This document shows, one piece after another, positions 1 through 64,000 of a DNA stretch of 64,000 bases. Numbering within the stretch: the first letter of the stretch is position 1; every line of letters begins with the position of its first letter. A program made the position numbers and the translations under genes. The DNA comes from Methylophaga sp. UBA2689 (GTDB lineage: Bacteria > Pseudomonadota > Gammaproteobacteria > Nitrosococcales > Methylophagaceae): contig DELT01000099.1 of NCBI GenBank assembly GCA_002354555.1, positions 10,660-74,659 of the forward strand, given 5' to 3'. Below the pieces are notes generated by a model. That model was not told the DNA's origin. It did not search any database and was given only the letters and a program-made list of their open reading frames with translations.

Positions 1-2022
1 ATCAAAGGGGAAGAACAAACCGAGGCACTTCGTCGCCGTCTGCGCGCCATGGAGCGTGACGGACAAATCCTGCGTAATCGCAAAAATGCTTACGGCATTG
101 TCTCTAAAATGAATCTGGTCAGTGGCCGCGTAATGGGGCATCCTGAAGGCTTTGGCTTTTTAATTCCTGATGAAGGCGGTGAGGATTTATTTCTCAGCGA
201 ACGTGAAATGCGAGTTGTTTTGCATGGTGATCGTGCGTTAGCTCGTGTCAGCGGTACCGATCGCCGGGGACGTAGAGAAGGCGCGATTGTTGAAATAGTT
301 AAACGTGCCAACCAGACTGTGGTCGGTCGGTTGCAGGAAGACGCCGGTCTTTATTATCTAATTCCGCATAACCGTCGCATCAGTCAGGATATTATGATTC
401 CTGTTCCCGACTTAATGGATGCCAAAGACGGACAAATTGTCGAAGCAGAAATTACTGAACATCCGAATAAGCATCGCTCGCCTTTAGGCAAAATTGTTAC
501 TGTATTAGGCGACCATATGGCGCCCGGTATGGAAATCGATATTGCACTTCGCAGCTTTGAACTGCCGCATGTCTGGTCTCCAAAAGCGTTGGCTCAGGCT
601 GAAAGTTTTGGTGAAACCATTCCTCAGGATGCTATTCATGATCGTCTGGACTTACGCGAATTGCCGCTGGTCACAATAGATGGTTCAGATGCGCGTGACT
701 TTGACGATGCAGTTTATGCAGAAAAACTGGACTCAGGTAACTGGCGTTTGTGGGTGGCTATTGCTGACGTTTCCTATTACGTGAAACCTGAAGATAATCT
801 CGATAAAGATGCCCAGGAACGCGCCACTTCAGTGTACTTTCCAAGTCAGGTCATTCCGATGTTGCCTGAAGCATTATCCAATGGCTTGTGTTCATTAAAT
901 CCAGAGGTTGATCGTTTATGCATGGCCTGCGAAATGATCATCAATCAGGACGGTGAAATTGAATCCTACAAATTTCACCAAGCAGTAATGAACTCCAAGG
1001 CACGGCTGATTTACGAACAGGTTGCCAGCATCTTGCAAGAAAATGATAGCGAATTACGCAATCAATATGCCCATGTACTTCCGGGGCTGGAAACCATGTA
1101 TGAATTGTTTCATGTCATGCTCAAAGCACGCGAAAAACGTGGGGCAATTGATTTTGAAATGACCGAAACACAATTTATGTTTGATGAGAATCGGAAAATT
1201 TCCTCAATCGAACCTCGTCAACGTAATGATGCCCATCGGTTAATTGAAGAATTCATGATTGCGGCCAACGTCGCAGCAGCAAAATATTTGCTCGCCAGCA
1301 AACTGCCGGTTTTATACCGTGTTCATGAAGTGCCATCGGTTGAAAAACTATCTGCCTTACGTGAATTTTTAGGTGAGTTAGGATTGTTTTTAGGTGGTGG
1401 AGATGAGCCTGAGCCCGGCCACTATGCCTCTTTATTGAAAACAGTCAGCAAACGCCCTGATGGACATTTGTTGCAAACAGTTATGTTACGCAGTATGAAA
1501 CAAGCGGTTTATTCTCCTGAAAATGTGGGTCACTTTGGGCTGGGTCTCGAAGCTTATGCACATTTCACGTCACCGATTCGACGCTATCCGGATTTGTTAG
1601 TGCATCGTGCGATCAAGCATGCTATTACTAAACAGAAAAAGGCCACCTGGCATTATTCGGAAGAAGCCATGGTGCAACTTGGTGAACATTGTTCAATGGC
1701 CAGCCGTAGAGCTGATGAAGCAACGCGTGATGTTGCTGACTGGCTCAAGTGTGAATACATGCGTGATCGTGTTGGTGAAGTTCATGAAGGTGTTATCAGC
1801 GGTGTGACTGGTTTTGGTTTATTCGTGGAACTGAGTGATATCTACATTGAAGGTCTGGTTCATGTCACTGCACTGAAAAATGATTACTATCAGTTTGATG
1901 CCAGCGGCCATCGCTTAATGGGTGAAAAATCACGCAAATCCTATCGTCTGGGCGATTCCATTAAAGTTAAAGTGGTACGAGTAGACCTGGATGAAAAGAA
2001 AATCGATCTGGATCTGGCATAA
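1..2022 (+). CDS. rnr: Ribonuclease R (3' part, 5' end outside window)
   Basis: Processive 3'-5' exoribonuclease of the RNB/RNase II family, which degrades structured RNA in the cytoplasm. The reading frame is open from the first base (IKGEEQTEALRRRLRAMERD), typical of the segment just before the first cold-shock domain, so the start and the N-terminal helix-turn-helix lie upstream; ATG at 49 is internal. Seen in order: CSD with GHPEGFGFLIPD, a second OB fold, the RNB catalytic core with the metal-binding TIDGSDARDFDDAV, and a C-terminal S1 domain (GVISGVTGFGLFVELSD). The protein stops directly after S1 (KKIDLDLA), so it lacks the long Lys-rich tail of E. coli RNase R. The next gene on this strand is a tRNA; rlmB, often found after rnr, is absent here. 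Confidence 0.96.
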   Translation: MKGEEQTEALRRRLRAMERDGQILRNRKNAYGIVSKMNLVSGRVMGHPEGFGFLIPDEGGEDLFLSEREMRVVLHGDRALARVSGTDRRGRREGAIVEIVKRANQTVVGRLQEDAGLYYLIPHNRRISQDIMIPVPDLMDAKDGQIVEAEITEHPNKHRSPLGKIVTVLGDHMAPGMEIDIALRSFELPHVWSPKALAQAESFGETIPQDAIHDRLDLRELPLVTIDGSDARDFDDAVYAEKLDSGNWRLWVAIADVSYYVKPEDNLDKDAQERATSVYFPSQVIPMLPEALSNGLCSLNPEVDRLCMACEMIINQDGEIESYKFHQAVMNSKARLIYEQVASILQENDSELRNQYAHVLPGLETMYELFHVMLKAREKRGAIDFEMTETQFMFDENRKISSIEPRQRNDAHRLIEEFMIAANVAAAKYLLASKLPVLYRVHEVPSVEKLSALREFLGELGLFLGGGDEPEPGHYASLLKTVSKRPDGHLLQTVMLRSMKQAVYSPENVGHFGLGLEAYAHFTSPIRRYPDLLVHRAIKHAITKQKKATWHYSEEAMVQLGEHCSMASRRADEATRDVADWLKCEYMRDRVGEVHEGVISGVTGFGLFVELSDIYIEGLVHVTALKNDYYQFDASGHRLMGEKSRKSYRLGDSIKVKVVRVDLDEKKIDLDLA

Positions 2023-2044
2023 CATAGATTGTTTATTTAGAGTT

Positions 2045-2087
2045 ACCACTGTGGTTAGTTTAAAATTACCAGCTCAGTGGTGGTTTT
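2045..2087 (+). terminator. Probable rnr terminator
   Basis: Inverted repeat ACCACTG (2045-2051) / CAGTGGT (2075-2081), with an inner TGGT/ACCA pairing, followed by GGTTTT. It lies 23 bases after the rnr stop. The loop is large and the T tract short, so this is a moderate call. Confidence 0.45.
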
Positions 2088-2207
2088 GAATGATAAACGG
2101 GCCCCGGGGCTCAATTTCCCTTGACCAGAAAAATAAAGGCAGTACAATTGTCGACTTCCTGAAGGTCACCCAGCTAATTTCGAGTGATTTTCTGAATAGA
2201 TTTCTGT

Positions 2208-2284
2208 GGTGAGTGTAGCTCAGTTGGTAGAGCCCCGGATTGTGATTCCGGTGGTCGTGGGTTCGAGCCCCATCACTCACCCCA
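2208..2284 (+). tRNA. tRNA-His (GTG)
   Basis: Cloverleaf with acceptor stem GTGAGTG/CACTCAC, D arm GCTCAGTTGGTAGAGC, anticodon stem CCGGA/TCCGG around loop TTGTGAT (anticodon GTG at 2242-2244) and T arm GTGGGTTCGAGCCCCAT. The extra G(-1) at 2208 faces C73 at 2281, the identity mark of tRNA-His. CCA is encoded at 2282-2284. Confidence 0.97.
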
Positions 2285-2407
2285 CTTTTTGAAATCGACT
2301 ATTTACCTCATCACATTGAAAGTAAATAACCGATTCAGCATTATTTTTTTAACAGGTGATTCAGGCTTGCATGCCCCCCACACTGTTTGTATAATGCGCC
2401 TCTTGTT

Positions 2408-2483
<76 letters not shown>

Positions 2484-2495
2484 TATATATAACAA

Positions 2496-2530
2496 AGCCT
2501 CAGAAGTTTTTAGCTTCGGAGGCTTTTTTA
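2496..2530 (+). terminator. Terminator after tRNA-Thr
   Basis: Stem AGCCTC-a-GAAG / CTTC-g-GAGGCT followed by a T tract (TTTTTTATT), 13 bases after the tRNA CCA end. Intrinsic terminator of the tRNA transcript. Confidence 0.85.
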
Positions 2531-2942
2531 TTTGTTTACTACATTTGAGATTTTCCTTCTCTTACTACCAAGTTTTTATTGTATTTGTAGCTTCAGAAAA
2601 TCCAATGGGGCGTCTTTTTTCAGCACTGACAGTCTCTGCTCATGAGTTTTAAGTTTTAGAGAGTGGAGTTAAATCCAATTAAACTTAGCGAAACATGAGA
2701 AACTTTTGCCTTTAACATCAACGGTGTTAACACATCCCAGTCATGGTATTCGTGCAATTGTGACATCATCTGCTTCGAATAACTGACATTTTCTCTTTGC
2801 ATCACAGGTTGACTCTGGAATTTTGTTTGGCTGTTCAATTATCCGAACTTGGTTACCAACCAACGGTATGCTGGGCAACAGACTTTTTCCTTACATGATT
2901 ACTATCATATAAATTTACAGTGGTTATTAGAGATGTTTATCT
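2531..2942. other. Gene-free interval
   Basis: About 410 bases between the tRNA terminator and the stop of the PAS-GGDEF-EAL gene. It holds only one short reading frame (2656-2838, minus) without a clear ribosome binding site or recognisable protein features. No tRNA, strong hairpin or repeat was seen. Confidence 0.5.
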
Positions 2943-5009
2943 CTAACGTAAATTATTTACTAAATTAATCAGATTTTTATAACCTTCTTCTATCTCTTCG
3001 AATGCAATCATTGCCGACGTTATGTCACCACACTGATGCAGAACATGTGTATTAGCGATTGAGTTTAATAGCGTTGTATAGTGGTTTTCCAATTGCCCCA
3101 GCAGGTGTGCTTCGATAAATTGAATGCTCTTTGCCTTTTTCAACCAAAATCCGCAATGACTATGTGCTGAGACAATTAATGGAAAATTACTATTGGTTTT
3201 AGCGTGGATATTGTTTTTTAAAAATTCATGCTCTATTTCGAGAAAATGTATAAATAATCTGAGTTGGGAAGTTTTTAAGGAATCATTTTTCTTATTTTCA
3301 ATAACAATCAGTTCTTGTATGGAAAAATTGCAAGCCCATTCCAATACACTTTCTGCTGGCATTGGTCGCGCGATAGCATAACCCTGTGCAATTTTACACC
3401 CCATACATAAAAGAATCTGAGCGTGTTTAAACGACTCAACGCCTTCAGCAATAACTTCGATGTTAAATGAGTTGGCAAGAGAAATGACACTTTCGACAAT
3501 TTTATAGTCATCTGCATCATTGAGCATATTCCGAACAAAAGATTGATCTATCTTGATAGTTTTTATGGGAAGTGTTCTTATGTGGCTAAGCGAAGAATAT
3601 CCTGTTCCAAAATCATCCAAAGCCATTGAGATATCTAATTTTTCCTTACATTCAGCAATAACAGTCTGAATTGAAGATAATTCATCAAGCGCATGGCTCT
3701 CCAGTATTTCAATTTGAAAAAAACTCAAATCAAGTCCGGGAAACTCATTACATATTATCTCCAGACTTTTTATAAATGAGCTTCTTGCAAGATGATAAGC
3801 AGACAGATTGACACTTACACGTAGTTTTAATCCATAGTTATGCCAAGTCGAAAGACATTTCAAAGCTTCTTTTATCACATACTGTCCCAGCAAAACCTCG
3901 ACATCGGACTCATTTATTGAAGGCAAAAACTCAATTGGCGATAAAAGACCCTTTGAAGGATGCTGCCAACGGACCAACGCTTCAAAACCAATTATTTCGC
4001 CGGATGTCATATCTATCTTGGGCTGAAAGAACAATCGCAACTGCTCTTCGTTTATCGCTGATAAGACTTCAACATGGCTGAAAGAACTTTTTGAGACTTC
4101 TTTTACTTTTTCAGTATCTCCATACATTAAAAATGCTGATTTACCTGCATTTTTTATCTGATAAAGAGTTTGATCAGCGTGTTCAATCAGAGAATCCAGA
4201 GATCCTTTATCGAAAGGATACAGCGTGTAGCCAATCGAAGCCCCTATATATATTTTATGTCCATCAACAAGATCATAAGGTTGACTCACTGTATTTAATA
4301 GTTTTTGGAGTATTCCATCACAATCCGACCGGCTATGAATCTCACTCAATAAAATGACAAACTCATCACCGCCATATCTCGATATTGTATCTTCCTGTCT
4401 AAGCTGGGATTTTATTCTATCGGCCAACTCAACCAGAAGCTGATCTCCAATGTTATGGCCATAAGTATCATTTACTGGTTTGAAGTCATCCAGGTCCAAA
4501 AAGCAAACCGCCAACATTTCATGATTTCGATTTGCTTTAGCAACAGCCTGATTAAACCGATCTCCCAGCAAGTGCCTGTTAGGTAACCCGGTAAGTGCAT
4601 CGTAATGGGCTAATTTTTCAAGACTTGTGTGATGTTCTTTCATTTTGGTTATATCAGACATCATTCCCAAATAATGCACAGTGTCAGTACCCGGTATGTT
4701 GACTTTATTTACACTTAAAAGCTCTGCATAGAAAGTTCCGTCTTTTTTTCTATTCCATACTTCACCTTCCCAACGCCCATTTTCTTCAATAGTCAGCCAC
4801 ATGTCCTTATAAAAGTTTTTATCCTGCCGACCGGAGCTTAGAATACTCGGGTTGTTTCCAATCAATTCTTGTTCTGTAAAACCGCTTATCCGACAAAAAG
4901 CATCATTACAAACAAGAATGCGAGCTTTATCATCGGTAATAATCATGCCTTCCTGAGCCTTGTTAAATAGCTCCATCAACAGAAAATCTAGATTGCTTAA
5001 ATCAAACAT
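2943..5009 (-). CDS. PAS-GGDEF-EAL protein with C-terminal CZB-like zinc domain
   Basis: Predicted cytoplasmic bifunctional c-di-GMP enzyme of 688 aa. PAS with PAC at about 10-130; GGDEF at about 135-300 with RYGGDEF near 213 and an RxxD inhibitory site (RQED); EAL at about 320-560 with the catalytic set kept (EALVRW, NLSAYHL, EILES, ALDDFGTG, IKIDQSF, EGVES). The last 120 residues contain HSHCGFWLKK and further spaced His, resembling the chemoreceptor zinc-binding (CZB) domain. There are no membrane segments. The start lies 36 bases after the chemoreceptor stop, so the two are probably co-transcribed. It closely matches the protein at 47264-49420 in domain order and wording. Which activity dominates cannot be read from sequence; Zn2+ control is inferred. 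Confidence 0.88.
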   Translation of the reverse strand: MFDLSNLDFLLMELFNKAQEGMIITDDKARILVCNDAFCRISGFTEQELIGNNPSILSSGRQDKNFYKDMWLTIEENGRWEGEVWNRKKDGTFYAELLSVNKVNIPGTDTVHYLGMMSDITKMKEHHTSLEKLAHYDALTGLPNRHLLGDRFNQAVAKANRNHEMLAVCFLDLDDFKPVNDTYGHNIGDQLLVELADRIKSQLRQEDTISRYGGDEFVILLSEIHSRSDCDGILQKLLNTVSQPYDLVDGHKIYIGASIGYTLYPFDKGSLDSLIEHADQTLYQIKNAGKSAFLMYGDTEKVKEVSKSSFSHVEVLSAINEEQLRLFFQPKIDMTSGEIIGFEALVRWQHPSKGLLSPIEFLPSINESDVEVLLGQYVIKEALKCLSTWHNYGLKLRVSVNLSAYHLARSSFIKSLEIICNEFPGLDLSFFQIEILESHALDELSSIQTVIAECKEKLDISMALDDFGTGYSSLSHIRTLPIKTIKIDQSFVRNMLNDADDYKIVESVISLANSFNIEVIAEGVESFKHAQILLCMGCKIAQGYAIARPMPAESVLEWACNFSIQELIVIENKKNDSLKTSQLRLFIHFLEIEHEFLKNNIHAKTNSNFPLIVSAHSHCGFWLKKAKSIQFIEAHLLGQLENHYTTLLNSIANTHVLHQCGDITSAMIAFEEIEEGYKNLINLVNNLR

Positions 5010-5045
5010 AATTTACTCCAAACTACTTAATCCCTCGTTTTATGC

Positions 5046-6626
5046 TTATGAATTAGTTTGTTTGGCCCAAAATTGAGCGGCCAGGGATTCAAAGTTTGTT
5101 GTTAAGGACATCATGTGTGAACTGATGGAAACAGTGTTATCTGCCTCTCTGACGTTATTGCCCGACGAATCTCTTATGTTATGAATACTCTTACTAATTT
5201 CTTCAGCCACGGCACTCTGTTGCTCAACTGCAGAAGCGATTTGTGTGGTCATATCATTAATTTTCTGGATCACATCCAGAATATTTGCAAAAGAACTGAC
5301 TGTATCCTGATTATGACCGACACAGGTATCTGCCTGTTTCAACCCCTCATTCATCGCCTTAACAGCGGTAGAGGAATTATTTTGAAGCTTCTCAACCATC
5401 ACGCGAATCTCTTCTGTAGAAGTTCGTGTTCTACTGGCAAGGGAGCGAACTTCATCGGCAACCACAGCAAATCCGCGTCCAGCATCGCCCGCTCTTGCTG
5501 CCTCAATTGCAGCATTTAAAGCGAGTAAATTGGTTTGCTCAGAAATTTCATTGATTACGTCCAGCACAATGGCAATATCGTTACTGCTTTTTTCCAGTGC
5601 TTTGATCGTTTCTGATGCTTGCTCGACACCGCCTCGCAATGTCTGCATCAAATCAACGCTAATTTGCACCACCTTCTTGCCATTTTCAACTTCCTCAACC
5701 CCTTTATTGGCTATTAAAGTACTGTTTTGAGCATTCCTCGAAACCTCCTGAATACTCGCAGACATTTCGTTTATTGCCGCTGCAATCTGTTCTGTCTCAT
5801 TGAATTGTTGCTCGGCATATCCTTTTGAAGCTTTAATAGCCCCACCTAAAGTATAAGTATTTGAGCCCATTGTAGCGGCGCTGTCGGCAACACGACCGAT
5901 TAAACCTGCTGTTTCAGACTCGAGAAACTTCATGGCCAGTGCAATATCACCAAGCTCATCACGCCTTCCACTATAGACATATCTGGCCACAGGATCATGT
6001 ATGGTTTTACGCGCATTGGTAACAATGACTTTTAAGGGTGATAGCAGGATATAAACCCCACCTAGTGAAACACTGATACACAAAAGTGAAATGAGAGTAA
6101 TGAATAACCAGCTTTGAAGTAACAGGCTTGCTAAAATCTGGATCATCATTGGCAGAACTATTAATGCAGCAATTTTGAAAATTATAGATAGAGAGTTTTT
6201 AAGTTCTGCAGTCTTTTTCCCTGTGCGAAGCTTTTCGTAAATTCGGGAAGCACGATCCACATGTTCTCTTTTGGGCTTTCTTCTTATTGACTGGTATTCC
6301 CGTGTTCCATCGTCTTTTGTTATCGGGGTAACGTAGGCATCAACCCAGTAGTGATTTCCATTTTTGCAACGATTTTTGACCATTCCCATCCAGGACTTAT
6401 CAGATTTAACTTTTCCCCACAAAGCAGCAAAGGCAGCAGGTGGCATATCGGGATGCCTTACTACATTATGATTTTTGCCTACCAATTCCTCTTCAGTAAA
6501 ACCACTAATATCAACAAAGTCCTGATTGACATAAGTAATAATTCCCTTACTATTTGTAGTGGTAAGTATATTTGCATCACTTTTGTATGATTCTTCTACT
6601 TGTGTAACTGGTTCGTTAATCTTCAT
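5046..6626 (-). CDS. PAS-containing methyl-accepting chemotaxis protein (Aer-like)
   Basis: Energy/redox-taxis receptor that signals to CheA/CheW, 526 aa. N-terminal PAS (about 15-115) of the Aer type, with [21 protein letters not shown] and [13 protein letters not shown]; two close transmembrane helices at about 150-200 with almost no periplasmic loop; a HAMP-like linker ([24 protein letters not shown]); then the signalling hairpin with [21 protein letters not shown] and [15 protein letters not shown]. Aer from E. coli has 506 aa and the same layout, with FAD in PAS. No C-terminal CheR pentapeptide is seen (ends [10 protein letters not shown]). It is divergent from the LysR gene by 82 bases and likely heads an operon with the GGDEF-EAL gene. 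Confidence 0.92.
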
Positions 6627-6708
6627 AACTTTTGGCCTTTAGCGTGGAAAGCATATTTAACTACTCGCAAGGCTATATTTAGTTTAAACAATAGGTCTAA
6701 TACCAAAA

Positions 6709-7593
6709 ATGAATCAACGTATAACAAAAAACTATCAGTTCAACTATGACCTGAAACAGTTACGGGCTTTTCTTGAAGTTGCTAAAGTAAAAAGCTTTAG
6801 TAAAGCAGCAGAGAATTTGTTTATTTCTCAACCGGCAATTTCAAGAAAAATTTCTCAGCTTGAGGAGGCATTGAACTGCCAACTTTTCATTAGAGAAAAC
6901 AATACCGTTACATTAACACCAGCAGGCGAAGAACTTAGAAATAAATTACCTAAGATTTTTGACAATCTAACAGGCATAACTGAGTCACTCAACTCTCTAA
7001 CAATATATAACAAATTAAAAATAGGTTATACATGTGCTGCAATGAGTAGTTTTTTACCCAACTTGATACGCAAAACTACAGATAAACTTCCAGGATATGA
7101 ATTAATTTTTTCTGAAGACAATACAACAGGGTTAATTAATAAGGTACTTGAAAATAATATCCATTGCGCATTTATTATGGCGCAACCAAAACACGAAAAC
7201 CTGATAACAATAAATATCCGGTCCGAATCCATGGGCTTGATGATACCGGATAATCATCCTCTTAATTCACTGAATGAAATACCACTTGAATTACTCAAGC
7301 AGGAAACGATAATTCTTTTTCCCAGACCTCAAAACCCCAGCTTATATGACCATATACTGGAACATTTTCATAACAAAAAATTTATGCCAAAAGCTATAAG
7401 AGAGGCGGATAGTTGCAATGCAATATTTGGTTTTGTTGCTGCGGAAACTGGTGTTGCCTTTATAGCAGAATCGATGGCAGGACTTTGCATGAAAGGTACG
7501 ATTTATAAGCCAATTTCTCAACCGGGTCCTGAAATTAAATTCAGCTTCATATCCAATAAATTTTTTCTTGAAGACTGGCATTTAACTTTTTAA
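6709..7593 (+). CDS. LysR-family transcriptional regulator
   Basis: LysR-type DNA-binding regulator of 294 aa. N-terminal winged helix-turn-helix at about 14-75 (LKQLRAFLEVAKVKSFSKAA, then ISQPAISRKISQLEEAL), followed by a two-lobed periplasmic-binding-like effector domain to about 290. AT-rich codon use compared with most of the window. It is divergent from the chemoreceptor operon, so control of that operon is plausible because LysR regulators often act on the divergent neighbour. The effector is unknown. The start ATG is at 6709; upstream in-frame sequence offers no better choice. Confidence 0.9.
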   Translation: MNQRITKNYQFNYDLKQLRAFLEVAKVKSFSKAAENLFISQPAISRKISQLEEALNCQLFIRENNTVTLTPAGEELRNKLPKIFDNLTGITESLNSLTIYNKLKIGYTCAAMSSFLPNLIRKTTDKLPGYELIFSEDNTTGLINKVLENNIHCAFIMAQPKHENLITINIRSESMGLMIPDNHPLNSLNEIPLELLKQETIILFPRPQNPSLYDHILEHFHNKKFMPKAIREADSCNAIFGFVAAETGVAFIAESMAGLCMKGTIYKPISQPGPEIKFSFISNKFFLEDWHLTF

Positions 7594-8074
7594 CGTTTAA
7601 TTTCTGAAAACTATTGTGACGATTCTTCTTTCTACCAAAACCAGATAGATACATCCTTTATCATTCAGAATAACCTTTAACCTTAAACTAATATTTGTTC
7701 AGTATAGAAGGATGTTAAATATAAATAGTTTTTTCAAAATAAAAACGGCTACTATTATTAAAATAAATTGAATAAAAATTACAATTTAAAAATCTAAATT
7801 AATTACATTTTTTTATAACAACCAAATTTTCATATTTATTTAAAAAACTAAATCATTAAACACATATCACCAAATCAAATATAGCGACGATTATTTCAGT
7901 TAATTATTTATAAGCAAAAAAGCCCAATCTACCACTTTTGGGTTATTAGCAGCGATAAGTATCAATAGCATTACCTCAGATAAGTATTAACCTTGTAATA
8001 TATGCAAATATTTTTTAAGGGAAAAATGTAGTATGGCATCTGTCACATGTTGACGGCTGGCTGCATGTAAATAA
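7594..8074. other. AT-rich gene-free interval
   Basis: 480 bases of clearly lower GC than its surroundings, with long A and T tracts (7730-7900). No coding frame with a plausible start was seen on either strand. It contains a leftward-pointing terminator-like hairpin at 7916-7944. It presumably holds the promoter of the CHASE-GGDEF gene; AT-rich DNA of this kind is a typical H-NS-like target, which is inference. Confidence 0.6.
7916..7944 (-). terminator. Orphan terminator-like hairpin on the minus strand
   Basis: Read on the minus strand: AACCCAA, a 10-base loop, TTGGGCT and then a run of T. No annotated minus-strand gene ends here; the flanking genes are both on the plus strand. Confidence 0.4.
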
Positions 8075-10795
8075 ATGAAGAAAGCTATTTATTTGTATTG
8101 TGATATAAAAAAAAGTATTTCCAAACTGCCACTATTGTTTATACCTTTTTTGGTGATAGTGGTAGGTTCTGGTTTTTCCTTGGCACAATATCATCAAGTT
8201 AAAAGCCGTAATCAGCAGGTGATCGCTGATCGCTTTGCTATATCGTTTAACGAAATCACCCAAAGCATTACTGAAAAAGTCCGCAGCTACGAACAGATGT
8301 TACGGGCGACTCAGGGATTATTTGAATCCTCAAAAATTATTACCCGCTCAGAATTCCGAAATTACGCTGAAAAACTCCGGCTGGAAGCTTTTTATCCCGG
8401 GATTCAGGGATTGGGATATGTACCACTGATCACACCTGAAGAAAAATCTGCTCATATCGAAATGGTCCGTCAATCAGGATTTCCTGACTACAACATTTAT
8501 CCTGAAGGTGAACGGCAAGTTTATACAAGCATTTTGTATCTTGAACCATTTGAGACACGTAATCTTCGGGCGTTTGGTTTTGATATGTATTCTGAAACCA
8601 CACGGCGTGCGGCCATGATGGAAGCGCTTCAAAGTGGCAACACCGCGCTCTCTGGAGGGGTAAAACTTGTTCAGGACAATCCCGAAGAACCCGTAACGGG
8701 ATTGCTTATGTACCTGCCATTATTTGAATCAAATGCCTCTGAAAAAATCCATACTGGCTGGGTTTATGCTGTATTTCGAATAAATGACGTGATCAATGCT
8801 TCATTAACGCAAAATGGCATATTTAGCCATATGCAGATAACAGATGTGACCGATGGCACGCAGGATGTGCTGTTTCAGTCCAGTCAATTTCAAACTAATA
8901 CTTTTGAATTAAGTGAGACATATACTCTGGCAGGTCGGCAGTGGAAAGTAACCGCCTATCCCGATAAAGCATTCATAAAAGCCTTCGAAAAACAGTCAGC
9001 AACTGCATTGTTTTTTTTAGAATTGTTAATGACATTTTTAATTGCTTTTATATTCTGGTTATTAGCAAGTGGTCGTGTAAGAGCAGAAAACAGGGCAAAC
9101 GAAATAACCCAATCCCTGAAAGAAAAGCACTTAAAGCTGCAGCTGGCAACAGATACCGCTGGCATGGGTACCTGGGAATGGAATTTTCAGCGCCAGATAG
9201 TGTTAGTAGATGAGCATCAATTAAGCATTTTTGGCGAGAAGGAACATGCCAATCAGTCTCTTAGTCTCGAAGACTGGTTTTCCCGATTTGAAGAAACTGA
9301 TCGTCAGCGGGTGGAAATGGCATTTGAGCGAAGCAAAGCAAATGGTGATGATCTCAATATTCAGGCTTTGGTACAGGCTGGTAACGAGACCCGAATGGTA
9401 CAACTCAAGACGGCCATTAATTTCGAGGCTTCAGGCCTGGCAACAGGCATGATAGGTATTTGTTTTGATATTACTGACAGCTGGCTTTATCAGACACAAC
9501 TTGAACAAACTGAAGCACGTTGGAAACATGCGCTGGAAGGTAGTGGCGAAGGCGTATGGGACTGGTCAATTATCGATGACAAAGTGCTTTTTTCGGAAAA
9601 ACTGATTTCCATGCTGGGATATACACCAGATGAATTTTCTCCTCATGTCAGCGAATGGTCAGATCGTATTCATCCAGATGATCGTCAACAGGTATTCAGC
9701 GATATTGATGCGTTGCTGGATGGCAGCCAACCTGAGTACCGAAATGAACACCGTATGCTGTGTAAAGATGGTAGCTGGAAATGGATTCTGGATCGTGGCA
9801 CGGTGGTTGACCGTGATGAGCAGGGCAATCCACTCAGAGCTATTGGTACTCATACCGACATCAGTGGACGAAAAGCAATCGAAATCAATCTGCGTATCAG
9901 TGAAGAACGCTTCCGTAATGCCTTTGATACAGCTGCTATCGGGATGGCACTGGTTGGTCTGGATGGGAGCTGGCTGGAGGCAAACCCAGCCTGTTGCGAA
10001 ATGCTTGGTTACAGCGAAGGTGAATTATTACAAATGACCTTTATGGATGTGACACATCCTGAAGATCTCGATGTCGATAAACATTTTGTCGATCAGCTTA
10101 TTGCCGGTGAAATTGATCACTATCAGATGGAAAAGCGTTATATATGCAAAAATCATCAACTAATTGATGTATTACTCAGCGTCTCGGTGGTTCATGACAT
10201 AAATGGGGATCTGCTGCATTTTGTCTCACAAATAGAAGATATTACCGCCAGAAAACACGAACATGAATTAATGCGAAAAATGGCGCTTTATGATGCCTTG
10301 ACCGGCTTACCAAATCGCCGTTTGTTTGACGAGCGGATGAATCAGGCAATACTCGGTGCAAAACGAAATAAACATCCGCTGGCCCTGATGTTTATTGATG
10401 TCGATCATTTTAAGCAAATCAATGATACCTACGGGCATGATGTTGGGGATCAAGTGATAAAACGCGTAGCAGAAACCATGCTGTCAGCATTAAGAGCGAC
10501 GGATACACTTGCTCGATTTGGTGGTGATGAATTCGTCGTCTTACTGAACAAAGTAAGTTCTCCCGAAGCTGCGGTAAAAGTGGCTGAACACTTGCGCAAG
10601 AGTCTGGAAAACCACCTTGTATTTGGGGATATTCGGTTATTGATCACTTTGAGTATCGGCATTGCAGCCTACTTACCCGAAACGAATGAAACTCCCCTTC
10701 AGCTTATGAAAAAGGCCGATATGGCGCTTTATGATGTCAAAGCTCGTGGCCGTGATGGTGTCGGTATATTCCAGACGGGTGGATTTGAAAAATAA
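8075..10795 (+). CDS. CHASE-PAS(x3)-GGDEF membrane diguanylate cyclase
   Basis: Predicted inner-membrane diguanylate cyclase (2 GTP to c-di-GMP), 906 aa. TM1 at about 17-37; periplasmic CHASE domain at about 75-230 (QGLGYVPLITPEEK, LEPFETRNLRAFGFDMYSE); TM2 at about 308-332; three PAS/PAC repeats at about 345-470, 485-605 and 612-735; GGDEF from about 745 with RFGGDEF near 813 and an RxxD I-site (RATD). No EAL domain. It aligns over its full length with the minus-strand protein at 55107-57851, including shared PAS phrases (EGVWDW/GAGVWDW, NEHRMLCKDGSWKWIL, RFRNAFDTAAIGMA), so the two are paralogues. CHASE ligands are generally small molecules; none can be named here. Confidence 0.92.
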   Translation: MKKAIYLYCDIKKSISKLPLLFIPFLVIVVGSGFSLAQYHQVKSRNQQVIADRFAISFNEITQSITEKVRSYEQMLRATQGLFESSKIITRSEFRNYAEKLRLEAFYPGIQGLGYVPLITPEEKSAHIEMVRQSGFPDYNIYPEGERQVYTSILYLEPFETRNLRAFGFDMYSETTRRAAMMEALQSGNTALSGGVKLVQDNPEEPVTGLLMYLPLFESNASEKIHTGWVYAVFRINDVINASLTQNGIFSHMQITDVTDGTQDVLFQSSQFQTNTFELSETYTLAGRQWKVTAYPDKAFIKAFEKQSATALFFLELLMTFLIAFIFWLLASGRVRAENRANEITQSLKEKHLKLQLATDTAGMGTWEWNFQRQIVLVDEHQLSIFGEKEHANQSLSLEDWFSRFEETDRQRVEMAFERSKANGDDLNIQALVQAGNETRMVQLKTAINFEASGLATGMIGICFDITDSWLYQTQLEQTEARWKHALEGSGEGVWDWSIIDDKVLFSEKLISMLGYTPDEFSPHVSEWSDRIHPDDRQQVFSDIDALLDGSQPEYRNEHRMLCKDGSWKWILDRGTVVDRDEQGNPLRAIGTHTDISGRKAIEINLRISEERFRNAFDTAAIGMALVGLDGSWLEANPACCEMLGYSEGELLQMTFMDVTHPEDLDVDKHFVDQLIAGEIDHYQMEKRYICKNHQLIDVLLSVSVVHDINGDLLHFVSQIEDITARKHEHELMRKMALYDALTGLPNRRLFDERMNQAILGAKRNKHPLALMFIDVDHFKQINDTYGHDVGDQVIKRVAETMLSALRATDTLARFGGDEFVVLLNKVSSPEAAVKVAEHLRKSLENHLVFGDIRLLITLSIGIAAYLPETNETPLQLMKKADMALYDVKARGRDGVGIFQTGGFEK

Positions 10796-10943
10796 TAACT
10801 CAATATTTGTAAATAAAATCAGTATGTTTTCATTCCGCCATCAATTCAAGTGGTGAACCAGTAACAATTTGCTTAGTCTGATAAAAAGCATTACTTCTGT
10901 TAGATTGTATATTTGCATTATCAGGTTAAACAAAGAGGTTTGA

Positions 10944-12296
10944 ATGTCCTATATTGAGGTGACGATGAAGAAGCTGCAACGAAGCAGCCCAAGTCAGCCA
11001 GAGTTTTATCAAGCTACCGAAGAAATTCTCCAATCTATATGCCCTTTGCTGGACAGAAATCCTCAGTATCTACAACAAAATATCATCGAACGCATAGTTG
11101 AACCGGAACGCCAGATTATGTTCAGAGTTGTCTGGCAAGATGATGACGGTAACGTCCAGGTTAACAAAGGCTATCGAGTTCAGTTCAACTCCGCACTGGG
11201 CCCCTATAAAGGTGGTATCCGCTTTCATCCTTCAGTCACTGCCAGTACCGTTAAATTTCTGGGCTTTGAGCAGATATTTAAAAATGCATTGACTGGTTTA
11301 TCACTCGGTGGAGGCAAAGGTGGCTCAGACTTTGATCCCAAAAATCGATCAGATAACGAAATTATGCGTTTCTGTCAGGCATTTATGAACGAGTTGCAAC
11401 GGCATATTGGTGCGACCATCGATGTACCCGCAGGCGACATTGGCGTGGGTAAGCGTGAGATTGGCTATCTGTTTGGACAATACAAACGTTTGAATCGTCA
11501 CTTTGAAGGAGTACTGACAGGAAAATCGCTGAATTGGGGGGGATCACTTGTTCGCCCTGAAGCCACAGGCTACGGCTTAGTCTATTTCACAGAAAATATG
11601 CTGCAAGCCAATGATGATTGTCTCGATGGCAAAAAATGCCTGGTATCAGGGGCAGGAAATGTGGCGATACATACTATTGAAAAACTCTATCAATGTGGTG
11701 CACTGCCAATAAGCTGCTCTGACAGCACCGGTACCATTTATCACGAAAAAGGTATTGATTTAATTCTGCTGAGGGAATTAAAAGAGGATCAAAATTGCTC
11801 TTTGGCGAAATACCTGGAATCACACCCTGACGCTGAGTTTACACCTATCAAACAGTATCCTGAAGGTGGTCATGCGGTATGGCGTATTAAAGCAGATGCT
11901 GCTTTTCCGTGCGCGACCCAGAATGAATTATCGGCAGCTGATGCCGTTGCACTGTGCAAAAATGGTATTAGCTGCATTGCTGAAGGCGCCAATATGCCCT
12001 GCACTGCTGAAGCACAGGCACATATTATTGCGGCAGGGATTCATTATGCTCCAGCCAAAGCTGCCAATGCCGGCGGCGTCGCCACCAGCCAGCTCGAAAT
12101 GGCGCAAAATGCCAGTATGATGCAATGGTCGTTTGCTGACGTGGATCAACGTTTGCAAATTATCATGAAAGATATCTATCAACGCTGTGCAGAGACTGCC
12201 ATTGAATTTCATCAACCCTGCAATCTTATGCTGGGGGCAAATATCGCGGGATTCCGAAAAGTTGCGGATGCGATGCTGGAACAGGGATTGGTGTAA
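10944..12296 (+). CDS. gdhA: NADP-specific glutamate dehydrogenase
   Basis: Cytoplasmic enzyme that aminates 2-oxoglutarate to glutamate with NADPH, the entry point for ammonia. 450 aa, the normal hexameric bacterial length (E. coli 447). Substrate-binding domain with GPYKGGIRFHPSV and the catalytic-lysine segment GGGKGGSDFDPK at about 122-133; dinucleotide-binding fold with SGAGNVAIHTIEKL; C-terminal PAKAANAGGVATSQLEM. ATG at 10944 is preceded by AAAGAGG. It stands alone with 148 bases upstream and 45 before the cupredoxin gene. It fits functionally with the nitrate assimilation island 14 kb away, although glnA/gltB are not in the window. Confidence 0.97.
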   Translation: MSYIEVTMKKLQRSSPSQPEFYQATEEILQSICPLLDRNPQYLQQNIIERIVEPERQIMFRVVWQDDDGNVQVNKGYRVQFNSALGPYKGGIRFHPSVTASTVKFLGFEQIFKNALTGLSLGGGKGGSDFDPKNRSDNEIMRFCQAFMNELQRHIGATIDVPAGDIGVGKREIGYLFGQYKRLNRHFEGVLTGKSLNWGGSLVRPEATGYGLVYFTENMLQANDDCLDGKKCLVSGAGNVAIHTIEKLYQCGALPISCSDSTGTIYHEKGIDLILLRELKEDQNCSLAKYLESHPDAEFTPIKQYPEGGHAVWRIKADAAFPCATQNELSAADAVALCKNGISCIAEGANMPCTAEAQAHIIAAGIHYAPAKAANAGGVATSQLEMAQNASMMQWSFADVDQRLQIIMKDIYQRCAETAIEFHQPCNLMLGANIAGFRKVADAMLEQGLV

Positions 12297-12341
12297 CCTC
12301 AGTTACATCTATCGATAAAGACTAATATTCGGAATACAATT

Positions 12342-13007
12342 TTGAAATTCACAAACCTATTAATTGTGAGCATAGGCCTCGCCACATTAACTCAGACATT
12401 AACAGCCAGAGCAGAGTCCATTTCTTTGAAAATAGTTGATCAACAACAACAGGCTGTTTCCAGTGCGGTAATTGAGGTATTGAGTTCGCCCGAAAGCTTT
12501 GGTCAAGTAGATTCAATCAATGTTATCGATCAGATAGATAAGATGTTTGTCCCTGAGCAAATTGTTATTCAACAAGGTCAGGCAGTTGATTTTCCCAATA
12601 GCGACAATATACGCCATCACGTTTATTCATTTTCTGAAGCTAAAACGTTTGAACTCAAGCTCTATGCCGACAAACCGGAAAAGCCAATCCAATTTGAAAA
12701 GCCCGGTGTGGTTGTAGTGGGCTGTAACATTCACGACACAATGATTGGCTACATTTATATCGCACAACACCAAACGGTTGTGACGTCCTCTGATCAAGGT
12801 TACGCAAAATTTAATGCAACCGAGCAGAATCCCCGGATAAGTGTCTGGCATCCCTATACGACTGATGGTGCCGAAAGTCGTCAGTATTTTGAAATAGATC
12901 AGCTTGAACAAAATGATAAAGGTGAGCACATAGTCCAGTTGGACATTGCGCCCCCACCTCCGCGTGAGTCATTTGAGGATACCTTTGGTGCGCCTGGGCA
13001 TCACTAA
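12342..13007 (+). CDS. Exported cupredoxin-like protein (methylamine-utilisation type)
   Basis: Periplasmic single-domain copper protein candidate of 221 aa. It begins with a Sec signal peptide (about 1-25, ending TARA). The cupredoxin domain (about 55-150) shows the expected type I copper ligands: His in NIRHHVYSF and the C-x2-H-x2-M pattern in GCNIHDTMIGY. A C-terminal extension of about 70 residues follows. Proteins of this family are often labelled methylamine utilization protein without proven function. The start is TTG at 12342, the only one that keeps the signal peptide. The end overlaps the EAL gene by 20 bases, so translational coupling is likely. The neighbours suggest a role with the DUF3034 and globin lipoproteins. 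Confidence 0.82.
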   Translation: MKFTNLLIVSIGLATLTQTLTARAESISLKIVDQQQQAVSSAVIEVLSSPESFGQVDSINVIDQIDKMFVPEQIVIQQGQAVDFPNSDNIRHHVYSFSEAKTFELKLYADKPEKPIQFEKPGVVVVGCNIHDTMIGYIYIAQHQTVVTSSDQGYAKFNATEQNPRISVWHPYTTDGAESRQYFEIDQLEQNDKGEHIVQLDIAPPPPRESFEDTFGAPGHH

Positions 13008-15339
13008 ATTACGCACGCAAATTCTGCTATTTGCGCTTTCACTGGTTCTGGTGACCACAATGGTCATTCAGGCTATTTCGTGGTGGTCTGCCAACCAGTT
13101 TAATCAGCAACAGATTCAGCAAAATACCATTAAGGCTGAAAATATTCTGCGTCAATACATTCGCTCAACAGAAAAAAATCTGGTGAATTCGGCACAGGTA
13201 CTGACGGCAGACTTTGGTTTTAAACAAGCGGTGGCTTCCGGCGACAAAGATACTATCGCCAGCGTATTAATGAATCATGGTGCACGAATCAATGCTGATT
13301 TAATGTTGTTGACGGATCTATCCGGTAAGCTGATCTCCAGTAGTCATTCGATCATTAACGATGAGGCCCTACTGAGCTATGTAGTTAAAGATTTACTGGA
13401 AAAACCTGCCATTGCTCATATTGTGATGCTGGACGACCGGGTTTATGAGCTCATCCTGTTACCAATAATGGCCCCCAGAACCATTGCCTATACGTTAGTA
13501 GGATTTGAGCTGAATCAGACAAACCTTAATGAGCTCAAACAACTCACCGGTCTGGACATAACCCTGCTTAAACATTCAGTTCCGGTTTATTCCACACTGG
13601 AAAATATTTCAAATGATTCAGAATTTATAGAGACGATAAATTCAGCTCACACAGAATGGTTTTGGATGGAAAGACCTACATTTATCAATTCTGATTTTAT
13701 GCCAGTGACCACCAGCATAAACCCTGTCAGCATTCTTTTATCAGCTGACTTAAGACCCACCTATCAACAATATGATGAGATGTCTGGGCGCATCATCCTG
13801 ATAGTCTTATTGGTGATGTTGGTTTCCATCATCATCAGCACCATCATTGCACATACCTTAACCACCCCGCTCGCTAAACTGGTCGGCATCGCCAACCAGT
13901 TTGCCAAAGGAAATTACGATGCCTGGCAGGAACCCGGCCAGGCCAGTAGTGAAATCCGTGATTTAGCTGCTGCCCTCAGAACCATGGGGTCAGAAGTTAA
14001 ACAGCGTGAACAGGTTGTGACATGGCAGGCCAGACATGATGCATTGACCGGTTTATTCAATATCCACACCATGCGAAGCACACTTTCAGCAACAATGCAG
14101 GAATATGGTCAATGTATTGTAGTGGCGACGTATATTCAAAATTTCCGACAGATAAATGATCGGCTTGGGCCTGAAGTTGCCGATGCCTGCCTCACTGTTC
14201 TGGCTCAACGACTTAACCAGTTTGCTACAGCTGGAGAAAAAACCAATGCACGTCTGGAAGGAATCGAGTTTCTATCCGTTATTCAATTGCTGCCTGGACA
14301 AAGTCCTAAACAGGTTGTTGAAGCATTGCTTAATAACCTGGATAAGCCCTTTCAAATTGGTAATATCAGTTTAAGCGCTCATTTTTATGCTGGGGTGTGT
14401 TGCTATCCAGCCGATGGATATGACAGTAAAACGATGCTTCGTCGAGTCAGAATTGCTGCTGATCATGCTCGCCTGAATCGTACAACCATACATGTCTATA
14501 TGCCCGGTGAAGACGAAAATCATCTAGAAGAATTAAGCCTTATTGAAGCGCTTCAAGCACTGTTGAGACAACCGACTAATATTGAATTATTTTTAAACTT
14601 CCAGCCTAAGGTTGAGCTTAAAAATGGCAAAATGGAAACCGTAGAAACTCTTATACGCTGGCATCGTCCAGGCTTAGGCCGAGTTGCACCTGATAAATTT
14701 ATCGGCTTGGCCGAACAGTCCGGTCTGATCGTTGAGTTAACCCACTGGGTTATCAAACAGACACTCAAGCAGTTAAGCGATTGGCGGGAAAATGGATTGG
14801 CATTAAATGCTGCCATTAATGTGTCGGCAGAGGATTTGGCGCATCCGGATTTTTGTCAATTTCTGGACACACAGATTGAGTTTTACAATATTCCCGCCAG
14901 CTCGGTCACGATCGAGATCACCGAACGCGATATCATGTACGATGAAGCGCTGGGTATCGAGGTACTTAAAACCTTAAAAAAATCCGGCTATATGATTGCT
15001 GTAGATGATTACGGAATAGGTCAGTCATCATTATCGAAATTAAAAATCCTACCTGTCGATGAACTCAAACTGGATATGAGTTTTATTCGCAATCTCGATA
15101 GTTCTACAACGGATCAAAAAATTGTTCGATCCACTATCTATCTGGCCCATTCATTGGGGTTAAAGGTGGTGGCTGAAGGTGTTGAAAATGCTGCGACCTA
15201 CTCTATTCTGCTGGAAATGGGCTGTGATAGTGTTCAAGGCTATTTAATAAGTAAACCTCGGGATGCTGAAGATCTCGTTGCTTGGTTAGGTGAAAATAAT
15301 GCGACTTATTCTTTTTCTGCTGACAGTATCACTCACTAG
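12988..15339 (+). CDS. Membrane sensor, HAMP, degenerate GGDEF and intact EAL protein
   Basis: Predicted c-di-GMP phosphodiesterase of 783 aa in the inner membrane. TM1 at about 7-28, periplasmic sensor at about 30-265, TM2 at about 268-290, HAMP at about 290-345, GGDEF-like domain at about 355-510, EAL at about 525-775. The GGDEF signature is EGIEF and the RxxD site is missing, so cyclase activity is unlikely. EAL catalytic residues are retained (ETLIRW, INVSAED, EITERD, VDDYGIG, LKLDMSF, EGVEN). I chose GTG 12988, 8 bases after TGAGGA; it gives RLGITKLRTQILL, matching the N-terminus of the convergent GGDEF protein at 16552-17997, with which it shares the sensor. TTG 12985 is an alternative, and the open frame extends further up. 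It overlaps both neighbours. Confidence 0.87.
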   Translation: MRLGITKLRTQILLFALSLVLVTTMVIQAISWWSANQFNQQQIQQNTIKAENILRQYIRSTEKNLVNSAQVLTADFGFKQAVASGDKDTIASVLMNHGARINADLMLLTDLSGKLISSSHSIINDEALLSYVVKDLLEKPAIAHIVMLDDRVYELILLPIMAPRTIAYTLVGFELNQTNLNELKQLTGLDITLLKHSVPVYSTLENISNDSEFIETINSAHTEWFWMERPTFINSDFMPVTTSINPVSILLSADLRPTYQQYDEMSGRIILIVLLVMLVSIIISTIIAHTLTTPLAKLVGIANQFAKGNYDAWQEPGQASSEIRDLAAALRTMGSEVKQREQVVTWQARHDALTGLFNIHTMRSTLSATMQEYGQCIVVATYIQNFRQINDRLGPEVADACLTVLAQRLNQFATAGEKTNARLEGIEFLSVIQLLPGQSPKQVVEALLNNLDKPFQIGNISLSAHFYAGVCCYPADGYDSKTMLRRVRIAADHARLNRTTIHVYMPGEDENHLEELSLIEALQALLRQPTNIELFLNFQPKVELKNGKMETVETLIRWHRPGLGRVAPDKFIGLAEQSGLIVELTHWVIKQTLKQLSDWRENGLALNAAINVSAEDLAHPDFCQFLDTQIEFYNIPASSVTIEITERDIMYDEALGIEVLKTLKKSGYMIAVDDYGIGQSSLSKLKILPVDELKLDMSFIRNLDSSTTDQKIVRSTIYLAHSLGLKVVAEGVENAATYSILLEMGCDSVQGYLISKPRDAEDLVAWLGENNATYSFSADSITH

Positions 15340-16129
15340 TCAGCTTTTCGCCGCAGATGGCAAGTTGATCGCCACGCCCGGCATTTCCCAAATTGAAGGG
15401 ACCGGCGGTGGCGGTTTTGTACCGTGGGCTCAATTAGCCGGTTATGGCAGTCGAGATGAAATAGCCGCCAATGTATTTTGTAGTGGTGCGAATGTGGATG
15501 ACTATGATTTACGTGTCTGCGGCGCTCAGGCGACTTTCTATGACCGAATTGAATTCTCAGTTGCCAAGCAAAAATTTCATGTTGATGCCTTAGACCTCGA
15601 TATCAAACAACGTGTATTGGGTGTCAAAGCCAGACTTTATGGCGATATTGTCTATAGTCAATTTCCGCAGATAAGCCTGGGGATCCAGCATAAAAAACTT
15701 GACGATCCTACTGTCGCCTATTTGTTGGGCGCAGATGATGATTCCGGAACCGATATTTATCTGGCTGCCAGTAAACTGCATCTTGGTGCAATTGCCGGGT
15801 ATAACTGGCTATGGAATGTAACGGCCCGTTCTACAGAAGCCAATCAGACCGGCTTATTAGGTTTTGGTGATGCAGCACATGGAAGTCAGCGTGAAATTGT
15901 CCTTGAAGCATCCACAGCTATACTATTTGGTCGCCATTTAGCCCTTGGTGTTGAATATCGCCAAAAACCCGATAATCTTGCTTTAAAAGAAGATGACTGG
16001 TCTAACGTGTTTGTGGCCTGGTTTCCCAATAAGGTTATAAGTGTCACGGCCGCCTGGCTTGATCTGGGTGAAATTGCTGGCGCCAAAAACCAGAAAGGGG
16101 CTTATTTTTCTGTGACAGGTTACTTTTGA
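15299..16129 (+). CDS. DUF3034 family protein, probable outer-membrane barrel
   Basis: Exported protein of 276 aa that I recognise as DUF3034 style: signal peptide (LILFLLTVSLTSQLFAADG), then ISQIEGTGGGGFVPWAQLAGYG, alternating beta-rich segments and a terminal aromatic (VTGYF), as in outer-membrane beta-barrels. The function of the family is unknown to me. ATG 15299 is preceded by TAGGTG; an in-frame GTG at 15290 is the alternative. The gene begins 41 bases inside the EAL gene and its stop overlaps the start of the globin gene (TGATG), so expression as one translationally coupled unit is very likely. Confidence 0.8.
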   Translation: MRLILFLLTVSLTSQLFAADGKLIATPGISQIEGTGGGGFVPWAQLAGYGSRDEIAANVFCSGANVDDYDLRVCGAQATFYDRIEFSVAKQKFHVDALDLDIKQRVLGVKARLYGDIVYSQFPQISLGIQHKKLDDPTVAYLLGADDDSGTDIYLAASKLHLGAIAGYNWLWNVTARSTEANQTGLLGFGDAAHGSQREIVLEASTAILFGRHLALGVEYRQKPDNLALKEDDWSNVFVAWFPNKVISVTAAWLDLGEIAGAKNQKGAYFSVTGYF

Positions 16130-16557
16130 TGTTAGCGAAATTCCAATATAGCTTTTTGATGGCTTGCTGCCTGATATTAACCGCTTGTGCTAGTACTTCA
16201 GAATCCACGCTCTACAATAAACTGGGTGGTGAGCAAGGTGTGAATAATATTGTTGAAAACCTCATCCAGCAAATTGGTCAGGATGAGCAGATTTTCCATT
16301 ATTTCGCCGAAGCCCGCGTCAGCCGATTCCGTGAAAATCTCATCGAACACTTTTGTGCGATCTCTGACGGCCCCTGCCAATATACCGGTGACAATATGGC
16401 CGATATCCATACTGGTATGAATATCAATGAAAGCGATTTTAATCATTTGGTGGATTTATTGATTAATGCCATGGATGCTGAAGGAATACCTCACCGTGTT
16501 CAAAATCAGCTGCTTGCTCGTCTGGCACCATTGCGTGAAAACATTATCTATCTATGA
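16129..16557 (+). CDS. Lipoprotein group 1 truncated haemoglobin
   Basis: Small haem protein of 142 aa of the truncated globin (trHbN-like) family, here with an N-terminal lipoprotein signal (LILTACAS, Cys at about 23), so it should be anchored in the periplasm rather than be cytosolic. Globin segments seen: LYNKLGGEQGVNNIVENL, FRENLIEHFCAISDGPCQYTG and the proximal-His region MADIHTGMNI. The family binds O2 and NO; a role in NO detoxification or sensing is inference. The B-helix position usually holding Tyr is not obvious (IVENLIQQI). Its stop overlaps by 6 bases with that of the convergent GGDEF gene. ATG overlaps the preceding TGA; RBS function probably comes from coupling. Confidence 0.88.
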   Translation: MLAKFQYSFLMACCLILTACASTSESTLYNKLGGEQGVNNIVENLIQQIGQDEQIFHYFAEARVSRFRENLIEHFCAISDGPCQYTGDNMADIHTGMNINESDFNHLVDLLINAMDAEGIPHRVQNQLLARLAPLRENIIYL

Positions 16558-17997
16558 TTCAACTTTATCGTCAATATCAGATTCTACAACCGGAAAAGCA
16601 GGAACATGGGTAAAAATCACCTGATTACGGCCATGATTCTTTGCTTTATATAACGCCGTATCGGCCGTATGCAAAATCACATCCATCGGTGGCACAGCCT
16701 CTTCAGGCCGTAGCAGGCAAACACCACAACTCATCGTCACCGGAATTAACCGGGAACCACTCGGGATGGGATCATCCGCTATAACTGATCTTAATCTTTC
16801 AAAAGATGCTGTTGCCTCTTCAGGTTTTAATTGCAAAGCGACCAAAAACTCTTCCCCTCCAAAGCGTCCCAATACATCATAGCTTCGCAAAGTGGATTTC
16901 AGGCGTTTTGCAAAGCGGCGCAGTACCTCGTCGCCTGCAGCATGACCATAGGTATCATTTATCTTTTTGAAATTATCTATATCGCATAATGCGACGCAAT
17001 AAATTTTATCACTACGAGTTGAGCGTGCGAGTTCTTCAGTGATTCGTTCGATAGCAGCATGACGATTAAGAATGGACGTTAAATGATCATGAGTTGCTCG
17101 GTAAATCAAATCCTTGTATAGATGAGAAAGTGGATTTGCCAGACGTCTGGCCAGCAAAGTGCTGAGCACCACACTGATTATCACAATAAATAACGTTAAA
17201 CCCAGCAGAGAATAATTCAGTCGATCAAAAACCTGATAAAAAATGGATAAATCTGCCAACAAAAATAATTGTATTTGCTGGTCATTAACGCTTTTTAACT
17301 TGACCTCTTCCAATAAGAATTGGGATCTTTGCCACCACAAATCAGGCACATTCGTTTTTTGTAGAAGACGGTCGAACTCAGCTTTATGAATTTGCAGGGT
17401 AGTTAAAAAGAAATCTGTCTGGTTAGATTCAAACACAATATCCAACCCGGTTTTGAGCTTTAATTCTTCCAGTAAGGGTGCATTTATTTCAAACGCGATA
17501 ATACTGATAGCGACTTGATGCGGTGCATTGATGGGTAAGCTGAATAAACGATACAAACGATTATTTATTTCCACAAACTGACCCTGCTGGCTGATGCCAT
17601 TAAACGCCAGCCAATTGATATCGGCCATATCAGAAAGTGGGAAATCCAATTCATTCGCTGCAATCAGCTCACCATTATCACTGACCACCAACATCAAATC
17701 TGCCTGAATCCGTCCAGCATGGTTAGTAAGCATGCTGGTAATGGTAGGAACATCATTGGTCGCAACAGCTTGTCTGAAACCAAAATCCTGGATAATAACT
17801 CTGGTTGCGTAACGTAGATTCGTCTCACGGCTGTCAATGTACTGATGCAGAAAATAGGAGGCATTTGCCACCTGTTCATGAATTTGCTGCTGATTATGTT
17901 TATGAATAAACCAACCATGGCTCAGCTGCATGGCAAACGCCGTCAGTAAAATAAGACTGACACAAAGTAGAATCACCCTGGTTCGGATGCTATTCAT
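16552..17997 (-). CDS. Membrane diguanylate cyclase
   Basis: GGDEF protein of 481 aa that makes c-di-GMP. TM1 at about 5-27, periplasmic sensor at about 30-250, TM2 at about 258-282, GGDEF from about 300 with RFGGEEF near 379 and RSYD as I-site. The sensor half is clearly homologous to that of the EAL protein at 12988-15339: compare DFGFRQAVATNDVPTITSML with DFGFKQAVASGDKDTIASVL, both followed by ADLM. The cyclase and the phosphodiesterase therefore probably perceive the same signal with opposite outputs. It is convergent with and overlaps the globin gene by 6 bases. No HAMP is evident between TM2 and GGDEF. Confidence 0.9.
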   Translation of the reverse strand: MNSIRTRVILLCVSLILLTAFAMQLSHGWFIHKHNQQQIHEQVANASYFLHQYIDSRETNLRYATRVIIQDFGFRQAVATNDVPTITSMLTNHAGRIQADLMLVVSDNGELIAANELDFPLSDMADINWLAFNGISQQGQFVEINNRLYRLFSLPINAPHQVAISIIAFEINAPLLEELKLKTGLDIVFESNQTDFFLTTLQIHKAEFDRLLQKTNVPDLWWQRSQFLLEEVKLKSVNDQQIQLFLLADLSIFYQVFDRLNYSLLGLTLFIVIISVVLSTLLARRLANPLSHLYKDLIYRATHDHLTSILNRHAAIERITEELARSTRSDKIYCVALCDIDNFKKINDTYGHAAGDEVLRRFAKRLKSTLRSYDVLGRFGGEEFLVALQLKPEEATASFERLRSVIADDPIPSGSRLIPVTMSCGVCLLRPEEAVPPMDVILHTADTALYKAKNHGRNQVIFTHVPAFPVVESDIDDKVES

Positions 17998-18076
17998 CTA
18001 AAAGTAGTTTCCATAATATGCAGCATATTCAGCCATCTGAACTCCTTTCATCAGGATTTATCAATCCTGTAAAGTT

Positions 18077-19828
18077 TCAGGGTAGACTCCAGGCCCTGAT
18101 TTTCTGTCCGGTTTTAAAACCAAACAGACGATTGCCACCCACAGCGACAGCAATATACTGTTTACCATTAACACTGTAGGTAATGGGTGGCGCATTGACG
18201 CCCGCTTCAGTTTTACCGCTCCAGCGTTTTTCTCCCGAATCAGCATCAAAGGCCATCAGTTCACCACTCCCTTCTCCGGTAAACACCAGACCACTGGCTG
18301 TACTTAAAACGCCGCCTATTAATGGATTTTCAGTTTTGACCTGCCAGACTATTTCCCCACTATCCAAATCAATTGCAGTTAATAAACCATGTTTTTCAGG
18401 AGTATTTAACGGAGACATTGAAGAATAACGCACCGCTTCTTCTCCATCCTTGGCGGCCTGTTTGTGTAATTTATATTCCACCGGCCAGTGAATGGCGGCA
18501 ATAAATACCAAACGTCTGCGAGCATCCACTGAAACGGGAGACCAGTTTGCCCCGCCCATTACACCAGGATAAATAACCGTGCCTTCGCTGCTGGGAAGTT
18601 CAAACATGTTTTTTTGCGGGACAAAGGCTTCACTTTTATAGAGAAACTTACCATTTCGTCTATCATGCACATAAAACCAGCCGGTTTTACCGGCTTGCCC
18701 AATGGCGGGGGTAGGTTTTCCCTGGATTGTAATATCAAATAAAACCGGGGGACTAGCCACATCGTATCCCCAGCTGTCATGGGGGACTTGTTGATAATGC
18801 CAGCGATAATCTCCACTGTTGGCATCAAGTGCCAGTAGTGAACTGCTGTAAAGATTATCTCCTGGTCTGGATGAGCCTTCCATTTGCGGTGAAGGATTAC
18901 CAGTACCAAAATGCAGGATGCCAGTGTAAGGATCGATAACTGGCGTACTCCATGCCGAAGCACCACCATAGCGCCAGGCGTCGCTATGCTGTTCCAGCGA
19001 GGCTTTTTCCTTTGCAATATCGCGCGGTAATTTCACCCCATCAGCGGTTTTGGTAACAAAATCACCTTCCCAGTTTTCAGCCTTGATGGTATCAAACTGC
19101 CATTTCTGTTTACCGGTTTCAATATCATAGCCAGCCATGAAACCGCGTCGACCATATTTCCCGGCTATCCCGACGACAGCGCCCAAAGGTGAATCAGAGT
19201 CTGTAGCATCAAGATGTAAACCATATCCCACACCAGTAATACCAATAATGACTGTATCCTGATAAATCATCGGTGCCATATTGATACCCGCTCCGGAGGT
19301 GCCGGATACACTGCCCAATTCCGTATCGTCGAGCGTGCTGACATCTTCCTGAATACCACTGTTTTCATCAACAACACGATTATCCCAGCGTTTTTCGCCT
19401 GTTTTGGCATCCAGTGCAATCAGTCTGGCATCAATAGTGCCGGTCAAAACCATTCCATTTGCAACAGCCACACCGCGATTCGCAGGACCACAACAAATGG
19501 GATAATCTTCATCTAAATCATGTTCGTAGCGCCATAACTGATTACCTGTCGCAGCGTCCAGCGCAACCACATCATTAAATGGCAAGGAAACATACATCAC
19601 ACCATCCTGAACCACCGGTGTCGCCTGGAAAGTCTCATTTACACCGGTATCAAACTCCCATGCTTCAACCAGCCCCATAACATTACTTTTGTTAATCTGC
19701 GTCAGCTTACTGTGCCGTTGGTGCAGATTATCACCACCGTAAACGGGCCACTCAATCTCTTTTGCTAAAACTGGCAGGGATAATATAGTTAAAAGCCCCC
19801 CCAACCAGATGACGTGTTTTAAAGGCAT
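18077..19828 (-). CDS. PQQ-dependent quinoprotein dehydrogenase
   Basis: Periplasmic 8-bladed propeller dehydrogenase of the quinoprotein alcohol dehydrogenase family, 583 aa, with a cleavable signal peptide (LGGLLTILSLPVLAKE). Tryptophan-docking repeats (DAATGNQLWRY, DAKTGEKRWDN, DADSGEKRWSG), the vicinal disulphide CC in CCGPANRGVA and the active-site region GTGNPSPQ...RPGDNLYSSSLLALD are visible. It oxidises an alcohol and passes electrons to a c-type cytochrome or azurin; the substrate cannot be told. It carries no fused haem domain (no CxxCH), so an external acceptor is needed. It is divergent from the di-haem peroxidase gene across 186 bases. No PQQ biosynthesis genes occur in the window. 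Confidence 0.92.
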   Translation of the reverse strand: MPLKHVIWLGGLLTILSLPVLAKEIEWPVYGGDNLHQRHSKLTQINKSNVMGLVEAWEFDTGVNETFQATPVVQDGVMYVSLPFNDVVALDAATGNQLWRYEHDLDEDYPICCGPANRGVAVANGMVLTGTIDARLIALDAKTGEKRWDNRVVDENSGIQEDVSTLDDTELGSVSGTSGAGINMAPMIYQDTVIIGITGVGYGLHLDATDSDSPLGAVVGIAGKYGRRGFMAGYDIETGKQKWQFDTIKAENWEGDFVTKTADGVKLPRDIAKEKASLEQHSDAWRYGGASAWSTPVIDPYTGILHFGTGNPSPQMEGSSRPGDNLYSSSLLALDANSGDYRWHYQQVPHDSWGYDVASPPVLFDITIQGKPTPAIGQAGKTGWFYVHDRRNGKFLYKSEAFVPQKNMFELPSSEGTVIYPGVMGGANWSPVSVDARRRLVFIAAIHWPVEYKLHKQAAKDGEEAVRYSSMSPLNTPEKHGLLTAIDLDSGEIVWQVKTENPLIGGVLSTASGLVFTGEGSGELMAFDADSGEKRWSGKTEAGVNAPPITYSVNGKQYIAVAVGGNRLFGFKTGQKIRAWSLP

Positions 19829-19909
19829 GGTTTTCTCTCTCTTGATTATTTTTAGTTATGATAACAATTACTATCGAGCGAGGATTATTTATCCCGTAAA
19901 TTGGATCTT

Positions 19910-19923
19910 ATGATCCAGATCAA
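19910..19923. promoter_or_regulatory. Candidate FNR/ANR box
   Basis: ATGATCCAGATCAA matches TTGAT-N4-ATCAA with one mismatch. It lies in the divergent region, 92 bases before the di-haem peroxidase start, with a TACAAT -10-like element at 19965-19970. Control of bacterial di-haem peroxidases by FNR/ANR is known in other proteobacteria; here it is inferred. Confidence 0.4.
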
Positions 19924-20014
19924 ATCAAAGCCCGATAACCCTACAGCAAATAAGTAAGTCTCCCTACAATCAAATTATCAACACCTGTTGTTAATCAGAT
20001 AAGTGAGGTAAGTA

Positions 20015-21013
20015 ATGTATAAAACACTACTGGTAGGACTTATAACGTTTTTAAATATATCCCCTGTGTTGGCAGATAATCTTAGAAACGAGCCCATCAA
20101 ACCGATAAAGCCGTTTATTATTACCGAACCCGCCAAAGTTGAACTCGGGAAAAAACTTTTTTTTGACCCCAGACTCTCCCGCTCGGGTTTCATATCCTGT
20201 AATTCCTGCCATAACCTCAGTATGGGTGGAAGTGATAACTTGCCGACTTCCATTGGTCATAATTGGCAGCAAGGCCCAATCAACTCTCCCACCGTACTCA
20301 ATTCCAGTATGAATCTGGCCCAGTTCTGGGATGGTCGGGCAGCCGATTTACAGGAACAGGCTGCCGGACCAATTGCTAATCCGATGGAAATGGCTTTTAG
20401 CCACTCTCTGGCCATTGATGTTTTGCGTTCGATTCCACAATACGTTGCTGCATTCAATGAAATCTATGGCAGCAATGAGATTACTCTGGATCAGGTTACC
20501 AATGCCATAGCGGCCTTTGAAGAAACCCTGGTCACTCCTAATTCTCGCTTTGATCTTTGGCTTAAAGGCAATGACAATGCTTTGACTGACACTGAAATTG
20601 CCGGTTATCAGAAATTTAAAGAAATCGGTTGTGTGGCCTGTCATAACGGGGCTGCTGTAGGTGGCAGTTCATTCCAGAAAATGGGGATTATGGAATCCTA
20701 CCAGACCGAAAACCCGGCTGAAGGACGTATTGCAGTGACCGGTAAAGATGCCGACCGCTTCTCCTTCAAAGTGCCAACTTTACGTAATGTTGAGTTGACC
20801 TACCCTTACTTCCATGACGGTGCCTATTGGAAACTGGAAGATGCCGTCGATGTGATGGCCAGACTGCAGCTGGGGCAGAAACTGGAAAAACAGGACATTC
20901 AAAACATAACTGCATTTTTGAAAACCTTGACGGGTGACCAACCCAAATTTGCCGTACCACAATTGCCACCGTCTACTGCTGACACACCAATTCCAGTTCC
21001 TTTTGAAGACTGA
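20015..21013 (+). CDS. Di-haem cytochrome c peroxidase
   Basis: Periplasmic peroxidase of the CcpA/MauG superfamily, 332 aa, reducing H2O2 with electrons from cytochrome c or azurin. Signal peptide of about 21 residues (ending VLADN), then two haem-c sites CNSCH (about 67) and CVACH (about 209), the region QFWDGRAADLQEQA, and the C-terminal KVPTLRNVELTYPYFHDGAYW. Length and order fit classical bacterial CCP rather than MauG. ATG 20015 follows GTGAGGTAAGTA. A candidate ANR box lies upstream. Together with the SrpA-type catalase nearby, it suggests peroxide defence in the periplasm. Confidence 0.94.
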   Translation: MYKTLLVGLITFLNISPVLADNLRNEPIKPIKPFIITEPAKVELGKKLFFDPRLSRSGFISCNSCHNLSMGGSDNLPTSIGHNWQQGPINSPTVLNSSMNLAQFWDGRAADLQEQAAGPIANPMEMAFSHSLAIDVLRSIPQYVAAFNEIYGSNEITLDQVTNAIAAFEETLVTPNSRFDLWLKGNDNALTDTEIAGYQKFKEIGCVACHNGAAVGGSSFQKMGIMESYQTENPAEGRIAVTGKDADRFSFKVPTLRNVELTYPYFHDGAYWKLEDAVDVMARLQLGQKLEKQDIQNITAFLKTLTGDQPKFAVPQLPPSTADTPIPVPFED

Positions 21014-21025
21014 TCAGTCAACAAC

Positions 21026-21056
21026 GCCCGCCAGTATTGATTACCGGCGGGCTTTC
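21026..21056. terminator. Terminator between converging genes
   Basis: Perfect stem GCCCGCC (21026-21032) / GGCGGGC (21046-21052) followed by TTT, 12 bases after the peroxidase stop and just before the stop of the convergent hydrolase gene. It may serve both strands. Confidence 0.8.
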
Positions 21057-21066
21057 TATGGAGTTT

Positions 21067-21669
21067 TTAATCAGGCAGATCTGCAACCCTATCAACTACT
21101 GCCGCATATAAATCTCGAGTTGAAGCAATCGCACCATCCTGAACCTGCTCAGCCGAAATAACTTTGCCACCCGCAGCCTGAAGCGGTCGGGTTGCTGTTG
21201 CACTGGCCACAACAGTTGGTTTATACCCCAGATTAAATCCGCCATGCGCTGTGGAATTTACACACATATGTGTCATAAATCCTGCCAACACAATATTTTC
21301 AATATTCAGCGCTTTCAGCCTTTCATCCAATTCAGTTTGCACAAACGCATTGGGAAAGTTTTTGGTAATAACGTATTCCCCGTCTTTAGGTGCCACCTCA
21401 TTGGAAATCTGGCCAATATCCGTAGTGAGATCGTAAGGTGAGCCCATGCCACCATCATGTTGAATATGAATGACAGGGATATTTAACGCCCTTGCACGTT
21501 CCAGCAAAGCTTTGGCTTCAATAATAGCTTTTTCTACACCTGTGAGCTGCATAACTCCCACACGATAGGTATTCTGACAATCAACCATGATCAGTGCTGA
21601 ATCACTTAAACGGGCCGGCTGATGGCCAAGGCCGACAATATCTCTCAATGTGGTGGGTGTGTTACTCAT
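21067..21669 (-). CDS. Isochorismatase-family cysteine hydrolase
   Basis: Cytoplasmic hydrolase of 200 aa of the isochorismatase/nicotinamidase fold. The catalytic triad is visible: Asp in ALIMVDCQNTY (about 29), Lys in YVITKNFPNAF and Cys in GFMTHMCVNS, with the following AHGGFNLGYKPTVVASAT typical of the family. The substrate is unknown; candidates are small amides or isochorismate-like compounds. It lies 28 bases downstream of the SrpA-type catalase gene on the same strand, so the two probably form an operon under control of the divergent TetR region. The start ATG 21669 has AAAGGAG upstream (minus strand). Confidence 0.9.
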   Translation of the reverse strand: MSNTPTTLRDIVGLGHQPARLSDSALIMVDCQNTYRVGVMQLTGVEKAIIEAKALLERARALNIPVIHIQHDGGMGSPYDLTTDIGQISNEVAPKDGEYVITKNFPNAFVQTELDERLKALNIENIVLAGFMTHMCVNSTAHGGFNLGYKPTVVASATATRPLQAAGGKVISAEQVQDGAIASTRDLYAAVVDRVADLPD

Positions 21670-21697
21670 ATTGCTCCTTTAAAGAATCATTTGGATT

Positions 21698-22699
21698 TTA
21701 TTCTGCACGATGCTGAAAACTGACCGCATAGGCTGCAGGGCGAGCCAGTAATATAGGATCATCTGAAGGTTCAATACCCTCCGGCAAAGCCAGTGGGTTG
21801 AACATGGTTTTGCGTTCATATTCCAATGCATTACCTTTAACCGCTTCTATAACAATGGTTCCTAACTCAACCACTTCACGACTTTCCGGCCAGATAACCG
21901 TGGCATCATCCACTTCATCATTTTCATTGGCAATTTGCAGTTTTAGATGAAATTTCACCAGTTCTCGCGGCAAACGTTCGCGAATTTCATTCATCAGATA
22001 ATCGTTATTCTGTTCACCGGCTACTTTCTGTCCAAGCATTTTTTCATCTTCATATGGCTCAACAATATAACGTCCATAAACCGACTGGCCGAGCTCATTG
22101 GTAAATTTAAATGCATTAATGCTGTGATATGACAATACGGCGAAACTTGCCGGTACCGGTTTTGGATATTCCGCAAAGGCTTTTGCAGCTGGATTTTCCT
22201 GAATATATTTTTTTAATGGCGTGGGCGATTCTTCACTTTTTGCTGATTTTTTAACCGCCGTCATAAACTGCAAAAATTCCTTTGGGGTAGAAGCAGGAAA
22301 CCGTGGTACTGAACTCAATACCAGATCCGTGTATTCGTCATCTTCCAGACTAAACCGGACTGCCATTCCCTTGATGATTCCCCTTGGGTCATTATCGGCA
22401 ATATCCGGAATACCGGTGCCATTTGAAAATCTTACAACGATAGGAGTCGCATCATCATTATTGAAATGTTCTGCTTTAGAGATGCGTGAGGCAGATTCAT
22501 CTGGATAAAAATCTCCTTTTAACACCACACCTTTCGCATGAACCGCTCGCATACCTTCATGAGGTCCGTTAAATAATTCATGCTGAATATCGACAATCTT
22601 CGCCACCGTCTCTACATCATTTTCCTCAGCATAAGCCGACATAGATGAAAGACTCATTAACAATGCCGCCATCGAACCTGTCATTTTTGTGATTTGCAT
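21698..22699 (-). CDS. SrpA-type catalase-related peroxidase
   Basis: Small catalase-fold haem peroxidase of 333 aa with an N-terminal signal peptide (MQITKMTGSMAALLMSLSSM...AYAEE), so it is exported. Family segments: HELFNGPHEGMRAVHAKGVVLKG with the distal His, PIVVRFSNGTGIPDIADNDPRG, and the proximal region near SVYGRYIVEPY. Full catalases have about 480 aa or more; this lacks the C-terminal part, as SrpA proteins do. ATG 22699 is chosen because GGAGG sits 5 bases upstream; an in-frame TTG at 22711 lies inside that site and cannot be the start. It is divergent from a TetR regulator whose operators lie 150-200 bases upstream. Confidence 0.9.
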   Translation of the reverse strand: MQITKMTGSMAALLMSLSSMSAYAEENDVETVAKIVDIQHELFNGPHEGMRAVHAKGVVLKGDFYPDESASRISKAEHFNNDDATPIVVRFSNGTGIPDIADNDPRGIIKGMAVRFSLEDDEYTDLVLSSVPRFPASTPKEFLQFMTAVKKSAKSEESPTPLKKYIQENPAAKAFAEYPKPVPASFAVLSYHSINAFKFTNELGQSVYGRYIVEPYEDEKMLGQKVAGEQNNDYLMNEIRERLPRELVKFHLKLQIANENDEVDDATVIWPESREVVELGTIVIEAVKGNALEYERKTMFNPLALPEGIEPSDDPILLARPAAYAVSFQHRAE

Positions 22700-22839
22700 G
22701 TTTGCCTCCAATATTCATTATGAATCCATTTTCATGAAGCCTTTGAATAATACGAACCTTTCTGCCTAAATTAGTTCAAGAATTCATAGGTTCCAATAAC
22801 ATCGATTAAAACTGGGCCATTAAAATCAAATTTACTGGT

Positions 22840-22868
22840 TTGCACTTACTAGACGACTGGTCTATTAT
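22840..22868 (+). promoter_or_regulatory. Sigma-70 promoter of the TetR operon
   Basis: TTGCAC (22840-22845), 17-base spacer, TATTAT (22863-22868); start of transcription expected near 22875. Operator 1 lies between -35 and -10, operator 2 just after the transcription start. Confidence 0.65.
22850..22864. promoter_or_regulatory. TetR operator 1
   Basis: TAGACGACTGGTCTA, an inverted repeat TAGAC-N5-GTCTA located inside the spacer of the promoter. It matches operator 2 at 14 of 15 positions, with centres 32 bp apart (about three helical turns). Confidence 0.7.
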
Positions 22869-22881
22869 GGGACCACTTTAG

Positions 22882-22896
22882 TAGACGACCGGTCTA
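22882..22896. promoter_or_regulatory. TetR operator 2
   Basis: TAGACGACCGGTCTA, ending 2 bases before the TetR start codon, where a ribosome binding site would normally lie. Binding would block initiation or early elongation. The same repeat pair suggests autoregulation. Confidence 0.7.
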
Positions 22897-22898
22897 AT

Positions 22899-23486
22899 AT
22901 GACACGCATCGAAACAAGACAATCATTAATTCAAGTGGGTACCGACGTTATTGGTAGCCATGGATTTAATCCTACCGGCTTAAATACGGTATTGAAAACA
23001 GCGGGCGTCCCCAAAGGCTCCTTTTATTATTACTTTGCCAGTAAAGAAGAATTTGGTCTGGCAATCATTGATGAGTTTGCAGTTGCCTATAACGATAAAA
23101 TTGCTCATTTCCTGAACAACGAGGCTCTAAGCCCTCTGCAACGTATTCGGGCCTATCTGGATGACGGGCTGGCGACAATACGTGAGGGCATGTGTAAACG
23201 CGGCTATTTGATAGGTACATTGGGACAGGAATTATCCAGCCAGAATGAAACCTTCAGAGTTCGCCTTGATCAAGTCTTCGAAGGCTGGAAACAACAATTC
23301 GGCCTGTGCCTGAAGTCCGCTATCGACTGTGGCGAGCTCTCTGAAGAAGCCGATGTTGAACAACTTTCCGAATTTTTATTATCGGGATGGCAAGGCGCAA
23401 TTCTGCGCGCCAAAATGCATTCCAGCATTACACCACTCCAGGCTTTTATCGATATCGTTTTTACAAACGTATTGATTAACCGATAG
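22899..23486 (+). CDS. TetR/AcrR-family regulator
   Basis: One-component repressor of 195 aa. N-terminal helix-turn-helix at about 8-54 (GTDVIGSHGFNPTGLNTVLKTAGVPKGSFYYYFASKEEF), then an all-helical ligand domain with a C-terminal part like that of AcuR-type regulators (RGYLIGTLGQELSSQNETFR). Two matching palindromes flank its own promoter. The gene is followed after 31 bases by the MDR oxidoreductase and then the sugar-dehydrogenase/NHL gene, and is divergent from the catalase gene. It probably senses a reactive electrophile or quinone, judging by the targets; that is inference. Confidence 0.93.
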   Translation: MTRIETRQSLIQVGTDVIGSHGFNPTGLNTVLKTAGVPKGSFYYYFASKEEFGLAIIDEFAVAYNDKIAHFLNNEALSPLQRIRAYLDDGLATIREGMCKRGYLIGTLGQELSSQNETFRVRLDQVFEGWKQQFGLCLKSAIDCGELSEEADVEQLSEFLLSGWQGAILRAKMHSSITPLQAFIDIVFTNVLINR

Positions 23487-23517
23487 CCATATTCTCACAT
23501 TTACCGGGGGTTCTTTT

Positions 23518-24516
23518 ATGAGCAAAGTTGCTCGTTTCCATCAGACAGGTGGACCTGAAGTTTTACAACTGGACGATATGGAGATATCCGCACCTCAAGC
23601 CGACGAAGTGTTGCTCAAAATTAACACCGTGGGTCTGAATCGTGCTGAGGTCATGTTTCGCAGTGGCCAATATCTGGAAGTACCCGAGCTTCCTGCACGA
23701 CTCGGATACGAGGCATCAGGCATCATCGAACAGGTAGGTTCCAATGTCAGCCAGTTCAAAACCGGCGATAAGGTTAATGTGATTCCAGCTTTTTCAATGA
23801 ATCAATACGGTACCTATGCTGAAAAAGCTGTTTTACCGGTTCATGCTATCGTTAAACAACCACCCAGTATGTCTGACAATGAAGCAGCGGCTGTGTGGAT
23901 GCAATATCTTACCGCCTGGGGTGCATTGATTGATATCGGGCAGTTAACCCAAGGACAGACAATACTGATTCCTGCGGCATCCAGCAGTGTCGGTCTGGCC
24001 GCCATTCAGATAGCGAATCAGGTTGGTGCCATTCCAGTAGCAATTACTCGTACAGCGGCTAAAAAGTCCATGTTGCTTGAACATGGTGCCCAACATGTTA
24101 TTGTCAGTGAATCCCAGCAAATAACCGAGCAGGTACAGCTGATTACGGGTGGTAAAGGTGCGGAGATGGTGTTTGATCCTGTCGCCGGACCAGCATTAAA
24201 TGAATTAGCCAACGCGTGTGGACGATTCGCACAAATTTTCGTCTACGGTGCGTTAAGTACTGAGGCCACACCTTTTCCATTATTTACAGCCCTGGAAAAA
24301 GGCCTCACCTTTCGCGGATATACCTTGTTTGAAATCAGCCAGAATGCCGAGCGTTTACAACGCGGTGTGGAATTTATCGAAAAAGGCTTGGCTGCCGGCC
24401 ACCTCAAACCGATTATTGCCAAAACCTTTTTATTGGATGACATTGTTGCTGCACATCAGTACATGGAATCCAACCAACAAATTGGCAAAATCATTGTCAC
24501 CACTTCAAAAAACTAA
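23518..24516 (+). CDS. MDR-superfamily quinone oxidoreductase/alcohol dehydrogenase-like protein
   Basis: NAD(P)H-dependent medium-chain reductase of 332 aa. GroES-like domain at about 1-125 (VGLNRAEVMFRSGQY, GYEASGIIEQVGSNVSQFKTGDKV), Rossmann domain at about 125-330 with AASSSVGLAAIQIANQVGA in place of the usual AxxGGVG. The catalytic-zinc Cys/His set of alcohol dehydrogenases is missing (NRAEVM, GYEA), placing it with quinone oxidoreductases. It lies in the TetR operon, 31 bases after the regulator, and starts at ATG 23518 with GGGGG upstream. It may reduce quinones or enals that induce the operon. Confidence 0.9.
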   Translation: MSKVARFHQTGGPEVLQLDDMEISAPQADEVLLKINTVGLNRAEVMFRSGQYLEVPELPARLGYEASGIIEQVGSNVSQFKTGDKVNVIPAFSMNQYGTYAEKAVLPVHAIVKQPPSMSDNEAAAVWMQYLTAWGALIDIGQLTQGQTILIPAASSSVGLAAIQIANQVGAIPVAITRTAAKKSMLLEHGAQHVIVSESQQITEQVQLITGGKGAEMVFDPVAGPALNELANACGRFAQIFVYGALSTEATPFPLFTALEKGLTFRGYTLFEISQNAERLQRGVEFIEKGLAAGHLKPIIAKTFLLDDIVAAHQYMESNQQIGKIIVTTSKN

Positions 24517-24540
24517 TGCTTTTCACAATGGAGGAATCCA

Positions 24541-26481
24541 ATGAAGTTTAACCTCAAGACTCTAAGTGCCTTAACCCTTGCTTCGCTTGGTTTAATTAGC
24601 ACTGCTAGCTTCGCCGATGCAGCTGATGTCGAAAAAAACCTGCATAAACTCAATGTACCTGATGGCTTTAAAGTTGAAGTCTATGCCGAAGTGCCAGGCG
24701 CAAGGCAAATGGCACTGGGCCAGTCCACTGGTACAGTGTTTGTCGGTACACGTGGCCAAAAAGCTTATGCAGTAGTGGATCGCAATAAAGATCGTAAAGC
24801 CGATGAAGTGGTCACTATTCTTGACGACCTTAAAGTCGGTAACGGTGTCGCCATGTATCAGGGCAACTTATATATTGCCGAACAAAACCGTATTGCTCGC
24901 TATGCAGCGCCTGGATTTGATCTGACCCTGCCCTTTAAGCAAATGCGCGAAGTGATTTATGAAGATCTGCCTGATAAAGCGCATCACGGCTGGCGTTATA
25001 TTGACTTTGGACCCGATGGCAAACTCTATGTCACTGTCGGTGCCCCCTGTAATATCTGCGATGTAAAAGGTCAGGAAGCCACCATTATCCGGATGAATCC
25101 GGATGGCAGTGATGCTGAAATCTATGCTGAAGGTATTCGTAATTCTGTCGGTATGGATTTCCAACCGGACACCGGAACATTGTATTTTACTGATAACAAC
25201 ACCGATATGATGGGTGATGACATTCCACCGGGTGAATTAAATGCTGCACCTGAAAAAGGCATGCACTTTGGCTTCCCCTACTATGCCGGCGGTAAAGAAC
25301 GTCATGAAGACTGGGCCGATAAAACACCGCCCAAAGATGTCACCTTCCCGGTCGCTGAATTTCAGGCCCATACTGCTGCACTGGGCATGAAATTTTATAC
25401 CGGCAACATGTTCCCGGAAGATTTCAAAGGAGATGTCATCATTGCCCAGCATGGTTCATGGAACCGCACAGAACCGGTTGGCTATCAGTTAATGCGTGTC
25501 ACATTTGATGCAAACAATGAAGTCAGTGGTCATGAAACCTTTATCGATGGATGGTTAAATGATGGTGAAGCGTGGGGCCGTCCTACGGATGTCCTGCAAT
25601 TACCTGACGGCTCGGTGCTTGTCTCTGATGATTTTAATGGCGTGATTTACCGGGTCAGTTACGGTGAAGAACAGAGTGATGCTCAAACCACCAGCACAAG
25701 ACATGGCAACAACACGATAGAAAATCTGATGATGCCGGAATCAGCTATCGCCCATCCGGATGGTCGGGTGTTTGTCACTGAAATCGGTGAATTTGGTAAA
25801 AATGGTGATGGTAAAGTCACTGTTGTGAACACCGATGGCAGCACTGAAACGCTAGTCGACGGCCTCAATGATCCCAAAGGCATCGATATGTTTAACAACA
25901 CGCTTTATGTGGCCGATGTTGATCAACTGGTGAAAATCAGTCTGGATGGTCAAAGCGAAGTGATGGTTAAACCAGGTGATTTTCCAGGTAAACCAGTGTT
26001 TCTAAATGATGTCGAAATTGACGGCCATGGCAATGTATATGTATCCGACAGTGGTGACGATAACGGCAAAGATGCCGGTATTTATCAAGTCACAGCCGAA
26101 GGCAAGGTAACTGAAATCATCAAGCAAAATTCCGGTATCAAACGTCCCAACGGTTTGTTAATGGATGGCTATAACAAGATGCTAGTAGCTGATTTTGGCA
26201 CTGGTGACTTGTTTCAACTTGATATTAACTCCGCTAAAGCCACTAAAGTGAACAGTGGTTTTGGGGGTGCAGACGGTCTGGTTCGGGATACTGATGGATT
26301 TTTATATATCAGTGACTGGAATAACGGCAAGGTATGGCAGTTAAATGAAGCGAAAGCTACGCCACAATTGATCACCGACGAGTATAAAGCCGCAGCTGAT
26401 ATTGCTTTATCAGCCGATGGTAAACATATCCTGATGCCCGATATGAAAGCCGGAAAACTGTATTTTCTGCCTATTAAATAA
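24541..26481 (+). CDS. Exported PQQ sugar dehydrogenase-like propeller fused to an NHL/SMP-30-like propeller
   Basis: Periplasmic protein of 646 aa with a signal peptide (LTLASLGLISTASFADA). Residues about 35-385 follow the soluble glucose/sorbosone dehydrogenase fold: DGFKVEVYAEVPGARQMALG, KAHHGWRYIDFGPDGKLYVTVGAPCNICD, EGIRNSVGMDFQPDTGTLYFTDNN, AQHGSWNRTEPVGYQLMRV, RPTDVLQLPDGSVLVSDDFNGVIYRVSY. Residues about 400-640 form a second propeller of NHL/SMP-30 type (LNDPKGIDMFNNTLYVADVDQ, FLNDVEIDGHGNVYVSDSGDD). Sorbosone dehydrogenase-like proteins normally end near residue 400-450, so the fusion is notable. GGAGG is placed well before ATG 24541. It is the last gene of the TetR operon. Confidence 0.86.
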   Translation: MKFNLKTLSALTLASLGLISTASFADAADVEKNLHKLNVPDGFKVEVYAEVPGARQMALGQSTGTVFVGTRGQKAYAVVDRNKDRKADEVVTILDDLKVGNGVAMYQGNLYIAEQNRIARYAAPGFDLTLPFKQMREVIYEDLPDKAHHGWRYIDFGPDGKLYVTVGAPCNICDVKGQEATIIRMNPDGSDAEIYAEGIRNSVGMDFQPDTGTLYFTDNNTDMMGDDIPPGELNAAPEKGMHFGFPYYAGGKERHEDWADKTPPKDVTFPVAEFQAHTAALGMKFYTGNMFPEDFKGDVIIAQHGSWNRTEPVGYQLMRVTFDANNEVSGHETFIDGWLNDGEAWGRPTDVLQLPDGSVLVSDDFNGVIYRVSYGEEQSDAQTTSTRHGNNTIENLMMPESAIAHPDGRVFVTEIGEFGKNGDGKVTVVNTDGSTETLVDGLNDPKGIDMFNNTLYVADVDQLVKISLDGQSEVMVKPGDFPGKPVFLNDVEIDGHGNVYVSDSGDDNGKDAGIYQVTAEGKVTEIIKQNSGIKRPNGLLMDGYNKMLVADFGTGDLFQLDINSAKATKVNSGFGGADGLVRDTDGFLYISDWNNGKVWQLNEAKATPQLITDEYKAAADIALSADGKHILMPDMKAGKLYFLPIK

Positions 26482-26500
26482 AGCTTGTTTAAGCTCTTCA

Positions 26501-26528
26501 AAAAGCCGGGATTCGTCCCGGCTTTTTG
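26501..26528. terminator. Bidirectional terminator
   Basis: AAAAGCCGGG, loop ATTCGT, CCCGGCTTTTT: a perfect stem with T tracts on both strands, 20 bases after the sugar-dehydrogenase-like gene and 57 bases after the end of the convergent kinase gene. Confidence 0.92.
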
Positions 26529-26585
26529 GTTTTTAACGATCCGATTCAAACCAGATATGGATATAATTCGAAAGAGCCTGCTACG

Positions 26586-28298
26586 CTACCCCACCAACAG
26601 ATAAAGCAATAGCAGATTAAATAACACACTCAAAGCTGCACAGGTTTGCCAGAATCGCACCGGATGACGTTCAATCAACGGCACATAGTCAGTTTGTAAA
26701 AATGCCGGGTTGGGTTTTATCAGGTCCGTCTGCAGTTCGGATAAGGCTTCATAGCGTCGTTGTGGATTAAGCTGTACGGACTTTTCTATCGCTTTATCAA
26801 CCCACACAGGAATATCCGTTCGAACCAATGTCAAAGACTGATAATTCAGGCGACTCAATTGCTGACGATTCATCTGTTTTTCGAAACGCTTTCCGTACGG
26901 TAACTGTCCGCTCAGCAATTGGTAAATAATCGAACCCAAAGAAAACTGATCGGCCTGCACCCCCGCTTGCTCTCCCAGCAAATATTCCGGTGCGGTAAAT
27001 TCTTTGGTTCCCAGCAGTTTTTTGCGTTCTATTGGCGAGGCCACATCGGCAATACCCGCAATACGGGTAGAACCAAAATCGATAATTTTTATGATCCCTT
27101 CATCACTCAGCATGATATTGCCGGGTTTAAGATCCTGATGCAGCATATCCAGTCGGTGAAAAGCCCGTAATCCAGAGATGAGCTGTGGGAGTATCTGTCT
27201 TACTTCATTCAGGCTAAGCGGCCCTTCATCATCCAATTTCTGTTGCAGGGTTTTTCCCACCACATATTCCATCACATAATAAAGAAAACGCCGGGAACGC
27301 TGTTGCTCAACGATGCGAACTACATGAGCATTGTCAATTCTTCGGCCAATCCATTCTTCCAACTGAAAGCGTTCCAGATAAGCGGGATCATCTTCAAAGT
27401 TCACTGAAGGGGTTTTCAATACCACTTTCTGCTGGGTTTCGGTATCGATTGCCAGATACAACTGACTGGTCGAGCTGGCATGCAGCTCACGTAACACCCG
27501 GTAACCATCAAGAATGACACCTTCATACAATTCTGGTGGGAACGGTAACGCCGTTAATCGTGCATAAACTTCATCCGGCTTCGGTTCAGACAACTCATCA
27601 ATACAAAAAACCTGGCAACTTACATTATCTCCACTGCCGTTTTGCAGCGCTAACTCACACAAGTCTTTGGCACACTGCTCAGGATCAACATCATCACTTA
27701 ACTGCTGTTTGATGACATTGTCGGCAACAAACTCATAAACGCCATCCGTCATCAAGATAAACACATCACCGCGCTCAACGGCCAGATTCTTGTAATCGAT
27801 TTCCAGTGCATAATCGACACCGAGCGCCCGGCCCAGATATTCTTTTCCTTCATCCAGTTTTATCCGGTGATCCTGGGTCAGTTGTTCCAGCGTATTGTTA
27901 CGAAAAAGATAGATTCGGGCATCGCCGACATGAAACAGATGTGCGGTAACCGATTTGATGATCACCGCCGAAAAGGTAGTGGCAAAACCCCGTGACATTT
28001 CCCGAAACTGATGACTCTGCCCACACAGCCAGACATTAATCGCCGTTAATACCTTGCCACCGGATTGTTTGACCGACCAGGTATCTGGTGTGCTGTAATA
28101 ATCGGCAATAAATCCGGTGATGGCTGCATGACTGGCCTCGCGAGCCTGCTCGCTGCTACTGATACCATCGGCAATCGCACAGATGGCACCCTTACTTTCC
28201 AGCAGCAAGCTATTCTCCGGGGCATAAAAACCAATCGCATCCTGATTTTCTGCTTTTACCCCGGCCCGCGAGTATTGTCCGCAACGGACTTTCAGCAT
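26586..28298 (-). CDS. PP2C phosphatase - Ser/Thr kinase fusion, membrane anchored
   Basis: Bifunctional signalling protein of 570 aa. PP2C domain at about 1-235 with metal-binding motifs AENQDAIGF, AICAIADGIS, VFILMTDGVYEF and GDNVSCQV; Hanks-type kinase at about 255-530 with the ATP lysine in KVVLKTP, catalytic loop HQDLKPGNIM, metal-binding IDFGSTR and a TAPEYLLGE substrate loop; one C-terminal transmembrane helix at about 548-568 and no extracellular domain. The glycine-rich loop (LRELHASSTSQLYL) is poor in glycine. It lies 14 bases downstream of narK in one operon; a kinase gene adjacent to the assimilatory nitrate transporter is also known from Pseudomonas (PA1782/PA1783). The target is unknown; control of nitrate uptake is an inference. 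Confidence 0.92.
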   Translation of the reverse strand: MLKVRCGQYSRAGVKAENQDAIGFYAPENSLLLESKGAICAIADGISSSEQAREASHAAITGFIADYYSTPDTWSVKQSGGKVLTAINVWLCGQSHQFREMSRGFATTFSAVIIKSVTAHLFHVGDARIYLFRNNTLEQLTQDHRIKLDEGKEYLGRALGVDYALEIDYKNLAVERGDVFILMTDGVYEFVADNVIKQQLSDDVDPEQCAKDLCELALQNGSGDNVSCQVFCIDELSEPKPDEVYARLTALPFPPELYEGVILDGYRVLRELHASSTSQLYLAIDTETQQKVVLKTPSVNFEDDPAYLERFQLEEWIGRRIDNAHVVRIVEQQRSRRFLYYVMEYVVGKTLQQKLDDEGPLSLNEVRQILPQLISGLRAFHRLDMLHQDLKPGNIMLSDEGIIKIIDFGSTRIAGIADVASPIERKKLLGTKEFTAPEYLLGEQAGVQADQFSLGSIIYQLLSGQLPYGKRFEKQMNRQQLSRLNYQSLTLVRTDIPVWVDKAIEKSVQLNPQRRYEALSELQTDLIKPNPAFLQTDYVPLIERHPVRFWQTCAALSVLFNLLLLYLLVG

Positions 28299-28312
28299 GA
28301 TCTCGATCCCGT

Positions 28313-29779
28313 TTAATGAACGTCGATCATTTGCACGGTTCCATCCGGCAACACTTCTGCCATCTGGCCACGCGGCTCATCCATAAATTGCACTACGATC
28401 AAGGTAACAACAGCGGTGGCGGCAATTACCCAGAAAAATAACTGCGCTGAAACCACTGACAAAACTGTTAAAAATAACAATGCACCGACATTACCATAAG
28501 CACCTGCCATCCCGGCAATTTGTCCGGTCAGACGACGTTGTACTAAAGGCACCACAGCAAAAACCGCGCCCTCACCTGCCTGAACAAAGAACGAACAGCA
28601 CATGGTTGCCAACACAGCTAACACAATAAACCATTCGGGCGTAATCAGGCCCATAACAAAATAGCCCACAGCCAGACCTGCCAGACAAATAGTTAATGTC
28701 AGTTTACGACCCAGCTTATCACTGAAGTAACCACCGGTTGGACGCGAAACCAGATTCATAAAGGCAAAACCAGATGCCAATAGCCCGGCCTGAACAACAG
28801 TAATATCAAATGTTTCACTAAAAAATAGCGGTAACATCGACACCACCGCCAACTCAGAACCGAAGGTTGCCAGATAGGCCAGATTCAGCACCGCGACCTG
28901 CTTGAATTTATAGCGATGAATTTCCGGAACTGGGGTATGAAATATAGATTTGTTGACCTGATAGATATGATATAGCTGGTACAAAAACAACAGCACCAGC
29001 CCAGCATAAATCAGTAAGGTCACCGACTCAGTCAGTAATGAGACCCCACTTGGTGACAGTTTCCATGCCAGTAGTGCCAAAGCGCCATACATCGGCAGAG
29101 TCATCAAAATTAATAAGGCAAAGTCGCCTTTGCTGGTGACTTCCATCGCCCCAGATTTTTTCGGTTTGAAATAAGTTGACCCTTTCGGCGTATCAGAAAC
29201 GCTGTTGTAATAGATAAACGCATAAATCAATGCAATCAAACCAGTTAAAGCAACCGCATAACGCCAACCTTCTTCACCGCCAAACATCAACGCAATTGTC
29301 GGCAGACTCATCGCCGCTGCAGCTGAACCGAAATTCCCCCAACCGCCGTATATGCCTTCCGCCAGACCAACCTGTTTGGCTGGAAACCATTCTGAAATCA
29401 TTCGAATACCGATAACAAACCCGGCACCGACAAAACCCAGCATAAAACGGGCTAAGGCCATTTGTTCAAAACTGTCGGCCATCGCAAAAAAGAAACACAA
29501 CATACTGGAAATCCCCAGCAGCAATGAATACATGATTTTGGGGCCGTATTTATCCACTAACATGCCCACCACAATCCGAGCAGGAATGGTCAGGGCGACA
29601 TTCAAAATCAATAGGGTTTTAACTTGCTGGTCGGTGAGGCCAAGTGTTTCTTTAATTGAAACCAGTAATGGTGCATGGTTAAACCAGACCACAAAACTGA
29701 TAAAAAAGGCCATCCAGCTGAGATGTAAAATGCGGCTGTTACCGCTGAAGGATAAAAATTTTAAATTTGAGGCAGACAT
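28313..29779 (-). CDS. narK: NarK/NasA-type nitrate transporter
   Basis: MFS nitrate/nitrite porter of 488 aa in the inner membrane, with 12 predicted helices and a long central cytoplasmic loop. Seen: the MFS motif [15 protein letters not shown], helix-5 signature region [10 protein letters not shown], and in the second half [20 protein letters not shown] with [15 protein letters not shown], the nitrate signature. The operon partners (PP2C-kinase here, nrt and nas genes next) indicate assimilation rather than respiration. A sigma-54 promoter is found 47 bases upstream and an NtrC-type site about 150 bases upstream, so it should be induced by nitrogen limitation. Confidence 0.95.
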
Positions 29780-29825
29780 TGTGTTCTCACTTCAGAACGT
29801 TTGACCAACATTGGTCACCGTCTAA

Positions 29826-29842
29826 AGCGGGAATTATGCCAA
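29826..29842 (-). promoter_or_regulatory. Sigma-54 promoter of narK
   Basis: On the minus strand TTGGCATAATTCCCGCT fits the -24/-12 consensus TGGCAY-N5-TTGCW, with GG and GC at the required spacing. Transcription would start near 29815, leaving a leader of about 36 bases. That leader contains the near-palindrome TGACCAATGTTGGTCA. Confidence 0.75.
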
Positions 29843-29923
29843 CTTGTAAGCTATTGATTTTGTTAATTACTTATTATTTAAACAGGTATCTTATGCACTT
29901 ATTTAAACCACAACTATTCTTGC

Positions 29924-29940
29924 TGCACCATGGCTGTGCA
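29924..29940. promoter_or_regulatory. NtrC-type binding site upstream of narK
   Basis: TGCACCATGGCTGTGCA fits the dyad GCAC-N7-GTGC of NtrC enhancers. Its centre lies about 117 bases upstream of the expected narK transcription start, a usual enhancer distance. Confidence 0.7.
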
Positions 29941-29945
29941 GTTTG

Positions 29946-31445
29946 TCAGGCGACAAAGGCCACAGCATTCTTACCTGACTGTTTCACCCGGTACATCGCT
30001 TCATCGGCGGCTTTTAACAAGGCATCAATGTTTTCACCATCCTCAGGATAACGGGCGATCCCAATACTGGCTCCTACCTGACAAGGGCAGTTATCAATCA
30101 CCATTTTTTCGGAAAGTGTGGCAATGATTTTATCGCCTACCGTTTGTAAATGCCTATCATTATCTACATCACTTAGCAGCACGACAAACTCATCGCCGCC
30201 GATACGAAATACGGTATCTGAGGCACGTAAACGCTGACCAATGCGTTGGGCTACCTCAATCAATAAGGCATCTCCCACATGATGGCCACAATCGTCATTG
30301 ACGGATTTGAAGTTATCCAGATCAATAAACATCATCGCCAGCGAAGTCCCCTTGCGCTGTGCCTGTAAAATGGCCTGTTCTGCCAGCAGGCTGAACTGGG
30401 CCCGATTGGCCAGACCGGTCAAACTGTCTTTATGCGCCATTTCGGTAAGCGCCAGCTCCAGTTGTTTGCGTTCGGTAATATCGCGAATATCACCGCTGAG
30501 TTCGATGGTGCGACCATCTTCACTACGATTGAGTTGAAGTAACATTTCGGCATCAATTAATTCATTGTCAGCCCTTACCAGCTGTACTTCACAGCGACTA
30601 TAAGGCAAAGGCCGAAATTTTTTGGCCAATAACAACAAATGTGAGATGCGGGTCGCTGATTCCTGATCAAACAAGCGATGATAAGGTTGGCCGAGATAAT
30701 ACCGCTCTTCGTGTTGCAGCAATAATTTTACTGATGCACTTATAAAAGTGATATTACCGCTGGCAGAATTAATGACGATAACGATATCAGAGCTTTTTTC
30801 CATCAGCTTACTGAAATACTGCTCGCGACGAATCAAACGATTTATTGCCATAGCAAATGACAACAGAATCAAAATCACAATAATGCTCTGTAATCCTCTT
30901 AACAAATATGTTTGGCGTTTAGCAGAAGCTTCGAGTTGATTGGTTAATTTATTCATCAAAGCAAGTAACTGCAGATTATCAGCCACCATGGCATTCACCA
31001 GTTGCTCCAACGCTGAATCATTAAGTTGCATTTGTTGAATAGATAGATATAAGGGTTTCCACAACGCAACCGACTGCTCCAGTGTTGTTTGTATTACGGT
31101 TTCCTTGAATTGTTCAACCTGGATAAGCTGACTATCGGCACTAAGTGTTTCACCACCGTTAATCATGGCGTTCAGAGTTTGATCGAATAAGGACATGGCC
31201 TCCATCAGTTCCTCAAAGGCCGCGTCGGTATTGAGTCCCTGATTCTGCTGATAATGCATTAACAGCAGTGATTTGGTCATTTTCTGTGACAACATGCGTT
31301 GTCGACCGGCAATATTGATATTGATTGAGGAGGCTTCCAGCTGAACCGAAATACGATAATTCATTGCCAGTAACGTGATATCAAAGATGATCACCAGACT
31401 GAGTGGCAACAAAAAATGTCTGTACTTACTGATTACCTCAAACAT
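29946..31445 (-). CDS. Membrane diguanylate cyclase with PilJ/NarX-like sensor
   Basis: GGDEF protein of 499 aa. TM1 at about 8-28, then a four-helix periplasmic sensor of the PilJ N-terminal type with SININIAGRQRMLSQKMTKS directly after TM1; this stretch resembles the nitrate-binding P-box of NarX (INIAG..RM.S..), including its Arg. TM2 at about 178-200; PAS at about 215-320; GGDEF from about 335 with RIGGDEF near 415 and RASD as I-site. ATG 31445 follows AAGGGGGG; the open frame upstream (to 31520) overlaps the EAL gene and is not needed. It sits between narK and the nrt transporter genes and downstream of an EAL gene, so nitrate- or nitrite-controlled c-di-GMP synthesis is a reasonable hypothesis. 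Confidence 0.87.
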   Translation of the reverse strand: MFEVISKYRHFLLPLSLVIIFDITLLAMNYRISVQLEASSININIAGRQRMLSQKMTKSLLLMHYQQNQGLNTDAAFEELMEAMSLFDQTLNAMINGGETLSADSQLIQVEQFKETVIQTTLEQSVALWKPLYLSIQQMQLNDSALEQLVNAMVADNLQLLALMNKLTNQLEASAKRQTYLLRGLQSIIVILILLSFAMAINRLIRREQYFSKLMEKSSDIVIVINSASGNITFISASVKLLLQHEERYYLGQPYHRLFDQESATRISHLLLLAKKFRPLPYSRCEVQLVRADNELIDAEMLLQLNRSEDGRTIELSGDIRDITERKQLELALTEMAHKDSLTGLANRAQFSLLAEQAILQAQRKGTSLAMMFIDLDNFKSVNDDCGHHVGDALLIEVAQRIGQRLRASDTVFRIGGDEFVVLLSDVDNDRHLQTVGDKIIATLSEKMVIDNCPCQVGASIGIARYPEDGENIDALLKAADEAMYRVKQSGKNAVAFVA

Positions 31446-31482
31446 TCCCGCCCCCCTTGTTATCCGCTGAGGATTTTCAGCG

Positions 31483-32760
31483 TTAATCGTCCTGCCAGTC
31501 CAGGTCGCAACAAAATACATATAGCTTGTTATGCACCACTACCGTCTGGGAGACCGTGATGCACATTCTGGAGTCAGCGACGGATAGATAGGGTCGACTT
31601 AGCTGCATTTCGCCGGGATGTTCAATGGCTCTGAAATGATAGTGTTTGTGTGACCAATTAGCATTATCACCTGACAAAAGCGGGGTAAAACGCGTGTCCA
31701 TTTTTTGCTGGTAATTCGGAGAATAGACATTTCTGGCCATCTGATAACCCACTTCATCCAGTAAATAACAGCGTACGGCTCGCTTTTCCTGAAACAGAAT
31801 AAGGGTGCTGGTATCGAAGGCATTAGTAATGGAAAATTCACTGATGGCCTGACGAAACAGCGTTTCTATCTTTTTGAAATCCTGATTCATTTGATGGCTG
31901 TTTTTAAAGCGCTGACGTTGCTGAATTTTCAGTAAATGATCAATATCTTCAGCAAATTTACTATTTTGCGAGATGCGTTGCTGCGGTCGGGCAAAATAGA
32001 AGCCCTGAACCATATCGGCATTAGCCGCTATAGCCACCAGTGCTTCTCGTTCAGTTTCCACCCCTTCTATCACCACCAGGCTGCCGGCTTCGTGTATCAG
32101 TGATACGACGCCGGTCAGAATTCGCTCAACCCGGCTCGAGGTTCCCGCACCATGGATCATGCTGCGATCAATTTTTACGATGTCCGGTTCCAGTTCCCAG
32201 ATACGATCAAAATTGGAATGCCCGGCACCAAAATCATCAATCGCTATCAGGCAACCCAAATCCCGAAAATGGCGGATCAAACTGCGTAAATATTGACGAT
32301 CATCAATTTCACTTTCCAGAATTTCAATAACCACCCGATGTGGGGAAATTCCGGTCTGCTCAAATAACGCATTCATAAAGCCGGCATCAGGGCGCTCAGC
32401 GACCAGACATTGTGAATTAAGGTTTAGAAATAACCAGGCTTCACCATTCGGCTGACGGGCAAAATTGTGCATATGCAACCGTCGACATAATCGATCCAGA
32501 GACAGATTTTCGACACCGGTTTGCGGTATTGCCAACAGCTCCATTGGTGAATGGGGTTGTTTTTCGGTATCGACCGCGCGAATCAGCCCTTCATAGCCAA
32601 CAGGACGACGATGCGAAATGCTGAAAATGGGCTGAAAATGACTGCTCAACGTTAAATGATGATAATCAGCCGTCACATATAGACTGGTTTGTTCAGCATC
32701 ATGCATCTGCTGCATTGGCATACCTTTAAATTCTGATTGGAAAGCAACTGTGTTCAACAT
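31483..32760 (-). CDS. EAL phosphodiesterase with C-terminal sensor-like domain
   Basis: Predicted c-di-GMP phosphodiesterase of 425 aa without membrane segments. EAL domain at about 38-270 with EGLIR in place of EAL; the other catalytic residues are kept (LNLNSQ, IEILESE, AIDDFGAGHSN, VKIDRSM, EGVET). Residues about 290-425 form an extra domain (FKKIETLFRQAISEFSITNAF...ALPYLS-like region SRPYLSVADSRMCITVSQTV) resembling a Cache-type sensor lacking membrane anchors. It is followed after 37 bases by the PilJ-type cyclase gene: an enzyme pair for synthesis and breakdown. No sigma-54 promoter was found before it, so it may be expressed independently of the nitrate genes. Confidence 0.86.
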   Translation of the reverse strand: MLNTVAFQSEFKGMPMQQMHDAEQTSLYVTADYHHLTLSSHFQPIFSISHRRPVGYEGLIRAVDTEKQPHSPMELLAIPQTGVENLSLDRLCRRLHMHNFARQPNGEAWLFLNLNSQCLVAERPDAGFMNALFEQTGISPHRVVIEILESEIDDRQYLRSLIRHFRDLGCLIAIDDFGAGHSNFDRIWELEPDIVKIDRSMIHGAGTSSRVERILTGVVSLIHEAGSLVVIEGVETEREALVAIAANADMVQGFYFARPQQRISQNSKFAEDIDHLLKIQQRQRFKNSHQMNQDFKKIETLFRQAISEFSITNAFDTSTLILFQEKRAVRCYLLDEVGYQMARNVYSPNYQQKMDTRFTPLLSGDNANWSHKHYHFRAIEHPGEMQLSRPYLSVADSRMCITVSQTVVVHNKLYVFCCDLDWQDD

Positions 32761-32799
32761 AATATAGCGGCCAATTCACCGAGAAGTTTTGTTAATTAT

Positions 32800-32826
32800 C
32801 AAACCTGCCCAACGTGAGCAGGTTTG
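32800..32826 (-). terminator. Hairpin after the nrt operon
   Basis: CAAACCTGC (32800-32808) / GCAGGTTTG (32818-32826), a perfect 9-bp stem 52 bases after the nrtD stop. The T tract on the minus strand is weak, so it may be a terminator or an mRNA-stabilising end. Confidence 0.5.
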
Positions 32827-32877
32827 ATTCACACTTGCATCCATGCCAACGCGTCTTATTTAGCTCATTTCAACGCA

Positions 32878-33669
32878 TCAGGCAGCCTTCCTGGCATGCC
32901 TTTGATGTAAAAATTTAATCACTTCAGAACGGTAATGGTTGTAATCAGGATTGTCAGCTAGGTCCAGTCTTTGTCTTGGTCTGGGGAGATCTACCTGCAG
33001 AATTTCACCAATACTGGCCGCCGGGCCATTAGTCATCATCACGATTTTGTCAGACAGCAACACGGCTTCATCCACATCATGAGTAATCATAATGACCGTG
33101 TTATTCAGATCCGACTGAATCTCCATCAGCGAGTCCTGCAAATGCGCCCGGGTTAAGGCATCTAACGCACCAAATGGTTCATCCATTAATAATACTTTTG
33201 GCTCCATCGCTAACGCTCTTGCGATACCGATACGTTGTTTCATGCCACCTGAAATTTCCGCTGGAAGTTTGTCTTTGGCATGGGTCATATGCACCAATTC
33301 CAGATTGTGTAATGTCCAGTCACGAATCTGTTGCCGGTTACGGGTTTTACCAAACACTGACTTTACTGCCAACTCGACATTTTGATAGCAAGTGAGCCAG
33401 GGAAACAAGGCATGATTCTGGAACACGATGGCGCGATCCGGACCAGGTTCATTCACCTCTTTGCCCTGCAGAATAACGCCACCTTCAGTGGCTTGATACA
33501 AACCACCGACAATATTCATCACAGTGGATTTACCACAGCCGGAGTGACCAATAATACTGACGAATTCGCCTTTGCTGATTTGGATGTTCACGTTATCCAA
33601 CGCCCTAAATGGACCATTGGCGGTTGGAAAATCAATGCTGACATGATCGATATTTAAATAACTTTCCAT
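32878..33669 (-). CDS. nrtD: Nitrate ABC transporter ATP-binding protein
   Basis: Cytoplasmic ATPase subunit of the NrtABCD/NasFED nitrate importer, 263 aa, the single-domain type. Walker A GHSGCGKST at about 42, Q-loop region VFQNHALFPWL, signature ISGGMKQRIGIARAL, Walker B VLLMDEPFGALD and the switch His in ITHDVDEA. It lacks the C-terminal solute-binding-like extension of cyanobacterial NrtC. It is the last gene of nrtA-nrtB-nrtD, 9 bases after the permease. Related taurine and sulfonate ATPases look similar; the neighbours settle the assignment. Confidence 0.92.
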   Translation of the reverse strand: MESYLNIDHVSIDFPTANGPFRALDNVNIQISKGEFVSIIGHSGCGKSTVMNIVGGLYQATEGGVILQGKEVNEPGPDRAIVFQNHALFPWLTCYQNVELAVKSVFGKTRNRQQIRDWTLHNLELVHMTHAKDKLPAEISGGMKQRIGIARALAMEPKVLLMDEPFGALDALTRAHLQDSLMEIQSDLNNTVIMITHDVDEAVLLSDKIVMMTNGPAASIGEILQVDLPRPRQRLDLADNPDYNHYRSEVIKFLHQRHARKAA

Positions 33670-33678
33670 TGTCTGCTC

Positions 33679-34701
33679 CTAGCGAATAGTTGCTGTTTTG
33701 TCGTATGAGAAAAATTTCTGCAATGTGAGCATAATGCGATCCAATGCAAAGCCAATGAGACCAATGGCCAATACCGCGACCATAATCCGGCTGAGCGAAT
33801 TGGAGCTGCCATTTTGGAACTCATCCCAGACAAACTTACCCAGACCCGGGTTTTGTGCGAGCATCTCTGCTGCAATTAACACCATCCAGCCGATCCCCAG
33901 CGAAATTCTCAACCCGGTAAAAATCATCGGAATGGAAGAAGGAATCACGATTTTCCACACAGTGGTGAAATACCCCAGCCTCAATACCTTGCCCACATTG
34001 AGCAAATCACGATCAATAGATGACACGCCAACTGCAGTATTAATCAAGGTGGGCCACAATGAACACAACATGACGGTGATGGCCGAGGTAATAAATGATT
34101 TGGAAAACATGGGATCGGCTGAAACATATACCGCACTGACCACCATAGTCACAATGGGCAGCCAGGCTAAGGGTGATACCGGTTTGAAAATCTGGATCAG
34201 TGGATTTATCGCGTTATACAAATTCTGACTCAAACCACTGACGATACCGATCGGAATCGCAATCAGACTGGCCAGCAGAAAACCGACAAATACGGTAAAC
34301 AAACTAGTCCATATCTGATCTATAAAAGTGGGTCTTCCATTGAAGTCCCTAACTTTAATTTCGGCCTCTGGATTTTTCGCCAGTTTGTCCGCATTCCGCT
34401 GTTCCTGACGCTGATAGAAATCGGTCTCACGCTGACGTTCTGCCTGATGTTCTTCATTAAGCACCTTGGCCTGCTCCCATACCTGGACTGGTCCGGGCAA
34501 TTGGCCAAGACTGGTATCAACTTTGGCAGCAGCCAGATGCCAGAAAAACAGAAAGGCAAGCATTGCCACCAACGGCAAACCAATCATTTTAACTAGCTGT
34601 TGAAATTGAAACCCAACGGGTTCCCCACCAGCGATTTTCGCCAGTGGGACGAACCAGTTGAGCCCCGTTATTTCCAGAAAATATATGAGTTTATCGTTCA
34701 T
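33679..34701 (-). CDS. nrtB: Nitrate ABC transporter permease
   Basis: Inner-membrane subunit of the nitrate importer, 340 aa. TM1 at about 38-58, then a long charged segment (about 85-125) rich in Glu, Arg and Gln (EERQ-type, KVLNEEHQAERQRETDFYQR), then the BPD permease domain with TSLFTVFVGFLLASLIAIPIG, the EAA-type loop (LLNVGKVLRLGYFTTVWKIVIPSSIPMIFTGLRISLG) and final helices. The hydrophilic insert makes it longer than cyanobacterial NrtB (about 275 aa) and is common in proteobacterial homologues. It is separated from nrtA by 39 bases that contain a strong hairpin. Confidence 0.92.
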   Translation of the reverse strand: MNDKLIYFLEITGLNWFVPLAKIAGGEPVGFQFQQLVKMIGLPLVAMLAFLFFWHLAAAKVDTSLGQLPGPVQVWEQAKVLNEEHQAERQRETDFYQRQEQRNADKLAKNPEAEIKVRDFNGRPTFIDQIWTSLFTVFVGFLLASLIAIPIGIVSGLSQNLYNAINPLIQIFKPVSPLAWLPIVTMVVSAVYVSADPMFSKSFITSAITVMLCSLWPTLINTAVGVSSIDRDLLNVGKVLRLGYFTTVWKIVIPSSIPMIFTGLRISLGIGWMVLIAAEMLAQNPGLGKFVWDEFQNGSSNSLSRIMVAVLAIGLIGFALDRIMLTLQKFFSYDKTATIR

Positions 34702-34730
34702 AAGAGTCCATCTTTGTCAGTTTTATGAAA

Positions 34731-34754
34731 AGCAGGTGGATTAATCCACCTGCT
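34731..34754 (-). terminator. Intercistronic hairpin at the nrtA 3' end
   Basis: Perfect 10-bp inverted repeat AGCAGGTGGA, loop TTAA, TCCACCTGCT, overlapping the nrtA stop codon and followed on the minus strand by TTTC. It is likely a partial terminator or 3' stabiliser giving more binding protein than permease, as known for many ABC operons. Confidence 0.75.
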
Positions 34755-36132
34755 CCTCTCCTTTCAGGCCAATGGCAAATTTTTCCAGGTAAGCATTGGG
34801 TGCTGACCCGTCAAATTCGATGCCATCAATAAACTCATTTTGAGCCGGTTTAAAACCCGTTTCAGAGGAGAAATCCGGGAAATCTGCTGCAGCTAACTTG
34901 CCCTCTTCAATCAATTCTTTTGCTGCAATTTGATAAATATCTGGACGATAAACTTTCTTGGCCATATCGGTATACCAGCTATCCGATTTGGCTTCCGATA
35001 TCTGCCCCCAACGACGCATTTGGGTCAGATACCAAATGGCATCACTGTAATAAGGATAGGTCGCGTTATAACGGAAAAACACGTTGAAATCGGGGATTTC
35101 GCGTTTATCACCTTTTTCGTATTCAAAGGTGCCGGTCATGCTGTTGGCAATGACATCGTAATCAGCACCGACATAATAACTTTGTGAAAGTATTTCAACG
35201 GCCTCAGGACGATTGGCATTATTCTCAGCATCCAGCCAATGTGCAGCACGGATGAGGGCCTTTACTAATGCAATATGAGTGTTGGGGTTTTCATCAGCCC
35301 ATTGCTGACTGACACCGAACACCTTCTCTGGATTATTTTTCCAGATTTCGTAATCGGTAATCACCGGTACCCCGATTTCCATAAATACTGCCTGCTGATT
35401 CCATGGCTCGCCCACGCAATAACCTTCAATGGTTCCTGCTTCCATCGTCGACGGCATTTGAGGTGGAGGGGTTACCGATAACAAGGCTTCTGCCTTAAGC
35501 TGACCACTACTGTCACCTTTATGTGGTGCGTAATAGCCTGGGTGAATGCCGCCAGCTGCCAGCCAGTAACGTAATTCATAGTTATGGGTAGAGACCGGAA
35601 AAACCATGCCCATATTGAACGACTTACCTTGTTGTTTGTAACTATCAATAACCGGTTTTAAAGCTTCAGCACTGATCGGATGCTGGGGGTTGCCATCCTC
35701 TGCCGTGGGAATATGCGGTTTCATCTGCTCCCATACATTATTGGAAACCGTAATCGCATTACCATTGAGATCCATACTGAAGGCCGTAATGATATCGGCT
35801 TGGGTTCCATACCCAATCGTCGCACCAAGGGGTTGTCCGGCAAGCATGTGGGCGCCATCAAGTGCTCCATTAATGACACCATCCAACAGCACTTTCCAGT
35901 TTGCCTGGGCTTCCAGGGTGACGTACAAACCTTCGTCTTCAAAAAAGCCTTTTTCATAGGCGATTGCAAGGGGCGCCATATCGGTGAGCTTGATAAAACC
36001 GAGACGAAGATCTTCTTTTTCCAGCTCGCCCGGAGCTGCCAGTGAATTTGTGGAAAAACTGATAACACCGAGGATGCCAAAGGCAGATAACCAGCGGCGT
36101 ATGGAATGAGAATTTACTTTGGGTAAAGACAT
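34741..36132 (-). CDS. nrtA: Nitrate ABC transporter substrate-binding protein
   Basis: Periplasmic CmpA/NrtA-family receptor of 463 aa. Signal peptide [23 protein letters not shown]; the RR pair followed by WL makes Tat export conceivable, Sec equally so. The mature part shows [68 protein letters not shown] and [14 protein letters not shown], all family hallmarks around the nitrate pocket. ATG 36132 is chosen with GGAG 9 bases upstream; TTG 36144 overlaps that site. The leader carries hairpins for ANTAR antitermination, and a sigma-54 promoter and an NtrC site lie further upstream. Confidence 0.94.
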
Positions 36133-36214
36133 AAAAAGCTCCAACTTTTATGGCCAGTTCAGTCTGATGACTCCATTACTGGAGATCATAAAAACAAGGC
36201 CAGAGGACAGAAAA

Positions 36215-36279
36215 CGGCGACGTTGCCCGATACCGGGGAAATCATTTCCAGACACGGTTTTCAATCCTGCGTTGGATTG
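36215..36279 (-). promoter_or_regulatory. ANTAR-type antitermination leader of nrtA
   Basis: On the minus strand, CAATCC-AACGCA-GGATTG (36262-36279) forms a 6-bp stem with a hexaloop that has A1 and G4, the bases recognised by ANTAR proteins. After 32 bases, CGGGC-AACGTC-GCCG (36215-36229) forms a second stem with hexaloop AACGTC, again A1/G4, followed by TTTTCTGT, so the second stem can also act as a terminator. The linker is longer than usual in described ANTAR targets. It lies about 80-145 bases before nrtA, in a leader of about 200 bases. Confidence 0.6.
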
Positions 36280-36339
36280 TTCCAGGACCTTAGCCAAGAA
36301 CAAAGATGGCTATGAAACAACAGATCCCACTGTCCCATT

Positions 36340-36356
36340 TGCAGTTAATATGCCAA
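36340..36356 (-). promoter_or_regulatory. Sigma-54 promoter of nrtA
   Basis: On the minus strand TTGGCATATTAACTGCA, a full -24/-12 match (TGGCAT, N5, CTGCA). Transcription start expected near 36329. Confidence 0.75.
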
Positions 36357-36459
36357 TTACATACCTATTTAAAAATTTATAAATTTCAGTCACTTATTAA
36401 ATCGCTTTACTAAAACTCAGTTTCAACTTGCGTCGCTTTGGGGCTTAACAAAAAGTCTG

Positions 36460-36474
36460 GCACCCAGATGGTGC
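36460..36474. promoter_or_regulatory. NtrC-type binding site upstream of nrtA
   Basis: GCACCCAGATGGTGC is an exact GCACC-N5-GGTGC dyad, centred about 138 bases before the expected nrtA transcription start, between that promoter and the stop of the ANTAR gene. Confidence 0.78.
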
Positions 36475-36497
36475 AGCAGCAGACAGCTTTATTTCAT

Positions 36498-37094
36498 TCA
36501 GGTATGAGGATGTGTTTCCAGCAGGTTCGCCGTAGCCAACACCTGTTTCGCCAACATCCCCAGACGCATGTTCTGGTTCATCGCTGTGGTGCGTAATAAA
36601 CGATAAGCTTCGTCCTCGCTGCACTGACGCTGTTGCATCAATACGCCTTTGGCACGATCAATAATCTTGCGTTCCGCCAGTTTGGTTTCCAGTGATTGCA
36701 CCTGTTCACGCATCGTCTGTTGTTGCTGGAAACGATTTCGTGCAGTGCTCAGTAACGGCAGGACCCGGTGCGGTTGTAAACCATCAACCACATATGCACT
36801 GACGCCAAGCTCAATAGCCTGTTTTTCAACCTGCGCGTCATACACATCGGTGAAAATAATCACTGGCATCGGTTGTTGTCTGAGTAACATATCGACAAGC
36901 GCCATCATGTCACTATCGCAATTACGAACGGCCAGAATGAACATGCCGGTAAATTCGAGTTGTTTCATGGCCAGTTTAGGAAGGGAAGCCGATTGATTGG
37001 TCACCTCAAACATGGTGCCACTCAATTGTTCGACTAATTGCTGTGCTATATCTGAACGATCGCACACCAATGTGGAATTAAAATTTTGTGTCAT
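36498..37094 (-). CDS. nasT: NasT-like ANTAR antiterminator
   Basis: RNA-binding regulator of 198 aa. Pseudo-receiver domain at about 5-125 (STLVCDRSDIAQQLVEQL...VIIFTDVYDAQVEKQAIELGVSAYVVDGL), coiled-coil linker (RFQQQQTMREQVQSLETKLAERK), ANTAR three-helix domain at about 135-190 (IIDRAKGVLMQQRQCSEDEAYRLLRTTAMNQNMRLG). The usual phospho-acceptor Asp after beta-3 is missing (FILAVRNCDSD), so control by phosphorylation is unlikely. ATG 37094, 4 bases after the NIT gene stop, is chosen for coupling; the frame stays open to 37226. Its RNA target is probably the nrtA leader just downstream. In Klebsiella NasR the NIT and ANTAR domains are one protein; here they are separate. Confidence 0.88.
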   Translation of the reverse strand: MTQNFNSTLVCDRSDIAQQLVEQLSGTMFEVTNQSASLPKLAMKQLEFTGMFILAVRNCDSDMMALVDMLLRQQPMPVIIFTDVYDAQVEKQAIELGVSAYVVDGLQPHRVLPLLSTARNRFQQQQTMREQVQSLETKLAERKIIDRAKGVLMQQRQCSEDEAYRLLRTTAMNQNMRLGMLAKQVLATANLLETHPHT

Positions 37095-37098
37095 GATG

Positions 37099-37965
37099 TC
37101 AGTTGAGTTTCGCATGATTATCCGCAGCATAGTTAATGATAAGAGAAAACACATTGAGTACCGTATCAATGGCACGGGTGGCCGTTTTAAAATATTCATC
37201 GGCTGATAAGGTAATCGAACCTTCAATCAGCACTTGTTGATCAATGATCTGTAATAATAAATCTGTATCTCGTTCGATTTTGCCATTTTGACCAGCCAGA
37301 ATCCCTACCAGGTCTTTATTGCGTATTCCGGCAGTTTCCCTGAGTAATTCGCCTATTCTGCTGTTTGCCGTTAAACGTTGGAAAGACAACATCATCGTTT
37401 CGGTGCCCCCTGCCTGACCTCGGGCACACAGGGTCGATCCAACGGCACGCATTTGGCCGAGTATTTCAGCAGCTCTGAGAGTGTCCAGACAGATTTCGGA
37501 TAAGCGAGTGATGTTATCCAGCATAAAATGATGAAGGTTGTACAAACGGCTGAGATCGTCAAACAAAGACAATTGGCCTTCGATCATCGCATTGTGCTGA
37601 CGAATAACCTGATGAGGAGTCAGATTGCGATCCAGTACCTGCTTTTTCAGCCGCGGCCAGTGATCTACAAACGATTGCCATTGCGGTAGCGTTTGCATTT
37701 CGGTGTTTTGAGCACCGAGAATGAATTGATCGATTTGTTGTTGCAGGAAGGTCAGCTTGCCGACCAGGGAAGCATTTCCAGCGCAGACAGCACTGCTGGT
37801 GCCGCGATGCTGCTGAGATAAATCAATTAACTGTTTTAAATGAACCAGTTGTGAAATGGCAAGTTCAGTACGCCGTTTATCACGGAAATTCAGGGTAAAT
37901 TGTCTGGTAGCAGCAAAACATGCTGCTACCGATAATGCACCTGCAATGGTGGGATTGACTATCAT
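37099..37965 (-). CDS. Stand-alone NIT-domain nitrate/nitrite sensor
   Basis: All-helical protein of 288 aa recognised as a NIT domain: LVHLKQLIDLSQQHRGTSSAV near 42-62 corresponds to the first NIT helix with its conserved Arg (the LQ.ERG.S motif of NasR), followed by LTFLQQQIDQFI and, in the second half, TLRAAEILGQMRAVGSTLCARG. A short hydrophobic stretch lies at about 6-20, but there is no full membrane anchor or signal peptide cleavage site. It carries no output domain of its own. It lies directly before the ANTAR gene and after a 37-aa ORF, so it likely gates the ANTAR protein in trans, in the way NasS does for NasT, although NasS is a different fold. Confidence 0.82.
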   Translation of the reverse strand: MIVNPTIAGALSVAACFAATRQFTLNFRDKRRTELAISQLVHLKQLIDLSQQHRGTSSAVCAGNASLVGKLTFLQQQIDQFILGAQNTEMQTLPQWQSFVDHWPRLKKQVLDRNLTPHQVIRQHNAMIEGQLSLFDDLSRLYNLHHFMLDNITRLSEICLDTLRAAEILGQMRAVGSTLCARGQAGGTETMMLSFQRLTANSRIGELLRETAGIRNKDLVGILAGQNGKIERDTDLLLQIIDQQVLIEGSITLSADEYFKTATRAIDTVLNVFSLIINYAADNHAKLN

Positions 37966-37995
37966 AGTCTGACTCTCAATTAGTCGTTGTTCCGA

Positions 37996-38109
37996 TTATT
38001 CCCAGCTGAAAAGATAACCAGCCATTAAACCTAAGGGAGAAATCAACACCAACAAAAGCAGCTTGAATAACTCTTTCATCAAATAGAAAAAATCAACTAA
38101 GTATCCCAT
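37996..38109 (-). CDS. 37-aa membrane miniprotein
   Basis: Small ORF starting ATG at 38109, preceded on the minus strand by GGAGG with 8-base spacing, ending TAA at 37996. It begins MGYLVDFFYLMKELFK, continues with one hydrophobic stretch (LLLLVLISPLGLMAGYLF) and ends SWE: a single transmembrane helix. It is the first gene after a good sigma-54 promoter (38150-38166) and is followed after 30 bases by the NIT and ANTAR genes. I do not recognise the family. A job in tethering or modulating the NIT/ANTAR pair at the membrane is speculation; the strong ribosome binding site and promoter argue that it is real. Confidence 0.65.
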   Translation of the reverse strand: MGYLVDFFYLMKELFKLLLLVLISPLGLMAGYLFSWE

Positions 38110-38149
38110 TGTTGTGGCCTCCTTCTTTGTATGGCAACGACAAGGATAT

Positions 38150-38166
38150 TGCATAAGCTGTGCCAG
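38150..38166 (-). promoter_or_regulatory. Sigma-54 promoter of the miniprotein-NIT-ANTAR operon
   Basis: On the minus strand CTGGCACAGCTTATGCA, matching TGGCAC-N5-TTGCA at all key bases except one T. Transcription start expected near 38138. A GCACC half-site lies about 100 bases upstream, but no complete NtrC dyad was seen. Confidence 0.72.
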
Positions 38167-38284
38167 AGATAAAAATGTTATTTTTCAATACCTTAAAAAT
38201 TAACGCCCGCCTTTTATGCATTAAAATGGGCTGTGTTAAACGGACCGTCGCTTATTTTTGGTGCGTGAAACCAGAATGACATGC

Positions 38285-38316
38285 AAAAAAAAGCCAGCCC
38301 TCAAAAGGACTGGCTT
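38285..38316 (-). terminator. Terminator of the porin gene
   Basis: On the minus strand AAGCCAGTCC, loop TTTTGA, GGGCTGGCTT and a run of T, about 90 bases after the porin stop and before the sigma-54 promoter of the next operon. Confidence 0.88.
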
Positions 38317-38402
38317 GGCACAAACATAGGTTTTGCTGATTTTTTAATCGCCACTAATACTGGTAGTTACAAAGATCAACGGGCCCTGGCGCCGAGGAGA
38401 TA

Positions 38403-39650
38403 TTAGAATTTTACTTGACCGTAAACCCAGAACTTTTCGGTATCCACTAATGATTGAAATTCATCATCCGCTTGATAATCAGCGTATTTCACACCCACGG
38501 TGTAATGCTGGTTAAAGGTTTTTTCCAACAGGATATCCAGTTCATTACCGGCATCCAGACTGTCCTGATCCGTTTCAAAGTCGTGGTAGGAAACAATCAG
38601 TTTGGCTCCAAAAATCACATTGCCAACGACTGTTAAATAAGTGTCTTTCAGACCCTGCGCAGGTGTGTTGAGGAATTGATCGGCCCAGCCCTGAAACGCA
38701 TGATTGGTACCCAGTGGTGTTTTAAAACTGTCCGTACCATCCCCTTCCTGTACTTCATAAGAGAGTTTGGCCATCCAGCCTTTATGCTTGGCACCCAGTT
38801 CTGCCAGATAATAATCCTGAGCATCCATGGTGCCGCTTTTATAATCGCTTTGACGGGCATATTCAGCACTGTAAACCAGGTTCCAGCTATCATTAATTGC
38901 TGGTGCACCACTGAGCCGCGCTCCTAATGTTTTAGAGGATGTCGCTTTTGCATCTTCGTATTCCAGCAAATATCCATAGCCTTCCAGCTTGCCAAACGGT
39001 AAACCGCTGTATTGGGCATTAAGCAAATGAGCTTCAACATCAATTACACCATTTCTTATAATGCCAGCATCACGATCATCACCAAATATAGTGTTGATTT
39101 TATTAACAAAAGCATAGCTCAACTTAGTATCTGGCAACGAACTATTCTGCAGAGAAAAAGCATCAAAAGTCTGATGATTCTGCCGCCATAACACATTACC
39201 GATATAGCGATGGAACGGTGCATCCCGGTAGGTAATTTGTTGACGGCCAAATTTCGCTACGGTATCAAAGCCCTGATAACTCAGATAAGCCTGATTGACT
39301 TCAGTACCATCTGGATCTGCCACCACTGAGTATTCAGTCTCACCATTTGTTGTACTGTTATAGTTATCCCCACCCAAATCAGTAACATTCTCAAACTCGA
39401 TAAATGCACCAAAACCATTTAAACGACCGGTTTCATAGCCCAAGGTCGAACGGACAGTAAACGCATCAGCATCTTTCAAAGCATTATCCTGTTCAACAGC
39501 CTCATAACGGGCACGGGCAGAAAAACTGACTTTTCCGCCAGTCAGAGCCTCAATAAAGCTGTCTTGTTCCGCTGCAGCCGCTGTCATTGAAAATGTACCA
39601 ATGAAGCTCGCCATCAACGTCGTTGCAGTATATGTAGGTAATTTTGACAT
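38403..39650 (-). CDS. Outer-membrane porin of the alginate-export family
   Basis: Predicted outer-membrane beta-barrel of 415 aa with a signal peptide (LMASFIGTFSMTAAAAEQ). Barrel-like alternating strands throughout: ARARYEAVEQDNALKDADAF, FGAFIEFENVTDLGGDNYN, VAKFGRQQITYRDAPFHRYIG, and a final strand ending in Phe (KFWVYGQVKF), as required for barrel assembly. Family members are labelled alginate export protein, but the position between nasA and the NIT/ANTAR operon suggests passage of nitrate or another anion. It lies 185 bases downstream of nasA, with its own GGAAGG before ATG 39650 and a terminator behind it. Confidence 0.83.
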   Translation of the reverse strand: MSKLPTYTATTLMASFIGTFSMTAAAAEQDSFIEALTGGKVSFSARARYEAVEQDNALKDADAFTVRSTLGYETGRLNGFGAFIEFENVTDLGGDNYNSTTNGETEYSVVADPDGTEVNQAYLSYQGFDTVAKFGRQQITYRDAPFHRYIGNVLWRQNHQTFDAFSLQNSSLPDTKLSYAFVNKINTIFGDDRDAGIIRNGVIDVEAHLLNAQYSGLPFGKLEGYGYLLEYEDAKATSSKTLGARLSGAPAINDSWNLVYSAEYARQSDYKSGTMDAQDYYLAELGAKHKGWMAKLSYEVQEGDGTDSFKTPLGTNHAFQGWADQFLNTPAQGLKDTYLTVVGNVIFGAKLIVSYHDFETDQDSLDAGNELDILLEKTFNQHYTVGVKYADYQADDEFQSLVDTEKFWVYGQVKF

Positions 39651-39835
39651 GATCCTTCCTTATTTACGGGCCGCGGAAATACCTTCGGCGACCGAAATAT
39701 CAAAAAAATAGAGATTGATTTGCCACGTCGTTATGGCTGCATACGCGCTGGGCGGTTCAGAGGGCAATGCATCATCGTAAATACACAACACTCGTCAATT
39801 TAGGTTGGCAGAAACAGGCTCTGCCATAACATCTG

Positions 39836-42493
39836 TCAGGAATTAGCCAACAGCTGTTTTAATTCGGGAATGCATGAACCACAATTGGTTCCGGCTTTTA
39901 AACATCGACCAATATCATCAACTGATTTGGCTTCACCTTTACGGATAGCGTCTTTAATCGTGGTTTCACCTACACCGAAACAGGCACAAACCATTTTGCC
40001 TTTATCCTGCTGTCCAGGGCCTGGACGGCCTGCCAGCAGACTTTGCCGGGCAGTCGCATCCAAAGTTTGTTCAGTAAATAATTGTGACAGCCAGCCACGT
40101 TCCGGCAGATGATGATCTGCAGCCAGAAACATCACTGTCTGTAACTGGTTATCAACAATATTGGCAGCACGATAGCGGCCAGCTCGCTGATCACTGAATT
40201 CAATCCACTCACCTTGCTGCTCAGTAATATTCTGGATCCACTCAAGTGGCTGCTCTACCCAGTTTTCACCGGCCAGTTCATAGCGCCAGAACTGCTGACC
40301 TTTCACCTTGACCCAATAGGCTGTTTCAGTGAGGCTCAACGGTTGGCGGGATAAAATAAAGCCATGCCAGCGCGGTAAAAATGGTCTTACATTGACCGGT
40401 GTATGTTTGGACTCGGGTTGCCCGGAAATCGGATCGGTTATCGGTGCAACCAAGGTATCGACACGTGCCTGCGAAGCAAATTGACCATTCCAGTGAATCG
40501 GTACAAAGATACTCCCAGGTCGTTGATCCTGAGTTAGATTAACCCGCCCGGTAAGTCTTCCCCATTTGCTCTCAACTTGAGCCAGTGCCTTGTTCTGAAT
40601 TTGCCAGTGTCCGGCATCAACTGGATGCATATCAATCATCGGTTCACTGATATGAGCATTTAATCTTGGCGCCCGTCCAGTGCGGGTCATGGTATGCCAC
40701 TGATCACGGATACGGCCGGTGTTTAACACCAAAGGATAGGTATCATCCACTTCGTTTTGCGGATAATGCGGATCAACCGCAATCATTCTGGCTTTACCGG
40801 AGGTGGTATAAAAATGATTATCGGCAAACATTCTGGCCGTGCCCTGAGGCGCATTTTCGGTCACTGGCCACTGAATCGGCTGCAGAGCAGCATATTGTTG
40901 CTCAGTAATACTAGCCAAGGCACTGATATCAAAATCACGCTCACCCTGATTTTCAAATGCTGACAATCTGGCATGTTCACGAAATACATCTACGGCCGTT
41001 TCAAACTGAAACTGTTCAGCAAAGCCCATACGTTTGCCGACTTCCTTGAGCATCCACCAATCGGCTTTAGCTTCACCGGGTGCTGGTAGAAAAGCCCGTT
41101 GATGACTGATACGGCGTTCCGAGTTGGTGACAGTGCCGTCTTTTTCGCCCCAACCAAGCGCCGGCAGCAATACATCAGCAAATTCGGTGCAGTCGGTTTG
41201 CTTTTCAATTTCAGAGACAATGACCAATTCACACTTTTCCAATGCTCTCTTGACTTGATCAGCATCCGGTATACTCACCACCGGATTGGTGGCAATAATC
41301 CAGACAGCCTTGATCTCGCCCCGCTCTATTGCCTGAAACATCTCAATAGTTTTATGACCGGCCGTGTTGGTTAAGCGATCGGTGTTCCAGAAACGTGACA
41401 AACGATCATGATGTTCCGGTTTGTCTATTTCCATATGAGCAGCCAGCTGATTACTCAGACCACCGACTTCGCGTCCACCCATCGCGTTAGGTTGGCCGGT
41501 AATAGAAAATGGGCCCATGCCCACTTTGCCAATCCTGCCCGTGGCCAGATGGCAATTGATAATGGCATTACATTTATCGGTGCCACTGGTGGATTGATTG
41601 ACGCCTTGGGAGAACAGGCTGATCGTTTTTTCAGTAGAGGCAAACAGTTGATAAAACTTCGCTATATCAGCTTCGGATAATTCCGTCTGACGTGCCACCT
41701 GTGGAATATTGGCGGCGGTTTTGCCCGCCGAATCCAGTGATGAAGCAAAGCCTTCCACATATTGCTCAAGATAATGCCAATCGATACAGTCATGCTGTTT
41801 GAGATAGCTCAGCAAACCATTAAATAAAAACGCATCGGCACCGGGCCGTAATGGCAGATGCAGATCGGCAATATCACAGGTAGCAGTTTTACGTGGATCA
41901 ATCACCACCACTTTCATATCTGGGCGGTTTTGCTTGGCCTGAGTAATACGCTGAAACAACACAGGATGACACCATGCAGTATTCGATCCGACAATCACCA
42001 GCAGATCATTCTGTTCAAGATCCTCATAACTGCAGGGCACCGTATCACTGCCAAATGCCCTTTTGTGAGCGGCCACGGCGGATGACATACACAAACGGGA
42101 ATTGGTCTCGATATTGCCACTACCAATAAAGCCTTTCATCAGCTTATTGGCCATATAGTAATCTTCGGTCAGAATTTGACCCGACACATAAAACGCCACT
42201 GCATCCGGCCCATATTCATCAATGATCTGTTTAAACCGGTCACTGACATGGTCCAGTGCGTTATCCCAGTCAACCCGTTTGCCATTTAGCTGTGGATACA
42301 ATAAACGGTTATCCAGACCGACGGTTTCACCTAAGGCAGAACCTTTCGAACACAAGCGCCCTAAATTAGCTGGATGGGCCGGATCACCTTTTATGGCGAC
42401 CGTACCATCCGTTTGCGGTGTCGCTAAAACGCCGCAGCCGACGCCGCAATAGGGACAAGTTGTTTGTGTCGCGTGTTGTGCCAAAACAGTCAA
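39836..42493 (-). CDS. nasA: Assimilatory nitrate reductase, catalytic subunit
   Basis: Cytoplasmic molybdenum enzyme of 885 aa reducing nitrate to nitrite. N-terminal [4Fe-4S] site CPYCGVGCG with a fourth Cys in GRLCSKGSAL; bis-MGD binding core (VAFYVSGQILTEDYYMANKLMKGF, SNTAWCHPV, SGTDKCNAIINCHLATGRIGK); C-terminal molybdopterin-binding domain (RIRDQWHTMTRTGRAPRL); then a BFD-like [2Fe-2S] tail with CACFGVGE and CGSC at about 835-885, present in many NasA. The frame opens at TTG 42493; TTG 42484 is also possible since GAGGA is only 2 bases before the first. It follows nirD by 3 bases. The electron donor is not in the window unless NirB serves. Confidence 0.95.
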   Translation of the reverse strand: MTVLAQHATQTTCPYCGVGCGVLATPQTDGTVAIKGDPAHPANLGRLCSKGSALGETVGLDNRLLYPQLNGKRVDWDNALDHVSDRFKQIIDEYGPDAVAFYVSGQILTEDYYMANKLMKGFIGSGNIETNSRLCMSSAVAAHKRAFGSDTVPCSYEDLEQNDLLVIVGSNTAWCHPVLFQRITQAKQNRPDMKVVVIDPRKTATCDIADLHLPLRPGADAFLFNGLLSYLKQHDCIDWHYLEQYVEGFASSLDSAGKTAANIPQVARQTELSEADIAKFYQLFASTEKTISLFSQGVNQSTSGTDKCNAIINCHLATGRIGKVGMGPFSITGQPNAMGGREVGGLSNQLAAHMEIDKPEHHDRLSRFWNTDRLTNTAGHKTIEMFQAIERGEIKAVWIIATNPVVSIPDADQVKRALEKCELVIVSEIEKQTDCTEFADVLLPALGWGEKDGTVTNSERRISHQRAFLPAPGEAKADWWMLKEVGKRMGFAEQFQFETAVDVFREHARLSAFENQGERDFDISALASITEQQYAALQPIQWPVTENAPQGTARMFADNHFYTTSGKARMIAVDPHYPQNEVDDTYPLVLNTGRIRDQWHTMTRTGRAPRLNAHISEPMIDMHPVDAGHWQIQNKALAQVESKWGRLTGRVNLTQDQRPGSIFVPIHWNGQFASQARVDTLVAPITDPISGQPESKHTPVNVRPFLPRWHGFILSRQPLSLTETAYWVKVKGQQFWRYELAGENWVEQPLEWIQNITEQQGEWIEFSDQRAGRYRAANIVDNQLQTVMFLAADHHLPERGWLSQLFTEQTLDATARQSLLAGRPGPGQQDKGKMVCACFGVGETTIKDAIRKGEAKSVDDIGRCLKAGTNCGSCIPELKQLLANS

Positions 42494-42496
42494 TCC

Positions 42497-42805
42497 TCAG
42501 AGTGCAATGTAAATCAGGCCGTCTTCGACTTTGGTATCAAATGATCGGGTGCAACCTTCGTCTGGACCAGTGGCCTCACCACTGCTTAAATCAATCACCC
42601 AGTTATGCAATGGGCAGGCGACACGTTTGTCGTAAACAATCCCTTGAGACAGCGGGCCTTTTTTGTGTGGGCATTGATCAAACAAGGCAAATACCTCATC
42701 CCCACTGGTCCGAAAAATCGCCACATCCCCATCCGGTGTGGTCATCACTCGTGAGCCTTTTTGCGGTACGCTTTCTACCGGTCCTACTTCTGTCCAATTT
42801 TGCAT
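42497..42805 (-). CDS. nirD: Nitrite reductase small subunit
   Basis: Rieske-fold subunit of NAD(P)H nitrite reductase, 102 aa. The cluster ligands are present as CPH and CPLH (CPHKKGPLSQG, ACPLHNW), so a [2Fe-2S] centre is expected; some respiratory-type NirD proteins such as that of E. coli lack these residues. It lies between nirB and nasA with gaps of 6 and 3 bases, in a tightly packed operon. Confidence 0.95.
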   Translation of the reverse strand: MQNWTEVGPVESVPQKGSRVMTTPDGDVAIFRTSGDEVFALFDQCPHKKGPLSQGIVYDKRVACPLHNWVIDLSSGEATGPDEGCTRSFDTKVEDGLIYIAL

Positions 42806-42811
42806 TTGTTG

Positions 42812-45241
42812 TTAACCTACTTGCTTGATGGGAATATAGTTTTCGCGCTGTTTGGCAGCATGTTCCGCCCACGGATCGTCCTGCGATTTTTCCTGTGACG
42901 CATAAAACCGCTGTGCCAGGACTTTACGGTTGTCATGATCATCAACCACTTTGGCCTGCACGCTTTTAAGTCCCACCCGTTCAATCCATGGTGCGGTACG
43001 TTCCAGATAATGCGCATCTTCACGATAAAGCTGCATAAAGGCTGCACAGTATTCCATCGCTTCCTCTTCAGTCGCGACTTTGCACAGGAAATCGGTCGCA
43101 CGAACCTTGATACCACCGTTACCGCCGACATGCAGTTCATAACCGGAATCCACACAGACAATACCGAAATCCTTGATGGTGGCTTCAGCACAGTTACGTG
43201 GACAACCTGATACGGCAATCTTGAATTTATGCGGTGTCCATGAACCCCAGGTCATTTTTTCCACCTTGATACCCAGGCCAGTGGAGTCCTGTGTACCAAA
43301 CCGGCACCATTCCGAACCGACACAGGTTTTCACGGTACGCAGAGATTTACCGTAAGCGTGACCCGAAACAAAACCGGCTTCACTCAGATCAGCCCACATT
43401 TTCGGCAGATCGTCTTTTTTCACACCAAGTAAATCGATACGCTGGCCGCCAGTGATTTTAACCGTAGGCACCTTATATTTATCGGAGATATCGGCAATAG
43501 CACGTAACTCATTGGCGTTGGTCACCCCACCCCAGATCCGGGGCACCACTGAATAGGTACCATCCTTCTGGATATTGGCGTGAACCCGCTCGTTTATAAA
43601 CCGTGATTGTGGATCATCCTGATAGTCTGGCCAGGTACTAAGCAGATAATAGTTTAATGCGGGACGGCATGAGTGGCAGCCATCAGCATTTTTCCATTCC
43701 AGCGCAACCATCAGATCAGAAATGGTTTTCAAACTCTGTTCTTTAATGGCGTTTTTCACTTCGCCATGACTCATGCTGGTGCAACCACACATGGGTTTTT
43801 TGCTTGGCGTATCGTTAAAGTCACTGCCAAGCGTCGATGCCAGTAATTGCTCAACCAGACCTGTACAGGAACCACATGATGCAGAAGCTTTGGTATGGGA
43901 TTTGACTTCATCAAGGGTAAACAGGCTGTGTTTACTGATGGCTTTAACAATATCGCCTTTGCAGACACCGTTACAGCCACAAATTTCAGCATCATCCGGC
44001 AGGCCATCGACAGAATTGGTTGCACCATGACCAGAATCACCGATATGGTGCTGACCAAACAGCATATTCTCACGGATACTGGACACATCGGTACCATCAC
44101 GCATTAACTGGAAGTACCAGGCGCCATCGACAGTATCACCGTATAAAACCGCACCAATCAGTTTGTCATCCTGAATGACCAGCTTTTTATAGATATGGCG
44201 GGCGGCATCTTTAAACACCAGATCTTCAGTGCTTTCATCACCAATAAAGTTACCGGCAGAAAATAAATCAATGCCGGTGACTTTCAGTTTGGTGGAAGTA
44301 ATTGAGCTGACATAGCGAGCAATACCCATTTGAGCCAGATGGTTAGCACAGACTTTTGCCTGTTCAAATAATGGGGCCACCAGACCAAAGGTTGAACCAC
44401 GATGCTGTACACATTCACCCACTGCATAAACTTTAGGATCAAAGGTCTGCATGGTGTCATCCACCACAATACCGCGTTCACAATGAATACCGGCAGATTG
44501 TGCCAGTTCAATATTGGGGCGAATACCTACTGCCATCACTACAAGATCGGTATCGATTTCGGTCCCATTTTTAAAAACGACTTTTTCAACCCGTTTTTTG
44601 CCTTCAATCGCTGCTGTTTCATGCGACATCAGGAAGTTCAGTCCTTTGGCCTCTAACTCATGCAACATCAGATCAGATGCCGGTTTATCTAATTGCTGAT
44701 TCATCAACACATCGGCAATATGTACCACGGTGACTTCCATACCCTGAATCATCAAACCGTTGGCTGCTTCCAAACCAAGTAAACCACCGCCAATAACAAC
44801 GGCTTTTTTATGAGATTTAGCGGTTTCCAGCATGGTATCGACATCAGCAATATCCCGGAAGCTGATAACACCAGGCAAATCACGACCCGGTAAAGGCAAC
44901 ATAAATGGACGAGAACCGGTGGCCAGCAACAGGCGATCATAGTCAAACACTTCGCCTTCTGCGGTTTCCAGCTGGCGTTTTACTCGATTAATATGCGTGA
45001 TTTTTTTACCGGCATGCAGGGTAATGCCATTGTCGATATACCATTGCCGATCATTGATCATTATCTGATCAATCGTTTTATCACCAGCCAGCACCGGGGA
45101 CAGCATGATACGGTTGTAGTTACCGTAAGGCTCATCACCAAAAACGGTAATGTCATATTTTTCAGGTGCTAACTTGCGTAATTCTTCCAGTGTTCTCACA
45201 CCGGCCATACCATTACCAATCAGCACTAATTTTTCTTTCAT
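42812..45241 (-). CDS. nirB: NAD(P)H nitrite reductase large subunit
   Basis: Cytoplasmic six-electron reductase of nitrite to ammonium, 809 aa. FAD/NAD(P)H domain first (LVLIGNGMAGVRTLEEL, KAVVIGGGLLGLEAANG, VYAVGECVQHRG); two BFD-like [2Fe-2S] modules (CGCNGVCKGD...CGSC and CGCTSMSHGE...CHSC); ferredoxin-like and sirohaem-[4Fe-4S] domains with TCVGSEWCRFG and GCPRNCAEA. The start is ATG 45241 with GCAGGAGC upstream; the frame extends to 45283 but that part runs through the sigma-54 promoter, so it is not translated. First gene of nirB-nirD-nasA. Confidence 0.96.
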   Translation of the reverse strand: MKEKLVLIGNGMAGVRTLEELRKLAPEKYDITVFGDEPYGNYNRIMLSPVLAGDKTIDQIMINDRQWYIDNGITLHAGKKITHINRVKRQLETAEGEVFDYDRLLLATGSRPFMLPLPGRDLPGVISFRDIADVDTMLETAKSHKKAVVIGGGLLGLEAANGLMIQGMEVTVVHIADVLMNQQLDKPASDLMLHELEAKGLNFLMSHETAAIEGKKRVEKVVFKNGTEIDTDLVVMAVGIRPNIELAQSAGIHCERGIVVDDTMQTFDPKVYAVGECVQHRGSTFGLVAPLFEQAKVCANHLAQMGIARYVSSITSTKLKVTGIDLFSAGNFIGDESTEDLVFKDAARHIYKKLVIQDDKLIGAVLYGDTVDGAWYFQLMRDGTDVSSIRENMLFGQHHIGDSGHGATNSVDGLPDDAEICGCNGVCKGDIVKAISKHSLFTLDEVKSHTKASASCGSCTGLVEQLLASTLGSDFNDTPSKKPMCGCTSMSHGEVKNAIKEQSLKTISDLMVALEWKNADGCHSCRPALNYYLLSTWPDYQDDPQSRFINERVHANIQKDGTYSVVPRIWGGVTNANELRAIADISDKYKVPTVKITGGQRIDLLGVKKDDLPKMWADLSEAGFVSGHAYGKSLRTVKTCVGSEWCRFGTQDSTGLGIKVEKMTWGSWTPHKFKIAVSGCPRNCAEATIKDFGIVCVDSGYELHVGGNGGIKVRATDFLCKVATEEEAMEYCAAFMQLYREDAHYLERTAPWIERVGLKSVQAKVVDDHDNRKVLAQRFYASQEKSQDDPWAEHAAKQRENYIPIKQVG

Positions 45242-45274
45242 GGATTGCTCCTGCATTTCGACTAAATATGCTTG

Positions 45275-45291
45275 AGCAAGCACTGTGCCAA
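45275..45291 (-). promoter_or_regulatory. Sigma-54 promoter of nirB
   Basis: On the minus strand TTGGCACAGTGCTTGCT, a complete match to TTGGCAC-N5-TTGCW. Transcription start expected near 45263, so the leader is about 22 bases and too short for an ANTAR leader. Confidence 0.85.
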
Positions 45292-45353
45292 CAGATAACT
45301 TATTAATTTAATTGAATATTAATTTTAAACAGGTAAGTAACATGCGACTTTGT

Positions 45354-45389
45354 GGTGCAAAATGGTGCACTACGCACAAAGATGGTGAA
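45354..45389. promoter_or_regulatory. Cluster of NtrC-like half-sites before nirB
   Basis: TGGTGC occurs twice (from 45353 and 45363) and an imperfect dyad CGCACAAAGATGGTGAA lies at 45373-45389 (GCAC-N6-GGTG), about 118 bases upstream of the expected nirB start. No perfect dyad, so the call is weaker than at narK and nrtA. Confidence 0.5.
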
Positions 45390-45433
45390 TTGGGCCTATT
45401 TATCTTACATTTCCACCCCTGCTGGAGGCTATT

Positions 45434-46906
45434 TTAATAAACGGTAATACGATTACGTCCTTTATTTTTCGACTCATACATGGCGTGATCACAACGTTCA
45501 ATCAGATTATCCATGCTTTCTCCCAGTTGATACTCTGCCACACCAGCACTGATGGTAACGCTGATACTGTCATCTTTAATCCGGATCTTATGTTCACTGA
45601 TAGCTTCGCGAATCGTTTCTGCCACCCTTGCTGCATGTTGTTGATCACAGTTTTCCAACAATAATAAAAATTCTTCACCACCCCAGCGACACAATACATC
45701 TACATCGCGTACTTTTTGTTTTATCAATCGAGACACAGACTTGAGTACCTGATCCCCAAACTGGTGACCGTATTTATCGTTGACCGATTTAAAATGATCA
45801 ATATCCAGTACGATCATTGATAAAGACCAATCCTTACGCAACGCAGTTTTTTGGGCTTTATTAAATACCCAGTCAAATACCTGTCTGCTGGTCGCCCCGG
45901 TAAGTTTATCTTTGGTCGCCATCATTTCAAGACGACGCTGATAGCCACGAATAGTGAAATGAGCAAGCATTAGCACACAGATACTGATTGCCAGAGAAAC
46001 TGCGACATTAATCCATAAAGCTGTTTCAATCCGGTCTGCAGCAGGATCGTTGATTTGCTCGACAATCAAAAACCAGTCAAATTCTGGAACCAGACGACTG
46101 TTTAAATAGATCGTGTTACCGTTTTTGGCCGCATAGCTCACCGATGCGCTCGGATTACTGAGGATCTGCAGAAACAATTGGTCCAAACCCGCTTTATTTT
46201 GCAGGTATATATCATCTTGAAACTGACTGCTACGCAAGGTAATTTCACCCTGACGATCAACAAAATAGATTTCCCTTCCATAGCGTCGTTGGTAGTTTTC
46301 AATCAGTTGAGCAACTGACTCCATCGACAGGCCAACACCGGTTACCCCGACTAACTCACCTTGTTGATTGAGAACGCGATAATTCACAAAAATGCTCATG
46401 CGATTGGGTTCTGCAGTATCCCAGTCGATATTGATATCGTAATCCGTGTTGATTTTACGCGTGTTGAAATACCAGCTGTCAGCCGGTTCAGACTCATCAA
46501 CCTGTTTGATAATGCCTTTGGGATGATAATAATTGCGTGTTTTTTCAGAAACAAAAAAAGCGGTAATCGTATTGTATTTTCGTTGTATCTGCGCCAGATA
46601 TTCAGATAAGCGCTCGGGATCCTGTTCTCCATTCTCAGCCCAGTTAATCATAAAAGTATCATTCGCCATCAATGATGAGATTAATAAGGGTTGCAACAGG
46701 TCACGCTGAATTTCGGAGTAGATGTTATCACTGGTGAGCGGCAGCATTTGTTTTTGCAACTGATCACTGGTGGAATCCCGGGCCACAAAATAGCCAATCA
46801 GACTGGTGGCCATAAATCCCAGCAAAACCAGCGCACTGATTGTCAGCGTGAAAATTCTCTTCCGATTTTGCATTCCGGCCAGTCCGTTACTAAACAAAGT
46901 TTTCAA
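45434..46906 (-). CDS. Cache-domain membrane diguanylate cyclase
   Basis: GGDEF protein of 490 aa. TM1 at about 17-40, large periplasmic double-Cache-like sensor at about 45-285 (YYHPKGIIKQVDESEPADSWY, MSIFVNYRVLNQQGELVGVTGVGLSME), TM2 at about 288-310, GGDEF from about 325 with RWGGEEF near 408 and RDVD as I-site. Makes c-di-GMP in response to an unknown small periplasmic ligand. It is read in the same direction as the nir operon but lies upstream of its promoter, so it is not part of that transcript. ATG 46906 is used; an internal ATG 11 codons later would also keep TM1. Confidence 0.9.
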   Translation of the reverse strand: MKTLFSNGLAGMQNRKRIFTLTISALVLLGFMATSLIGYFVARDSTSDQLQKQMLPLTSDNIYSEIQRDLLQPLLISSLMANDTFMINWAENGEQDPERLSEYLAQIQRKYNTITAFFVSEKTRNYYHPKGIIKQVDESEPADSWYFNTRKINTDYDINIDWDTAEPNRMSIFVNYRVLNQQGELVGVTGVGLSMESVAQLIENYQRRYGREIYFVDRQGEITLRSSQFQDDIYLQNKAGLDQLFLQILSNPSASVSYAAKNGNTIYLNSRLVPEFDWFLIVEQINDPAADRIETALWINVAVSLAISICVLMLAHFTIRGYQRRLEMMATKDKLTGATSRQVFDWVFNKAQKTALRKDWSLSMIVLDIDHFKSVNDKYGHQFGDQVLKSVSRLIKQKVRDVDVLCRWGGEEFLLLLENCDQQHAARVAETIREAISEHKIRIKDDSISVTISAGVAEYQLGESMDNLIERCDHAMYESKNKGRNRITVY

Positions 46907-46939
46907 TCATAGTGAATTTACGGTAAGGATCCTAGGGTC

Positions 46940-47260
46940 TGTTTATCTTTCATAGCCGCCTCTGTTGTGACTGAAGATGCACCAATCAAGGCGCGAGGGA
47001 TATAGTTTGTGAGATACATCCATGTATCTCACCCTTTTAGGGCTAACGCTCAAAAACACTCCCAGCGTTTTTGTAGTCATTCTAAATAAAAAACGGGCAA
47101 TACGGAGTCGTGCATTTTCAGTCACTTCCCGCAGGGCTAAGACTGTTTTTCAGCCCGACTGCGTTGTAAAAGACTTATGTAGAACAACAACTACCTCACA
47201 TCATTTCCGCCTTGTTGGACAAAAAATAGACGCCAGCAGAGGCTGACCAAAGCCACAATG
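46940..47260. repeat. Gene-free interval with palindromic, repeat-like DNA
   Basis: About 350 bases between two c-di-GMP genes. It contains the palindrome TGAGATACAT-CC-ATGTATCTCA (near 47010-47031) and the phrase CCCTTTTAGGGCTAACGCTC, wording typical of dispersed intergenic repeats often mis-called as short hypothetical proteins in gammaproteobacteria. A 60-codon frame on the minus strand (46943-47125) spans it but has no clear ribosome binding site. No second copy was noticed in the window, so its repetitive nature is only suspected. Confidence 0.4.
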
Positions 47261-47263
47261 GCC

Positions 47264-49420
47264 CTAATTCCTTTTTAAAGCCTGCAAATTGTCTGTATTC
47301 AATTCAGCTGGCTGCATCTGCATTAGTTTGGCATGCACATACTGATGCATATCCTGATAACGTGTTCTGAGAGATTGGAAATTCTGCATGGCCGTTTGTT
47401 TTTTACCGGCTTGATAGAGTTTGATAGTCATGGTTAACAGGTGATGAAAACTGCGATATTTTTCTTTCAGAATTTGTAGGCACTCTTTATCAATAAGTTG
47501 GAGATTTTCTGTTCGCTCTAACCAGACACCACAATGCGATTGTTTAATCGACAGCGTTGGCCACAGTTCAAGTTCTTCGGGATCCACTTCAAAACGCTGT
47601 TCAAGGCTTTCCAGACTTAACTCCAGATATAAGTAAAACAGGTTTAACTGTGTCCATTTCAAATGCTGACGATGATAGCGATAACTGAACCAGTCTTCAG
47701 GCAATTCAAATTGCTGCTTCCAATGCGTTAATTCAGTCGCTGGCATCGGTTTGGCAATCACATACCCCTGAGCCAGTTCACAGCCCATTGAAAGCAAAAT
47801 CTGTCCGTGGCGCAGTGACTCCACCCCTTCTGCAATAACCTCCAAATCAAATGATCTGGCCAGTGCAATAACACCTTCTACAATTTTGCAGTCATCCACA
47901 TCATTCAGCATGTTCCGCACAAATGTCTGATCAATTTTTACCGCAGATACCGGCAAAGTCCTGATATGACTCAAAGATGAATATCCTGTACCAAAATCAT
48001 CCAGCACTGTTGCGATAGAGAATTCATCTCTGCAACGACGCACTACATCAACGATCAGGCTGAGATCATCCAGGGCGTGACTTTCCAGGATCTCAAATTG
48101 AAAATACTGTAAATCCACCGCAGGAAACTCTGTAACGATCTCGCCAAGTCTTTGTAAAAACCCATTACTTCCAAGATGATAGGCCGACAGGTTGATGCTG
48201 ATATTCCATTGTTTAGAGTCAGCCTGCCATTGTTGTAGATAACTTAACGCCTGACGAATGACCCACTCACCTAACTGAATTTCCAACGATGTGCCATTGA
48301 TTAAAGGTAAAAACTGTTGCGGAAATACCAGTCCGTTTTCAGGATGCAACCAGCGAATCAGTGCTTCGTATCCAACTACTTCTCCACTGCACATATTGAT
48401 TTTTGGCTGCATGTATAACTGAAACTGGTTTTCACTCAAAGCCTGACGAATAGCATAAAGCTGCTCGGTTTTTTCATCACGCCAGGCTTCATTGCCTGTT
48501 TCATACATGCGAAATGTTTTCTTACCGTCCAGTTTAGCTTTATAAAGCGTTTGATCAGCGTGCTCTATGAGGGTTTGCATCGAGCCCTGATCAAATGGAT
48601 AAACGGTATAACCAATTGAGGCACTGATACGGATGGTGTTGTTATCAATCAGATAGGGGCGGCTTAGCTCTTCAGTCAATCGTTGCAATAACAGTTCGCA
48701 ATCCTGACGGTTTTTAATTTCACCAAGCAGCATGACAAACTCATCGCCACCATAACGGGAAACCGTATCATCCTGACGTAACATGGCCTTTATACGCTGC
48801 GCGACTTCAATCAGTAATTCATCACCGGCGTTATGTCCCAGCTCATCGTTGACGGGTTTAAAGTTATCCAGATCCAGAAAACATACCGCTAATAGTGTTT
48901 GAGTACGATTACTGTGGGCGATCGCCTGCTCAAAGCGATCCACCAGCAGATTTCGATTGGGTAAAGCAGTTAATGCATCATAATGCGCCAGACGCTCCAA
49001 TTCGGCCTGATGCTGCTTTAACATGGTGATATCGGAGACCAGCCCCAAATGAAACATCTCCCCCGTCTGCGGATCAATAGTGCGATGAATCGTCAGCACT
49101 TCAGCATAAAATGAACCGTCTTTTTTACGATTCCAGACCTCGCCCGACCAATATCCATTGTCTGACAGGCTTTGCCACATTTTGCTGTAAAAGGTTGAAC
49201 TTTGTTTGCCTGAACTAAGAATATTGGGTTGTTGGCCGATTAATTCATCTCTGCTATAACCGGTGATGGCACATAATGTATCGTTCACATCAACAATGAT
49301 ATTGTCGGTATTGGTAATAATAATGCCTTCATGTACTCTATCAAACAGCATTTCCAAAAGAGAGTGTCTTTGTTGCTTAAGTAAGGCGCTCACCGGAAAA
49401 TATCCTTTTAAAAAAACCAT
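47264..49420 (-). CDS. PAS-GGDEF-EAL protein with CZB-like C-terminus
   Basis: Bifunctional c-di-GMP enzyme of 718 aa without membrane segments. PAS/PAC at about 25-140 (EGIIITNTDNIIVDVNDTLC, EVWNRKKDGSFYAEVL), GGDEF at about 150-310 with RYGGDEF near 223 and RQDD as I-site, EAL at about 335-575 with EALIRW, NLSAYHL, EILES, VLDDFGTG, VKIDQTF and EGVES all kept, then a tail with KQSHCGVWLERTENLQ like a CZB zinc domain, though some of its His differ from the paralogue at 2943-5009. ATG 49420 is used: the frame runs on to 49588 but there crosses the terminator and 3' end of the neighbouring gene. The ribosome binding site is poor. Confidence 0.87.
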   Translation of the reverse strand: MVFLKGYFPVSALLKQQRHSLLEMLFDRVHEGIIITNTDNIIVDVNDTLCAITGYSRDELIGQQPNILSSGKQSSTFYSKMWQSLSDNGYWSGEVWNRKKDGSFYAEVLTIHRTIDPQTGEMFHLGLVSDITMLKQHQAELERLAHYDALTALPNRNLLVDRFEQAIAHSNRTQTLLAVCFLDLDNFKPVNDELGHNAGDELLIEVAQRIKAMLRQDDTVSRYGGDEFVMLLGEIKNRQDCELLLQRLTEELSRPYLIDNNTIRISASIGYTVYPFDQGSMQTLIEHADQTLYKAKLDGKKTFRMYETGNEAWRDEKTEQLYAIRQALSENQFQLYMQPKINMCSGEVVGYEALIRWLHPENGLVFPQQFLPLINGTSLEIQLGEWVIRQALSYLQQWQADSKQWNISINLSAYHLGSNGFLQRLGEIVTEFPAVDLQYFQFEILESHALDDLSLIVDVVRRCRDEFSIATVLDDFGTGYSSLSHIRTLPVSAVKIDQTFVRNMLNDVDDCKIVEGVIALARSFDLEVIAEGVESLRHGQILLSMGCELAQGYVIAKPMPATELTHWKQQFELPEDWFSYRYHRQHLKWTQLNLFYLYLELSLESLEQRFEVDPEELELWPTLSIKQSHCGVWLERTENLQLIDKECLQILKEKYRSFHHLLTMTIKLYQAGKKQTAMQNFQSLRTRYQDMHQYVHAKLMQMQPAELNTDNLQALKRN

Positions 49421-49490
49421 AAAATCATTAGGGTTTTTAGCATAGCCTTTGTGGCTTAGGCAAGTTTTCCTTTCAATATCTGTCAAGCAT

Positions 49491-49526
49491 AAAAAAAGCC
49501 GGACATTAAGACCGGCTTTTTTCTGC
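49491..49526 (-). terminator. Terminator of the DUF4440 gene
   Basis: AAAAGCCGG, loop ACATTAAGA, CCGGCTTTT with T tracts on both strands, 19 bases after the DUF4440 stop. Confidence 0.9.
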
Positions 49527-49544
49527 TGCAAAAGACTGTTGGGT

Positions 49545-50003
49545 TTATTCAGCCATATTCCAGATATGTGAAACGACTTCCCATTCATCCTGGTCGTTCT
49601 TTTGCAGAACTGTCATCAAAACACCATTAAATGTCATCGTTTCACCATTTTCACCTTCAACATCTGCTGACCAGTTAGCCAATTGACTGACTTGTCCTGC
49701 AGAGGAATAAGTCGCGATAGTGGTTATATTATGATTGTGTAAACCATTATCGAAAAATCCCTGAAACAGTGCCGCAATCTCCTGTTGGCCATTCAATACA
49801 TTGCCATCACCAGGTGATAAAGTGGCCTGTGATGCATATAGCTCAGTTAATGCATCGAGATCCTTATCGTTAAAGGCAGCATTCCACTGCTCATTAGCAG
49901 AATTAATGACTTCCTGTGCATCATAATCGGCCCCAGGATTACTGCATGCACTTACTGCCAGAATAAGCAGACTCAGGGGTAATAAACGATTTACAATTTT
50001 CAT
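49545..50003 (-). CDS. DUF4440/SnoaL-like lipoprotein
   Basis: Exported protein of 152 aa with a lipoprotein signal (LLILAVSAC, Cys at about 20) and an NTF2-like domain at about 32-150 (AQEVINSANEQWNAAFNDKDLDALTELYASQATLSPGDGNVLNGQQEIAALFQGFF...EVVSHIWNM). Such domains bind or convert small hydrophobic molecules; no catalytic residues can be assigned. It lies 21 bases downstream of the MarR gene, so the two form an operon presumably repressed by the MarR protein. Confidence 0.87.
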   Translation of the reverse strand: MKIVNRLLPLSLLILAVSACSNPGADYDAQEVINSANEQWNAAFNDKDLDALTELYASQATLSPGDGNVLNGQQEIAALFQGFFDNGLHNHNITTIATYSSAGQVSQLANWSADVEGENGETMTFNGVLMTVLQKNDQDEWEVVSHIWNMAE

Positions 50004-50024
50004 AGAGATTCCTTTTTTTGAACA

Positions 50025-50546
50025 TTATTTAAGATGAGATTCATCTTCAAAAACATGCCGTCGCTGATAAACTTTTTTCAGTAACGACATCAGTTGGGTT
50101 GTTTCGGTTTCGCTCAGCGCCTGCATTAATTGATTTACACGTTGATAATATCCCGGCATTAAATCATCAAGTTTTGCCTGTCCCAGAACGGTCATTCGAA
50201 TCAATATCTGACGCCTGTCCTGCCTGCCATGTACGCGACTGATTAATTTATCGCGTAACAAACCATCTAATAAGCCGGTCATGGTGGCCCGTGAAACCCC
50301 CGCTTTTTCAGCCAGCGCTGAGGGTGTTGAACTCAGGTTATCCTCTCGCATCAGCAATAGCAAAACCCACCATCGACCCTGTAACAAGTCATATTCCGCC
50401 AGATAGCTGTTTAATCCCAGAGATAAATCAGAACCCACCCGAAGCAGATTCAAAAATGTCATAACATTTTTGATGTCGGTTTGCGGGTAACGATCGGCAA
50501 ACTTCTGCAATATTTCAGCGTTAGGAATATCTTTAACTTGCAACAT
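50025..50546 (-). CDS. MarR-family regulator
   Basis: Dimeric winged-helix regulator of 173 aa. Core at about 55-150: WWVLLLLMREDNLSSTPSALAEKAGVSRATMTGLLDGLLRDKLISRVHGRQDRRQILIRMT, with the wing RQDRRQ. ATG 50546 is chosen; the frame opens at TTG 50570, but that codon lies inside the palindromic operator. The perfect dyad 13 bases upstream of ATG suggests autorepression. It is followed by the DUF4440 lipoprotein gene. Confidence 0.9.
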   Translation of the reverse strand: MLQVKDIPNAEILQKFADRYPQTDIKNVMTFLNLLRVGSDLSLGLNSYLAEYDLLQGRWWVLLLLMREDNLSSTPSALAEKAGVSRATMTGLLDGLLRDKLISRVHGRQDRRQILIRMTVLGQAKLDDLMPGYYQRVNQLMQALSETETTQLMSLLKKVYQRRHVFEDESHLK

Positions 50547-50558
50547 GGCAGCAAGCTT

Positions 50559-50578
50559 ATAGTTAGCCAACTAACTAT
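50559..50578. promoter_or_regulatory. MarR operator
   Basis: ATAGTTAG-CCAA-CTAACTAT, a perfect 8-bp inverted repeat immediately upstream of the MarR start. Size and position fit a MarR-dimer site controlling its own operon. Confidence 0.75.
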
Positions 50579-50752
50579 GTCAACTCCAATTCAGTTTTTA
50601 TTTAATGCTATAGTTTGAAGCAGAATTTAATAGTCCTGTTTGCCGAGATAACGCCATTGTTTTGTATTGACCCAGCTTTTTTCATATTTCGATCCAGCGA
50701 ACGGGGGTCATTTTCCGTCGATCGCCACTGCAGTCTCTAATAGGTTTGTCCG

Positions 50753-52585
50753 GTGGCTGCTAAACCTGTTCTAAAATTACATTCGCCGATTCATAGCAAA
50801 TTATTGCTCTACACCTTCGTGCTGATTGGGCTGATGTTACTGGTGATTTATCAAAATTATCAATCACAGTTATCAGCCTACTCAACACAGATAAACCAAC
50901 AAATCGCACAACGCAGTCAGTTGCTGGCCTTGATGCAGACCCAGCTACTGGAATCCAAACTGGAAGCAATTGACCAAACGTTGAAACTCATCAGTTCACA
51001 TCCGGATTTTATTAAAAATTCATCGCCTCATACCTATCTCCTTGAGAAATATTCTCAAAATAATCCTGAAATGCAGGCTTTATTGCATATCAATGCGGAT
51101 GGGCTGTTACGCTATCCCAAACATCAGCGTAGTCAGCTGGATTTATCGGGTCGTGACTATTTTAAAGTGCATCAGAGCTCAAAAACGGATGGCGTTTTTA
51201 CTTCAAAACCCATGTTACCTGGACGGGGTCATTCGGATCCGGTGATGGTGATCAGTCGTGGTCTTTATGATTCGGACGATAATTTTCAAGGGGTGCTTGC
51301 GGCAGTTATCGATATCGAAACATTTTCATTGGCCCTCAGTGGCATCAGTGTCAATGCCCAGCTGTTTTCATCAATTGTTCACCAAGAAGGTGAGGTTGTA
51401 TTTCGAGTACCTTTTAGAAACTTCGAAGTGGGACAGACTCTGGATTACGTAAAAGATCGCAGTGATAAAGACAAATTACCCTTAACAGGTGAAGGTATTT
51501 ATCAGCATTTCAGCGGTGATTATCAATTTGCCTATCAAACGTTGCCCAAATGGCAATTACACGTTTTTGTTGGCGAAAAACGAGCCGTAGTCGATGAGTT
51601 AATTTCCAACTACCGGTTTTCGCATATACGTAACAGTTCTTTGACCGCCCTATCACTGATGTTGCTGATTCTGGCCACCGCCTGGTTAATTGGCCGGCGT
51701 TTGGATATAAACAAACAGCTGATTGAGAGCAAAGCTGCACTGCAACAAAGCTATCAGCGTAATCAGGCGATTATAAAAGCCATTCCAGATCTTCTGTTTA
51801 CCATAGATAAAAATGGCAAAATCATTGATTTTGAACACGGCGATAGTGTGCCTTTAATGATGTCTGAACAGGACTTTATAAATAAACATATAAGTGAAAC
51901 ATTCCCTGACTTTCTGGCACAGCGGACGTTACTGGCGTTACAAAAAACGCTGAATAGTGGAGAAAGTGATTATTACGAATACGAACTGACTATTTCAGAC
52001 AAACAGCATTTTTTCATGGCCCGCTCCTCGCCAATTAACGAGGACAGAATGCTGGTAGTTGTCATTGATATTACCGAGCGTAAAAAGTCCGAAAATGCCC
52101 TGCAATGGCAGGCCACGCATGACAGTCTGACTCAGTTACCCAATCGGGTGCTGTTTTATGATCGACTGAATCAGGCCATTACCGAGTCAGCCCGATATAA
52201 GCAGCCTTTTTGTCTGCTTTATATCGACCTCAATGATTTCAAACAGGTAAACGATACCTATGGGCATCTCAATGGCGATTTATTGCTGATTCTGGTGGCA
52301 CAACGTATTCGTGAATCTATTCGTCAGTCAGACACAGCGGCCAGATTAGCGGGGGATGAATTCGCCATTATTGTTAACCACAGTAATCTTGATGAAGCCC
52401 TGCAAGTATCCGAAAAGCTACGGGAGCAGTTAGCTGTTGTTTATGAATTAAATGATGGAGTAATGCTGAGTATCAGTGCCAGCATTGGTATTGCTTGTTA
52501 TCCCCATGATGGTAAGGATGCTGATGAATTGATTCTGCATGCTGATAACAGCATGTATCATGACAAACGTTCGACTGCTTCTTAA
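50753..52585 (+). CDS. Cache-PAS-GGDEF membrane protein
   Basis: Predicted diguanylate cyclase of 610 aa. TM1 at about 15-33, periplasmic Cache-type sensor at about 40-280 (LLHINADGLLRYPKHQRSQLDLSGRDYF, SDPVMVISRGLYDSDDNFQGVLAAVIDI, the usual form of double-Cache cyclases), TM2 at about 288-306, PAS at about 325-440, GGDEF from about 450 with RLAGDEF near 531 and RQSD as I-site. AGDEF instead of GGDEF still occurs in active enzymes. The start is GTG 50753 since no ATG precedes TM1. It lies 40 bases upstream of ycjX, but the functions look unrelated. Confidence 0.86.
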   Translation: MAAKPVLKLHSPIHSKLLLYTFVLIGLMLLVIYQNYQSQLSAYSTQINQQIAQRSQLLALMQTQLLESKLEAIDQTLKLISSHPDFIKNSSPHTYLLEKYSQNNPEMQALLHINADGLLRYPKHQRSQLDLSGRDYFKVHQSSKTDGVFTSKPMLPGRGHSDPVMVISRGLYDSDDNFQGVLAAVIDIETFSLALSGISVNAQLFSSIVHQEGEVVFRVPFRNFEVGQTLDYVKDRSDKDKLPLTGEGIYQHFSGDYQFAYQTLPKWQLHVFVGEKRAVVDELISNYRFSHIRNSSLTALSLMLLILATAWLIGRRLDINKQLIESKAALQQSYQRNQAIIKAIPDLLFTIDKNGKIIDFEHGDSVPLMMSEQDFINKHISETFPDFLAQRTLLALQKTLNSGESDYYEYELTISDKQHFFMARSSPINEDRMLVVVIDITERKKSENALQWQATHDSLTQLPNRVLFYDRLNQAITESARYKQPFCLLYIDLNDFKQVNDTYGHLNGDLLLILVAQRIRESIRQSDTAARLAGDEFAIIVNHSNLDEALQVSEKLREQLAVVYELNDGVMLSISASIGIACYPHDGKDADELILHADNSMYHDKRSTAS

Positions 52586-52624
52586 TTCAGACAGACAGCA
52601 AGCGTCTGATGTAAGCTGATACCT

Positions 52625-54034
52625 ATGAATTCAAAGATAGAAAAACTGGGGCTGCGTCTCAACAAAACACTTGATGGAATTGATCAACAAGCTAGCAAAT
52701 GGGTGGCACGCAGTCTCGATAAACATTTAAGTATTGGCATTACCGGGTTTAGCGGTAGTGGCAAGTCAACTTTTATTACCAGTCTTATTCACCAGCTCAA
52801 ATATTCCAATCATGCGCATCTGGGAGGCTTCCTGCCAGCCAGAGATGAGCGCCTGTTAAATGTCGAATTACAGCCACTGGATGATTTACCACTATTCGAT
52901 TATCAACAGGGAATTCAGGCCCTGGCAGATGATCCACCTGCATGGCCACCATCAACTACTCATATCAGCGGTTGCCGGTTAATCATTGAATTCAAAAAGA
53001 AATCCATGTTGCCGACCTTCACAGGGGAAACCCGTCGATTCACGCTGGAATTACGTGATTATCCAGGTGAGTGGTTGCTTGATATTGCCATGTTGCAGCA
53101 GGATTATCGGCAATGGAGTATGGATACTGCAGCACTCTGTTCCAAAGGTATCCGTCATCAACTCGCTGCAGAGATGCAAAAAGAGTTTAATGATTTGGAT
53201 CCGCTCGCTCCAATCGATGAACAACATATTGAAGCGTTATTTGTCCGTTATCGAAGTTTTCTGGTGACCTGTAAAACCGCCGGTTTGACATTTATTCAGC
53301 CTGGCCGGGCATTATTGCCTGACAGCACAGACTTTCCAGTGTTTATTCCATTGTTCAACCTGCAAACGCTCAGTCCGCAAGCATTGGACAATGCCGATGA
53401 AGACTCCTTATACAAAGTCATGCAGCAGCGCTATAAAACCTATCTGAAAAACTTTGTTCAGCCATTTTATAAAACATTTTTCCGGGGCATTGATCGTCAG
53501 GTGGTATTGATCGATGTCCTGAAAGCATTGAGTGGCGGTAAGGAAAAATTTGATGATATGGTCATTGCGTTCAGCCGGATTATTGATTGCTACCGCGTGG
53601 GGCATAATGCGTTTCTGAACCGTTTATTCAGCCCTCAGGTCGAAAAAATTCTGTTTCTGGCATCCAAGCCGGATCGAATTTTAATGAATCAACACGAATC
53701 TTTGCGTCGTCTATGCGACGATATAATCAGTCATATCTGCCCACAATCGGTTAGAAATCGTATTGAAATCGAAACGGAAGTGGCTGCCGCCGTGCGAACG
53801 ACACATGATCATAATGATCATCTGACCGCCAGATTGCTGGATGGACAATATGGCGAATTACGCCACCCTGCTATTCCCGATAAACTGCCTGATGCCGATC
53901 AGTGGCATCAGTTATCCCGCTGGAATCCGCCTGTACTTCGGGCTCCGCTTAATCCTGACTTGATAATGGGCGGCCGTCTGGCTCATATTCGGATGGATAA
54001 GGTTTTACGGGATCTGATTGGAGATAAATTCTGA
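52625..54034 (+). CDS. ycjX: YcjX-family P-loop protein
   Basis: DUF463 nucleotide-binding protein of 469 aa (E. coli YcjX 465). Walker A GFSGSGKSTFITSL at about 40-53, then HLGGFLPARDERLLNVELQPL, LRDYPGEWLLDIAMLQQDY (DxxG-like switch) and the C-terminal KILFLASKPDRI, family hallmarks. In E. coli it belongs to the phage-shock (Psp) stimulon; no pspA/B/C/F genes are found here. Its stop overlaps the start of ycjF (TGATG), so the two are translationally coupled. The exact role is unknown even in E. coli; a GTPase-like stress function is assumed. Confidence 0.94.
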   Translation: MNSKIEKLGLRLNKTLDGIDQQASKWVARSLDKHLSIGITGFSGSGKSTFITSLIHQLKYSNHAHLGGFLPARDERLLNVELQPLDDLPLFDYQQGIQALADDPPAWPPSTTHISGCRLIIEFKKKSMLPTFTGETRRFTLELRDYPGEWLLDIAMLQQDYRQWSMDTAALCSKGIRHQLAAEMQKEFNDLDPLAPIDEQHIEALFVRYRSFLVTCKTAGLTFIQPGRALLPDSTDFPVFIPLFNLQTLSPQALDNADEDSLYKVMQQRYKTYLKNFVQPFYKTFFRGIDRQVVLIDVLKALSGGKEKFDDMVIAFSRIIDCYRVGHNAFLNRLFSPQVEKILFLASKPDRILMNQHESLRRLCDDIISHICPQSVRNRIEIETEVAAAVRTTHDHNDHLTARLLDGQYGELRHPAIPDKLPDADQWHQLSRWNPPVLRAPLNPDLIMGGRLAHIRMDKVLRDLIGDKF

Positions 54035-55089
54035 TGGCTTCCACAGAAGATTTTTTTAAACCTAAACCACAACAGGAAGCTAAGCAAAAAGCGGATATAT
54101 CCCCCGAGGAAACGGAAAACTTTTTCAAAGTTCACTCTGAAAACAACGAGGTAAACCTGCCTGATTCGGTGGAAACCGATCCATTGCTCGATTTTGAAGA
54201 CACACTGCTGATACCACCGCGTCGTAATCGCGGTTTGAAGTGGTTGATCGTCACATTGTTCATTCTGTTAATCGGTATGTTGGCCTGGGATGTAGTTGAT
54301 TTTGCTCAAATGCTCTGGCAACAAAGTAAAGCCATGGGGTTAGCCTTCAGTGCCTTCGCTGTTTTTTTAGCAGGCCTGGTATTACAGCAATTGCTGGTGT
54401 ATCGCCGCAACCAGAAACAGCTTAAACGAGCCGAGAAGATCCGCGAACAGGCTGATAAACTGGTTCATGAACAACATCTCGGCAATGCAAAAAAATGGCT
54501 GAATTCGCTAGAAACTTTCTATGATGGTCAGCCACAGGCTGATTTATTAAAACCCTGCGTTGACAAGCTGCCTGACTATCTTAATGACAGTGAGGTTGTC
54601 TATCGTATCAGTGAAGACTTCTACCGGCAGCTGGATCGCCAGGCAATCCATATTATTGAACGCACCAGTATCAGCAGTGCAGCAATGATTGCGGTCAGCC
54701 AGCTGGCCGTTGTGGATTCTTTGTTAGTGGTCTGGAAAACACTGAAAATGATTAACCAGATCAATATGATTTATGGCGTCAGATTAAATCGCTTGGCCCA
54801 ATGGCGATTAAATCTGAGGGTCTGCAAAATCGCACTTGGCAGTTATGCCAGTCAGGCGGGCATCAGTTTTTTCTCTGAGCAGGTCGGCATCGGTTTAGGT
54901 GGCAAGATTCTGGGCAGTGTCGCACAAGGATTTGGGGTGGGTCTCTATCAGGCCAGAATCGGTATCCATGCGATGCAACATATTCGGCCAGTAGCTTTCA
55001 CCAGTGACGAAAGACCCAAACTGAATATGTTTGCCAACCTGTTACGCCGCAAATTAACCAAGCTGACGGTAGAACAGGAAACGGATTAA
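54034..55089 (+). CDS. ycjF: YcjF-family membrane protein
   Basis: TIGR01620/DUF697 inner-membrane protein of 351 aa (E. coli YcjF 353). Charged N-terminus (about 1-70), two transmembrane helices at about 70-120 (LIVTLFILLIGMLAWDVVDF, AFSAFAVFLAGLVLQQLL), coiled-coil segment RRNQKQLKRAEKIREQADKLVHEQ, and the DUF697 region with ISSAAMIAVSQLAVVDSLLVVWKTLKMINQI and YGVRLNRLAQW near 215-265. Partner of YcjX, presumably anchoring it to the membrane. Confidence 0.93.
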   Translation: MASTEDFFKPKPQQEAKQKADISPEETENFFKVHSENNEVNLPDSVETDPLLDFEDTLLIPPRRNRGLKWLIVTLFILLIGMLAWDVVDFAQMLWQQSKAMGLAFSAFAVFLAGLVLQQLLVYRRNQKQLKRAEKIREQADKLVHEQHLGNAKKWLNSLETFYDGQPQADLLKPCVDKLPDYLNDSEVVYRISEDFYRQLDRQAIHIIERTSISSAAMIAVSQLAVVDSLLVVWKTLKMINQINMIYGVRLNRLAQWRLNLRVCKIALGSYASQAGISFFSEQVGIGLGGKILGSVAQGFGVGLYQARIGIHAMQHIRPVAFTSDERPKLNMFANLLRRKLTKLTVEQETD

Positions 55090-55106
55090 GCTGATTATTC
55101 TGGCTG

Positions 55107-57851
55107 TCAGAGTTGAGCGATAAGGTGATTTGAACCGAATATGTGCACCCCATTACGTCCAGCTGATTTCACCTCGTATAAGGCCAAGTCAGCCTTTTTG
55201 GTAAGCTCGCTGACCGTTTCGTTTTCAGCATCCCCCGGGAAGATTGCTACCCCGATACTCAGGGTAATATGAAAGTCATGAGTATTAACATGCAAGGGCT
55301 GAGATACCGTTTCAAGAATATGTTCTGCCACTAGTTTTGCATCATCTGGCTTTTTGAGCTCCGTGAGTAAAATAACAAATTCATCACCACCGACGCGGCT
55401 TAAGGTGTCTGTCTGACGTAAGCAGTGTGTCATTCTGTCAGCGACGGATTTAAGAATCTCATCACCCACATCATGACCATGGGTATCGTTAATTTGTTTG
55501 AAATGATCAATATCGACAAACATTAACGCTATTGGATAGCCCACCCGTTTGGCATGAGCCAGCGTATGGCTTATATGTTCATCAAACAATCGGCGATTTG
55601 GCAGCCCCGTTAAGGTATCGTGATATGCCATCTGCCGAATACGATCCGATTCAGATTTGCGGGCGGTTACATCTTCAATTTGTGAAATAAAATGGATGAC
55701 CTCGCCCTTTTCGTTGCGAACTAACGAAACACTCAGCAACACAAAAATAATATCACCCGTTTTATGAAAATAGCGCTTTTCCATCTGATAGTGTTCGAGA
55801 TCCCCATTGAGTAATTTCCGCACATACTCAAGATCCAAATCCAGATCGTCTGGATGTGTCACATCGACAAAGGTTTTATCCATCAACTCTTCTTCGCTGT
55901 ATCCCAGCATCCGACAGAGTGCCCCATTCACTTCGACCCAACGACCATCAAGACCAACAATTGCCATACCTATTGCGGCGGTATCAAACGCATTGCGGAA
56001 ACGCTCTTCACTTTGTTGCAGTGCCAGCTCAGCCTGTTTGCGCCACGAAATATCGATTTTGGTACCAATAACGCGAATCGGATTTCCCTGCGTATCACGT
56101 TCACCAACCGTGGCACTACCAAGCATCCATTTCCAACTGCCATCCTTACTGAGGATGCGGTGTTCATTTCGATATTCCGGTTTTTCTCCACTTAACATCC
56201 GGTTGATATCAGCGGTTACCCTCTCGATATCCTGAGGATGTATTAACTTCAGCCAGTGCTCCATCTGACCGATGATTTCACCCGGGGCATAGCCGAGCAT
56301 GGCCAGTAATTTGTCAGAGAACACCACAACATTATTGGTAACATCCCAGTCCCAGACCCCGGCTCCACTGCCCTCCAAAGCATGTTTCCAACGTTGTTCG
56401 GTTTCCAGAATCATTTTCTGATGTTGCCAGTCTTCGGTGATGTCATAGCTGACACCGACCAGAGAAAGCAGCTGCCCAGCATCGTTGAAATATAGTTCGG
56501 CTGAAGTATGTATCATTCGAATTTCGGAACCATGAAGTATTCTAGAACGAATTTCAAAGGATTTATGCTGTTTAATTGACTGTTCTACAGCCACTCGGAA
56601 AGGCAACAGGTCCGCATCATGGATCAATTTTTCAAATTCCGTGTAATCCATATGCTCAGTTGAGTTTGTAAAACCAAATACCGTGCTCGCCATGCTGTCG
56701 AACATAATGATATTTGTTTCCACATCCCATTCCCAGATTGCAATTTCAGCCGCCTCTGTTGCCAGCGCCAGTCTCCGTGCATTCTGCCGATAGGATTTGG
56801 TCATTTGAGAAGCAATGCGAATGGCGTTTACCCGGCTTTTTGCAATGGCCGCAATCACCAGTGCAAACAACAGAGAAATAACGATACCGATTATCCAGGT
56901 TATCCATGTATTGTTACGCACAATCGAATGAGCAAACTCCCGATCTGGTTGGCCAACAAATGACCATGTCCGGCCACCAACCTCGTAACTTTTTTGTAAA
57001 CTGAATGAATCTTCGGAAGCAATTCCGGGCAAAGAAAATAACAGACTTTCGGTTTTATCGGCCCCATCATCATATATATTCAGCAAGCCGACATTCTTAT
57101 GTGTAACCAACACATCCTGCAATACATCATCAATACGAAATACCGCATAGACCCAGCCAGAATGAATAGTTCGCTGATCAATTGCCACATCTGATTCACT
57201 TGCGTCGATGTACACCGGCAGATACATCAATAAACCATTGATGGTCGAGTCTGAACCATCCTGTTTTAAAAATACCTTTTCGGTAATGCTTGCCTTGCCG
57301 GTATTGACAGCTTGCTCCATGGCTTCTCTACGAGTGTTGTCGGCATACATATCAAAACCTAAAGCCCGCATATTTTTTTTGGTCACAGGTTCGATGTAAA
57401 GGTTTGAGGTATATTTATCCCGCACTCCTTGCGGATAAATATCATAGCTCATCATCCCGGATTGTCTTACAGCATTAATATGCGTCTGCTTTTGTTCTGG
57501 AGAGAGCGCAACCACATAACCCAGTCCCTGAATACCCGGATAATTTTCTTCCAGTTTCAAGCTCTGATAAAAATTGGCAAAATCCTCACGAGATAAATCT
57601 GGAGATACATAAAACAAGCCCTGGGTTGCCCGTAACATTTCCTCGTAGGCATTTATTTTTCCAACGACGGCATCGACGGCTTGATTAAAGGTGACGTTAT
57701 AAGCCGCCTCCAACTTAACAGACTCCGTCTCAGCCATTTTCCCTGCAACGAAAAAGGTTAAAACCAAACCAAACAAAAACGCCACAAAAGACGTTACCAA
57801 GGTAAAAGGTTTAAGCAATAAGCTTTGATTAGTGCGAATAACCAGCTCCAT
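55107..57851 (-). CDS. CHASE-PAS(x3)-GGDEF membrane diguanylate cyclase
   Basis: Predicted inner-membrane c-di-GMP synthase of about 914 aa and paralogue of the protein at 8075-10795. TM1 at about 15-37, CHASE at about 75-240 (YPGIQGLGYVVALSPEQK, IEPVTKKNMRALGFDMYAD), TM2 at about 308-330, three PAS/PAC units at about 350-735, GGDEF from about 750 with RVGGDEF near 820 and RQTD as I-site. ATG 57851 is taken as the start because it leaves a short cytoplasmic leader (MELVIRTNQSLL); the frame is open to 57968 and the ribosome binding site at 57851 is weak, so the start is uncertain. Confidence 0.88.
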   Translation of the reverse strand: MELVIRTNQSLLLKPFTLVTSFVAFLFGLVLTFFVAGKMAETESVKLEAAYNVTFNQAVDAVVGKINAYEEMLRATQGLFYVSPDLSREDFANFYQSLKLEENYPGIQGLGYVVALSPEQKQTHINAVRQSGMMSYDIYPQGVRDKYTSNLYIEPVTKKNMRALGFDMYADNTRREAMEQAVNTGKASITEKVFLKQDGSDSTINGLLMYLPVYIDASESDVAIDQRTIHSGWVYAVFRIDDVLQDVLVTHKNVGLLNIYDDGADKTESLLFSLPGIASEDSFSLQKSYEVGGRTWSFVGQPDREFAHSIVRNNTWITWIIGIVISLLFALVIAAIAKSRVNAIRIASQMTKSYRQNARRLALATEAAEIAIWEWDVETNIIMFDSMASTVFGFTNSTEHMDYTEFEKLIHDADLLPFRVAVEQSIKQHKSFEIRSRILHGSEIRMIHTSAELYFNDAGQLLSLVGVSYDITEDWQHQKMILETEQRWKHALEGSGAGVWDWDVTNNVVVFSDKLLAMLGYAPGEIIGQMEHWLKLIHPQDIERVTADINRMLSGEKPEYRNEHRILSKDGSWKWMLGSATVGERDTQGNPIRVIGTKIDISWRKQAELALQQSEERFRNAFDTAAIGMAIVGLDGRWVEVNGALCRMLGYSEEELMDKTFVDVTHPDDLDLDLEYVRKLLNGDLEHYQMEKRYFHKTGDIIFVLLSVSLVRNEKGEVIHFISQIEDVTARKSESDRIRQMAYHDTLTGLPNRRLFDEHISHTLAHAKRVGYPIALMFVDIDHFKQINDTHGHDVGDEILKSVADRMTHCLRQTDTLSRVGGDEFVILLTELKKPDDAKLVAEHILETVSQPLHVNTHDFHITLSIGVAIFPGDAENETVSELTKKADLALYEVKSAGRNGVHIFGSNHLIAQL

Positions 57852-58149
57852 TAATATCGCATAAGTGAAATAAACGAATTCATTATTCAGGGAATAAATA
57901 TACGTTTCAGCCAATGACCAGCAAAAAATTGACTCTGATATTATTTGTTTAAGTTTGCCATCAAGCAAAAGATAAAGAAACTCTACTTAACAAATAGCCA
58001 AAAACGAAGGTAATTCATCACATTACCCAATAACCTTATTTGGATACTTGAAGTTAATAGAGGTGCATATATATAGTTCTTATCAACAGACTCATGGTAA
58101 GCTGAGCTTTGGTCAGTTCTTGGCTTTTATAAAATCAACGGAGGGATGT

Positions 58150-58527
58150 ATGAAACAAAAAGTATTTGCGTGGATTGCTTTGCTTGGCTTTTTCGGAAGC
58201 ATCACCTTACCGGTGCAGGCAGCAATGATCAGCACGCCTGATATTATTCAATCACAACAATCTGCATATGATCGCGAGCAATTGTCGTCAATGCTGGAAC
58301 GTGACGATGTTCAGCAACAACTATTATCAATGGGAGTCTCTCCTGACACCGTTCAGGAACGTGTCAACAGCATGACTGATTTTGAAATTGCTCAGTTAAA
58401 TGAGCAAATAAATGACATGCCAGCGGGCGGGATACTCGGTGCAATAGTGCTTATCTTTGTTGTGTTTGTGATTACCGACGCTATCGGTGCAACCGACATT
58501 TTCCCATTTGTCAGACCGGTTCGTTAA
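58150..58527 (+). CDS. PA2779-family small exported membrane protein
   Basis: Protein of 125 aa: signal peptide (AWIALLGFFGSITLPVQAAM), a helical, Gln-rich middle (LSSMLERDDVQQQLLSMGVSPDTVQERVNSMTDFEIAQLNEQINDMPAG) and one C-terminal hydrophobic helix (ILGAIVLIFVVFVITDAIGATDIF). This layout is that of the family named after Pseudomonas PA2779, whose function is not established. ATG 58150 has GGAGGG 5 bases upstream, which decides against the longer open frame from 58048. Followed after 14 bases by the PA2778-type peptidase gene, its constant partner. Confidence 0.85.
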   Translation: MKQKVFAWIALLGFFGSITLPVQAAMISTPDIIQSQQSAYDREQLSSMLERDDVQQQLLSMGVSPDTVQERVNSMTDFEIAQLNEQINDMPAGGILGAIVLIFVVFVITDAIGATDIFPFVRPVR

Positions 58528-58541
58528 TCTGATTTAAGTTT

Positions 58542-59537
58542 ATGCAAACAGAAAAACGTTCTACCTACACCCAGCTTCGGCTGGGTGTTTTAATAGTCAT
58601 TGTCTTATTGGTGACCGCTTGCAGTCATACACCTCAGACAAATCTCCTGAATCAACAGTCATTCGAGCCAGAGCAGGCCGAGCTCAAGGATGTGCCTTTT
58701 TATCCTCAGAACCAATATCAGTGTGGCCCCGCTGCTTTAGCAACCGTGATGCAATATCGTGGCGTCGATATCAAACCTGATCAATTAACTGAACAGGTCT
58801 ATATTCCACAGAAAAAAGGCAGCCTGCAAATAGAAATGGTTGCGGCTACTCGAAAACAAGGCTTGATGCCCTACCCATTGGCTCCAAAGATGGACGATTT
58901 ATTGACTGAAGTAGCGAATGGCAATCCCATTTTAGTGATGCAGAACCTTGGCTATAACTGGAAACCCTTCTGGCATTACGCCGTGGTGATAGGTTTTGAT
59001 ATCAACTCACAGGAACTCATTCTACGTTCTGGTGAAACCAAACGATGGCAAACAACATTAAAAACTTTTGAACGTACATGGGCCCGCACCGGTCATTGGG
59101 CGCTGGTCATTGTCAGGCCTGAACAAATCCCTGCTACAGCGAACATGCCGACCTGGTTACAAACTGCCTACGATGCAGAAAAGACCGGACAGCATAAAAC
59201 AGCAGAACAAGCCTATATAGCCGCGAGGGAGCATTGGACTGAACTTCAGCAGCCTGGAATCGCGCTTGCCAATTTGTATTATCAGCAGGAGCGTTTTGAT
59301 AAGTCTGATACTGTCTATGCTCAATTAACCGAACAATTCCCATACGACGCTGCTCTTTGGAATAACCGGACCTATAGCCTGAAAGACATTGGTTGCCATC
59401 AAACTGCGTTAGCTTCTGCATCTTGTGCGACACGCTTGACACCTGATGACAAAAACATCCAGTCCACGTTTCAGGAGATGTTACTGCTGGAACCGCTGAC
59501 CCATAACAATTGCCCCAAGATTAACTGTCCAGATTGA
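58542..59537 (+). CDS. PA2778-family C39-like cysteine peptidase, lipoprotein
   Basis: Exported protein of 331 aa with a lipoprotein signal (IVIVLLVTACSH, Cys at about 27). Papain-like C39 domain at about 47-195: catalytic Cys in NQYQCGPAALATVMQYRG, His in PFWHYAVVIGFD; the third residue probably is an Asn or Asp following (FDINSQELILRSG). C-terminal helical repeats at about 205-310 of TPR type (AEQAYIAAREHWTELQQPGIALANLYYQQERFDKSDTVYAQL). Cognate target unknown; the small PA2779 protein encoded just upstream could be substrate or partner. Confidence 0.88.
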   Translation: MQTEKRSTYTQLRLGVLIVIVLLVTACSHTPQTNLLNQQSFEPEQAELKDVPFYPQNQYQCGPAALATVMQYRGVDIKPDQLTEQVYIPQKKGSLQIEMVAATRKQGLMPYPLAPKMDDLLTEVANGNPILVMQNLGYNWKPFWHYAVVIGFDINSQELILRSGETKRWQTTLKTFERTWARTGHWALVIVRPEQIPATANMPTWLQTAYDAEKTGQHKTAEQAYIAAREHWTELQQPGIALANLYYQQERFDKSDTVYAQLTEQFPYDAALWNNRTYSLKDIGCHQTALASASCATRLTPDDKNIQSTFQEMLLLEPLTHNNCPKINCPD

Positions 59538-59721
59538 TTAATCTGACAGAATTCATCAGGTGTTGAATTCAGCAGAAACAGAACGCTTATTAAGAAAAGT
59601 GATACAGGTCTGTTAGATGCATGTTTAAGCTTGTCGTCGTACAGTCTCTGACATAGACTAATCTGAAACAAGACGAGGAGATATACCAGCTTGTTCGTAT
59701 TGGATAACAGGATGCGGTATT

Positions 59722-60159
59722 TTGTCGAAAAGCTTATTGAGAATTTTGTATACCAGTAAAACCCATAATCGCTTATCCGATGTGGATTTAACGAGATTGT
59801 TACATCAGAGTCGTGAAAATAATCAGCGCATCCAGATTCACGGCATCTTATGTTATAACCATTTCGATTTTATTCAGGTGCTCGAAGGTCCTGAAACAGC
59901 TGTTATCGCTCTCTATAAAAAAATCCTTGATGATGAACGGCATCATGACTGTAAACTAATTAATATATGCCTCAGCAATAAATACATATTTAATAATTGG
60001 GCAATGGGATACATTGATATCAGTCAGGGTGATATGCGCCGGCTGAGGCAAGAGCTACCAGAAAAGTTATCGAATGATAATGCTGACAAATTTGCCTATC
60101 AGCTAAAACATTATTTGAACAACCCGATAAAGAAAACTGATCAGACGATTTTTATCTGA
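59722..60159 (+). CDS. BLUF-domain blue-light sensor
   Basis: Short flavin photoreceptor of 145 aa. The BLUF domain fills residues about 5-100: Tyr in LRILYTSK, Asn in SRENNQRIQIHGILCY, Gln in DFIQVLEGPETAV, then DDERHHDCKLINICLSNKYIFNNWAMGYI with the Trp/Met region, i.e. the residues needed for the FAD photocycle. About 45 residues of a helical tail follow. No output domain; the overlapping EAL gene (TGATG) is the obvious partner. The start is TTG 59722, 9 bases after AGGA, since no ATG or GTG is available in frame; a strong GAGGAG at about 59675 lies too far up. Confidence 0.9.
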   Translation: MSKSLLRILYTSKTHNRLSDVDLTRLLHQSRENNQRIQIHGILCYNHFDFIQVLEGPETAVIALYKKILDDERHHDCKLINICLSNKYIFNNWAMGYIDISQGDMRRLRQELPEKLSNDNADKFAYQLKHYLNNPIKKTDQTIFI

Positions 60160-60977
60160 TGATAGATGACTATCCAACGATAAACAAAACAAAGAAAGAG
60201 TATCAAATGACAAAGCAACTACCCGATTTCAAACCTTTAGGTTGTAATAAATGTTTAGAAGGTGGTGGATTGGATTTCAGCTTTTCAATGGCTTTTCAGC
60301 CAATTGTTAACATTCAGGAAAAAAAGATTTTTGGTTACGAGGCACTGGTTCGTGGCATAAATAATGAGCCGGCTTATACCATTCTGGACAAATTGAATGA
60401 TACCAATCGTTATTCCTTTGATCAGACAATTAGGGTGAAAGCCATCCAACTGGCCAAACAACTTGATTTACAAGGCATGCTTAGCATTAATTTCTTTCCT
60501 AATGCCGTTTATCGTCCGGAAACCTGTATTAGAGCTACCTTGGAAGCGGCTGATGTAATGGACTTTCCCACCAAAAATTTAATGTTTGAAGTCACCGAAG
60601 TGGAAAAGGTCACTGATAATAATCATCTGAAAAATATTTTTGATGAATATAAACGGCATAATTTCACTACAGCAATTGATGATTTTGGCTCCGGTTATGC
60701 CGGCTTAAATTTGCTCGCCGACTGGCAGCCAGACATTATCAAACTCGATATGGCACTGATTCGAGGTATTAATAAAGATAAAGTCAGACAATCAATTGTC
60801 CGCTCAATCATTATGACCTGTAATGATTTGGAGATAAGAGTCATTGCTGAGGGTGTCGAAACGATAGAAGAGTTTCAATTTATACGCGATCAAGGCGTAG
60901 CTTTATTTCAGGGTTATTATTTTGCCAGGCCTCAATTCGAAGCTTTGCCAGATGTCGACCCGTCACTGTACGAATGA
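60159..60977 (+). CDS. Stand-alone EAL phosphodiesterase, partner of BLUF protein
   Basis: Predicted cytoplasmic c-di-GMP phosphodiesterase of 272 aa. After a short leader with a CxxC pair (GCNKCLEGGGLDFSFSMAFQPIVN), the EAL domain covers about 40-262 with EALVRG, INFFPNA, FEVTEVE, IDDFGSGYAG, IKLDMAL and AEGVET: all catalytic positions kept. ATG 60159 overlaps the BLUF stop, giving coupling; a second ATG at 60207 has AAAGAG upstream and gives 256 aa. In BlrP1 of Klebsiella BLUF and EAL form one light-activated protein; here the same parts are two genes. Confidence 0.88.
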   Translation: MIDDYPTINKTKKEYQMTKQLPDFKPLGCNKCLEGGGLDFSFSMAFQPIVNIQEKKIFGYEALVRGINNEPAYTILDKLNDTNRYSFDQTIRVKAIQLAKQLDLQGMLSINFFPNAVYRPETCIRATLEAADVMDFPTKNLMFEVTEVEKVTDNNHLKNIFDEYKRHNFTTAIDDFGSGYAGLNLLADWQPDIIKLDMALIRGINKDKVRQSIVRSIIMTCNDLEIRVIAEGVETIEEFQFIRDQGVALFQGYYFARPQFEALPDVDPSLYE

Positions 60978-60986
60978 TATAAATAA

Positions 60987-61049
60987 AAATCCTCCCTCCA
61001 GCAGTGGTGACTCTTAACGAATAACAGACCCAAGCTGGAGGGAGGATTT
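60987..61049. terminator. Long inverted repeat between EAL and azurin genes
   Basis: Perfect 16-bp arms AAATCCTCCCTCCAGC (60987-61002) and the complement at 61034-61049, loop 31 bases, with T-rich flanks on the minus strand. It lies between converging genes and probably terminates azurin transcription, perhaps also the EAL gene. Confidence 0.75.
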
Positions 61050-61058
61050 CAGGTGAAC

Positions 61059-61508
61059 TTATTTGATATTGAAACGACCGTTCATCATTCCGCTATGCCC
61101 AGGGAATGAGCAGAAGAAAGTCAGTTTTTCATCAGCAAGTCCTTCAGTAGAAAATTCAACTTGCGCCGAGTTGCCACCACCAATTACTTCCGTCGCTGCA
61201 ATAATACGATCATCACCTTCCGGCAGATAATTATTATCCAGTCCCGCAGCAGCGCCTTCTCTCACGATTGCCTGCATATCGTCTGTCTTGGTCAAAACCC
61301 AGTTATGGCCCATCATATCCTTAGCCATTGAACCAGTATGTTTCAGCGTGACTTTGACTGTTTCACAACTGGCAGGAACTGACATTTTCTTTTTACTGAA
61401 ACTCATCTGGTCAGTAGCTTCGATGACCAAATCACATTCATCGGCAAATGCTGTGAATGGAAATAAAGCCAACAATCCCACAGCAACTAACAAACGATTT
61501 TTTTTCAT
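61059..61508 (-). CDS. azu: Azurin
   Basis: Periplasmic blue copper protein of 149 aa carrying one electron between cytochromes, dehydrogenases and peroxidase. Signal peptide (VAVGLLALFPFTAFADE), then the azurin fold with copper ligands Gly/His in MMGHNWVLT and Cys, His, Met in FFCSFPGHSGMMNG; the Cys near the mature N-terminus (ECDLVIEA) and PASCETV form the usual disulphide. ATG 61508 follows GGGAGATCAAG; the frame upstream to 61547 is not needed. Possible electron acceptor for the PQQ dehydrogenase or donor for the di-haem peroxidase. Confidence 0.96.
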   Translation of the reverse strand: MKKNRLLVAVGLLALFPFTAFADECDLVIEATDQMSFSKKKMSVPASCETVKVTLKHTGSMAKDMMGHNWVLTKTDDMQAIVREGAAAGLDNNYLPEGDDRIIAATEVIGGGNSAQVEFSTEGLADEKLTFFCSFPGHSGMMNGRFNIK

Positions 61509-61582
61509 CTTGATCTCCCAATAATTCCGGCAACATTGCCTTCTCAACTACGCATCAACTTTATCAGCTGAAAAATTAAGTT

Positions 61583-61602
61583 GGTTTAATACGCGTTAAA
61601 CC
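61583..61602. promoter_or_regulatory. Inverted repeat upstream of azurin
   Basis: GGTTTAA-TACGCG-TTAAACC, a perfect 7-bp dyad about 75 bases before the azurin start; candidate operator. No regulator gene is adjacent. Confidence 0.35.
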
Positions 61603-61883
61603 TGATTAATCATTAATGCTCATCCGTTCTATTGCCTGGATAAATTTAAAGGCAAAAAATTACAAATGGATAGTCCATACGCTTCATGAATAGCTAACAG
61701 CTAATTTCCAGTGAATGAAGCTGATGTTGGGCTTTAATAACAACCATTCTCATTATAAAGAGCCTGTTTTGCTGATAACAATAGGCCAGGAAAGATTGAG
61801 GAACAGTTCCTGCAGTTATCCGTGAAACACCAGAAAAACAGGTTATTGGGCATCTTTCAGCTAAACGTGTATATAAGCCTGAC
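61603..61883. other. Intergenic region, weak Fur-like site
   Basis: About 280 bases between the azurin promoter region and the next minus-strand gene. The only notable element is ATAATGAGAATGGTTGTTAT on the minus strand (61739-61758), with limited resemblance to Fur boxes. No gene seen. Confidence 0.3.
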
Positions 61884-62873
61884 CTATTCGGCTGCTACCT
61901 GAATATCAAAATAATTTTCCAGTGCGTTTGGTGACATCATCGTCGCCATAAAAACCAGAAATATTCCAGCACCTTCTGGACTTTTCGAGTTTATATCCAG
62001 CTCGACTTGTGGTGTATCACTATCAATAAACTGGCTGCTGGCTTCTATCAACTGGGTTCTTAATTCAGGTGAAAGCGCCTGTAAAGCTGAAAACTGTTGC
62101 TGAATCTGCAGTTTCAAGCCGGCTTTATATTCTTCTGTAGTCATACCTGCACTTTCAGCACCTTGCTCTACTAAAGGCTGCCACGCACCTGCATCTTCAA
62201 ACTCCATAACAGCTGTTATCAACCCTGTCTGCATCCATTCTGCTGTGACAGCCGACATATCCTCATTATTTCTTAACCGTCTCATTTGACTTTCCAGATC
62301 AGGGATCTGACTAAAGTTGGTATGTAAATTCATCGAAAACAGCTGGGCCGCATCTTTTTCGGTTAACTCGGGATTATAAAACTGATTCTGCAAACTCAGC
62401 GTCAGTTGGCGTTCAACAGGATGATAGCGGTAAGCCAGATGTTGATTGTGACCAATTTTGTCTTCTTGAATACCCAGGTTTCGCAATGCTTCAACCAAAG
62501 ACTGTTCCTGTTGTTCCGTGCCATCACCACCGGTTACAGTAAACAAAGCATCCTCTGTTGAAATATCCATCGCATAAATAAAATCCTGCGCCTGATTCAA
62601 CTCAATATCACTTATCGTCAGTAAGCCTATTTGATGTTTACGATCAGCATCATCTGTGATTAACACATCATTTACCGTAATGTCTTTGGTATAAGGGTTG
62701 GCAACAACCTCCCCGACTTCAACTTCAACGCCATTCTGGTTAATTTTAGCGACCAGCTCATCTACTAACGCCTGAGCTGCCTGATTTGCCTCATTATTAG
62801 CAACCGCATGGGCGCCACCCAATGCAATGGCTAATATCAGGAGAGGCACATAAATGATTTTTTTTCTGAACAC
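61884..62873 (-). CDS. Exported protein of unknown function
   Basis: Protein of 329 aa with a signal peptide (IIYVPLLILAIALGGAHAVANN). The mature part reads as a beta-rich first half (VEVEVGEVVANPYTKDITVNDVLITDDADRKHQIGLLTISDIEL) and a helical, Gln/Glu-rich second half (FSQIPDLESQMRRLRNN, LKLQIQQQFSALQALSPELRTQ), weakly reminiscent of YdgA/DUF945-type periplasmic proteins, but I cannot assign a family. The start is GTG 62873, which has GGAGA 6 bases upstream; a longer frame from 62903 gives a worse context. It stands alone. Confidence 0.7.
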   Translation of the reverse strand: MFRKKIIYVPLLILAIALGGAHAVANNEANQAAQALVDELVAKINQNGVEVEVGEVVANPYTKDITVNDVLITDDADRKHQIGLLTISDIELNQAQDFIYAMDISTEDALFTVTGGDGTEQQEQSLVEALRNLGIQEDKIGHNQHLAYRYHPVERQLTLSLQNQFYNPELTEKDAAQLFSMNLHTNFSQIPDLESQMRRLRNNEDMSAVTAEWMQTGLITAVMEFEDAGAWQPLVEQGAESAGMTTEEYKAGLKLQIQQQFSALQALSPELRTQLIEASSQFIDSDTPQVELDINSKSPEGAGIFLVFMATMMSPNALENYFDIQVAAE

Positions 62874-63169
62874 TGTTGTCTCCAACAAAATAATAAAAAA
62901 CAAAACGGCAGTATGCCTGTATGACTAGTAACGAACCAGTTTAGTTTAAGAACATCACCTTATCTTAAGAAATGCTATAAAAACGTTTACTTACTGATCG
63001 CATAGAAGCGAAATCTGCAAAATTTAATAGATACCAACGTTTACCCGCCAAGAACAAATGATTTCAACCGGGAGAGCTTTTGAGGTTTAGACGCTATTAG
63101 GGACTTTTGCTGGACGGGTAAATATAGACTTACATTGATAGTGCTGATTATCATCATTGATTTAAAAGC
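62874..63169. other. Intergenic region without recognised features
   Basis: 296 bases between two minus-strand genes. It presumably holds the promoter of the exported protein gene; no convincing hairpin terminator, repeat or small gene was seen. Confidence 0.5.
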
Positions 63170-64000
63170 TTATTTCATTTCTCTGATGACCTGTTGCCAG
63201 CAGCAGCGATGATCGGCCTCGGGGATAATAATGATCTGACTATTCGTTTTCGGGTGTAATAAACGATGAAAACTTTCAACAATTTCGGCAGGGATTACGC
63301 GGTCATGTCCACCTACATAATGAACCTGCGGTATAGCTTGAAGCTCTGTTACCGCGTCTGCGGGGTTGAGCGATCCTGATAATGGTGAAATTTGATGCAG
63401 TTCTGTCCAGGCTGTTGTATCCAGATTGCCTGCAAACGTGACGAGACGTGCCACATCCACACGCCGACTTGCCACTAACGCCGCAACAGCTCCACCACCA
63501 GAATAGCCCATTAGCTGAACTTCAGAAGCTCCCGTCATTGTTTTAAGCGCTGTAATCGCCTCATCAGTGGCGATAATGACTTCTTCTGAAAATCGGTGTG
63601 AGGTCCAGTATTTTTGTGTGCACTGCGCTTCATTCTGTGATGTGAATTGGCAGGGTCGGCCAAGGTAAGCCACAGCATGATCAGGTTTATATGCTAAGGC
63701 CAACTTCAGTGAAACAGGGTTGAGCGGTGTAGGGTCAGAGGAAGATTTTGATGGTGAAATCCAGGCTAAGCCATCGCCTTCAATTAATATTGTTAAACGC
63801 TTATGTTTCAAACGCTGTGCAGGCAAAAAAGCCTGAAGATCGAAATAGGAAGTGGGTATGGTTTCAGAAGTCCAGCCTGCGTCTTCAGCAAGCTTTGTAG
63901 CATTCTCAAGGCGTTCCTGAGTAGATGGCAGATGAGTGCAGCCTGTGATCAGCAGGAAAAAAATACTATAGTTAGGAAACGATTTACCAAACAATTTCAC
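63170..64000 (-). CDS. Alpha/beta-hydrolase lipoprotein (reaches window end)
   Basis: Hydrolase of at least 276 aa with a lipoprotein signal (SIFFLLITGCTH, Cys at about 21). Alpha/beta-hydrolase core: LTILIEGDGLAW near the oxyanion strand, nucleophile elbow GYSGGG at about 165-170, acid in VGGHDRVIP and His in EADHRCCW, so a complete Ser-Asp-His triad is likely. Substrate unknown. The codon at the window edge is GTG (64000), which may be the start because the signal peptide is complete, but the true start could lie outside the window. Confidence 0.85.
   Translation of the reverse strand: MKLFGKSFPNYSIFFLLITGCTHLPSTQERLENATKLAEDAGWTSETIPTSYFDLQAFLPAQRLKHKRLTILIEGDGLAWISPSKSSSDPTPLNPVSLKLALAYKPDHAVAYLGRPCQFTSQNEAQCTQKYWTSHRFSEEVIIATDEAITALKTMTGASEVQLMGYSGGGAVAALVASRRVDVARLVTFAGNLDTTAWTELHQISPLSGSLNPADAVTELQAIPQVHYVGGHDRVIPAEIVESFHRLLHPKTNSQIIIIPEADHRCCWQQVIREMK

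Follow-up and report, generated by a model that had tools for sequence, protein, structure and literature searches.

Cupredoxins paired with Cache receptors of exchangeable output: a candidate envelope sensor class, with an exported-globin version in Methylophaga

Judged from gene neighbourhoods, the conserved core of the locus studied here is a pair consisting of a predicted copper protein and a membrane receptor, and it is the output of this pair that is swapped, while a DUF3034 protein and a truncated haemoglobin are an add-on pair. The locus lies in a stretch of 64,000 nucleotides of Methylophaga sp. UBA2689 (contig DELT01000099.1), called the window below (Table 1). For its four same-strand genes we propose an envelope-spanning relay, in which the cupredoxin would be the input partner of a Cache receptor that hydrolyses c-di-GMP and would be fed by the barrel and the globin; we regard this reading as evenly poised. 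More tentatively, and with rather more doubt than confidence, the pair may represent a general class of envelope sensors, in which a periplasmic blue-copper protein would be the soluble ligand of Cache receptors and would give the same redox or copper input to receptors whose output is a c-di-GMP phosphodiesterase, a nucleotide cyclase, a Ser/Thr kinase or, in one case, a histidine kinase. The pair would work beside either of two unrelated outer-membrane barrels, and where the barrel is DUF3034 a haemoglobin with a disulfide would join it outside the cytoplasm.

The pairing was counted by a cupredoxin profile search of 369 class genomes and 383 phylum genomes, two samples that share some genomes. 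A threshold of at least 103 bits gave 30 and 55 places, corresponding to 78 distinct cupredoxin genes; two cupredoxin matches below 103 bits (L296 and L297) had no receptor match. A receptor with this Cache sensor was found within 2 kb of 67 of the 78 genes by a profile that was built partly from receptors it then counted, and a control with the window's own sensor as the single query found one in 59/78. Beyond 2 kb, 577 kb of flanks held one receptor only, which was the window's own GGDEF protein. Of the 67 receptors, 51 have EAL as their output (one is split), 7 a Ser/Thr kinase, 6 a class III cyclase and 1 a histidine kinase, with two unclassified, as assigned by small custom profiles and confirmed by Pfam for 7/7 kinases, the histidine kinase, 4/6 cyclases and part of the EAL proteins. 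Since the outputs differ across the same pair, the shared part should be the input, and this exchange of outputs behind one input pair is the strongest reason to suppose that the copper protein talks to the sensor.

Table 1. Features of the locus (window coordinates, except for the last row, which gives locus coordinates)
Feature	Position	Strand	Remark
Cupredoxin-domain protein with signal peptide, 221 aa	12342..13007	+	Predicted input partner
Cupredoxin domain, residues 57-142	12510..12767	+	Inserted in split beta-sandwich
Membrane receptor: periplasmic dCache-type sensor, HAMP-like linker, degenerate GGDEF, intact EAL	12988..15339	+	Alternative start 12946
dCache_3 match of EAL receptor	13135..13653	+	Pfam 43.1 bits, cut-off 25.7
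EAL domain of receptor	14557..15258	+	Pfam E 1.9e-69
DUF3034, predicted 12-strand outer-membrane beta-barrel, conserved Gly-rich N-terminal segment	15299..16129	+	Alternative start 15290
Group-1 truncated haemoglobin with lipoprotein signal	16129..16557	+	Pfam Bac_globin
Globin lipobox Cys20 (LTAC; Ala next)	16186..16188	+	Aligned Cys in 117/137 rows
Globin Cys76 to Cys83, predicted disulfide	16354..16377	+	136/137 rows each
Globin proximal haem ligand His94 (F8)	16408..16410	+	137/137 rows
Convergent predicted diguanylate cyclase, duplicate sensor (residues 1-293) and GGEEF domain with RxxD site	16552..17997	-	Genus-level addition
GGDEF domain of convergent cyclase	16621..17097	-	Pfam E 6.8e-43
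BRL examples	L273:4866-6164, L275:312-1574, L276:2371-3612, L279:6551-7777, L280:6877-8106

The globin follows DUF3034 closely in this census, being found within 6 kb in 36 of the 37 cupredoxin loci with DUF3034 and in 0 of the 41 others. Beside the cupredoxin in 17 of these 41 loci stands another family of about 412 aa with signal peptides, here called BRL, which looks like an outer-membrane barrel. It had no match in Pfam or NCBIfam, and a search of the sequences of solved structures gave one match only, Porin P (E 0.13). The idea that BRL is a distant DUF3034 was rejected (hhalign probability 0.4%), and in the 78 cupredoxin loci the barrel slot holds DUF3034 or BRL, never both. Against the pairing, for eleven of the 78 no receptor lies within 2 kb, although two of these eleven are within 2 kb of a contig end. 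Two of the eleven stand with DUF3034 and the globin. Five stand with BRL alone, so the copper protein may also act with the barrel independently of any receptor.

The initial annotation of the window had reported four same-strand genes with overlaps of 20, 41 and 1 bases, and a convergent GGDEF gene that overlaps the globin gene by 6 bases and carries the same type of sensor as the EAL receptor. The first statement was confirmed to the base and the second likewise proved correct. The four-gene cluster is probably one operon. In the named loci (see below) the three junctions overlap or touch in 50/64, 57/64 and 58/76 cases, counts that take the first possible start and thus overstate overlap. 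A scan for promoters and terminators gave no signal above shuffles. Two genes upstream, on the same strand, is a c-di-GMP protein with CHASE, PAS and GGDEF domains and an unrelated sensor (8075-10795), and phmmer matches show another EAL protein, which also has a GGDEF-like domain, at 2943-5009 (minus). A PQQ-dependent alcohol-dehydrogenase-like protein (18077-19828, minus) and a MauG-like di-haem peroxidase (20015-21013, plus) are encoded next to the unit. A gene of 580-583 aa follows the GGDEF gene in several relatives too.

DUF3034 was found in 17/58 relatives, 18/369 class genomes and 39/398 phylum genomes, the window's genome being counted each time. Gene neighbourhoods were read in 147 loci, and the counts refer to genes within 6 kb of DUF3034; the loci are interdependent, since some genomes are represented by both an anonymous and a named record. 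Among 15 loci of the genus and family, counted without the window itself and, because of contig ends, without G004 and the second match in G003, the globin was present in 15, the cupredoxin in 13, EAL in 14 and all four genes in 13, and the two loci without all four are near contig ends. By the initial annotation's own condition, its reading would have been refuted if the four genes did not stand together elsewhere. They do so in 30 of 38 phylum loci and in 68 of the 80 loci from named records (the 80 best of 552 confirmed matches), though in only 8 of 16 class loci. In the phylum sample, counted without the window and without the second, broken matches in G472 (L209), all 38 loci have the globin, on the same strand and within 300 bp, 32 have the cupredoxin and 31 EAL; in the other 6/38 DUF3034-globin loci no cupredoxin was found within 6 kb. 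The class count (18 genomes, leaving out the window and G245, a match of 37 positions) includes the globin in 11, the cupredoxin in 10 and EAL in 8 loci. In the named records the numbers are 79, 75 and 72, and these loci lean to close relatives because they are the best 80 of 552; among them are Pseudoalteromonas, Alteromonas, Colwellia, Marinomonas, Shewanella, Pseudomonas, Xanthomonas, Rheinheimera and one acidobacterial MAG.

The order of the cluster is variable. In six loci (L188, L194, L202, L204, L205 and L207) the cupredoxin-EAL pair is divergent from the DUF3034-globin pair, so that the link between the two pairs survives rearrangement. Five Marinomonas loci (L120, L130, L134, L137 and L138) keep the cupredoxin, DUF3034 and the globin without an EAL receptor next door, which speaks against the relay, as do the DUF3034-globin loci without a nearby cupredoxin. 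The five class loci without the globin are L055 and the distant DUF3034 relatives L063, L064, L065 and L066, and these four relatives also have no cupredoxin or EAL nearby; DUF3034 is broader than the cluster. L051 has a stop in the DUF3034 frame and a split EAL gene, which is a decayed copy or a sequencing error.

The products named by the initial annotation, namely an exported copper protein, a membrane phosphodiesterase, an outer-membrane-like DUF3034 protein and a lipoprotein globin, hold at the level of sequence or model. Residues were counted after removal of identical rows, in 137 rows for the globin, 124 for the cupredoxin and 115 for the receptor. The 221-aa protein is predicted to be a periplasmic type-1 copper protein: its model has a predicted cupredoxin fold, and the copper ligands His, Cys, His and Met are kept in 124/124, 123/124, 123/124 and 123/124 rows. 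The cupredoxin domain sits inside a split beta-sandwich (residues about 23-55 and 143-207) that resembles the SusC N-terminal extension domain. Plastocyanin, amicyanin and pseudoazurin share the fold and the His, Cys, His, Met site with it, but the window protein differs from them in being inserted in a second beta-sandwich, in its genetic tie to receptors and in matching no NCBIfam family. Relatives carry the database names 'methylamine utilization protein' or 'plastocyanin'. At E 0.001 the protein hit 0 NCBIfam families, hence no curated methylamine or amicyanin family, and Pfam gave no match. A role in methylamine metabolism, as read from the database name, was therefore rejected and the name taken as inherited annotation.

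In the receptor, nine EAL catalytic positions, which we take from RocR-type enzymes, are kept in 114 or 115 of the 115 rows, and by these residues the protein is predicted to hydrolyse c-di-GMP. Its HAMP match is just under the cut-off (23.9 bits, cut-off 25) and is above it in related receptors. The sensor of the convergent cyclase scores 22.3 for dCache_3 (gathering cut-off 25.7) and is 32% identical to the EAL sensor over 296 aligned columns; these two are the only copies of the sensor found in the window's genome, whose assembly is 91% complete. The GGEEF and RxxD motifs of the cyclase were read from its sequence, and we take GGEEF to be the cyclase motif and RxxD its site. A GGDEF protein with the same sensor stands beside the globin in 9/13 same-genus loci and in 0/2 same-family loci fetched. 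In a sensor tree of 67 rows (short search, SH-aLRT only), ten GGDEF sensors form one clade (support 99), which together with the twelve EAL sensors of the genus makes a 22-row set (support 96) with the same-family sensors outside, and the tree fixes no branching order inside this set. From this grouping, the duplication of the operon's sensor and its joining to the opposite output date from the base of the genus or later. The opposing c-di-GMP outputs proposed by the initial annotation fit the intact EAL residues and the cyclase motifs, but no locus outside Methylophaga showed such a cyclase, which is therefore no part of a general system; as a general component it was rejected, since with this sensor it occurs only in loci of the genus. 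In L167, L198 and L199 a convergent GGDEF gene without this sensor stands beside the globin, perhaps a parallel way of adding a cyclase.

DUF3034 is predicted from its model to be a 12-strand outer-membrane barrel with a FapF-type fold. FapF, KdgM/NanC and COG4313 barrels have about 6-12% identity to it in alignments, and its sole Pfam family is DUF3034. A function as an amyloid exporter was considered from the FapF-like fold, and a shared fold in a model shows no function. A sequence search with DUF3034 matched the entries Ika8 (E 6.3e-6) and Ika4 (E 0.0028). A DUF3034 protein of Methylophaga frappieri (P0021) is named 'Hypothetical protein in Cyanoglobin locus', which indicates that annotators had seen DUF3034 beside a globin; the name is presumably of SEED origin, and the phrase 'Cyanoglobin locus' was not found in the open-access literature searched.

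The globin is predicted to be exported. The lipobox Cys is followed by Asp in 0 of the 117 non-identical rows in which it aligns, and by the Lol rule a lipoprotein with no Asp after this Cys goes to the outer membrane, so we predict that the globin is anchored there. Most of the other 20/137 rows look like ordinary signal peptides by eye. Besides the invariant proximal His, CD1 Phe is found in 135 rows. The haem pocket is apolar, with Ile, Leu or Val at B10 in 132/137 rows (the rest T 2, M 2, N 1), F/L/V/I at E7 in 137/137 and L/F/I/M at E11 in 137/137; Tyr B10 and Gln E11 were found in 0/137, with the B10 and E11 positions placed on HbN alignments. The NO-dioxygenase mechanism of HbN-type globins needs both of these residues, and NO dioxygenation as the main job of the globin was rejected. 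The joint loss of Cys76 and Cys83 in L148, the one row without them, supports the predicted disulfide. In PMC11904497, SbHbN of Shewanella benthica (TrHbN-2) is similar to the cluster globins in its apolar B10, E7 and E11 and its proximal His at F8. Its two Cys, at E16 and F10, are described there as too far apart for a disulfide, whereas the cluster globins have the near-constant Cys76/Cys83 pair and a signal peptide or lipobox.

How the four proteins work together can be proposed as follows. The globin at the outer membrane would bind a small ligand (O2, NO or peroxide) or exchange electrons, the cupredoxin would carry the redox or ligand state across the periplasm and dock on the Cache domain, and this docking would change the EAL activity. 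In Methylophaga, the cyclase, with its duplicate of the sensor, would respond to that input too and give the opposite output. That electrons may pass from the globin to the cupredoxin is conjecture. The envelope gas/redox-sensing or NO-handling system of the initial annotation survives in this relay, our best explanation, as far as gas or redox sensing goes, with a chemistry that we infer; its more specific part, NO handling, is not specifically supported by the globin pocket. We rank the redox/gas relay first since almost every locus of the DUF3034 version has the globin; its main rival is copper sensing. Under copper sensing, which we consider unlikely, the cupredoxin would report copper to the Cache receptor by its apo or holo state, and the barrel and globin would serve copper or envelope redox homeostasis rather than gas sensing. 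Type-1 copper proteins usually carry electrons and one would not expect a copper sensor to include a globin, but the complete H/C/H/M site would suit this role, and CopA is over its cut-off in 14/15 DUF3034 genomes and in 4/9 others of the genus (Fisher p 0.015), a weak association uncorrected for relatedness and genome incompleteness and confounded within one genus. Moreover, a CHASE4 domain of P. aeruginosa PA14 is reported to bind copper (PMC13277305).

Envelope detoxification, which seems improbable, would have the globin and cupredoxin clear NO or peroxide as redox partners in the periplasm, with EAL only tuning biofilm alongside. It is in line with the two genes being neighbours at most of the phylum-sample and named DUF3034 loci (the latter being the best 80 of 552), and with the discussion of the S. 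benthica TrHbN-2 globin for oxidative stress in PMC11904497. This contrasts with the cupredoxin standing by receptors in globin-less loci (none of the 41 non-DUF3034 loci has a globin) and with the lack of Tyr B10 and Gln E11; in addition, NirK is not clearly linked (4/15 DUF3034 genomes and 0/9 others, p 0.26). Finally, the genes may be unrelated and kept together by operon inertia with no shared function, as gene overlaps and vertical descent keep clusters intact inside a genus. We think this very improbable, because the order was broken and rebuilt with the same partners in the six rearranged loci and output domains were swapped while the cupredoxin-receptor pair stayed.

Among known systems, YfiBNR (TpbB) of P. 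aeruginosa consists of a membrane-integral c-di-GMP enzyme, a small periplasmic regulator and an outer-membrane lipoprotein (PMC2837407, as far as its text was available). The cluster has a similar three-tier envelope layout, and both the sensor and an adjacent gene for a periplasmic partner are present in the window. It differs from YfiBNR in having a cupredoxin as the periplasmic part, a globin as the lipoprotein, a barrel and an EAL phosphodiesterase instead of a cyclase, and no protein of the window matched the YfiR or OmpA families in Pfam or NCBIfam. Similarly, PA2072 (IsmP) and PA0847 of P. aeruginosa are CHASE4 receptors with GGDEF-EAL domains, for which a response to iron, haem or copper is reported (PMC13277305). 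They likewise place a periplasmic sensor on c-di-GMP proteins, and several receptors of the cupredoxin loci also match CHASE4 in Pfam. On the other hand, PA2072 and PA0847 are described as binding their ligand directly, and the word cupredoxin is absent from the available text of that paper. No paper on the cluster was found in the open-access literature, a scope that most subscription journals lie outside of, and papers on Stenotrophomonas BtsD and on Fe-oxidising bacteria concern other things in the portions available. The proposed cupredoxin-Cache receptor sensor class is apparently new to the literature.

If the proposal is true, a copper protein normally seen as an electron carrier would be a receptor ligand, and bacteria would have in it an input that can be exchanged between several kinase and second-messenger outputs, with an exported haemoglobin sitting in the signalling path of the DUF3034 version. 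DUF3034, a set of exported truncated globins and the cupredoxins that wrongly bear the name 'methylamine utilization proteins' would then all have a role, in genera that include Pseudomonas, Shewanella, Pseudoalteromonas, Alteromonas and Xanthomonas (record titles among the matches listed). What the Cache receptors of c-di-GMP enzymes read would become directly testable with one purified protein pair.
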